A stretch of DNA of 40,727 nt from Gammaproteobacteria bacterium (GTDB lineage: Bacteria > Pseudomonadota > Gammaproteobacteria > Nevskiales > Nevskiaceae), in NCBI GenBank assembly GCA_028871525.1, contig JAGWMX010000014.1:1-40727 (forward strand). The letters are read 5' to 3'. Of this stretch, positions 1 to 40,727 are shown in pieces. The position numbers were made by a program, and so were the translations under genes. How positions within the stretch are numbered: position 1 is the stretch's first letter; each line of letters opens with the position of its first letter. The notes beneath the pieces are model-generated. The model did not search any database and was not told the origin of the DNA. It worked only from the letters and a program-made list of their open reading frames with translations.

Positions 1-755
1 GGGTGGAGGCGGTCGGCGAGCCCGAGTGGCCCGAAGAGATCAGGCTGGCGAGAGAAAAAGAGGTGCTCGGCCATTATCTGTCGGGGCATCCGATCGAGAG
101 CTGCCGCGCGCTGATCGCTGCGGTGTGTTCGGCGCCGACGCTGAAGGAGGCGATCCAGCGTTACTGCGGTGAGACGGACGCCGGTCGGCGCCATCGCACC
201 ACGGTGCTGGTCGGCGCCTGGCTGGCCGATGTGCGCAGCGTCGGCGGCGAGCGCCCGGGTCGCTTGCTGACGCTGGATGACCGCAGCGCGCAACTGGTGT
301 GCTGGATCGATTTCGAGCAGTTCCGGGCTTACGGCGACCAGTTGGGCAAGGATCGCCTGGTCTTCGCCAGCGGCGAGTTGGCGTTGGTGCGGCGTGAAGG
401 CCGTGATGCCGAATACCGGCTTTACGCCCGGCAATTCTTCGATTTGGCCCAACTGCAACAGCGCCAGGCGCAGGCGTTGCTGCTGCGGTTGCAGAGCGGA
501 TTCGATGCGGTGCCGGCGATCGCCGATCAACTCGGCGTCTGGCGTGATGAAGGCGGGGTGCCGGTGTTGATCGATTACGTCAACGGCAGCGCCGCCGCTC
601 GGCTGCAGTTGCCCGGGGACTGGCGGGTACGGCCTGATGCGACGCTGCTGGCCGGCTTGCGCCGTCTGCTCGGGGCCGACGCAGTGCAGCTGCGGCTACG
701 GCGCTGGCAGGCGCAACCATCGGCGCGCGCCGCAGCGGAGGTCGCAGGCGAGTGA
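1..755 (+). CDS. dnaE: DNA polymerase III subunit alpha, C-terminal part (5' end outside the window)
   Basis: This is the last ~250 residues of the replicative polymerase catalytic subunit. The frame is already open at the window edge, so the gene starts upstream. Residues 15-32 of the visible part contain the block with GHYLSGHP that DnaE proteins carry just before the C-terminal OB-fold. An OB-fold-like stretch follows at about 65-135 (HRTTVLVGAWL to VFASGELAL), then a C-terminal domain that would contact the tau subunit of the clamp loader. The polymerase and PHP domains are not visible. The neighbour is accA, as in Escherichia coli and Pseudomonas. The stop is TGA at 753-755. Identification rests on the motif, the OB-fold and the dnaE-accA order, and is firm. 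Confidence 0.93.
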   Translation, partial: VEAVGEPEWPEEIRLAREKEVLGHYLSGHPIESCRALIAAVCSAPTLKEAIQRYCGETDAGRRHRTTVLVGAWLADVRSVGGERPGRLLTLDDRSAQLVCWIDFEQFRAYGDQLGKDRLVFASGELALVRREGRDAEYRLYARQFFDLAQLQQRQAQALLLRLQSGFDAVPAIADQLGVWRDEGGVPVLIDYVNGSAAARLQLPGDWRVRPDATLLAGLRRLLGADAVQLRLRRWQAQPSARAAAEVAGE

Positions 756-1083
756 AGCGTGCGTTGCGCGGGCTGCGGCGACAGCGGTCCGTATAATCCG
801 CAGGCAGAAGCGCCGGCGCGGCGTGCGCCGCCAGCAGCGGGGCAGTGACAGACGTGAACCGCAGGGACCTGGATTTCGAGCAACCGATCGCCGGCGGGCC
901 GGCGGACGCCGGTGCTGTCCCGAATCGGACTGCGGTTACCGATGATCGGGGTATCGGCGATCTGCGGTTGCGTGATGGCTCGACGCCGGCGCAGCGAAAG
1001 CACAGGCTGCGACCCGGGGTTGACCGGGTGATGCCGGCCACGTATCGCCTGGCCGGGTTCCGCTTCAGGCATGATTCCCGTCG
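756..1083 (+). other. dnaE-accA intergenic leader
   Basis: This 328-nt gap is long for such a compact region. It contains a TATAAT hexamer at 792-797 with no convincing -35 box, a partial copy of the accA start at 854-893, and an open frame (845-1087) whose TGA overlaps the accA ATG. No clear Rho-independent terminator for dnaE is seen. The accA ATG itself lacks a recognisable Shine-Dalgarno sequence, so translational coupling to the preceding frame is plausible. The region most likely serves as the promoter and leader of accA. Confidence 0.6.
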
Positions 1084-1087
1084 ATGA
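845..1087 (+). CDS. Putative leader ORF upstream of accA, 80 codons
   Basis: The frame opens with GTG at 845, with another in-frame GTG at 854, and ends in TGA at 1085-1087. That stop overlaps the accA start as ATGA, the geometry of translational coupling. From the GTG at 854 the first codons read [13 protein letters not shown], against [13 protein letters not shown] at the start of AccA, so the ORF begins with a copy of the accA initiation region. The remainder is Arg-rich and matches no family I recognise. Third-position G+C appears lower than in the flanking genes, and the ribosome-binding site is poor. It may be a regulatory leader peptide or a chance open frame around a duplicated fragment. 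Confidence 0.3.
854..893 (+). repeat. Degenerate copy of the accA 5' end
   Basis: Bases 854-893 align without gaps to 1084-1123, the first 40 bases of accA, with 9 mismatches. The core 867-893 matches 1097-1123 at 26 of 27 positions. The copies are 230 bp apart and keep the reading frame and the start-codon position. The similarity is seen directly in the sequence; how the copy arose is unknown. Confidence 0.85.
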
Positions 1088-2052
1088 ACATGCAATACCT
1101 GGATTTCGAGCAGCCGATCGCCGATCTGCAGAAGAAAATCGACGAGCTGCGCTTCGTCACCGACCGCAGTGAGGTCAACCTGGCTGCGGAGATCGCGCAT
1201 CTGGAAACCCGGGTCAGCGAAATGACCCGGCAGATTTACGCCAAGCTGACGTCGTGGCAGATCACCCAGCTCGCGCGCCACCCCAACCGGCCCTATGCGC
1301 TTGACTACATCGGCGCGATGTTCAGCGACTGGGAGGAACTGCACGGCGATCGGCATTTCGCCGATGATCCGGCGTTGGTTTGCGGCGTCGCCCGGTTCGA
1401 TGGACGTCCGCTTGTCGTGGTGGGGCAGCAAAAGGGCCGCGATACCAAGGAACGCATCTACCGCAACTTCGGCTCACCGCGGCCGGAGGGTTACCGCAAG
1501 GTTTTGCGCATCATGCAACTGGCGGAGAAATTCCATCTGCCGGTGATCAGCCTGATCGACACCGCCGGCGCCTATGCCGGCATTTCCGCCGAGGAACGCA
1601 ACCAATCCGAGGCGATCGCACGCAATCTGTTCGAACTGGCGCGGCTGCGCACGCCGGTGGTCGCCGCGGTGGTCGGCGAGGGCGGTTCCGGCGGCGCGCT
1701 GGCGATCGGCGTCGCCGATCACGTGATGATGCTGCAGTACGCGATCTACTCGGTGATCTCGCCGGAGGGCTGTGCGTCGATTCTGTTCAAGAAAGCCGAT
1801 CGTGCCAAGGAAGCAGCCGAAGCGATGAAAATCACCGCGACCGACCTGTTGCAGATGAAGCTGATCGACGAAGTGGTCCCCGAACCGCCCGGTGGTGCGC
1901 ACCGCGATCCGCAGGCGATGACGGCGACGCTCAAGCAACGCCTGCTCGAAGTCCTCGACCGCTTGTGCCGCCAGCCACCGGCCCAGTTGCTGGCCGACCG
2001 CTACCGGCGGCTGATGAGCTACGGCGTTTACGAGGAAATCACCGTCGGGTGA
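1084..2052 (+). CDS. accA: Acetyl-CoA carboxylase carboxyltransferase subunit alpha
   Basis: With AccD this subunit forms the cytoplasmic carboxyltransferase that moves the carboxyl group from carboxybiotin on BCCP to acetyl-CoA, giving malonyl-CoA for fatty-acid synthesis. The 322 residues match the usual ~320. An N-terminal helical region (1-60) precedes the crotonase-like core, with [13 protein letters not shown] at 85-97, DTAGAY at 159-164 and [12 protein letters not shown] at 198-209. The common DTPGAYPG block reads DTAGAYAG here. The ATG at 1084 overlaps the stop of the preceding leader frame (ATGA) and has no clear Shine-Dalgarno sequence. tilS follows 44 nt later. No frameshift or truncation is seen. 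Confidence 0.97.
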
Positions 2053-2096
2053 TCGCGTTGCTGCCGCGCAACGAGGTCGCGCCATAGACTGCCGGC

Positions 2097-3410
2097 ATGA
2101 ATCCGCTCGCACAGCTGTTCCAGCGATTGCCGCCGCCGCTCGGTGGTCGTCTGCTGGTCGCTTTCAGCGGCGGGCTGGATTCCACGGTACTGCTGCACGC
2201 CCTGGTCGCCGCCGGCGTTGCCGAGGTACGCGCGGCGCACGTGCATCACGGCCTGCAGCCGCAGGCCGAAAGCTGGGCGGCACACTGCACGGCATTTTGC
2301 GCCGACCTCGGCGTGCCCTGCGCACCGCTGCGGGTGCATATCGATGCGCGCGATCCGGCCGGGCCGGAAGGCGCGGCGCGGCGGCAGCGCTACGCGGCCT
2401 TGCGCGGCCTGCTCGCGCCCGGCGAGGTGTTGGTCACCGCGCATCACCGCGACGATCAGGCCGAGACGGTGCTGCTGCGACTGCTGCGCGGCGCCGGGCC
2501 CGACGGGCTGGCCGGCATCGGGTCTGTGTCCGAATTCGCGCCCGGCTGGCTTTGGCGCCCGCTGCTCGACTGCAGCCGTGAGGAACTTCGCGTCTACGCC
2601 GAATCCCATCGCCTGCGCTGGATCGAGGATCCGCACAATGGCGATCTGCGTTACACCCGCGTCTGGCTGCGCCGCCGCATCATGCCGCTGCTGGCCGAGC
2701 GTTTCCCGTGCGTGGACGCGGCGCTGGCACGCGGCGCGCGGCACTGCGGCGATCAGCAGCACGCGCTGCAATTGTTGCTGGCCGAACGGCTGCAGACCGT
2801 CATCGACGAACATGCAGTGCTGAATCTGCAGGCTTTCGCCGCGCAACCATTGGCGCTGCGTCCGTGGCTGCTGCGGGCATGGTTCAAGCTCCATGGTCAG
2901 CCGGCACCGAATGCAGCGACGTTGGCCCGCATTCAGGCTGAGATGATCGGCGCGCGCGCCGATGCGCAACCGAGGCTGCGGGTCGGCGGGTACGAGCTGC
3001 GCCGCTACCGACAGCGACTGTTTGCGATGCCGGTGCTGCCGTCGCCGCCGGAGGACTGGAGTGCGAGCTGGTCGGAAGATGCGCGTTGCCGGTTGGCCGA
3101 CGGTTTTGGCGAACTGGCCGCCGCCGACGCTCCACCGCAGCCGCTGACGGTGCGCTTCGCGGTCAGCGGCGTGCGGCTGCGTGTCGGCGGACACGGGCGC
3201 AGCCTGAAGACGGTATTCCAGCAGCACGGCGTTCCGCCATGGCTCCGCAGCCGCGTGCCGCTGTTGTGCCGGCAGCAGGAGGTGCTGGATGTCGCCGGCT
3301 GGATCCTCGGCGACGAAATTTCGCAGTGGGCGCGGCAGAACCGCTGGCGCTATCGCTGGCTGGCGCCGCCGTGGGCACGCCGGGCGCTGCTCGATGCCGG
3401 CCTGGGTTGA
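2097..3410 (+). CDS. tilS: tRNA(Ile)-lysidine synthetase
   Basis: This enzyme attaches lysine to C34 of the CAU-anticodon tRNA-Ile, using ATP, so that it decodes AUA. The 437 residues are typical. The N-terminal PP-loop SGGLDS is at 24-29 and the AHHRDDQAE motif at 115-123. The C-terminal TilS domain (about 345-420) contains the RVGGHGRSLKTVFQ-type block expected of proteobacterial TilS. It starts at ATG 2097, 44 nt after accA and in the same orientation, so the two are probably co-transcribed. This is the conserved accA-tilS pair of gammaproteobacteria. Confidence 0.95.
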   Translation: MNPLAQLFQRLPPPLGGRLLVAFSGGLDSTVLLHALVAAGVAEVRAAHVHHGLQPQAESWAAHCTAFCADLGVPCAPLRVHIDARDPAGPEGAARRQRYAALRGLLAPGEVLVTAHHRDDQAETVLLRLLRGAGPDGLAGIGSVSEFAPGWLWRPLLDCSREELRVYAESHRLRWIEDPHNGDLRYTRVWLRRRIMPLLAERFPCVDAALARGARHCGDQQHALQLLLAERLQTVIDEHAVLNLQAFAAQPLALRPWLLRAWFKLHGQPAPNAATLARIQAEMIGARADAQPRLRVGGYELRRYRQRLFAMPVLPSPPEDWSASWSEDARCRLADGFGELAAADAPPQPLTVRFAVSGVRLRVGGHGRSLKTVFQQHGVPPWLRSRVPLLCRQQEVLDVAGWILGDEISQWARQNRWRYRWLAPPWARRALLDAGLG

Positions 3411-3590
3411 AAACGTCGCCGCGACCTCCCTGGATTCAGGCGGGCTGGACAGCGATCGGGGTGACCGATAACATCAAAATCAGCGCTTGCATCCGGGCGC
3501 GGTTTTACTCCAGGCGGCGGCCTCGTGGTAACGTCTGTGCGTGCGGCCTGCATTCGCATCGATGGCTTCGACAGCAGAGGAGACGGGGTC

Positions 3591-4007
3591 ATGAACCGAG
3601 AGCAAAAACTTCCGCTGGCGTTGCTGGTGCTGCGCGTCGGCATTTTCATCATGTTCATCTTCTGGGTGTTCGACAAGTTCGTGCGCCCGGAGCACGCTTC
3701 GGCGGTGGGTCAGCATTTCTTCGGGCTCGGCGCGCTCGGCAAGGGCAGCGTCTATGCGATCGGCGCCATCGAACTGAGCGTCCTGCTGGCGTTTCTGGCG
3801 GGACTGTTCAAGACCTACACCTACGGTTTGGTGCTGCTGTTTCATCTGGCCTCGACGCTGGCGTCGTTTCCGATCTATCTGGCTCCGTATCATGAAGCCA
3901 ATATCCTGTTTTTCGCCGCTTGGCCGACGCTGGCCGCCTGTTTCGCGCTGTTCTATCTGCGCGATCACGATACGTTGCTGACGATCGGCAGGCGCGCTGC
4001 TGCATAG
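3591..4007 (+). CDS. Small DoxX-like integral membrane protein
   Basis: This 138-residue protein has about four hydrophobic segments: LALLVLRVGIFIMFIFWVF near the N-terminus, then roughly 50-70, 75-95 and 100-122. The layout and the early charged DKFVRPEH loop resemble the DoxX/DoxD family of small inner-membrane proteins. I chose ATG 3591 because AGAGGAGA at 3576-3583 is well placed in front of it, whereas the frame open further upstream has no ribosome site. It sits alone between tilS and pyrG with 180 nt before it, in which no clear promoter is seen. Function is unknown, and the family assignment is by topology and general resemblance only. Confidence 0.75.
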   Translation: MNREQKLPLALLVLRVGIFIMFIFWVFDKFVRPEHASAVGQHFFGLGALGKGSVYAIGAIELSVLLAFLAGLFKTYTYGLVLLFHLASTLASFPIYLAPYHEANILFFAAWPTLAACFALFYLRDHDTLLTIGRRAAA

Positions 4008-4051
4008 CGCACTTTACCGGGGCATTGCCGGGCCTCAGACCCGGACGAGGT

Positions 4052-4081
4052 TTGAGACCGGCGGCGTGTATCCCGTAAACT
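4052..4081 (+). promoter_or_regulatory. Candidate sigma-70 promoter of pyrG
   Basis: TTGAGA at 4052-4057 and TAAACT at 4076-4081 are separated by 18 nt and lie just before the pyrG ATG at 4110. The -35 is good and the -10 moderate. It would give a short leader of about 20 nt. Confidence 0.35.
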
Positions 4082-4106
4082 GTGGCGTACCCGCCGCTGG
4101 CGCTAA

Positions 4107-5831
<1,725 letters not shown>

Positions 5832-5834
5832 GCG

Positions 5835-6680
5835 ATGCAGCTTTGCGGCCGGCCGATCGGCATCGATCGGCCGCTGTTTCTGATCGCCGGACCGGATACT
5901 CTGGAATCCGAGGCGCTGTGCGTCGAGGTCGCCGGTCAGGTCAAGGCGGTCGCCGACCGGTTCGGTCTGCTGTATGTTTTCAAGGGCAGCTTCGACAAGG
6001 CCAATCGCAGCTCCCATCGCTCTTACCGCGGACCTGGGGTCGAGGCCGGGCTAAAGATTCTCGATAGCGTGCGCCGGCAGACCGGCGTGCCGGTGCTGAC
6101 CGACGTGCACGAAGACACGCCGTTGGCCGAAGTCGCCGCGGTGGCGGATGTACTGCAGACCCCAGCTTTCCTCTGCCGGCAAACCAATTTCATGCAGAAG
6201 GTCGCCCGCTGCGGCCGCCCGGTCAACGTCAAGAAAGGCCAGTTCATGTCGCCGTGGGAGATGGGCAACGTAATCGCCAAGATGCGCGCGGTCGTTGCCG
6301 ATCCGGCGCAGCCGCTGCTGCTGTGCGAGCGCGGCTTCTCGTTTGGCTACAACAACCTGGTGGTGGACATGCGCTCGCTGGCGGCGATGCGTGCGTTCGC
6401 CCCGGTGGTGTTCGATGCCACTCACTCGGTGCAGTTGCCGGGCGGGCGGGGTATCGCCTCCGGTGGTCAGCGCGAGTTCATCCCGGTGCTGGCACGCGCG
6501 GCGGTGGCCGCCGGTGTGACCGGCGTGTTCATGGAAACCCATCCCGATCCCGATCGCGCGCTGTGCGACGGACCGAACTCGCTGCCGCTGGCGGCGATCG
6601 GCGGGTTGGTTGAAACGCTGGTGGAGCTGGATCGTGTCGCCAAGTCGCGGCCATGGCCGGAGCAGCAGTTGGCGGATTGA
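5835..6680 (+). CDS. kdsA: 3-deoxy-8-phosphooctulonate synthase (KDO-8-P synthase)
   Basis: KdsA condenses phosphoenolpyruvate with arabinose-5-phosphate to make KDO-8-phosphate for lipopolysaccharide, which marks a Gram-negative envelope. The 281 residues cover a complete TIM barrel with [43 protein letters not shown] and CDGPNSLPL in the usual order. The position that separates metal-dependent (Cys) from metal-independent (Asn) enzymes falls in IAGPDTLES and is Asp21 here; the remaining pattern, including CDGP, is closer to the metal-independent group. ATG 5835 lies 3 nt after the pyrG stop, and eno follows after 66 nt. Confidence 0.95.
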
Positions 6681-6743
6681 GCGGCAGGCCCCATCGATGT
6701 TTGCGCTCGGCTACAATCACGACAGTCAACCGATCGGCGGTGA

Positions 6744-8033
<1,290 letters not shown>

Positions 8034-8146
8034 AAACCGATGCAGGTCATAGCCCGTTTCCCGGAAATCCTGCGCGACCGCGGCGCCCGTTCGACCGGGC
8101 AGGCGCGCGCCGTACCCTCTCGTGTGGTGGCCGCGTGGGTGTGTTG

Positions 8147-8428
8147 ATGAGCCGAACCGTGCCGGTGCTGGTTCTTTCGGGTCTGCTGCTCGCTCTGCAG
8201 TCCCGGCTCTGGTTCGGTGACGGCGGGGTGCTGGTCAACCACCGGCTGCAGCAGGCGGTGGAACGGCAGCTGCAGGACAACGTCCGGGCGGCGCAGCGCA
8301 ACGCCGCGATCCAGGCCGATGTCGATGACCTGAAGCACGGCGGCGAGTCGATCGAGGCGCGGGCGCGAAGTGAACTCGGCATGGTGCGCCAGGGCGAGAC
8401 GTTTTACCTGGTCGTCAACGCCGACTGA
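8147..8428 (+). CDS. ftsB: Cell division protein FtsB
   Basis: FtsB is a bitopic inner-membrane protein that links FtsL and FtsQ in the divisome. This 93-residue copy has a short cytoplasmic N-terminus, one membrane segment (about 4-20, VPVLVLSGLLLALQSRLWF), then a periplasmic coiled coil with heptad-like Leu/Gln/Val spacing (about 28-65) and the ARSELGMVRQGETFYLV ending typical of the family. ATG 8147 is the most natural start; GTG at 8141 would add two residues. It lies between eno and ispD, the standard order. The 113 nt between eno and ftsB show no other gene. Confidence 0.93.
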   Translation: MSRTVPVLVLSGLLLALQSRLWFGDGGVLVNHRLQQAVERQLQDNVRAAQRNAAIQADVDDLKHGGESIEARARSELGMVRQGETFYLVVNAD

Positions 8429-8439
8429 CGGCCACCACC

Positions 8440-9153
8440 TTGGCCCGATCCCCGCGTTACTGGGCGGTGTTGCCATCGGCCGGCGGCAGTGCGCGCATGG
8501 GTCTCGGCCGGCCCAAGCAATATCTGCCCGTCGCCGGGCGCGCGCTGGTCGAATGGAGCCTGGCGCCGTTTCTGCGAGCCGACTGGGTCGACGGTGTGGT
8601 CGTCGTGCTGGCACGCGGCGACAGCGAATTCGCGCGGCTGCCGATTGCCCGCCACCCGAAAATCCTGATCACTGTCGGCGGTGCTGCGCGTCTGGATTCG
8701 GTGCTGGCCGGCCTGACCGCGGTTGCCGAGCCCGCATCGGTCACCGAGGCGCCGGTCTACGTGCTGGTACATGACGCTGCCCGCCCCTGCGTCACGGTCG
8801 ACGATATCGAACGGCTATGCAGGGAAGCCAGCGACGAGCACGGTGGGTTGCTGGCGCTGCCGTTGACGGAAGCGGTCAAGCGCGAAGTGCGTGAACGGGC
8901 CGAGGCCACGCTTAACAGCGGAGCGTTATGGCGCGCGCAGAGCCCGCAGTTGTTTCGCCTCGACCTGCTGCACAAGGCGCTCGAAGCCGCTCGCACCGGC
9001 GGCGCAACGGGCGTTGACGAAGCGGCGGCAATGGAAGCGGCCGGCATGCGGCCGCGGCTGGTGCGAGGCCGCGAGAGCAACCTTAAGGTCACCTATCCCG
9101 AGGACGTGCCGCTGGCGGAGTTCTGGCTGTCGCGCGCGGCTTACCTGCGCTGA
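8440..9153 (+). CDS. ispD: 2-C-methyl-D-erythritol 4-phosphate cytidylyltransferase
   Basis: IspD makes CDP-methylerythritol from CTP and methylerythritol phosphate in the non-mevalonate isoprenoid pathway. The 237 residues include the nucleotide-binding SAGGSARMG with PKQYL near the N-terminus, VLVHDAARPCV near 107-117 and a GVDEAAAMEAAG block near 192. The start appears to be TTG at 8440, 11 nt after the ftsB stop. No ATG or GTG lies between that stop and the conserved WAVLPSAGG segment, so a rare start codon is forced. The 3' end overlaps the convergent smr gene by 13 nt. The usual partner ispF does not follow. Confidence 0.95.
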   Translation: MARSPRYWAVLPSAGGSARMGLGRPKQYLPVAGRALVEWSLAPFLRADWVDGVVVVLARGDSEFARLPIARHPKILITVGGAARLDSVLAGLTAVAEPASVTEAPVYVLVHDAARPCVTVDDIERLCREASDEHGGLLALPLTEAVKREVRERAEATLNSGALWRAQSPQLFRLDLLHKALEAARTGGATGVDEAAAMEAAGMRPRLVRGRESNLKVTYPEDVPLAEFWLSRAAYLR

Positions 9154-9698
9154 CCGCGATCGGTGGCGCGCAGCAGCACGTAGGCTGCACCGGTGCCGCC
9201 GTCGTGCGGGCGGGCGCTGCAGAAAGCCAGCACGTCGCGCCGCCGCCGCAGCCAGCCATCGAGCAAGGTCTTGATCACCGGCCCGCTGTTCGGTGAACCC
9301 AGCCCTTTGCCGTGGACGATGCGAACGCAGCGTACGCCGTGCAACTGGCAGTCGGTCAGGAACAGCGCCACCGCCCGCTGCGCGCGTTGTCGGTTGAGTC
9401 CATGCAGGTCGAGTTCGGCGCCGATGCGGTAACTGCCGCGCCGCAGCCGCCGCCATGCCGCGTCCTGCAATCCCGCGGCGCGGAAAGTCAGCGCGTCGAC
9501 GGCTTCGGCCGGATCCGCATCCAGCGGTCCGCGGTGCAGTTCCTCGATCACGGCTGCGTCGTCAGCCTCGCGCAGCCGCGGCCGCGGTGCCGGTGGCGGC
9601 GGGCGTTGGGACTGGCGCGGGGACTCGCCGCGCGGACGCACGTCGCGCATCGCCTCGGTGAAGGCGGCGCGATCTTCCGGGTTCAGGTCTCGCTGCAT
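9141..9698 (-). CDS. Smr-domain DNA/RNA nuclease-like protein
   Basis: This 185-residue protein has a low-complexity, Pro/Arg-rich N-terminal half (about 20-45) and a C-terminal Smr (small MutS-related) domain. The domain motifs are LDLHG at 96-100, HGKG at 129-132 and GGTGA at 167-171. Stand-alone Smr proteins of the YdaL/SmrA/SmrB type are endonucleases, and SmrB cleaves mRNA at collided ribosomes; which of these this copy does cannot be told. I chose the ATG at 9698 because MQRDLNPEDRAAF resembles family N-termini and because a longer version would run into surE. It is divergent from surE (46 nt apart) and overlaps the ispD 3' end. Confidence 0.88.
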   Translation of the reverse strand: MQRDLNPEDRAAFTEAMRDVRPRGESPRQSQRPPPPAPRPRLREADDAAVIEELHRGPLDADPAEAVDALTFRAAGLQDAAWRRLRRGSYRIGAELDLHGLNRQRAQRAVALFLTDCQLHGVRCVRIVHGKGLGSPNSGPVIKTLLDGWLRRRRDVLAFCSARPHDGGTGAAYVLLRATDRGQRR

Positions 9699-9713
9699 GG
9701 ATGGATGATAGCT

Positions 9714-9726
9714 CGGTAAACTACCG
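9714..9726. promoter_or_regulatory. Short palindrome in the smr/surE divergent gap
   Basis: CGGTA-AAC-TACCG is a perfect 5-bp inverted repeat near the middle of the 46-nt space between two divergent start codons. It contains TAAACT, which could be the surE -10 box. It may be an operator or simply part of overlapping promoters. Confidence 0.3.
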
Positions 9727-9744
9727 CCTTCCGCGACGATCCTC

Positions 9745-10491
9745 ATGCGCATACTGCTCTCCAACGACGACGGCTGCATGGCGCCGGGCCTGCGCTGTCT
9801 GGCGCGCTGCTTGAGCGCGGCGCACGAACTGACGGTCGTCGCTCCGGACCGTAACCGCAGTGGCGCGTCGAATTCACTGACGCTGCTGAACCCACTGCGC
9901 GTGCAGCGCCACGACGACGGCGTCTATGGCGTCGACGGCACCCCGACCGATTGCGTCCATCTGGCGCTGACCGGGTTGCTCGAACAGCTGCCGCAGATGG
10001 TGGTTTCCGGCATCAACGCCGGCGCCAACCTCGGCGACGACACGCTGTATTCGGGCACCGTCGCCGCGGCGATGGAGGGCCGGCATCTCGGCTCCCCGGC
10101 GGTCGCGGTGTCGGTGGCCAGCGCCGCCCCCAGGCACTACGAGAGCGCCGCGCAACTGACGCTGAAGCTGGTCGAGCGGCTGCAGCAGCAACCGCTGCCG
10201 GGCGATACGATCTTGAATGTCAACGTGCCGGACGTTCCGGGTTCCGAAATCAAGGGTGTGCAGGTGACGCGGCTCGGCAATCGTCATCGGGCCGAGGGAG
10301 CGAAATTGCATCACGATCCGCGCGGTCGGCCGATCTGGTGGATCGGCGGTGCCGGGGAGGAACTGGATAGCGGCCCCGGCACCGATTTCTATGCGGTTGC
10401 CAACGGCTACGTATCCATCACTCCGCTGTTGGTGGATCTGACGCGCCACAGCGCGCTCGATCGCTTGCGTCAGTGGGCTCAGGGTTTGTGA
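9745..10491 (+). CDS. surE: 5'/3'-nucleotidase SurE
   Basis: SurE is a metal-dependent phosphatase of nucleoside monophosphates and short polyphosphates, linked to stationary-phase survival. The 248 residues start [10 protein letters not shown], with metal ligands Asp8 and Asp9, Ser39 in RSGASNS and Asn91 in [10 protein letters not shown]. The [13 protein letters not shown] segment is also present. It starts the tight surE-pcm-yqaA-nlpD cluster, and its TGA overlaps the pcm GTG. The usual upstream genes ispF and truD are absent; smr and ispD are there instead. Confidence 0.96.
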
Positions 10492-11156
10492 CGCCGTCGC
10501 GCGCGGCGGCAGGCGAGGACGGTGCACAGGCGGCGGCCCGCGCCCGGCTGGTTGCCGAGCTGCGGCGCAGCGGCATCGGCGACCCGCGCATTCTGGACGC
10601 GATCGGCCGGGTGCCACGCCACCGTTTCGTCGATCAGGCCTGGCATGCCGATGCCTACAAGAACCGGCCGCTGCCGATCGGCCATGGCCAGACCATCTCC
10701 CAGCCTTATGTGGTCGCACTGATGACCCAGCTGCTGCTCGATGGCGGATCGCGGCCGCGAGTGCTGGAAGTCGGCACCGGCTCGGGGTACCAGACGGCGC
10801 TGCTGGCCGAGCTGGTCCCGGCGGTGTTCTCGATCGAGCGGCTCAGGGCGCTGTCCGAGCGCGCGCGCGCGCTGCTGCGGGAACTGGGTTATCGCAACGT
10901 CCATTTCGGTTATAGCGACGGCCATGGCGGCTGGCCCGCGCACGCACCTTATGCCGGCATTCTGGCGACCGCCGCCGCCGAAGAGGTGCCGGAGCCGCTG
11001 CTCGCCCAGCTCGGACACCGCGGACGGATGGTAATTCCGATCGGGCCGGCCGGCGGCACGCAGAAATTGCTGGTGATCGATCGCACCGCCCGGGGCTGGC
11101 AGCGCCGTGAGGCCGGTGTGGTCGCGTTCGTCCCGTTTTTGCCGGGGCGCGGATGA
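10488..11156 (+). CDS. pcm: Protein-L-isoaspartate O-methyltransferase
   Basis: Pcm repairs proteins by methylating isoaspartyl residues from S-adenosylmethionine. The 222 residues contain the PCMT hallmark GHGQTIS (65-71) and the SAM-binding motif [11 protein letters not shown] (92-102), with [18 protein letters not shown] further on. I chose GTG 10488, which overlaps the surE TGA as GTGA, the usual coupling pattern; an in-frame GTG at 10473 is possible. Its own stop overlaps the next start as ATGA at 11153-11156. Pairing with surE is conserved across gammaproteobacteria. Confidence 0.95.
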
Positions 11157-11761
11157 AAGACGAACAGACGTCGGCGCGGTTGAGTCCGTTCGCGCGGTTG
11201 TATCGCCTGATGCAGCGCGCGGCGCGTCACCCGCGCGCGCCGTGGTGGCTGGCGGCGGCGTCGGCGGCGGAAGCTTCGTTCTTCCCGTTGCCGCCGGACA
11301 TCATGCTGGCGCCGATGACGCTGGAGAATCCGCGCGCCTGGCTGCGACTGGCGACGCTGACCACGCTGGCTTCGGTGGCCGGCGGCGTGATCGGCTACGG
11401 CATCGGTCACTACCTGATCCACTGGGTGCTGCCGGTGATCGGCGCCGCCGGTTATGGACCGGCCTACCAGGCCACCAGGCTGTTCTTCGCCAAATACGGT
11501 TTCTGGGCCTTGGTCATCAAGGGCCTGACCCCGTTGCCGTACAAGATTTTCACCATCACCGCTGGCGCGGTGGCGATGCCGCTGCTGCCGTTCATCGCCG
11601 CCTCGCTGATCGGTCGGGGCATCCGCTTCTACCTGCTGGCCGGTCTGTTGCGCGTGATCGGCCCGCGCGTCGAACCGGTACTGGCGCGTTATATCGACTG
11701 GTTCGGTTGGATGCTGCTGGTGTTGATCGCGCTCGGGTTCTGGTGGCTGACGCGCGGCTGA
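11153..11761 (+). CDS. yqaA: YqaA/DedA-type membrane protein (VTT domain)
   Basis: This 202-residue inner-membrane protein belongs to the SNARE-associated/DedA-like superfamily. The re-entrant-loop motifs are visible: SFFPLPPDIMLAPM near 42-55 and KGLTPLPYKIFTITAGA near 123-139. Hydrophobic segments lie around 62-80, 85-105, 140-160 and 180-198. DedA relatives take part in lipid scrambling and envelope homeostasis; the specific role of YqaA is not established. It starts by ATGA overlap with pcm and its 3' end overlaps nlpD, so it sits inside a coupled operon. E. coli YqaA is shorter. Confidence 0.85.
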   Translation: MKDEQTSARLSPFARLYRLMQRAARHPRAPWWLAAASAAEASFFPLPPDIMLAPMTLENPRAWLRLATLTTLASVAGGVIGYGIGHYLIHWVLPVIGAAGYGPAYQATRLFFAKYGFWALVIKGLTPLPYKIFTITAGAVAMPLLPFIAASLIGRGIRFYLLAGLLRVIGPRVEPVLARYIDWFGWMLLVLIALGFWWLTRG

Positions 11762-12486
11762 CGGCGGCCGCGGCGCTGCTGGGCGCGCTGCTGGCGCTCA
11801 GCGGTTGCAGCGGCAGCCCGTCACGGTCGGCGCCGCGCGGTGCCGGGCCCGATCGCGGCGGCTACGCCATCGTGCAACGCGGCGACACCCTATACTCCAT
11901 CGCCTTTCGCAATAACCTCGACTACCATGACGTCGCGGCTTGGAATCACATCGGGCGCGACTACACGATTTATCCTGGCCAGCGGCTGCGGTTGACGCCG
12001 CCGCGCGGTGCGGCCGTCGCGACCTCCGCTGCAGCAGGTGGCCGTCGTAGCACCACACCGCCGCCTGCGGCCGGCCACCGCTCCCCGGTGCTGGTGGCGG
12101 CCGGCGAGCCCAAAACCTGGCGCTGGCCCACCAACGGACGGGTGGTCCGCGGCTTCGATCCGAACGGCGGCTCCAAAGGCATCGACATCGGCGGCGAAGT
12201 GGGGCAGACCGTGGTTGCTGCGGCGGACGGCAAGGTGGTGTACTCCGGCAGCGCGCTGAAAGGCTACGGCGAGCTGATCATCGTCAAGCACAGCGAACAT
12301 TTTCTCTCGGCCTACGGGTACAACCGCCGCCGGCTGGTCGAAGAGGGGCAGTGGGTCAGGGCCGGTCAGCCGATCGCGGAACTGGGCGAAGGCCCGGAAC
12401 GGAAACCCGAGCTGCACTTCGAGATCCGCGACAACGGTGTGCCGATGGATCCGCAGAAATTGCTGCCGCCGCGCGCTTCGAATTGA
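11743..12486 (+). CDS. nlpD: NlpD-like lipoprotein, amidase activator
   Basis: NlpD is an envelope lipoprotein that activates cell-wall amidase during daughter-cell separation. GTG 11743 gives 247 residues with a lipoprotein signal ending LSGC (Cys22), a LysM domain (about 40-86, GYAIVQRGDTLYSIA), a Ser/Ala/Pro linker and a C-terminal LytM/M23 domain (about 125-243). The M23 zinc ligands are degenerate: KGIDIGG replaces HxGxD and SAYGYN replaces SxYxH, as expected for a regulator and not a peptidase. The start lies inside the yqaA 3' end (19-nt overlap), and no better start is seen. The usual downstream gene rpoS is absent. Confidence 0.88.
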   Translation: MADARLTAAAALLGALLALSGCSGSPSRSAPRGAGPDRGGYAIVQRGDTLYSIAFRNNLDYHDVAAWNHIGRDYTIYPGQRLRLTPPRGAAVATSAAAGGRRSTTPPPAAGHRSPVLVAAGEPKTWRWPTNGRVVRGFDPNGGSKGIDIGGEVGQTVVAAADGKVVYSGSALKGYGELIIVKHSEHFLSAYGYNRRRLVEEGQWVRAGQPIAELGEGPERKPELHFEIRDNGVPMDPQKLLPPRASN

Positions 12487-12512
12487 AAGCCGCCGCCGCC
12501 CGGCCCGATAAT
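12483..12512 (+). promoter_or_regulatory. Sigma-70-type promoter of alaC-hom-thrC
   Basis: TTGAAA (12483-12488) and GATAAT (12507-12512) are spaced by 18 nt and overlap the nlpD stop codon. Each box is one base from consensus. Transcription would begin near 12519, about 53 nt before the alaC ATG. Confidence 0.55.
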
Positions 12513-12571
12513 CGCAGACTGATGTGCGGTGCAGCACGCCGCCGTTGATCGCCAGCACTGCCGAAAACCTT

Positions 12572-13810
12572 ATGCCCGCCAACACCCAGTTCCCGCGCAT
12601 TCAGCGCCTGCCGCCCTACGTCTTCAATATTGTCGGCGAGATGAAGAAAGCCGCCCGTGCCCGCGGCGAAGACATCGTCGACTTCGGCATGGGTAACCCG
12701 GATCAGCCGACCCCGCGTCATATCGTGGACAAGCTGGTCGAAGTCGTGGTGCGCGGCACCGATTCCGAATACGTCAAGCCCGAACACCGGCACCCGGAAG
12801 CGGTCCACACGCACCGCTATTCGGTATCCAAAGGCATCCCGCGCCTGCGGCGGGCGATGGCGCACTGGTATCGCCGTCGCTACGGGGTCGAACTGGACCC
12901 GGACGACGAGGTCATCGCCAGCATCGGCTCCAAAGAGGGCCTGGCGCATCTGGCCTTCGCCATGCTGTCCGCCGGGGACAGCGTACTGGTGCCCAACCCC
13001 GCCTATCCAATTCACCCGTACGGCACGGTGCTGGCCGGCGCCGACGTGCGTCACGTGCGGCTGACGCCCGACGTCGATTTCTTTCAGGAGCTGGTCAAGG
13101 CCATCCGCGAGACGATGCCGGCGCCGAAGATGCTGATCCTCAATTTCCCGGCCAATCCGACGACGCAGTGCGTGGAACTGGAGTTCTTCGAGAAAACGGT
13201 GGCGATCTGCCGCGAGCACGGCATCTGGCTGATCCACGACCTGGCCTACGCCGACATCGTCTTCGACGGTTACCGGGCACCCAGCGTGCTGCAGGCGCCG
13301 GGGGCCAAGGACATTGCGGTGGAATTCTTCACCCTGTCCAAGAGCTACAACATGCCCGGCTGGCGGGTCGGGTTCATGTGCGGCAATCCGACGCTGGTGG
13401 CTGCGCTGGGCCGGATCAAGAGCTATCTGGACTACGGCATGTTCACGCCGATCCAGGTCGCCGCGATCGCCGCGCTGGAGGGTCCGCAGGACTGCGTGGC
13501 CGAGATCTGCGCGATGTACCGGCGCCGCCGCGACGTGCTGTGCGAGGGACTGGTCAAGGCCGGCTGGGCGGTCGACAAGCCGCGGGCGACGATGTTCGTC
13601 TGGGCGCGAATACCGGAACCGTACCGCGCGCTAGGCTCGCTGGAATTTTCCAGACACCTGCTGGAGCAGGCCAAGGTGGCGGTCTCGCCGGGGGTCGGTT
13701 TCGGCGAATACGGTGATGGCTACGTGCGCTTTGCGCTGATCGAGAACGAACAACGCACGCGTCAGGCGCTGCGCGGCATCCGACACATGCTGGCCGAGGG
13801 CGCGCGGTGA
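12572..13810 (+). CDS. alaC: Class I/II aminotransferase, alanine transaminase AlaC type
   Basis: This is a fold-type I PLP aminotransferase of 412 residues, most like AlaC (YfdZ), which transfers amino groups between glutamate and pyruvate. Seen are [11 protein letters not shown] near the N-terminus, [40 protein letters not shown] and the PLP lysine, Lys257, in [17 protein letters not shown] chose ATG 12572 ([18 protein letters not shown]) because homologues begin close to it. Its TGA overlaps the hom start as GTGA, so alaC-hom-thrC are coupled. A DapC-like role in lysine synthesis cannot be excluded from sequence, but the AlaC-type motifs and the hom neighbour fit alaC better. Confidence 0.88.
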
Positions 13811-15162
13811 TAAAAGGCTCAGGAACGTCTTTGGACGCGCGCAGCGCGCCCGCGGAGCGCACTCCGGTGCGCATCGGCGTGCTGGGGCTCGGCACCGTCG
13901 GCCAGGCCCTGTTGCGCCTGCTGGCGGCATCGCAGAGCCGTATCGAGCGCCGCATCGGCCGCCGTCTGGCGGTCACGCACGTGGCGCTGCGCGATCCGCA
14001 GCGCAGGCGCGATTGCGATCTATCGGCGGTCGCGTTGTCCACCGATCCGCGTGCCGTGGTCACCGCCGACGTCGATGTCGTCGTCGAGCTGATCGGCGGC
14101 ATTTCGCCGGCGCGCGAGCTGGTGCTGGCGGCGCTGGCTGCCGGTAAAGCGGTGGTCACCGCCAATAAGGCGCTGCTGGCGGAATCGGGCGGCGAGATCT
14201 TCAGTGCCGCCGAGATCGCCGGGCAGCCGCTCGGTTTCGAGGCGGCGGTGGGCGGCGGCATCCCGATCATCAAGGCGCTGCGCGAGGGGCTGGCGGCCAA
14301 CCGCATCGACGAGATCGCCGGCATCATCAACGGTACCAGCAACTACATTCTCACCGAAATGAGCCGCCGCGGCATCGCTTTCGAGGTGGCGCTCGGCCGT
14401 GCGCAGCGCCTGGGCTACGCCGAGGCCGATCCCCGTTTCGACGTCGACGGGATCGACGCCGCCCACAAACTGGCCATCCTGGCGGCGATCGCCTTCGCCA
14501 CGCCGCCGGATTTCGCCGCAATACAGCGCGACGGGCTGGCGCGCGTACACCCGGATGACATCCGGCTGGCCGGTGAGCTGGGTTATCGGATCAAGCCGCT
14601 GGCGATCGCCAAGCGCCACGGCGGCGGCCTGGAATTGCGCGTGCATCCGACGCTGGTGCCGCACGCGCATCCGCTGGCGCTGGTCGACGGATCGGTCAAT
14701 GCGGTGCGGGTCAAGGGCGATGCGGTCGGGCAGACGCTGTACATCGGCCGCGGCGCCGGCGGCCTGCCGACCGCCTCGGCGGTGCTCGCCGACCTGATCG
14801 AGATCGCCCGCACCCGCGGCTGCGCGGCGGTGCTGCCGCCGGCGCTGGGCTGGCCGCAGGCTTCGCTGGCGCCGTTGCCGGTGCTGCCGACAGCGGCCAC
14901 GGTCAGCAGCTTTTATCTGCGACTGCGGGTGGCGGACACGCCCGGCGTGCTGCGGGCCATCACCGCGCACCTGGCCGAAGCCGAGATCAGCGTCGAAGCG
15001 ATCCTGCAGAAGGAGCCGGAAGCCGGGGCCGACGCGCAACTGGCGATCATCACTTCGGCGGTCACGGCCGCAGACTTCGAGCAGGCGCTGGCGCAAATCC
15101 GTGCGCTGGACTTTGTGCGCCCCGATCACTCGTGCCTGCGCGTGGAGCACTTCGATGACTGA
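13807..15162 (+). CDS. hom: Homoserine dehydrogenase
   Basis: Hom reduces aspartate semialdehyde to homoserine, the branch point to threonine and methionine. The 451 residues comprise an N-terminal Rossmann domain (GVLGLGTVG at 24-32), the catalytic domain ([49 protein letters not shown]) and a C-terminal ACT domain (about 372-445), which in this family binds threonine for feedback inhibition. GTG 13807 overlaps the alaC stop. The first ~20 residues are a non-conserved extension. The gene overlaps thrC by 8 nt. Confidence 0.96.
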
Positions 15163-16309
15163 GCACGGCGGTGCCGATTCCCGCTGCGACGCCGGCGGAC
15201 TGCGAACGTCCGGCGTCGTCGAACGTTTCCGCGCGGTGCTGCCGCTGCCCGCTGCCGCCGCCGCGGTCAGCCTCGGCGAGGGGGCGACGCCGTTGCTCCG
15301 GCTGCAGCGGCTGCCGGCGGCGGTCGGCTTTGACGGCGAGCTGTATGTCAAATTCGAAGGCGCCAATCCCACCGGGTCGTTCAAGGACCGTGGCATGGCG
15401 GTGGCGGTCACCGAAGCGCAGGCGCGCGGCGCGGGTGCGGTGATCTGTGCCTCGACCGGCAATACCTCGGCGGCGGCGGCGGCCTATGCGGCGCGCGCCG
15501 GCATGCGCGCCTTCGTGCTGATTCCCGAAGGCAAGGTGGCGCTGGGCAAACTGGCCCAGGCGGTGGCGTACGGTGCCGTCGTGGCACAGATCCGCGGCAA
15601 CTTCGACGACGGCATGCGACTGGTCCGCGAACTGGCCGAGCGACTGCCGCTGACGGTGGTCAACTCGATCAACCCGTATCGCCTGCAGGGGCAGAAGACC
15701 GTCGCCTACGAAATCGTCTCGGCGCTGGGCCGTGCCCCGGACTACCACGCGCTGCCGGTGGGCAACGCCGGCAATATCACCGCGCACTGGATCGGCTACA
15801 GCGAATTGGCCGGCGTCGGCACCGCGGCCTGCCTGCACTGCGGCGGTAACTGCCGCTTCGCGCGACAGTGCGTCGATGGCCGGCCGCAGATGCTCGGCTA
15901 CCAGGCCGCCGGCAGCGCGCCGTTTATGCGTGGCGCGCCGGTGGCCCAGCCGGAGACGGTGGCGACCGCGATCCGCATCGGCGACCCGCAGAGCTGGCAG
16001 CCGGCATGGATCGTCCAGCGCGAATCGGGCGGGTGGTTCGGCGAGCTTTCCGACCAGGAGATTCTCGCCGCGCAGCGTCAGCTGGCCGCGACCGAAGGCG
16101 TGTTCTGTGAGCCGGCTTCGGCCGCCTCGGTCGCCGGGGTGCTGCGTGACCTCCGCGCCGGGCGCATCGTGCGCGGCGCTACGGTGGTGTGTACGCTGAC
16201 CGGCCACGGGCTCAAGGATCCGGACGTGATCCTCTCAGCCGAGCCGCGGATTCACGTGCTGGATGGCAGCGCCACCGCCTTGCAGCGGCTGATCGAGCAG
16301 CGGTTGTGA
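15155..16309 (+). CDS. thrC: Threonine synthase
   Basis: ThrC converts O-phosphohomoserine to threonine with PLP. The 384 residues carry the PLP lysine, Lys77, in GANPTGSFKDRGM, then STGNTSAAAAAYAARAG, NSINPYRLQGQKT, the phosphate-binding GNAGNIT and a late ATEGVFCEPASAAS. An insertion before the MLGYQAAGSAPF block has four cysteines in Cx2Cx3Cx5C spacing (Cys226, 229, 233, 239), a pattern that could bind a metal. ATG 15155 overlaps the hom 3' end. It is the short type of ThrC, not the ~430-470-residue type. The hom-thrC operon context makes the assignment firm. Confidence 0.95.
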   Translation: MTEHGGADSRCDAGGLRTSGVVERFRAVLPLPAAAAAVSLGEGATPLLRLQRLPAAVGFDGELYVKFEGANPTGSFKDRGMAVAVTEAQARGAGAVICASTGNTSAAAAAYAARAGMRAFVLIPEGKVALGKLAQAVAYGAVVAQIRGNFDDGMRLVRELAERLPLTVVNSINPYRLQGQKTVAYEIVSALGRAPDYHALPVGNAGNITAHWIGYSELAGVGTAACLHCGGNCRFARQCVDGRPQMLGYQAAGSAPFMRGAPVAQPETVATAIRIGDPQSWQPAWIVQRESGGWFGELSDQEILAAQRQLAATEGVFCEPASAASVAGVLRDLRAGRIVRGATVVCTLTGHGLKDPDVILSAEPRIHVLDGSATALQRLIEQRL

Positions 16310-16310
16310 C

Positions 16311-18035
16311 GTGACGCAAGCGCCAGTGCCGCGGCTGCGCCGACGACCGGCGGGCGAGCCGGACGCGCTGCCGGCGCATCTGCATCCGCTGCTGCGCCGC
16401 GTCTACGCCGCACGCGGTCTGCGAACGGCCGACGAGCTGGATCTGTCGCCGGCCCGACTGCTGCCGCCGCAGGGGTTGCTCGGTGTCGAACGTGCCGCAG
16501 AATTGCTGGAGCAGGCGATCGCCGATCGCCGGCGCATCTGCATCGCCGGCGACTACGATGCCGACGGCGCCACCGCCACCGCCGTGGCGGTACTCGGCCT
16601 GCGCGCGCTGGGCGCGGCCACGGTCGACTACGTGGTTCCGGACCGATTCACTATGGGCTACGGGCTGAGTCCGGCGCTGGTCGAACGCGCGCGCGCGCTC
16701 GACGCGGAATTGCTGGTGACGGTGGACAACGGCATCGCCAGCCACGCGGGCGTCGCCGCGGCCAACGACGCCGGACTGCAGGTCATCGTCACCGACCATC
16801 ACCTGCCCCCGGCCGAGTTGCCGGCGGCAGCCGCGATCGTCAATCCGAACCAGCCTGGCTGCGGTTTCGCCAGCAAACACTTGGCCGGGGTCGGCGTGAT
16901 GTTCTACCTGCTGCTGGCGTTGCGTGCCCGGCTGCGCCTGCAGGGCGTGTTCCTGAGGCGGGCAGAGCCGAATCTGGCCGAGTTGTTGGATTTGGTGGCG
17001 CTCGGCACCGTCGCCGACCTGGTGCGGTTGGACCACAACAACCGCATCCTGGTCGAGCAGGGCTTATCGCGCATGCGCGACGGCCGGCTGCGCCCGGGAC
17101 TGGCGGCGCTGCTGGCCGCTGCCGGCCGTCAGGCGCAGAGACTGACGGCCGCCGATCTCGGTTTCGCGCTCGCCCCGCGGCTCAACGCCGCCGGCCGGCT
17201 CGAGGACATGCGGATCGGCATCCAGTGCCTGCTGGCGGAAGATCTCGCCGGCGCCGTGCCGTTGGCGCAGCGTCTGGACGCACTCAACCGCGAGCGCCGC
17301 GAGCTGCAGACCCAGATGTGCGAGTCGGCCGTCGAGCGTCTGGCGCCGGGCGATTCCCGTGTCGGCGTCTGTGTGCACGATGCCGGCTGGCATGAAGGCG
17401 TGATCGGTCTGGTCGCATCAAGGCTGCGCGAACGGCTGCATCGGCCGGTCATCGCGTTTGCGCCGGCAACCCAGCCTGAACTGCTGAAAGGTTCTGGCCG
17501 TTCGATTCCGGGTCTGCATTTGCGCGACGTGCTGGCCGACATCGACGCCGGCCGATCGGGGCTGATCGAGCGCTTTGGAGGCCATGCGATGGCCGCCGGG
17601 TTAACCCTGGCTGCGGCGCAGCTACCGGCTTTCGCCGATGCTTTCGATGCGGCCTGCCGCGCACGTCTGAATCCGTCCACGCTGGAGGCAGTGCTGGACA
17701 GCGACGGCGAACTCGCCGGTGCGGAGCTGTCGCTGGAGGCGGCGCTGGCACTGGAGCAGGGCGGACCCTGGGGGCAAGGTTTTCCCGAACCGCTGTTCGA
17801 CGGCGTTTTCGAGATTCTCGACACGCGCCCGGTCGGCGGGCAAGGTCAGCATCTGCGCTATCGGCTGCGCACCGGCGCCGGCCAGATGCTTACGGCGATT
17901 CATTTCAACGGCGCCGAACAGGCGGCGTCGTCGCCAGCGGCGCATCTGGCGTATCGCTTGACGGTCAATCGCTTCCAGGGCAGTGAAGCGGCCGAACTGA
18001 CGGTGGTTGAACGCTGGCCGTGCAATAGGCGCTAA
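16311..18035 (+). CDS. recJ: Single-stranded-DNA exonuclease RecJ
   Basis: RecJ degrades ssDNA 5' to 3' in RecF-pathway recombination and mismatch and base-excision repair. The 574 residues match the E. coli length of 577. DHH-family motifs are DYDADGATA (81-89), DNG (139-141) and TDHH (161-164). The DHHA1 region has the GRSIPGLHLRDVL and GGHAMAAGLT segments, followed by the C-terminal OB-fold. GTG 16311 lies 1 nt after the thrC stop, so it probably shares the alaC-hom-thrC transcript. The 3' end overlaps the convergent hmuV by 4 nt, with no terminator visible between. Confidence 0.96.
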   Translation: MTQAPVPRLRRRPAGEPDALPAHLHPLLRRVYAARGLRTADELDLSPARLLPPQGLLGVERAAELLEQAIADRRRICIAGDYDADGATATAVAVLGLRALGAATVDYVVPDRFTMGYGLSPALVERARALDAELLVTVDNGIASHAGVAAANDAGLQVIVTDHHLPPAELPAAAAIVNPNQPGCGFASKHLAGVGVMFYLLLALRARLRLQGVFLRRAEPNLAELLDLVALGTVADLVRLDHNNRILVEQGLSRMRDGRLRPGLAALLAAAGRQAQRLTAADLGFALAPRLNAAGRLEDMRIGIQCLLAEDLAGAVPLAQRLDALNRERRELQTQMCESAVERLAPGDSRVGVCVHDAGWHEGVIGLVASRLRERLHRPVIAFAPATQPELLKGSGRSIPGLHLRDVLADIDAGRSGLIERFGGHAMAAGLTLAAAQLPAFADAFDAACRARLNPSTLEAVLDSDGELAGAELSLEAALALEQGGPWGQGFPEPLFDGVFEILDTRPVGGQGQHLRYRLRTGAGQMLTAIHFNGAEQAASSPAAHLAYRLTVNRFQGSEAAELTVVERWPCNRR

Positions 18036-18790
18036 CACTGGCTTTCGACGTGCCAGAGGCCGTTGTGCCGAGCGATCGGCACACCGTAGGCGCGCGACAG
18101 CACCGACGGAGTCAGCACCGCCGCCGGCCCCTGGGCGACCACTTCGCCGCAGCCGAGCAGTGTGACCCTGTCGGCCCAGGCGGCGGCGAGTTCCGGCTCG
18201 TGCAGCACCAGCAGCACACCGGCGCCGGCGGCGCTCAGATTTCGCAGTAACTGCAGGCAACGCTGACGGAAGGCGAAATCGAGATGCGCCAGCGGTTCGT
18301 CCAGCAACAGAAAGCGCGGCGGCAGCGCTTGCACCGGCCAGATCTGCGCCAGCGCCCGCGCCAACCGCACGCGCGCGCGCTCACCGCCCGACAGTTCGGT
18401 GTACGGCCGGGTCGCCAATGGCTCGGCTCCGACCGCCGCCAGCGCCGCCGCCGTCGCGTCGGCGTCGGCCGGCGTGCGCCACGGCAGCCGGCCAAGTCCG
18501 ACCACTTCGGCTGCGGTGAAGTCAAAGCGCAGCACATCGTGCTGGGAAAACACCGCGCGCCGACGCGCCAGCGCGATCGGCGCCCAGCGCTGCAGCGGCC
18601 GGCCATCGAGCAGCACCGGCGGATCGCTGGCGAGATCGCCGGCCAGCAGTCGCAGCAGCGAGGTCTTGCCGGCGCCGTTGGGGCCGATCAGTGCGTGCAA
18701 CTGGCCGGCCTGCAGCCGCAGTTCGACCTCGCGCAAGAGCCAGCCGCCGCCGCGATGCCGCAAGTTGACCCCACCTGCGTACAGGCTCAC
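18032..18790 (-). CDS. hmuV: ABC transporter ATP-binding protein, HmuV (haem/iron-complex) type
   Basis: This is the ATPase of an importer for haem or a related iron complex. The 252 residues contain Walker A GPNGAGKT (36-43), the Q-loop in FSQHDVLRFDF, the signature LSGGE (133-137), Walker B FLLLDEP (160-166) and the H-loop His197. The EVVGLGRLPW and VLSRAYGVPI segments resemble HmuV more than BtuD. I chose GTG 18790 because it overlaps the hmuU TGA as GTGA; a GTG at 18829 would lie inside hmuU. The coupled permease is upstream, but no periplasmic binding protein, haem-handling gene or TonB receptor is adjacent. Confidence 0.85.
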   Translation of the reverse strand: MSLYAGGVNLRHRGGGWLLREVELRLQAGQLHALIGPNGAGKTSLLRLLAGDLASDPPVLLDGRPLQRWAPIALARRRAVFSQHDVLRFDFTAAEVVGLGRLPWRTPADADATAAALAAVGAEPLATRPYTELSGGERARVRLARALAQIWPVQALPPRFLLLDEPLAHLDFAFRQRCLQLLRNLSAAGAGVLLVLHEPELAAAWADRVTLLGCGEVVAQGPAAVLTPSVLSRAYGVPIARHNGLWHVESQC

Positions 18791-19806
18791 AGCAGATCCT
18801 CGCGCCTGCGCAGCTTGAGCAGCAGCCACAGGAACGGTGGTGCGCCGAGCAACGCGGTCAACACGCCGACCGGTAGTTCACTGGGCGCCAACACGCTGCG
18901 CGACAGCGCATCGGCCAGCGCCAGGAGACCGGCACCGAGCACTGCGGCCAACGGCAGCATGGGTCGATGTCCAGTGCCAACCAGAGCCCGCGCCAGGTGT
19001 GGTAACAGCAGACCGAGGAAGCCGATCACGCCGGTCGTTGCTACTGCGGCGCCGGTGCCGATCACCACCAGTCCCAGACATTCGAGCTTGAGCCGCTCGA
19101 CCGGTACGCCGAGGTGGCGCGCCTCGTCCTCGCCGAGCAGCAACGCATCGAGCATGTGCCCGCGCAGCGGCAGCAGCAGCACCGGCGCCAGCAGTAGCGG
19201 CGCGGCAAATACCAGCTGCGGCCAGTCCGCACGCGCCAGACTGCCGAACAACCATAGCGTGAAGGCGCGCAGACCGCGGTCGCTGGCCCATACCGCCAGC
19301 AGGCCGAGCGTGGCGCCGATCGCGGCGTTGATCGCCACGCCGGTCAATAGCAACGTCGACACGCTGGTGGCGCCCTCGCTGCGCGCCAGGCGCATGATCG
19401 CCACGGTACACAGGGCGGCGCCCACGAACGCGGCCAGCGGCAGTGCCCAAGGTTGCGACAGCGAGCCGGCCGGCAGCACCGTCAGCACCAGCGCGGCGCC
19501 CAGTGCAGCGCCTGAACTGACGCCGATCAATCCCGGTTCGGCCAGTGGATTGCGGAACACGGCTTGCACCGCCGCGCCGCAGGTTGCCAGAGCGCCGCCG
19601 ACGCCCAGCGCCAGCAGCAGCCGCGGTAACCGCAGCGACCAGACCACGGTGTCGGCCAAACTGCCACCGGCGCCCCAGAGCGCGCGCAGGCTGGCGCCGG
19701 GGCTCAGGCCAGCGGCACCCAAACCCAGTTCGCTGACGCAGCCTGCAGCCAGCAGTAGCAAAGCCGCCGGCAATGCCAGACGGCGCCGCAACGAACCCGA
19801 TTCCAT
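18787..19806 (-). CDS. hmuU: FecCD-family ABC transporter permease
   Basis: This inner-membrane permease of 339 residues has about ten hydrophobic helices, as in HmuU, BtuC and FhuB/FecCD proteins. The family blocks are visible: LRLPRLLLALGVGGALA, QAVFRNPLAEPGLIGVSSGA, the helical FTLWLFGSLA and a cytoplasmic loop with EDEARHLGVPVERLK. I chose ATG 19806 (MESGSLRRRLALPAALLLL), which places the first helix at the N-terminus; upstream frame extends into the tRNA-Leu promoter. Substrate could be haem, a siderophore or cobalamin. No Fur-like box was recognised in the 84 nt shared with tRNA-Leu. Confidence 0.85.
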   Translation of the reverse strand: MESGSLRRRLALPAALLLLAAGCVSELGLGAAGLSPGASLRALWGAGGSLADTVVWSLRLPRLLLALGVGGALATCGAAVQAVFRNPLAEPGLIGVSSGAALGAALVLTVLPAGSLSQPWALPLAAFVGAALCTVAIMRLARSEGATSVSTLLLTGVAINAAIGATLGLLAVWASDRGLRAFTLWLFGSLARADWPQLVFAAPLLLAPVLLLPLRGHMLDALLLGEDEARHLGVPVERLKLECLGLVVIGTGAAVATTGVIGFLGLLLPHLARALVGTGHRPMLPLAAVLGAGLLALADALSRSVLAPSELPVGVLTALLGAPPFLWLLLKLRRREDLL

Positions 19807-19863
19807 CGGCAGAGTTTGGCGGCAAACACCGCCGTATGCACGGCCGGCGACCTTGCGGCACGG

Positions 19864-19869
19864 TATAAT
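19864..19869 (+). promoter_or_regulatory. -10 box of the tRNA-Leu promoter
   Basis: A perfect TATAAT followed by the G+C-rich discriminator CCGCGCC lies 21 nt before the tRNA. Such discriminators are typical of stringently controlled stable-RNA promoters. No good -35 hexamer is seen at 16-18 nt spacing. Confidence 0.45.
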
Positions 19870-19890
19870 CCGCGCCATTCTCAAACGAAC

Positions 19891-19975
19891 GCGAAAGTGG
19901 CGGAATTGGTAGACGCACTGGATTTAGGTTCCAGCGCCGCAAGGCGTGCGAGTTCGAGTCTCGCCTTTCGCACCA
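19891..19975 (+). tRNA. tRNA-Leu (anticodon UAG)
   Basis: The acceptor arms GCGAAAG and CTTTCGC pair perfectly, with A73 and an encoded CCA. The anticodon stem CTGGA/TCCAG encloses a loop with TAG as anticodon, decoding CUA and other CUN codons. A long variable arm typical of class II tRNA-Leu and a TTCGAGT T-loop are present. It lies 48 nt upstream of tig, with no terminator between, so read-through into tig is possible. Confidence 0.97.
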
Positions 19976-20023
19976 GCCCGGCTTTCCTATCGACATCCTT
20001 AAACGAGATTTTTTTCAACGACG

Positions 20024-21343
20024 ATGGAAGTCCACGTTGAAGCCACCGGCACGCTGACGCGCCGACTGCATGTCAAGCTGCCGCCTGAACAGCTGCAGGC
20101 GGAGTTCGAAGTGCGCGTCAAGCGCATGGCGCAGAGTGCGCGTATTCCCGGATTTCGACCGGGCAAGGCCCCGCTTAACGTGGTGCGTCGGCAGTTCGGC
20201 GACAGTTTGCGGCTCGATGCGGTCAGTGAGCTGATCCGCCGCAGCTATCCGCAGGCGCTGGAACAGGCCAAGGTGCAGCCGGCCGGAACGCCCGACATCG
20301 AAGTCGACTCTGAAACGCCAGGCCAGCCGTTTGCCTATACCGCCAGCTTCGATGTGCTGCCGGAGGTGCGGCTGGAACATCTGGATCAGATGGATCTACA
20401 CAAACCGGTGGTCGAGATCACCGCGGCCGACGTCGACCGGCTACTCGACAGCTTACGTAAAGCGCGCCGGGACTGGCAACAGATCGCACGGCCTGCGCAG
20501 CAGGGCGACCGGGTGCGGATTGATTTTGAAAGCCGCATCGACGGCCACTCGGTTGACGGCGGGCAGGGGCAGGGCGTGGAAGTGGAACTGGGTGGCGGTC
20601 AGTTCTTGCCGGACCTGGAGCAATCGTTGCTCGGCCGTGCCGCCGGCGAGCAATTCGAGGTCGACGTGCGTTTTCCGGATGACTACCGTCGTCAGGATAT
20701 GCGCGGCAAGCGCGCGCGTTTTGCCGTCAAGGTTCACGCGGTCGAACAGCCGCTGCTGCCGGCGATCGATTCGGCATTCCTGCAGGCGCATGGAGTCGAT
20801 CCGGCGGGGGGTGAGGCGGCGCTGCGCGAGAAATGCCGTCAGACGCTGGCCGCCGAAGCCGACAAGGCGACGCGCAACCGGCTGCGCCAGCAAGTGCTGG
20901 AGCAGCTGCTGGCTCGACATCCACTGGAAGTGCCGCCGAGCCAGGTGGAAACCGACGTCGTCAGGTTGCGCGAGGAAGCGGCAGTGCGGATGAATCTCGG
21001 CAAGCTCAAGCCGGAGCGCAAGGCGCAACTGCTGCCTGCCGAGCTGTTCGAATCGCGGGCGAAGCAGCGCGTCGCCTTGGGACTTTTGATCGGCGAGGTG
21101 ATCAAGACCCGCGCCATCGAACTGGATCAGGCGCGGGTTGACGCCGCACTTGAGGCTCTGGCCGCCGACTACGAAAATCCGGATGAAGTCCGCGCCTACT
21201 ACCGCGCCCACCCGGAGCTGATGCGCGGGCTGGCCGCAGGCGTACTCGAAGATCAGGTGGTCGAGTCGCTGCAGGCGCAGGCGCGAATCAGCGAAACGCC
21301 GATGTCTCTGGAGGAGTTGTTGAATCCCGCAGCTTCGGCTTGA
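20024..21343 (+). CDS. tig: Trigger factor, ribosome-associated chaperone and prolyl isomerase
   Basis: Tig binds nascent chains at the ribosomal tunnel exit. The 439 residues have the N-terminal ribosome-binding domain with the GFRPGKAPLNVVRRQFG signature (about 44-60). A FKBP-like domain follows (about 155-240, GDRVRIDFESRIDG to DMRGKRARFAVKV), then the helical C-terminal substrate arm. ATG 20024 follows a poor ribosome-binding site in an A/T-rich stretch. The nearest promoter seen is that of tRNA-Leu. clpP follows after 33 nt, the standard tig-clpP-clpX-lon order. Confidence 0.96.
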   Translation: MEVHVEATGTLTRRLHVKLPPEQLQAEFEVRVKRMAQSARIPGFRPGKAPLNVVRRQFGDSLRLDAVSELIRRSYPQALEQAKVQPAGTPDIEVDSETPGQPFAYTASFDVLPEVRLEHLDQMDLHKPVVEITAADVDRLLDSLRKARRDWQQIARPAQQGDRVRIDFESRIDGHSVDGGQGQGVEVELGGGQFLPDLEQSLLGRAAGEQFEVDVRFPDDYRRQDMRGKRARFAVKVHAVEQPLLPAIDSAFLQAHGVDPAGGEAALREKCRQTLAAEADKATRNRLRQQVLEQLLARHPLEVPPSQVETDVVRLREEAAVRMNLGKLKPERKAQLLPAELFESRAKQRVALGLLIGEVIKTRAIELDQARVDAALEALAADYENPDEVRAYYRAHPELMRGLAAGVLEDQVVESLQAQARISETPMSLEELLNPAASA

Positions 21344-21376
21344 CTGCCGACGGCTTCCAACCGCCAAGGAGTTTTC

Positions 21377-22003
21377 ATGACTGACACACGCACGCCGCGC
21401 GCACAGGGTCTGGTGCCGATGGTCGTCGAACAGACACCGCGCGGCGAGCGCGCGTTCGACATCTACTCGCGCCTGCTCAAGGAGCGTGTAGTGTTCATCG
21501 TCGGGCCGATCGACGACTACATGGCCAACCTGGTGGTCGCGCAGTTGTTGTTTCTCGAGTCCGAGAACCCGGACAAGGACATTCATCTGTACATCAATTC
21601 ACCAGGCGGAGTGATCACCGCCGGTTTGTCGATCTACGACACGATGCGCTTCGTCAAGCCCGACATCAGTACGATGTGTATCGGTCAGGCGGCCAGCATG
21701 GGCGCTTTTCTGTTGTCGGCGGGCACCAAAGGCAAGCGTTACGCGCTGCCGAACTCGCGGGTGATGATCCATCAGCCGTCCGGCGGCGCACAGGGTCAGG
21801 CCAGCGACATCGAGATTCAGGCCAAGGAGATCCTTTATCTGCGCGAGCGCCTGAACAGACTGATGGCCGAACACACCGGCCAGACGCTGGAAAAGGTCGC
21901 CCGCGACGTCGAGCGGGATTTCTTCCTGAGCGCCGAGGCGGCACGTGAGTACGGTTTGATCGATCAGATCCTCGATCGCCGCGTCGTGCCGTCCGGCGCC
22001 TGA
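21377..22003 (+). CDS. clpP: ATP-dependent Clp protease proteolytic subunit
   Basis: ClpP forms the two-heptamer serine-protease barrel used by ClpX and ClpA. The 208 residues contain the catalytic triad Ser107 (GQAASMGA), His132 ([12 protein letters not shown]) and Asp181 ([10 protein letters not shown]). The N-terminal ~20 residues probably include a self-cleaved propeptide as in E. coli. AAGGAG lies at good spacing before ATG 21377. It is downstream of tig and upstream of clpX, which has its own promoter. Confidence 0.97.
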
Positions 22004-22027
22004 ACGGGGCCGTCGGTGCGAATCATT

Positions 22028-22055
22028 TTGCTGTCACGTCTGCGCGTGCTATAAC
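22028..22055 (+). promoter_or_regulatory. Candidate sigma-70 promoter of clpX
   Basis: TTGCTG (22028-22033) and TATAAC (22050-22055) are separated by 16 nt in the 80-nt clpP-clpX gap, ending 28 nt before the clpX ATG. Confidence 0.5.
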
Positions 22056-22083
22056 GGACACATGCGAGTTTTCGAGGTTTGCG

Positions 22084-23355
22084 ATGGCTGAAAACGTCCG
22101 GGGCGGTGCAGGTGGCCGCGTTCTGTATTGCTCCTTCTGCGGCAAGAGCGAGCACGAGGTGCGCAAGCTCATCGCCGGCCCGTCGGTCTATATCTGCGAC
22201 GAGTGCGTGGATCTATGCAACGACATCATCCGCGAGGAGGTGCATGCGAAGCCGCAGGCCAAGGGTCTGCCGCGGCCGCAAGAGATCCGCTCTGTGCTGG
22301 ACGAATACGTCATCGGCCAGGATCAAGCCAAGAAAGTGCTTTCGGTGGCGGTCTACAATCACTACAAGCGCTTGAGCCAGAAAGGCGCGGCTGACGGTGT
22401 CGAGCTGCAAAAATCCAACATTTTGCTGATCGGCCCGACTGGCTCGGGCAAGACGCTTTTGGCTGAAACGCTGGCTCGGCTGCTCGACGTGCCGTTCGCC
22501 ATAGCCGACGCCACCACGTTGACCGAGGCTGGCTACGTCGGCGAAGACGTCGAAAATATCATTCAGCGCCTGCTGCAGAAATGCGACTACGACGTCGAAA
22601 AGGCTCAGCGCGGCATCGTCTATATCGACGAGATCGACAAGATCTCACGCAAGAGCGAGAACCCTTCGATCACCCGCGACGTCTCCGGTGAAGGCGTACA
22701 GCAGGCGCTGCTGAAGCTGATCGAAGGCACCATCGCCAGCGTGCCGCCGCAAGGCGGGCGCAAGCACCCGCAGCAGGAATTCCTGCAGGTCAATACCGCC
22801 GGCATCCTGTTCGTCTGTGGCGGTGCGTTTTCAGGGCTGGAGAAAGTGATTCAGCATCGCACCGAACGTACCGGCATCGGTTTTGCCGCCGACGTCAAGT
22901 CGCAGAAGGATTCACGCCAGATCAGTCAGCTTCTGGCCGGAGTCGAACCCGAAGACCTGATCCGTTACGGGCTGATCCCGGAATTCGTCGGCCGTCTGCC
23001 GGTGGTGGCGGTGCTCGAGGAACTCGACGAGCCGGCGCTGGTTGCGATTCTGACCGAGCCGAAAAACGCGTTAGCCCGGCAGTACGCCAAGATGTTCCAG
23101 ATGGAGGGCTGCGAACTGGAGTTGCGATCCGAAGCTCTGCTGGCGATCGCCAGGAAAGCCAGGGAACGTAAAACCGGCGCCCGCGGGCTGCGCACGATTC
23201 TCGAGAACATTCTGCTCGATGTGATGTACGATCTGCCGTCGATGCAGAACGTCTCCAAAGTCGTTGTCGACGAGGCGGTGGCGCGTGGCGACGCCAAGCC
23301 GTTCATCGTCTATGAGAACATCGAGCCGCGGCACGACGTGCAGAACACCGCCTAA
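22084..23355 (+). CDS. clpX: ATP-dependent Clp protease ATP-binding subunit ClpX
   Basis: ClpX is the AAA+ unfoldase that feeds substrates to ClpP. The 423 residues have the N-terminal zinc-binding domain with Cys16, Cys19, Cys38 and Cys41. Walker A is GPTGSGKT (117-124) and Walker B is [10 protein letters not shown]. The [10 protein letters not shown] pore-side region and the sensor-2 stretch [15 protein letters not shown] are present. GAGG precedes ATG 22084. The TAA stop at 23353-23355 shares its last two bases with a large palindromic repeat that begins immediately after the gene. Confidence 0.97.
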
Positions 23356-23442
23356 CGTCATTGCGAGGAGCGCAGCGACGAAGCGACCCCGAGCCAACAG
23401 CCCGAGGTTGCCACGGACGCTACGCGCCCTCGCAATGACGTT
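23354..23442. repeat. Palindromic repeat element (REP/MITE-like) abutting the clpX stop
   Basis: Perfect 15-bp inverted ends are AACGTCATTGCGAGG (23354-23368) and CCTCGCAATGACGTT (23428-23442). The pairing continues inward with small bulges (AGCGCAGCG against CGCTACGCG) and again at GCGACC against GGTTGC, so the whole 89 bp can fold into one long hairpin. Short elements ending in a similar CGTCATTGCGAG motif are dispersed through many proteobacterial genomes. This is the only copy I found in the window. It may stabilise or terminate the clpX transcript. Confidence 0.7.
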
Positions 23443-23485
23443 CCATCGCGGTGATGCTTCCCCGGGCCTGCCTGCGCCCGCGCGG

Positions 23486-23514
23486 GTTGAATTTTCCGGC
23501 GCCAGCCACCATCA
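23486..23514 (+). promoter_or_regulatory. Candidate heat-shock (sigma-32) promoter of lon
   Basis: GTTGAA (23486-23491), 15 nt, then CACCATCA (23507-23514) resembles the sigma-32 pattern CTTGAA-N13-15-CCCCATNT. lon is heat-induced in E. coli. A sigma-70-like CATAAT also lies at 23565-23570, nearer the gene, without a good -35. Confidence 0.35.
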
Positions 23515-23602
23515 AGGCTTTCAGTGGGCGGAAGCCGCGCGACGTCCATTAGCCGCTGCTGCGGCATAATCAGCCGGCACTTACGTGTCTTGAGGTAATG
23601 CA

Positions 23603-26002
23603 GTGACCGAACCGTCCGACCGCATCGCCCCGCTGCTGCCGTTGCGCGACGTGGTGGTGTATCCGCACATGGCGATCCCCTTGTTCGTCGGTCGCGAGAA
23701 ATCGATGAAGGCGCTGGCCGCAGCGATGAACAGCGGCAAGCGCATCCTGTTGGTGGCGCAGCGCGTGGCCGATACCGACGACCCGCTGCCGTCCGATCTC
23801 TACCAGACCGGCACGCTGTCCAGCATTCTGCAACTCCTGAAGCTGCCAGATGGGACCGTCAAGGTGCTGGTGGAGGGCGGCGAGCGCGCCAAGCTGCTGC
23901 AGATCCACGCCGACGGCGAGTACCTGAGCGCCGGATTCGAGCCGATCAGCCCCGACGAGTCCGCTGCCGCCGGTGCCGAGATCGACGCGGTGATGCGTGC
24001 AGCGCTTAACACCTTCGAGCAATACGTCAAGCTCAACAAGAAAGTACCGGCAGAACTGCTGCCGTCGCTCTCGGGCATGGATTCGCCGGGCCGGCTGGCT
24101 GATGCCATTGCCGCTCATCTGAACCTGAAGCTGGAGGATCGGCAGAAAGTTCTGGATATTTCCGATGTCCGGGAACGGCTGGAGTTTGTGCTGGGTCAGG
24201 CCGAGGCCGAGATCGACATCCTGCAGATCGAGAAGAAAATTCGCGGCCGGGTCAAGCAGCAGATGGAGAAGAACCAGCGCGAGTACTACCTCAACGAGCA
24301 GATGAAGGCGATCCAGAAGGAATTGGGCGATCTCGATGAGGTGCCGAACGAGCATGAGGAACTGGCGCGGCGGATCGCCAAATCCGGCATGCCGAAGACA
24401 GCGCGTGCCAAGGCCAGCGCCGAGCTGAACAAGCTGAAGATGATGCCGCCAATGTCGGCTGAGGCCACGGTGGTTCGCAACTACCTCGACTGGTTGCTGC
24501 AGGTGCCATGGAAAAAGGCCACCAAGGCGCGCATCGATCTGTCCAAGGCACAGGAAATTCTGGATCGCGATCACTACGGTCTTGAGAAGGTCAAAGAGCG
24601 TATCGTCGAGTACCTGGCGGTGCAGTCGCGCGTGAAGAAGCTGAAGGGTCCGATTCTGTGCCTGGTCGGCCCACCGGGCGTCGGCAAGACCTCGCTGGGG
24701 CGCTCGATCGCCGCGGCGGTCAACCGTAAATTCGTGCGCATGAGCCTGGGTGGCGTGCGCGACGAGGCCGAAATCCGCGGGCACCGGCGCACTTACATCG
24801 GTTCGCTGCCCGGCAAGATCGTGCAGAACCTGGCCAAGGCCGGAGTTAAGAACCCACTGTTCCTGCTCGACGAACTCGACAAGATGAGCATGGACTTTCG
24901 CGGCGACCCGAGCTCGGCGCTGCTGGAAGTGCTGGATCCGGAGCAAAATCACAGCTTTCAGGATCACTATCTTGAGGTCGACTGCGACCTGTCCGACGTG
25001 ATGTTCATCGCCACCGCCAACACGCTGAACATTCCGCCCCCGCTGCTGGACCGCACCGAAGTCATTCGCATCCCCGGTTATACCGAAGACGAAAAACTGA
25101 TGATCGCCAAGCGCTATCTGGTGCCGAAGCAGATCACCAACAACGGCCTGAAGCCCGGCGAGCTGGCGATCGGTGACGACGCCATCCGTGCCATCATCCG
25201 CACCTATACACGCGAAGCCGGCGTGCGCAATCTTGAGCGCGAGCTGTCCAAGATCGCGCGCAAGGTCGTGAAGCAGGTGATGCTCAAACCTTCGGCGAAG
25301 ACCCTGCGCGTGACCGAACGCAATCTGGAGAAATACCTGGGTGTGCCGCGCTACCGATACGGCCGTGCCGAGGAGCGCAATCAGGTTGGACAGGTCACCG
25401 GCCTTGCCTGGACCGAAGTCGGCGGCGAGTTGCTCACTATCGAAGCTGCGCTGACCCCGGGCAAAGGCAAGTTGATCCAGACCGGTTCGCTCGGCAACGT
25501 CATGCAGGAGTCGATTCAGGCGGCGCTGACCGTGGTGCGCGCGCGCTCCAAGGCGCTTGGCGTTGATCCTGAGTTTCATTCGAAGAACGACCTGCACGTG
25601 CACGTGCCTGAAGGCGCGACACCGAAGGACGGGCCGTCGGCCGGCATTGGCATGTGCACCGCGATCGTTTCGGCGTTGACGCAGATTCCGGTGCGCGCAG
25701 ATGTGGCGATGACCGGTGAGATCACGCTGCGCGGTGAAGTGCTGCCGATCGGCGGACTCAAGGAGAAGCTGCTTGCGGCTCAGCGCGGCGGCATCCAGCG
25801 TGTGATCATTCCGCAGGAAAATCTTAAAGACATGGCCGAGGTTCCGGATACGATCAAGGAACGACTGGATGTCGAGCCGGTACGCTGGATCGACGACGTG
25901 TTCAAGCACGCGCTTGAACGCATGCCGGAACCGCGTGCGGAACTTGAGACGCTGCCGTCGACGCCGCCGACGCCGGCTACCGAAACCGCGCGACCGCATT
26001 GA
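23603..26002 (+). CDS. lon: ATP-dependent Lon protease
   Basis: Lon degrades misfolded and regulatory proteins in the cytoplasm. The 799 residues cover the N-terminal substrate-binding domain (about 10-205), a coiled-coil region, the AAA+ module with Walker A GPPGVGKT (356-363) and [10 protein letters not shown], and the protease domain with the catalytic dyad Ser679 ([10 protein letters not shown]) and Lys722 (GGLKEK), the same numbering as in E. coli. GTG 23603 is preceded by TGAGGT. The C-terminal 20 residues are a Pro/Thr-rich tail. It lies between clpX and hupB, as in Pseudomonas and enterics. Confidence 0.97.
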
Positions 26003-26099
26003 CAGCGGGTACACCGGGACTTGACAAAATCCAGGGGCGTGGTGTTCGGGGGATCAACGGAAAACGCTGTAACGATGCGGGCTGCAGGGAGGGGGCGCA

Positions 26100-26129
26100 T
26101 TGACGCTGCAAGCTGGTGCTTGCTATAAC
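26100..26129 (+). promoter_or_regulatory. Sigma-70-type promoter of hupB
   Basis: TTGACG (26100-26105), 18 nt, TATAAC (26124-26129): each box is one base from consensus. It would produce a leader of about 160 nt before the hupB ATG at 26295. Confidence 0.55.
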
Positions 26130-26182
26130 TCCACTGCGTTTAGCACTGTGTTATGAAGCATCCAAGGAGATTTCATCCAACG

Positions 26183-26229
26183 TCTATCCTTAGTTGTGCC
26201 GGCGCGTCTTCGCACCGGAGTAGGATAGA
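26183..26229 (+). promoter_or_regulatory. Hairpin in the hupB mRNA leader
   Basis: An outer stem TCTATCCT/AGGATAGA (26183-26190 with 26222-26229) encloses an inner stem CCGGCGCG/CGCACCGG (26199-26206 with 26211-26218, one mismatch) capped by a TCTT loop. It lies between the candidate promoter and the hupB start. It could affect mRNA stability or translation of this abundant protein. Confidence 0.5.
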
Positions 26230-26294
26230 TGCACTTTTGTTGTAAGCAACCAACCGGCCAGCGGCCGGATTCATTCACCAGGGGACTCACCTAT

Positions 26295-26567
26295 ATGAAC
26301 AAAGCAGAATTGATCGCTGCGGTAGCCGACAAGACCGATCTGTCCAAGGCCGACGCCGGCCGCGCGATGGATGGACTCATCGAGGTCATTGCCAAGGCGC
26401 TGAAGAAGAACGACAAGGTTTCGATCGTTGGATTCGGCACCTTTGCCGTGCGCAAACGCGCTGCCCGCCAGGGACGCAATCCTAAGACCGGTGCGCCGTT
26501 GAAGATCGCCGCCAGCAAGACGCCGGCGTTCAAGGCTGGCAAGGCGCTCAAGGACGCCATAAAATAA
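26295..26567 (+). CDS. hupB: DNA-binding protein HU, beta type
   Basis: HU is a small nucleoid protein that bends and compacts DNA as a dimer. The 90 residues start [20 protein letters not shown] and contain the DNA-binding-arm signature [18 protein letters not shown], with Pro in the intercalating arm, and the terminal [18 protein letters not shown] 26295 is preceded by AGGGGA at moderate distance. It follows lon with its own promoter and a long structured leader, and is followed by tRNA-Val 35 nt later with no terminator between. Confidence 0.97.
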
Positions 26568-26602
26568 ACAGTTTGACCGAGTCGCCGGGCTCGGTCGGTC
26601 GG

Positions 26603-26678
26603 GGGTGCTTAGCTCAGTCGGTAGAGCATCGCCCTTACAAGGCGGGGGTCGGCGGTTCGAGCCCGTCAGCACCCACCA
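26603..26678 (+). tRNA. tRNA-Val (anticodon UAC)
   Basis: The acceptor arms GGGTGCT/AGCACCC pair perfectly, followed by A73 and CCA. The anticodon loop CTTACAA gives TAC, decoding valine GUA/GUN. The D-loop and GGTTCGAG T-arm are normal. It is followed by tRNA-Asp 34 nt later. No separate promoter is visible after hupB, so it may be processed from a hupB transcript. Confidence 0.97.
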
Positions 26679-26712
26679 GGCGGGCCGGCCACACATTCGG
26701 CATTTTGGCCGC

Positions 26713-26789
26713 GGAGCGGTAGTTCAGTTGGTTAGAATACCGGCCTGTCACGCCGGGGGTCGCGGGTTCGAGTCCCGTCCGCTCCGCCA
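26713..26789 (+). tRNA. tRNA-Asp (anticodon GUC)
   Basis: The acceptor arms GGAGCGG/CCGCTCC pair perfectly, with G73 and encoded CCA. The anticodon loop CTGTCAC gives GTC, decoding GAC/GAU. The T-arm is GGGTTCGAGTCCC. It forms a pair with the preceding tRNA-Val. Confidence 0.97.
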
Positions 26790-26792
26790 TTT

Positions 26793-26827
26793 GAGAGGGC
26801 GCGAGGTCAAGGCGCCTTCTTCGTTTG
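26793..26827 (+). terminator. Weak Rho-independent terminator after the tRNA pair
   Basis: A 10-bp stem with two G-T pairs (26793-26802 with 26812-26821) and a 9-nt loop ends in a moderately T-rich stretch, TTCTTCGTTT. It is plausible for the hupB/tRNA unit but weaker than a classical terminator. Confidence 0.4.
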
Positions 26828-26908
26828 ACGGTTTCGCCGGTTTGGGAACGCGGCCGGTGCCGCGTCAGTCCAACCAGCTCGAAGCTCGACACGGATAATC
26901 CGCAAACC

Positions 26909-28843
26909 ATGCTCCAATCGCTGCGCGATCGAATGTCCGGCCCGATGCTGTGGGTCATTATCGGCATCCTGGTATTGCCGTTCGCGATCTGGGGTATCGG
27001 CGCGCAGTCTTTTTTGGGCGGTAACACCGATCCGACGTTGGTCAAGGTCGGTGGCGCCAAGATCACTCAGTCGCAGTTCCAGAACAGCTATGACCGGAAC
27101 TACGCGCAACTGGTGCAGGAGCAGGGCGACAACTTCAAACCCGCCAGCGTCGACCAAGCCAAGCTCAAGCAGCAGGTGCTCGACAGCCTGATCGACGGAC
27201 AGGTACTGGCGCAGTACGCGGGGAAAATCGGCTTCCGGGCGGATGATGTCGCTGTCTACGACTACCTGCATGTCCTGCCGGGTTTTCAGGTCAATGGCCA
27301 GTTCTCGGATCAGACGTATCGCAGTGCCTTGGCCGCCCAGGGGTTATCGCCAGCGGCTTTCGAAGCCGGCGTTCGCCAGCAGCTCAGTGCCGAACAGCTT
27401 CGCAACGCCGTGCTGTTTTCCTCGTTCGTGACGCCGAAACAGGCTCTGGCAAACTGGCGGCTGCAGCATCAGACTCGTAGCTTCGCCTATGTTTTGTTCG
27501 ATCCGCAGCGGTATCTGTCGCAGCTTCAAGTCTCCGACACGCAGGCTAAGCGGTACTACCAGGCGCACCTTAACCAGTTCCGGGCCCCGGAACGGATCAA
27601 ACTCGATTATGTGGAACTCGCGCAGGCCCAGATGTCCAAGGCGCCGGCGCCGGATCAGGACGTTCTGCAGGCGATTTACGACGCGCAGAAAGCCACACGC
27701 TTCACCACGCCCGAGGAGCGCAAGGCGGCGTATATCCTGATCAAATTCGGTGCGGATCCCGAGGCTGCGCACAGGAAGATCCGGCAGGTCGCCGCCGAAC
27801 TGAAGCAGGGCAATGGCTTTGCCGAACTGGCCAAGCGGTACTCTGACGACAGCTTGACCAAGAATAAGGGCGGCGAGTTGGGTTGGGTCCGCAAAGGCAT
27901 GATCGATCCGGATTTTGAGCAGGCGCTGTTCGCGCTGGACAAGCCCGGCGAGGTCAGCCGACCGGTCAAGACCAAGTTCGGCTGGCAGTTGATCGAACTG
28001 CAGGCTGTTCGGTCGCAACAGGTGCAACCGTTCGACGACCCGAAAGTGCAGGCGGCACTGATCAAAACCTACCAGGATCGAGAACTCGCCAAGCGCTTCC
28101 AGGAAGATGCCGACAAACTCGGCGAGGTCGCCTTTGAAAATCCCGGTTCGCTGGAAGCGGCGGCCAAGGCCTTGAGCCTCAGCGTTCAGCACACCGGCTG
28201 GTTTACCCGCAAGGGCGGTACCGGCATCGCCGCAAACGCGGATGTGGTCGACGCCGCGTTCTCGTCGGACGTCGCATCCGACGGTGATAACAGTAAACCG
28301 ATTCGGGTCGGCGAGGGTGATCTGGTGGTGATTCGCAAGGCGGACTATCAGCCGGCGCGCCAGCAAAGCTTCGACGAGGTCAAGGATCAAGTGGTGGCCG
28401 CACTGAAGCGGCAGCAGGCGCAGAAGCGGGCGCGGCAGGCCGCCGAGGCACTGCTTGCGCAGTTGCGAGCGGGGACATCGTTGCCGGATGCGGCCAATGC
28501 GGCGAATCTCAAGGCAATCAGCCTAGACGGACTGCAACGCGACGCTCCGGGCCTCGATGCCAAGCTGTTGCACTCAGTGTTTGAACTGGCGCGCCCCGTG
28601 GACGGTAAACCCAGCATGGGGCTGGCGACGTTGGGCAACGGGCGGGTGGCGGTCGTCGCGCTGTCTGCAGTCAATGATGCCGCTGCACCGGTGGCGAACG
28701 ACACCGATCTTCAGCGTGAAGGTTCGTTGCTGCGCTACAGTCTGGCCGGCGCCGAGTTTGATGCTTACCGCAAGCTGATGGAGCAACGCGTGCACGTCGA
28801 CCGCGAGTCGGTGCCGGCGACACCCGACATCGGTTCGCAGTAG
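26909..28843 (+). CDS. ppiD: Periplasmic folding chaperone PpiD (parvulin-type isomerase)
   Basis: PpiD is anchored in the inner membrane near the Sec translocon and assists proteins emerging into the periplasm. The 644 residues (E. coli 623) have a short cytoplasmic N-terminus, one membrane anchor (about 14-33, MLWVIIGILVLPFAIWGIG), a SurA-like N-terminal chaperone region and a parvulin domain at about 268-365 with AELAKRYSDDSLTKNKGGEL and GWQLIEL. I chose ATG 26909 (MLQSLRDRM), matching the family N-terminus. GATAAT at 26894-26899 could be a -10 box giving a nearly leaderless mRNA. It lies between hupB and fabI as in Pseudomonas. Confidence 0.95.
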   Translation: MLQSLRDRMSGPMLWVIIGILVLPFAIWGIGAQSFLGGNTDPTLVKVGGAKITQSQFQNSYDRNYAQLVQEQGDNFKPASVDQAKLKQQVLDSLIDGQVLAQYAGKIGFRADDVAVYDYLHVLPGFQVNGQFSDQTYRSALAAQGLSPAAFEAGVRQQLSAEQLRNAVLFSSFVTPKQALANWRLQHQTRSFAYVLFDPQRYLSQLQVSDTQAKRYYQAHLNQFRAPERIKLDYVELAQAQMSKAPAPDQDVLQAIYDAQKATRFTTPEERKAAYILIKFGADPEAAHRKIRQVAAELKQGNGFAELAKRYSDDSLTKNKGGELGWVRKGMIDPDFEQALFALDKPGEVSRPVKTKFGWQLIELQAVRSQQVQPFDDPKVQAALIKTYQDRELAKRFQEDADKLGEVAFENPGSLEAAAKALSLSVQHTGWFTRKGGTGIAANADVVDAAFSSDVASDGDNSKPIRVGEGDLVVIRKADYQPARQQSFDEVKDQVVAALKRQQAQKRARQAAEALLAQLRAGTSLPDAANAANLKAISLDGLQRDAPGLDAKLLHSVFELARPVDGKPSMGLATLGNGRVAVVALSAVNDAAAPVANDTDLQREGSLLRYSLAGAEFDAYRKLMEQRVHVDRESVPATPDIGSQ

Positions 28844-28849
28844 CGCCTG

Positions 28850-29650
28850 CTATGCGTCAACGTCATCGGCCGGCAGCGAAAAGCCCATGATGTTGAAACC
28901 GGCATCGACGTATAGGATCTCGCCGGTGATGCCCGAAGCCAGATCCGAGCACAGAAACGCCGCGGCGTTACCGACTTCCTCGATGCTGACATTGCGTTTG
29001 AGCGCCGAGCCTTTCTCTGCGTGCGTCAGCATCGTGCGGAAGCCGCGGATGCCGGCAGCCGCCAGCGTTTTGATCGGTCCCGCCGATATGCCATTGACGC
29101 GGATGTTCTCTGGCCCCAGCTCTGCGGCCATGTAGCGTACGTTGGCTTCCAGACTGGCTTTCGCCGGACCCATGACGTTGTACATCGGCACCGCGCGCAC
29201 CGCGCCGAGGTAGGTGAGCGTCAGCATCGAACTCGCGCGTCCGCGCATCAGCGGGCGCAGTGCCTGGCCCAGTGCGGCGAAGCTGTACGCGGAAATGTCG
29301 TGAGCGATGCGATAGCCGTCACGGGTTACCGTCTGCAGATAGCCGCCGGCCAGCAACTCGCGCGGAGCAAAACCGATGGAATGCACGAACACATCCAGCG
29401 TGCTCCAGCGCCGATTCAAGGCTTCGGTGAGCGCGGCGATCTCGTCGTCGCGGGTGACGTCCAGCGGCAGCACCAGGTCCGAGCCACACTCGCCAGCCAG
29501 CGCCTCGACCCGCGGTCTAATTTTTTCGCCTTGGTAGGTAAACGCGAGTTGCGCGCCCTCGCGATGCATCGCCTCGGCGATACCGCTGGCGATAGAGCGC
29601 TCGCTGGCTACGCCAGTAATCAAAACTTTCTTGCCGGTCAGAAAACCCAT
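28850..29650 (-). CDS. fabI: Enoyl-[acyl-carrier-protein] reductase (NADH) FabI
   Basis: FabI carries out the last reduction of each fatty-acid elongation cycle. The 266 residues form an SDR fold with GVASERSIA at 13-21, [10 protein letters not shown] at 91-100 and the catalytic residues Tyr147, Tyr157 and Lys164 ([18 protein letters not shown]), corresponding to Tyr146, Tyr156 and Lys163 of E. coli. I chose ATG 29650 ([13 protein letters not shown]) by family alignment; an in-frame ATG lies 9 nt upstream. It is convergent with ppiD (6 nt between stops) and downstream of gloB on the same strand. Confidence 0.96.
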
Positions 29651-29761
29651 GCCTGTCATTCTCGAGGTTTGGTTTTGCTGCAGAGTGTGCCGCAACTGCG
29701 GCGGCGCGACAAAGTCGCACGGTGCGCCGGTCAATTCTGGTCGAGTGCATTGACCAAGCCA

Positions 29762-30553
29762 TCAGGTCGCCGGCGGGCGGAAGACGTCCTTCCAGCGTCG
29801 CAATGCGGCAAACACCGCGGCCGGGTCGTCGCTGTCAGCGCCGTGAGCGCGTGCGGATGCGATCACCGCCGGCTGCCGGCAGCGCAGGAACGGGTTGACC
29901 GCGCGTTCATCCGACAGTCGACTGGGCAGCGTCGGACGACAGGCCGCACGCTGGGCGTTCGCGTGTGCCAGCATCGTCGTCAACGCCCGGTTGTCGGGCT
30001 CCACCGCCTGGGCGAAGGCAAGATTGGCCAGTGTGTATTCGTGTGCGCAGAATACTTGGCAGTGCCCAGGCAGCGCCGCCAACCGTGACAGCGACGCGTA
30101 CATCTGCTGCGGACTGCCCTCGAACAGGCGGCCGCAACCGGCGGCAAACAGCGTATCGCCGCAAAATAACCATCCGCGATCGCGCTCGTATAGTGCGATA
30201 TGTCCGCGGGTATGACCAGGTACTGTGATTGTCGTGAAGTGCAAGGCCCCGGGTTCTGCCAGTTCGAACGACTGACCGTCTTGCAGCGCGACATCCAATA
30301 GCGGCAGCCGCGCCCGCTCGCTGGCGGGACCGTAGACTGCCGCCCGTGCGGTGGCGGCCAGCTCGGCGACACCGCCGACGTGGTCGGCGTGATGGTGAGT
30401 GACCAGGACTGCGCGCAGTCGCAAGCCGTGCTCGGCCAGCGCCGCACGAACCGGCTCGGCGTCGCCGGGATCCACCACGGCGGCGTGCGTGCCGTCGTGG
30501 ATCAGCCAGATGTAATTGTCGGAAAACGCCGGCAGTGCAAGGATATCGATCAT
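29762..30553 (-). CDS. gloB: Hydroxyacylglutathione hydrolase (glyoxalase II)
   Basis: GloB hydrolyses S-lactoylglutathione to lactate and glutathione in methylglyoxal detoxification. The 263 residues begin MIDILALPAFSDNYIWLI and hold the metallo-beta-lactamase motif THHHADH at 52-58, followed by VPGHTRGHIALY, FCGDTLFAAGCGRLFEG and HEYTLANL, which supply the two-metal ligands and glutathione-binding residues. The C-terminal domain has NPFLRC. It is divergent from the yafS-like gene (36 nt), the same arrangement as in E. coli. Confidence 0.96.
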   Translation of the reverse strand: MIDILALPAFSDNYIWLIHDGTHAAVVDPGDAEPVRAALAEHGLRLRAVLVTHHHADHVGGVAELAATARAAVYGPASERARLPLLDVALQDGQSFELAEPGALHFTTITVPGHTRGHIALYERDRGWLFCGDTLFAAGCGRLFEGSPQQMYASLSRLAALPGHCQVFCAHEYTLANLAFAQAVEPDNRALTTMLAHANAQRAACRPTLPSRLSDERAVNPFLRCRQPAVIASARAHGADSDDPAAVFAALRRWKDVFRPPAT

Positions 30554-30589
30554 GAGTATGATGCTGACAAGGATTGAAGGAAGTCGTCA

Positions 30590-31354
30590 ATGAGACTGCT
30601 GAATGCTTCTTCTGGCCGGCGCGGAAGTCTGGCTCGCGGCGAATTGCTGTTGTGGCTGCGCAGCCCGCGCGGACGCCGGCAATCGACGCTGGAACAGCGA
30701 GAACTGCAACGCGTGCTGCCGGAGCTGTTTGGACGACATATTCTGCAGGTCGGTAGCTGGGATTCCGGACGGCGGCTTTTGGCGCATGCGGAGATGCTGC
30801 ACCGCGCCGTGCTCGGGACCGTCTCCGGGCTGGGTGCCCAGGGTGTGGTACTGCCGGAGGCACTGCCGATCGCCAATAAAAGCGTCGACGCCGTGGTGCT
30901 GCCGCATACGCTCGAGTTCGCTGCCTCACCGCACCATGTATTGCGTGAGGTCGACCGCATTCTGACCGACCGCGGCCGGCTGGTGATCCTTGGTTTCAAC
31001 CCGTGGAGCCTGTGGGGGATTCGCCGCCACTTCGGTCTGAGTTACCGGGCGCTGCCCTGCTCCGCGCGTTTCGCGACGGTCAACCGTCTGGTGGACTGGT
31101 TGCAGCTGTTAAATTTTGAAATCACTCAGATCCGGCGTTTCGGCAGTGGCTTCCCTTGGACGGTACCGCGCAGCCATGGCGATCCGCTGACGCCAGGAGC
31201 GCTGCTGGCGCCTTTTGCGGACAGCTATCTGTTGGTGGCCAAGAAGCGGGTGATCCCGATGACGCTGATCGGTCGGCCACAACGCGCGCAGGTGGTGCGG
31301 CCGCTGATCGGCGGCGCCGTCGGCCTGCCGGGCGTGCGCTCCGAGCAACCATGA
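30590..31354 (+). CDS. yafS: SAM-dependent methyltransferase, YafS-like
   Basis: This class I methyltransferase-like protein of 254 residues sits in the gloB-yafS-rnhA-dnaQ arrangement known from E. coli. Motif I is divergent ([11 protein letters not shown] near 49-59). The [19 protein letters not shown] stretch corresponds to the post-motif acidic region, and the [21 protein letters not shown] block is the strand-5 region of Methyltransf_11 proteins. The substrate is unknown. Its TGA overlaps the rnhA ATG as ATGA, so the two are translationally coupled. Confidence 0.85.
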
Positions 31355-31842
31355 AGCGGGTGGTGATCCATACCGACGGCGCTTGCAGGGGCAATCCCGG
31401 TCCCGGAGGTTGGGGAGCATTGCTGGCATGGAACGATCACCGGCGCGAACTGAGCGGGGGGGAAGCGCACACGACCAACAACCGCATGGAATTGACCGCC
31501 GCCATCCGCGCTCTGGACGCACTGCGAGAATCCTGCCAGATCACACTGTTCACCGATTCCAATTATCTGCGCCAGGGGGTGACCCAGTGGCTCGCACAGT
31601 GGCAGGCGCGCGGCTGGCGGACCGCCGACCGCAAGCCGGTAAAAAACCAGGATCTGTGGAAACAACTGGCGGACGCGGCCGCACGCCATCAGATCGAATG
31701 GCGCTGGGTCAAAGGACACGCCGGCAATCCCGAGAACGAGATGGCGGATCGGCTTGCCAATATCGGCCTGGAACGGCACGCGCTGCGTGCAGTAGGCAGT
31801 GGAGATGATTTTCATGGGGAATCCGCTGACCGGATTCCGTGA
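31351..31842 (+). CDS. rnhA: Ribonuclease HI
   Basis: RNase HI cuts the RNA strand of RNA-DNA hybrids, removing primers and R-loops. The 163 residues carry the catalytic set Asp9 ([16 protein letters not shown]), Glu47 (NNRMEL), Asp69 (FTDSNYL) and Asp133, with His123 in [15 protein letters not shown]. The Trp-rich basic loop ([11 protein letters not shown]) is present. It starts inside the yafS stop (ATGA) and is followed after 69 nt by dnaQ in the same direction, unlike E. coli, where rnhA and dnaQ are divergent. Confidence 0.97.
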
Positions 31843-31911
31843 GTTTCCCACTTCGGTATCGGTGGTAACAGGCAGATGTTATTGTTCTTCCATCACTGAT
31901 GGACATGTACG

Positions 31912-32640
31912 ATGAACCGACAAATCGTGCTTGATACGGAAACCACGGGTATGGAGGTCGAGCAGGGCCACCGTATTATCGAAATCGGTTGCGTCGAACT
32001 GCATGCACGGCGGCCGACCGGCCGTGATTTTCACCGTTACCTGAATCCGGAGCGGGCGATCGACGCCGGTGCACAGGACGTGCACGGCATCGAGTTGCGC
32101 GAACTTGCGGACAAACCGCGTTTCGCCGATATTGCCCGGGAGTTGATCGAGTATCTGCGCGGAGCCGAGCTGATCATCCATAACGCGCCATTCGACGTCG
32201 GTTTTCTCGATCGCGAACTGGCGCATTCAGGCTGCAGCGAGCGCATCGCCGACGTCGCTCGAGTGACTGATTCGCTGTTGCTTGCGCGCCGGTTGCACCC
32301 TGGCCAGCGCAACAGTCTTGACGCGCTGTGCCGGCGCTATCAGATCAGCACTGCGTCGCGCGAGCTGCACGGAGCGCTGCTCGACGCCCGTCTGTTGGCC
32401 GAGGTCTATCTGGCGATGACCGGCGGTCAGGCGGCACTGGGATTGGAGACAACCGCAGAGGCAGAGGATGCCGATAACGACACGTTGCGACGCTTGGCGT
32501 CGAGCCTCGGTGCGCTGCGTCCCGCGTTGGTGGTGAGCAAGCCGGATGTCGAGGAGATGGCCGCCCACCACGCGCGGTTATACGAGATCGCCGCCAAAGC
32601 CGGGACCTGCCTGTGGGTGTCGGACCTGACCGATACCTGA
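31912..32640 (+). CDS. dnaQ: DNA polymerase III epsilon subunit (proofreading exonuclease)
   Basis: DnaQ is the 3'-5' proofreading exonuclease of the replicase. The 242 residues match E. coli (243). Exo motifs are intact: Asp8 and Glu10 (LDTETTG), Asp95 (HNAPFDVGFLD), and His153 with Asp158 (HGALLDARLLAEVYL). The C-terminal polymerase-binding segment ends CLWVSDLTDT. The last 63 nt overlap the end of the convergent ArsR-methyltransferase gene. The start is ATG 31912, and no strong promoter was recognised in the 69-nt gap. Confidence 0.97.
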   Translation: MNRQIVLDTETTGMEVEQGHRIIEIGCVELHARRPTGRDFHRYLNPERAIDAGAQDVHGIELRELADKPRFADIARELIEYLRGAELIIHNAPFDVGFLDRELAHSGCSERIADVARVTDSLLLARRLHPGQRNSLDALCRRYQISTASRELHGALLDARLLAEVYLAMTGGQAALGLETTAEAEDADNDTLRRLASSLGALRPALVVSKPDVEEMAAHHARLYEIAAKAGTCLWVSDLTDT

Positions 32641-33579
32641 GCCGGAAGCGATCTTATCCGGCGCACGGGCCAGCGCCGAGATGACCTCGAAATAGGGAGG
32701 GCGCGGCTCACGCGAGGTGATGCGGCAGGTTTCGACCCGCAGGCCGGTTGCGATCAACAGCGCGTGCAGCGCGTCTACACCGATGCCGAGATTGACATGG
32801 TCGTACGCGCGCATCGCCGCGGTGTGGCGATGTCGATGCAGCGCAGCCACCACCAGACGACCGCCCGGCTTGAGTACTTGCGCCGCTGCCTGCAGCACGA
32901 GCGCAGGTTCACGAGTGTAGGCCAGCGCGTGCATGAGAAACACATGGTCGAAACTTTCCGGGCTCAACGGCAGGCGGTGCATGTCGGCGCGGCAGAAGCT
33001 GACGTTGCCGCGGCCATTCAGGCGTCTGCGCGCAGCACTGAGAACCTTATAGCTGATATCGACGCAGATGATCGCGCGCGCGCGATCGGCCAGTAGCTCC
33101 GCCAACACGCCGTCGCCGGAAGCGATATCGAGCACCTCCCGGAGATCCACGAGATTGATCAACGCACGCGCCGTGGCTTCCCAGGTTCGCCCCGGCGAGT
33201 AGTATCGCTCCATGCGCCCGGCCACTGAATCGGCCCAGCTCTGAGTTCGGGCGCGCACGATCTCCTCGGCGCGCTCGCGATCCAGCCGCGCTTGTGCGTC
33301 GCCGAGTTTCGGTTGCATGACGCGCCACAATTCGGCAGCTCCGCTATCGTCGGCGGAGAGTCGATACAGTGCGGCCTTGCCCTCGCGCTCGACCTCGAGC
33401 AAACCTGCTCGAACCAGGCGGGTCAAGTGGGTGGAGACGCGCGATTGCGCCAGCCCGGTGATTTCGGTCAGCTCAGTGGCCGACAGTCCGTATCCTTCGA
33501 GCAGCAGCAGCAGCCGCAGCCGGCTGGGGTCGGCCAGCAGCCGATACAGGGCCGTGCCTTCGGCCAGTGAGAGTTTCAC
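32578..33579 (-). CDS. ArsR-family regulator fused to a SAM-dependent methyltransferase
   Basis: The 333-residue protein combines an N-terminal ArsR-type winged helix (about 1-90: ALYRLLADPSRLRLLLLL, then the recognition helix SRVSTHLTRLVRAGLLEVE) and a class I methyltransferase domain (about 145-310: VLDIASGDGVLAELLADRA, ADMHRLPLSPESFDHVFLMH, VLKPGGRLVV). No metal-binding Cys motif is seen in the ArsR part. Similar fusions occur in proteobacteria, often near methionine and SAM-cycle genes; none is adjacent here. The start is GTG 33579. The C-terminal ~21 residues run into dnaQ and are probably a read-on tail. A (CGGCAA) repeat lies 39-68 nt upstream. Confidence 0.85.
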   Translation of the reverse strand: MKLSLAEGTALYRLLADPSRLRLLLLLEGYGLSATELTEITGLAQSRVSTHLTRLVRAGLLEVEREGKAALYRLSADDSGAAELWRVMQPKLGDAQARLDRERAEEIVRARTQSWADSVAGRMERYYSPGRTWEATARALINLVDLREVLDIASGDGVLAELLADRARAIICVDISYKVLSAARRRLNGRGNVSFCRADMHRLPLSPESFDHVFLMHALAYTREPALVLQAAAQVLKPGGRLVVAALHRHRHTAAMRAYDHVNLGIGVDALHALLIATGLRVETCRITSREPRPPYFEVISALARAPDKIASGSGIGQVRHPQAGPGFGGDLV

Positions 33580-33617
33580 GGTGCCACTGCATCGGCGCCC
33601 GTGACCAGGTGTGGGTG

Positions 33618-33647
33618 CGGCAACGGCAACGGCAACGGCAACGGCAT
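33618..33647. repeat. Hexanucleotide tandem repeat (CGGCAA)4 plus CGGCAT
   Basis: Four perfect CGGCAA units (33618-33641) and a one-base variant (33642-33647) sit in the 76-nt space between the phasin stop and the ArsR-methyltransferase start, upstream of the latter. The array could vary in copy number by slippage. Confidence 0.85.
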
Positions 33648-33655
33648 CGACGCGC

Positions 33656-34270
33656 TCATGTCGACGCGCTGGACGGCGGTGTGGCAGGCGTCATCGCGGG
33701 CGACGGTGCGGCATGTTTGGCGCGGCTGGTGGCGCGGCTGGCGCGTGAGTTCGGCGACGGCCGTCGCGCCGTGCTACGGGCGGATTTGCGCGGCACCGTC
33801 TTACGGGCCGGTTTGCGGCTGGTTTTAGCGGCTGGCTTCTTAATGCCGGCTGCGCCACGGCGCGCAGCGCTGTTGACCCGTCGCAATCCGCGTTTGGCGG
33901 GCGCTACCGCAAGTCGCACGTCAGCCGCTGTCGTGTTGCCGCCTTTCCTGATCAGATCGGCAAGCTCCGTGCGGGTTTCGGCGACTATCGCCAACGACTG
34001 CCGAGCGCTGGCAATGACCTGATTGACGATCTCCTGCAGTGCGTCCAGTTGTTTGGCGGTCATGTGCTTAAGGTTGCCGCCGGCGCGCGCCGTCTGTAGC
34101 GAGCGCAGCGCCGTGTTGTAGGCCCGGTTGAGCGTTTTGAGTTCCTGGTCGGCCAATCTCTGCACGCCGTTGAATACCACCTTATTGGCGCTGGTGACCA
34201 TTTCCAGCGCGTCGCGGCGCAAGCGCTCCAGCCGGCTACGGACCTGGTCGAGGCGTTGTTTTGCCACCAT
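33656..34270 (-). CDS. Phasin-like protein with a basic, histone-H1-like tail
   Basis: This 204-residue protein has a helical, hydrophilic N-terminal half (about 1-105: MVAKQRLDQVRSRLERLRRD and TLNRAYNTALRSLQTAR) resembling phasins that coat polyhydroxyalkanoate granules. The C-terminal half (about 120-190) is rich in Arg, Lys, Ala, Ser and Pro (KPAAKTSRKPARKT). This layout matches PhaF-type phasins, whose basic tail binds DNA and helps distribute granules. I chose ATG 34270; an upstream in-frame start would overlap the palindrome. No PHA synthase lies in the window. It is divergent from fadB, which fits a link to fatty-acid-derived PHA. A plain histone-like protein is the alternative. Confidence 0.7.
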   Translation of the reverse strand: MVAKQRLDQVRSRLERLRRDALEMVTSANKVVFNGVQRLADQELKTLNRAYNTALRSLQTARAGGNLKHMTAKQLDALQEIVNQVIASARQSLAIVAETRTELADLIRKGGNTTAADVRLAVAPAKRGLRRVNSAARRGAAGIKKPAAKTSRKPARKTVPRKSARSTARRPSPNSRASRATSRAKHAAPSPAMTPATPPSSAST

Positions 34271-34291
34271 GGATGATTCTCCCTGGTATCT

Positions 34292-34321
34292 GGGGGCAGA
34301 AAACGATTCTGCAGTGCCCCC
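34292..34321. promoter_or_regulatory. Palindrome upstream of the phasin gene
   Basis: GGGGGCA (34292-34298) and TGCCCCC (34315-34321) flank a second inverted repeat GCAGAA-N5-TTCTGC (34296-34312). Its centre is about 35 nt upstream of the phasin ATG, so it is a candidate operator or leader hairpin. Confidence 0.4.
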
Positions 34322-34382
34322 CAATCGCTGTCAAAACCGCCTTGACGCGCGCAACCGTTGCGCCGATCGCAACGCCGGTGCG

Positions 34383-34412
34383 TTGTTCGGGCATCTGCAT
34401 ACGGAGTAGTAT
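34383..34412 (+). promoter_or_regulatory. Candidate promoter of fadB
   Basis: TTGTTC (34383-34388), 18 nt, TAGTAT (34407-34412). The -10 box overlaps an inverted repeat CATAC-N6-GTATG (34398-34413), which could be a regulator site. No recognised FadR or PsrA consensus was seen. Confidence 0.3.
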
Positions 34413-34496
34413 GGCGGGTGTAAAAACCGCTGGCGCCGGCCCGCCTCGCCACCCGCGGCCCGGGCGGCTCGCAATCGTCAATCAATGAGGAAAGCA

Positions 34497-37846
<3,350 letters not shown>

Positions 37847-37860
37847 GCCGGTGCTGCGGA

Positions 37861-37895
37861 GACTGCCGGCGCGGCCGCCGGCAGTCCACGGTTTT
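37861..37895 (+). terminator. Rho-independent terminator of fadBA
   Basis: A perfect 10-bp stem GACTGCCGGC/GCCGGCAGTC (37861-37870 with 37877-37886) with a 6-nt loop is followed within five bases by GTTTT. It begins 14 nt after the fadA stop, at a convergent gene boundary. Confidence 0.75.
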
Positions 37896-37932
37896 CCTGC
37901 GCCATGCGTTTGCAGCGAGCCGCGTCCGAGGT

Positions 37933-38706
37933 CTATTCGAAGCGCGAGAAGTCGGCTGCGCGCTTTTGCATGAAGGCGGTCAGGGCCTCGGTCGCTTCCG
38001 GTTGCCGCAACATCGGCAGAAAGTGCTCGGCCTCACGGCCGATTGCGGCGAATACCTGCTCGCGCTGCCAGTGGCGCAGCAGCGTCTTGGTCACGCGCAC
38101 TGCGTTGGGTGCTTTGGCCGCCAGCTTCCGCGCTTGTGCCAAGGCATGGGCTTCCACCGCGTCGTCGTCGAGTACCGCGTTGACCAGACCGTAGTCGCGC
38201 GCCTGTTCGGCGGCAAACGGTTCACCCAGCAGCAGCAATTCCGCTGCACGGGCGTGACCCATGATTCGCGGCAGCAACAGGGAGCTGGCGAATTCGGGGC
38301 AGATGCCAAGATTGACGAACGGCATCTGCAGGCGTGCCGAACGCCCGGCGTAGATCAAGTCGCAGTGCAGCAGCAGGGTGGTGCCGATGCCGATCGCCGA
38401 CCCGCGTATCGCGGCGAGCGCCGGCTTCGGGAAATCCGCCAGCGTACGCATGAAACGCGCAACCGGCGCATCCTCGTCGGGTTGCGGCGGCGCCTGTAGA
38501 AAATCCTGCAGGTCGTTGCCGCTGGTGAAGGCATCGCCGGCGCCGACGAACAGCACCGCGCGAGTCCGGGCATCATCGGTTGCAGTGGTCAACGCTTCGG
38601 CCAGGGTTGTATACATCGCCCGGGTTATGGCGTTCTTTTTGTCGGGTCGGTTGAAACGCAACGTCAGTACCCGTTGCGATAGCTCGATGTGGATCAGGTC
38701 GCTCAT
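37933..38706 (-). CDS. Crotonase-family protein, probable enoyl-CoA delta-isomerase
   Basis: The 257 residues form a crotonase fold with LRFNRPDKKNAITRAMY near the N-terminus, the oxyanion-hole region AIRGSAIGIGTTLLLHCDL (about 99-117) and MPFVNLGICPEFASSLLLP (about 128-146). The hydratase Glu that normally follows Pro at this place is Phe130, while Glu138 in CPEFASS occupies the position used by delta3,delta2-enoyl-CoA isomerases of the ECI2 type. I therefore favour an isomerase over a simple hydratase. It lies convergent to fadBA and shares a strand with the oxidoreductase upstream (24 nt), suggesting accessory fatty-acid oxidation. Confidence 0.82.
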   Translation of the reverse strand: MSDLIHIELSQRVLTLRFNRPDKKNAITRAMYTTLAEALTTATDDARTRAVLFVGAGDAFTSGNDLQDFLQAPPQPDEDAPVARFMRTLADFPKPALAAIRGSAIGIGTTLLLHCDLIYAGRSARLQMPFVNLGICPEFASSLLLPRIMGHARAAELLLLGEPFAAEQARDYGLVNAVLDDDAVEAHALAQARKLAAKAPNAVRVTKTLLRHWQREQVFAAIGREAEHFLPMLRQPEATEALTAFMQKRAADFSRFE

Positions 38707-38730
38707 ACCGTTTAAGTTCCTGCGGCGAGT

Positions 38731-39735
38731 TCAGTGGTCGACCCGGATCATCAGCTTGCCGAAGTTTTCGCCGGTGAACAGCTTGAGCAGCGTCTGCGGG
38801 AAAGTTGCCAGGCCGTCGACGATGTCTTCGCGCGAAGTCAGCTTGCCGGCGGCCATCCAGCCGGCCATGTCACGGATTGCCTCGCCATAACGGTCGGCCC
38901 AGTCGAATACCACCATACCTTCCATCCGTGCGCGGTTGACCAGCAGACTCAGGTAGTTCTTCGGTCCCTGGACACCAGTGGTGGCGTTGTATTGTGAGAT
39001 TGCGCCGCAGATCACGATGCGCGCGCGCAGGCGGATGCGGGGCAGCACCGCATCGAGGATGTCCCCGCCGACATTGTCGAAATAGACGTCCACGCCTTCG
39101 GGGCAGTGCTGTGCCAGACCTGGGGAAATCGAACCTTGCTTATGGTCGATGCAGGCATCGTAGTGCAGTTCTTTGACCGCGTAGACGCATTTTTCCGAGC
39201 CGCCGGCGATGCCCACCGCGTGGCAACCCTTGATCTTGGCGATCTGCCCGACTATGCCGCCGACCGCACCGGTGGCGGCCGACACCAGCACCATTTCGCC
39301 GGGCTGAGGTCGACCGACCTCGAGCAGGCCGAAATAGGCGGTCATGCCGGGCATGCCGAGTACCGACAGGTACTTCGGCAGCGGTGCAAGCTTAGGGTCG
39401 ATTTTGTTGATCTCCTTGCCATCCGAGATCGCGTAGGCCTGTACGCCGAAGCCGCCGCCGACGTGGTCGCCGGCTTTGAATCGCGGGTGCTTGGACTCCA
39501 CCACTTCACCGACTGCGCCGGCGCGCATCGGCTCGCCGATCGCCACCGGCTTGATATAACTCTTGCCCTCGTTCATCCAGCCGCGCATCGCCGGATCCAG
39601 CGAGATATAGGCGACCTTGACCAGCAATTGGCCGTCAGCCAGCGGAGGTATCGCCTCGGTGACGAAATCCCAGTCGCTGCGCTTGGGCAGACCGACCGGG
39701 CGGGCGGCGAGTTTGAACGCGCGGTTTTGAGGCAT
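38731..39735 (-). CDS. NADP-dependent oxidoreductase, zinc-free MDR family (PTGR/CurA-like)
   Basis: This is a 334-residue medium-chain dehydrogenase/reductase without the structural zinc Cys set. The N-terminal GroES-like domain has YISLDPAMRGWM (about 57-68) and the nucleotide-binding domain has VSAATGAVGGIVGQIAK. VDVYFDNVGGDILDAVL and GAISQYNAT are typical of NADPH-dependent 2-alkenal and prostaglandin-reductase-like enzymes that reduce C=C bonds of enones. I chose ATG 39735 (MPQNRAFKLAARPVG), as in relatives. It lies 24 nt upstream of the crotonase gene and is probably co-transcribed with it. The substrate is unknown. Confidence 0.88.
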   Translation of the reverse strand: MPQNRAFKLAARPVGLPKRSDWDFVTEAIPPLADGQLLVKVAYISLDPAMRGWMNEGKSYIKPVAIGEPMRAGAVGEVVESKHPRFKAGDHVGGGFGVQAYAISDGKEINKIDPKLAPLPKYLSVLGMPGMTAYFGLLEVGRPQPGEMVLVSAATGAVGGIVGQIAKIKGCHAVGIAGGSEKCVYAVKELHYDACIDHKQGSISPGLAQHCPEGVDVYFDNVGGDILDAVLPRIRLRARIVICGAISQYNATTGVQGPKNYLSLLVNRARMEGMVVFDWADRYGEAIRDMAGWMAAGKLTSREDIVDGLATFPQTLLKLFTGENFGKLMIRVDH

Positions 39736-39822
39736 CGAAGTTTTCCGTCGGAATCCAGGAAACCAATGATCGCACAGCGCCGCCGTAATCGGTCTTTCCG
39801 GTGTCGCCCAACTTGACCATCC

Positions 39823-39912
39823 TATTGAAGCGGCAGTCAAATGTTTGAACCCGGTGCAGTACTTGCCGCCAGCGCTGTGTGTGAATCGCACCGCGCAATG
39901 GCCGCTTCAATA
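39823..39912. repeat. Inverted repeat unit 1 (12-bp arms, nested stems)
   Basis: The arms TATTGAAGCGGC (39823-39834) and GCCGCTTCAATA (39901-39912) are perfect inverted copies. Between them lie TCAAA-TG-TTTGA (39837-39848) and CGGTGC/GCACCG (39852-39857 with 39888-39893). The arrangement suggests a branched RNA of about 90 nt. Confidence 0.65.
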
Positions 39913-39931
39913 ACACAGATCATGGTTTTTG

Positions 39932-40023
39932 CTATTGATCCGCCAACCTCGCAACGTCATCGACCGCAGGCGGTATCGGCTGGAGCAGGGCGTTGTTCAA
40001 ACATCATGTTGCTGGATCAATAG
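39932..40023. repeat. Inverted repeat unit 2 (10-bp arms)
   Basis: The arms CTATTGATCC (39932-39941) and GGATCAATAG (40014-40023) are perfect inverted copies, 72 nt apart, enclosing CAACG/CGTTG and ACCGC-AG-GCGGT pairings. The right arm overlaps the first two bases of the AGGAG ribosome site at 40022-40026. Confidence 0.6.
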
Positions 40024-40033
40024 GAGCACGGCG

Positions 40034-40060
40034 ATGACCCGGTATTGCCGGTGGACTTGA
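40034..40060 (+). CDS. Possible nine-codon leader cistron
   Basis: ATG 40034 follows AGGAG (40022-40026) at 7-nt spacing, and the frame reads M-T-R-Y-C-R-W-T then TGA. It lies 84 nt before the DUF996-like gene. The ribosome site is among the better ones in the window for so short a frame, and its first bases can pair with the upstream arm of repeat unit 2. It could be a regulatory leader peptide; chance cannot be excluded at this length. Confidence 0.3.
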   Translation: MTRYCRWT

Positions 40061-40143
40061 CAGCCGCATGGCCGAGGGGGTTAGTTAGTGAAGATGTCCC
40101 TAGCGTGAGTGCCGGTGGATTTCGCAAAAAGGGAGAACGATTT

Positions 40144-40710
40144 ATGAGCAATACCACCAAGATGCTCGGCGGTTGGGGCTGGGTTGCGGCGCTGGTGCTG
40201 GGTTTTTTCGGCTGGCTGTTGCCGGGCCTGGGGGGCATTCTCAGTATTGCCGGACTGGTCTGTGTGTTCATCGCGATGATGCGTGCGGGCCGTGAGTTGA
40301 ATCGACTTGAGATCACCAACAAGCTGATCGTCGCATTGGTGCTCAGCGTCGTTTCCGGAGTGGTTTTTACGTTTTTTGTCGGTGCATCGCTGATCGCGTT
40401 GCTGGCCAATCACGGCAACGCGGCAGGAGTCACCGGTTTCGGCCTGGGCATGATCCTCGGCGGGCTGATGGCGTGGGCGGCCTACATCGGCGCGAGCTGG
40501 TTCTGGTATCAGGCCTGCGTCGCGATCGGGGACGCCGGCAATGCGCCGATGCTGAAGACCGGGGGGCTGCTCAGTTTCATCGGCGCGCTCACCGTTGTCG
40601 TGTTCGGCATCGGCGGGCTGATCGGTCTGGTCGGCGGCATCCTGCAGGCGGTTGGTTTTTTTACCGCACCGGAGGGCAAGCCGGCGGTATCCGCCGTCAC
40701 GAACGGCTGA
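40144..40710 (+). CDS. DUF996-like integral membrane protein
   Basis: The 188-residue protein has about five hydrophobic segments: roughly 8-22 (WVAALVLGFFGWLL), 25-42, 57-85, 97-120 and 140-170. A charged loop MRAGRELNRLEITNK lies between the second and third. The composition and layout resemble the DUF996 family of uncharacterised membrane proteins. I chose ATG 40144 because GGGAGAA (40131-40137) precedes it at good spacing; the frame is open further upstream without a ribosome site. No function is known. It is the last gene in the window, 17 nt from its end. Confidence 0.75.
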   Translation: MSNTTKMLGGWGWVAALVLGFFGWLLPGLGGILSIAGLVCVFIAMMRAGRELNRLEITNKLIVALVLSVVSGVVFTFFVGASLIALLANHGNAAGVTGFGLGMILGGLMAWAAYIGASWFWYQACVAIGDAGNAPMLKTGGLLSFIGALTVVVFGIGGLIGLVGGILQAVGFFTAPEGKPAVSAVTNG

Positions 40711-40727
40711 AGAGCTAGACGTCGCGC

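Follow-up and report, generated by a model that had tools for sequence, protein, structure and literature searches.

A two-hairpin repeat beside a DUF996 gene in a Nevskiaceae genome is probably an IS630-related MITE with covarying arms

Results

In the window (the whole stretch of 40,727 nucleotides analysed), the region studied is flanked on one side by a minus-strand gene for a zinc-type oxidoreductase, which has the Pfam domains ADH_N_2 and ADH_zinc_N and an assumed start at 39735, and on the other by a gene for a DUF996 membrane protein. The region holds two long-spaced inverted repeats, with the arm pairs, lengths and spacers that the preliminary description had given. In the first, the arms 39823-39834 and 39901-39912 are complementary at 12 of 12 positions across a spacer of 66 nt. 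In the second, CTATTGATCC (39932-39941) and GGATCAATAG (40014-40023) match at 10 of 10 across 72 nt, and an inverted-repeat search extended the pair to 39932-39947 with 40008-40023 (88%). A third and longer pairing had been overlooked: 39820-39850 pairs with 39995-40025 over 31 nt (74%), and this is a transposon terminal inverted repeat (TIR). When the 408 nt from 39736 to 40143 were shuffled 2000 times with dinucleotides preserved, a perfect 12-bp inverted repeat with a spacer of at most 100 arose in 4 shuffles and the observed count of 10-mer matches was reached in 1. The decisive evidence that the hairpins are not accidental is that they belong to a multi-copy family. The features of the locus are collected in Table 1.

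Table 1. Features of the repeat and of its immediate surroundings (positions in the window)
Feature	Position	Strand	Basis
Complete element with its terminal TAs; one copy of the dispersed ~200-bp repeat (probable MITE)	39823..40022	+	Genome repeat search; flanks unrelated outside these bounds
TA, putative target-site duplicate, left	39823..39824	.	TA, pyrimidine and purine counts in 47 elements; paralogue, one-sided
TA, putative target-site duplicate, right	40021..40022	.	As for left TA
Left outer TIR: tip TATTGAAGCGGC and box TTGAAC (39845-39850)	39823..39850	+	Pairs with 39995-40025; bipartite pattern
Right outer TIR: GTTCAA (39995-40000), tip to 40022	39995..40022	-	Pairing; such tips bound IS630 transposase genes
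Arm 1', inner inverted copy of left tip, without box; closes hairpin 1 (39823-39912, 90 nt)	39901..39912	-	
Linker ACACAGATCATGGTTTTTGC; consensus in the genome of the window ACACAGAGCATGGTTTTTGC	39913..39932	+	
Arm 2, inner inverted copy of right tip, without box; opens hairpin 2 (39933-40022, 90 nt)	39933..39947	+	
Arm 2' of hairpin 2, the right tip	40008..40022	-	Pairing, covariation
Eight-codon frame MTRYCRWT (ATG 40034) and stop (TGA 40058-40060), predicted only; outside the repeat, in unique flank	40034..40060	+	Sequence; outside aligned copies
DUF996 membrane-protein gene, neighbour only	40144..40710	+	Pfam PF06195, E 3.8e-12

The genome of the window was searched with 39800-40140. This returned 28 places at E ≤ 1e-3 (query included; identity 69-100%), 16 of them near the full length of ~200 bp. 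When 19 of these places (one internally deleted) were aligned, the flanks were unrelated beyond TATTGA...TCAATA. The repeat is thus bounded by its tips, and the mini-cistron of the preliminary description and most of its AGGAG (40022-40026) are unique flank: both are present, with only the first A of AGGAG inside the repeat. The element is short (~200 bp), multi-copy (28 places) and apparently non-coding, and carries the TIR of 31 nt (74%).

The distribution of the repeat was followed in 58 genomes of the family, that of the window being G000. A 60-position core model without structure matched 25 of the 58 at E ≤ 0.1, and at E ≤ 1e-4 it matched 15; its E-values are rough, and the 17 sequences that went into it (model R1) came from genomes among those it later matched. 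Most matches came from G047 (69) and G000 (44), and none from G001, the only other genome of the genus of the window. Occurrence outside the family was judged from weak DNA matches and one scan of genome contigs with an exact pattern across arm 1' and the linker. The scan gave five stretches: one in Solimonas terrae, three on contigs of one Nevskia MAG and one in Pelotomaculum, the last without hairpins. As L086 is identical in sequence to L011 and L090 to L014, genomes G046 and G054 are Solimonas terrae and the Nevskia MAG or very near to them; Solimonas belongs to the Nevskiaceae, the family in which the genome of the window is placed. Plasmids and phages gave no match to the element at E ≤ 0.01. 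Among viral contigs, two core-pattern matches both lacked hairpins, and an end-pattern scan yielded 90 stretches, two of which had a partner tip at a distance expected of a MITE or insertion sequence, both pairs inside unrelated long reading frames.

For comparison between genomes, elements were extracted by their four tips, with at most five mismatches in all to TATTGA..CGGC; arm positions 7-8 and 13-16 were not used in detection. Because copies with more than five tip mismatches were left out, decayed copies and elements without all four tips are under-represented, and shorter second hairpins may be missed by the span limits of the search (70-120 and 65-120). Of 50 distinct elements, three of ambiguous orientation (L262, L244, L133), we kept 47 and dropped three that were wrongly bounded (one pick each in L120, L149 and L233).

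The order of parts is the same in several genera: tip 1 (TATTGAnnCGGC), often TTGAA ~10 nt further inward, tip 1 repeated in inverted form at ~90 nt, the linker, inner tip 2 and, after ~90 nt, outer tip 2. Hairpin 1 spans 86-92 nt in 45/47 elements; hairpin 2 spans 88-95 in 42/47 and 65-68 in 4/47; the linker (ACAAAAAACATATTGATTTTGT in G047) measures 18-22 nt in 44/47, and the whole element 195-207 in 41/47. Hairpin 1 interiors from different genomes (236 pairs) reach an identity of 0.557, scarcely above the 0.547 of shuffled ones; there, length is preserved and sequence is not. The linker reaches 0.621 against 0.499 shuffled.

Several copies depart from this plan. Five consist of one hairpin and the linker only (L055, L056, L057 and L083 in G000; L178 in G054), the loss lying at or near the linker edge. 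The order of the hairpins about the linker is swapped in L128 (G019), which reads TCCGG hairpin, CACAGAGCATGG linker, AGCGG hairpin. The element of L180/L229 (G012) has TGTTGA feet, and TTGAA on an inner tip instead of the outer ones. On contigs C95 (L053) and C15 (L058) of G000, half copies in opposite orientation end in GAGCTTATCCTTGAATAAA-type sequence and look like one copy split by another insertion sequence. In G047, the core model matched close to the start (within ~70 nt of the first base) of ~20 contigs; assembly therefore breaks at the element, so that both its copy number and the full autonomous element are likely to be underestimated. Near-identical copies in that genome suggest recent movement.

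The outer ends form a bipartite inverted repeat of ~28 bp, composed of the tip, with TA at its extremity, and often the TTGAA box. The window copy departs from the tip consensus by one mismatch at its right end. The box was found at 32/47 outer left and 28/47 outer right ends but at only 1/47 (L180) and 0/47 inner ends; on a strict count, about a third of outer ends lack it. The pattern TTGAnnCGGC-N10-TTGAA occurred in 13/58 genomes, with 60 matches in G047 and 28 in G000, against a single match in all 58 genomes for its reversed control. Singletons with no element behind them were seen at loci of G056, G055, G015 and G050, and some of the singletons are chance matches. TA is present at both ends in 34/47 elements, preceded by a pyrimidine in 41/47 and followed by a purine in 42/47. 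This context agrees with the CTAG preference of IS630, known from a title in the reference list of PMC2170065. G047 also contains a second dispersed palindromic repeat (core CGTCATTCCCGCGCAGGCGGGAATCC; L149, L154, L257, L258, L247), in or beside which the element is inserted. L154 is an uninterrupted paralogue of this host repeat and has TA where L149 is interrupted, as seen on the one side that is assembled. From these data we infer a TA target-site duplication at the element ends.

The arms of the 47 elements covary: the compensatory change in relatives that the preliminary description had set as a check was found. Overall, positions 7-8 pair in 179/188 cells, above all of 5000 shuffles, which keep the make-up of the columns and not the relatedness of the elements, so that the resulting figures are not probabilities. 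In hairpin 1, 89/94 cells at positions 7-8 are paired (shuffles: mean 49.2, maximum 64), and in hairpin 2, 90/94 (mean 58.2, maximum 71). Across hairpins, only 3/94 and 6/94 cells are paired; covariation therefore links each outer tip to the inner copy in the same hairpin and does not extend across hairpins. Positions 13-16 are paired in 106/188 cells of hairpin 1 (mean 75.4, maximum 98) and 150/188 of hairpin 2 (mean 80.2, maximum 106). With one element per genome and type (n=23, locus identifiers outside five genomes being counted as separate genomes), positions 7-8 still pair in 42/46 and 43/46 cells, against 17.9 and 23.4 after shuffling.

The same outer ends bound IS630 transposase genes. 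In G046, an intact frame of 348 aa (ATG at L268 988; NCBIfam IS630 NF033545, E 3.8e-70; DDE_3, E 9.6e-33) lies between TATTGAGCCGGCC, from L268 932, and GCCGGATCAATA, to 2058. A protein search with this transposase found relatives in 7/58 genomes at E ≤ 1e-20, six with at least 55% identity. The G015 relative (69%) has tips at both ends, one perfect and one with a single mismatch. In G047, contigs C4, C37 and C102 end within a segment that opens with the tip and box of the element and encodes, on the other strand, the C-terminus of an IS630-type transposase. Over its first 27-28 bp, this parent end is 89-93% identical to MITE ends of that genome, and at L267 the transposase C-terminus lies 30 bp inside a perfect tip. 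TIRs in common with an autonomous element of the clade are thus seen at both ends in G046 and G015 and at the parent end in G047. One tip each was found beside transposase relatives, whole or broken, in G047, G025 and G036 (broken in the last two), and the G057 relative, fragmentary and situated where its contig ends, has no tip. In tip scans, the autonomous elements showed no inner tip copies.

Element and transposase co-occur only loosely. A transposase relative (E ≤ 1e-20) is present in just two, G046 and G047, of the 15 genomes that the core model matched at E ≤ 1e-4, and of the seven genomes with a relative, G005, G025, G036 and G057 are without a core match at E ≤ 0.1. At E ≤ 1e-20, the search with the G046 transposase found no relative in the genome of the window, and G001, the genome nearest to it, lacks both a core match and a transposase of this type. 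Distant IS630 genes (31-38%, in G005 and G015) did not show the tips at their ends. Despite this loose co-occurrence, the ends common to the element and to IS630 transposase genes argue for placing the element among the MITEs of this IS630 subgroup.

Other candidate parents were rejected. The IS630 genes L270, L272 and L275 of the genome of the window are not bounded by the tips, those in L275 belonging to a neighbouring copy. A decayed ISXO2-type, ISAcr1-like transposase gene of the IS1595 family lies between the ends of the element at L061 1913-2539 (G000:C71). We interpret it as a nested insertion with subsequent loss, since its 3' end resembles an ISAcr1 end and the ISAcr1 termini differ from those of the element; across 24 IS1595 loci of relatives, nothing came closer to the tips than 6 mismatches in 21. 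G015 also carries five same-scoring copies of another IS630-type element (L290, L292-L295), three of which, among those compared, share termini beginning near TACTAACCTTCTCAAAAG.

Discussion

The preliminary description had proposed that a structured leader RNA controls DUF996 by hiding the AGGAG of the short leading frame in its fold. Several observations agree with this: the element ends 121 bp upstream of the DUF996 gene, its last base is part of AGGAG, folding of whole elements as RNA favours the hairpins in 33/47, and the elements fold better than shuffled sequences on average (mean z -3.75 to -4.04). The window copy itself scores -2.8 and -0.4 for the two units and -2.4 as a whole. However, these mean scores are equal on both strands, and the window copy, taken as one RNA, is predicted to pair its outer ends and not to form the two hairpins. 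The short frame stands outside the repeat, and the repeat is dispersed and mobile. A DUF996 homologue exists at E ≤ 1e-10 in 2/58 genomes, that of the window and G014; conservation upstream of the gene, which could be compared with this one other genome, was not found. In the 3.5 kb around the G014 gene, no TATTGA tip with fewer than 2 mismatches was present except one AATTGAACCGGC, and G014 gave no core-model match. Non-standard cells show no consistent excess of G.T (34 against 50 A.C in sum; 14 against 36 in hairpin 1, 20 against 14 in hairpin 2). Within subfamilies (one each of G000, 13 copies; G047, 8; G028, 4), 52 of 55 arm changes are one-sided and uncompensated and 3 are two-sided. A leader RNA useful to the host should show repair in place and a bias to one strand, and neither was seen; the equal fold scores and the uncompensated changes therefore favour a role in mobile DNA. 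Regulation of DUF996 by a leader is very improbable on this evidence. The association with DUF996 is local to the window copy and incidental, even if this copy may have a local effect on the gene. The hairpins match no Rfam family, which agrees with the earlier remark that they were not recognised as a known riboswitch class: at gathering score, Rfam found in the window only three tRNA genes, all elsewhere (19891-19972, 26603-26675 and 26713-26786), and over 39700-40200 one match with E 1.6, far below that score.

Other origins for a mobile DNA repeat have also to be weighed. REPs are family-specific hairpins in many copies, and a repeat of the REP/BIME kind, mobilised by a Y1 (RAYT) transposase, would resemble the present family in both respects. 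The present elements, however, have symmetric feet that carry TA at either end. Of the 45 Y1 matches, 30 were examined at their loci, and none had such a hairpin in flanks of up to ~1.5 kb a side; G000 has no Y1 match at 1e-8. This origin is very improbable. Two older MITEs, one with the left tip and one with the right, each flanked by TA, could instead have fused and moved as one, the hairpins being their old TIR pairs. Each half is indeed itself of the form TA-tip...tip-TA, and copies with one hairpin and the linker exist (L055, L056, L057, L178). However, the TTGAA box marks the outer ends and almost never the inner ones, and a fusion would explain the origin of the element without explaining why matching persists at the inner tips when the hairpin 1 interiors have lost their likeness; a fusion is conceivable, if on balance somewhat doubtful. 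The arms of a MITE might also covary without selection, if polymerase template switching between the arms of imperfect inverted repeats re-matched them. Such a mechanism is described in general in the available extracts of PMC8604942 and PMC8794818, and would act alike on both strands, as seen. Against it, the 52 one-sided and 3 two-sided changes indicate that arm matching is not quickly restored in resident copies, and the fixed 90/20/90 spans and the conserved linker are left unexplained. The inverted loops that template switching predicts, according to the extracts of PMC8794818, gave a strong match among the 47 elements only for L262 against L264, the orientation of L262 being ambiguous. 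The fixed spans and the one-sided decay thus speak somewhat against template switching alone, and we regard it as rather unlikely. Pairing that persists from one source lineage to another and decays once copies have settled is as expected of a feature that counts in mobility, or of a process at the DNA level, for example template switching, that makes the arms alike.

The best explanation is that the window element is a non-autonomous IS630-family element, a MITE, to which we give a probability of roughly 0.85. ISY100 moves by cut-and-paste into TA, which is duplicated (extracts of PMC2170065). By analogy with the ISY100 family, an IS630 transposase would recognise the outer ends of the element and cut there, and the element would have inserted at TA with duplication of the TA. 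The inner tip copies may act in mobility at the DNA level, as extra transposase sites or pairing sites at a fixed distance, and pairing may be maintained in active source elements and lost in inserted copies; these two steps are more tentative than the former. Selection of the pairing in mobility is a candidate cause only, and a role of the inner tips in transposition is suggested by the sequences more weakly than the parentage of the outer ends. As the copies in its own genome have diverged and no matching transposase was found there, the window copy is probably a fossil, placed by chance between the oxidoreductase and DUF996 genes.

The element is of a known kind, an IS630-related MITE. What is unusual is the inverted tip copy ~90 bp inside each end, which makes two hairpins around a 20-bp linker; we did not find the element or this architecture described in the open-access literature searched. 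Correia/NEMIS elements of Neisseria have TA ends and one inverted-repeat pair. They too are MITEs, for which RNA stem-loops cut by RNase III have been proposed, and no two-hairpin architecture is described for them in the extracts of PMC2229807. The nearest relative in logic is RUP of Streptococcus pneumoniae, a repeat of 107 bp proposed to be moved by IS630-Spn1; as presented in extracts of PMC2229807 and PMC3049150, it is likewise a short multi-copy repeat with inverted repeats that match an IS630-family element, and it has TA targets. Unlike RUP, the present element has ~200 bp, two separate hairpins, inner tip copies, a conserved linker and arms that covary between species. ISY100 and the IS630 family (Tc1/mariner) share with the apparent parent the transposase family (NF033545, DDE_3), and a TA target with its duplication is established for ISY100 (extracts of PMC2170065); the window element has no transposase gene. 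BOX of the pneumococcus is a modular composite repeat with predicted structure as well; in the extracts of PMC3049150, its boxB modules vary in number, whereas here there are two hairpins of nearly fixed span.

As a class, the active lineages of this MITE may keep, over the divergence of genera, two hairpins of near-fixed span, each formed by a tip and the inverted copy of that tip further in, with loops free in sequence and not in length. What is recognised could then be the DNA geometry of four tip sites (90-20-90 bp) as a whole, for instance as an intramolecular synapse or a cruciform more effective than the parent in capturing the transposase. We put this forward as a speculative proposal, with the odds rather against it.

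Hairpin arms that change in compensation are often regarded as proof that a functional RNA exists; here they occur in a mobile DNA repeat whose fold scores are equal on both strands, which makes the family a clean case for testing the meaning of covariation. If the pairing is selected for mobility, it would represent a new design principle for defective elements that live as parasites of a transposase; should template switching be its source, it would be a warning for RNA discovery based on covariation. For the Nevskiaceae, the element provides a marker of IS630 activity.
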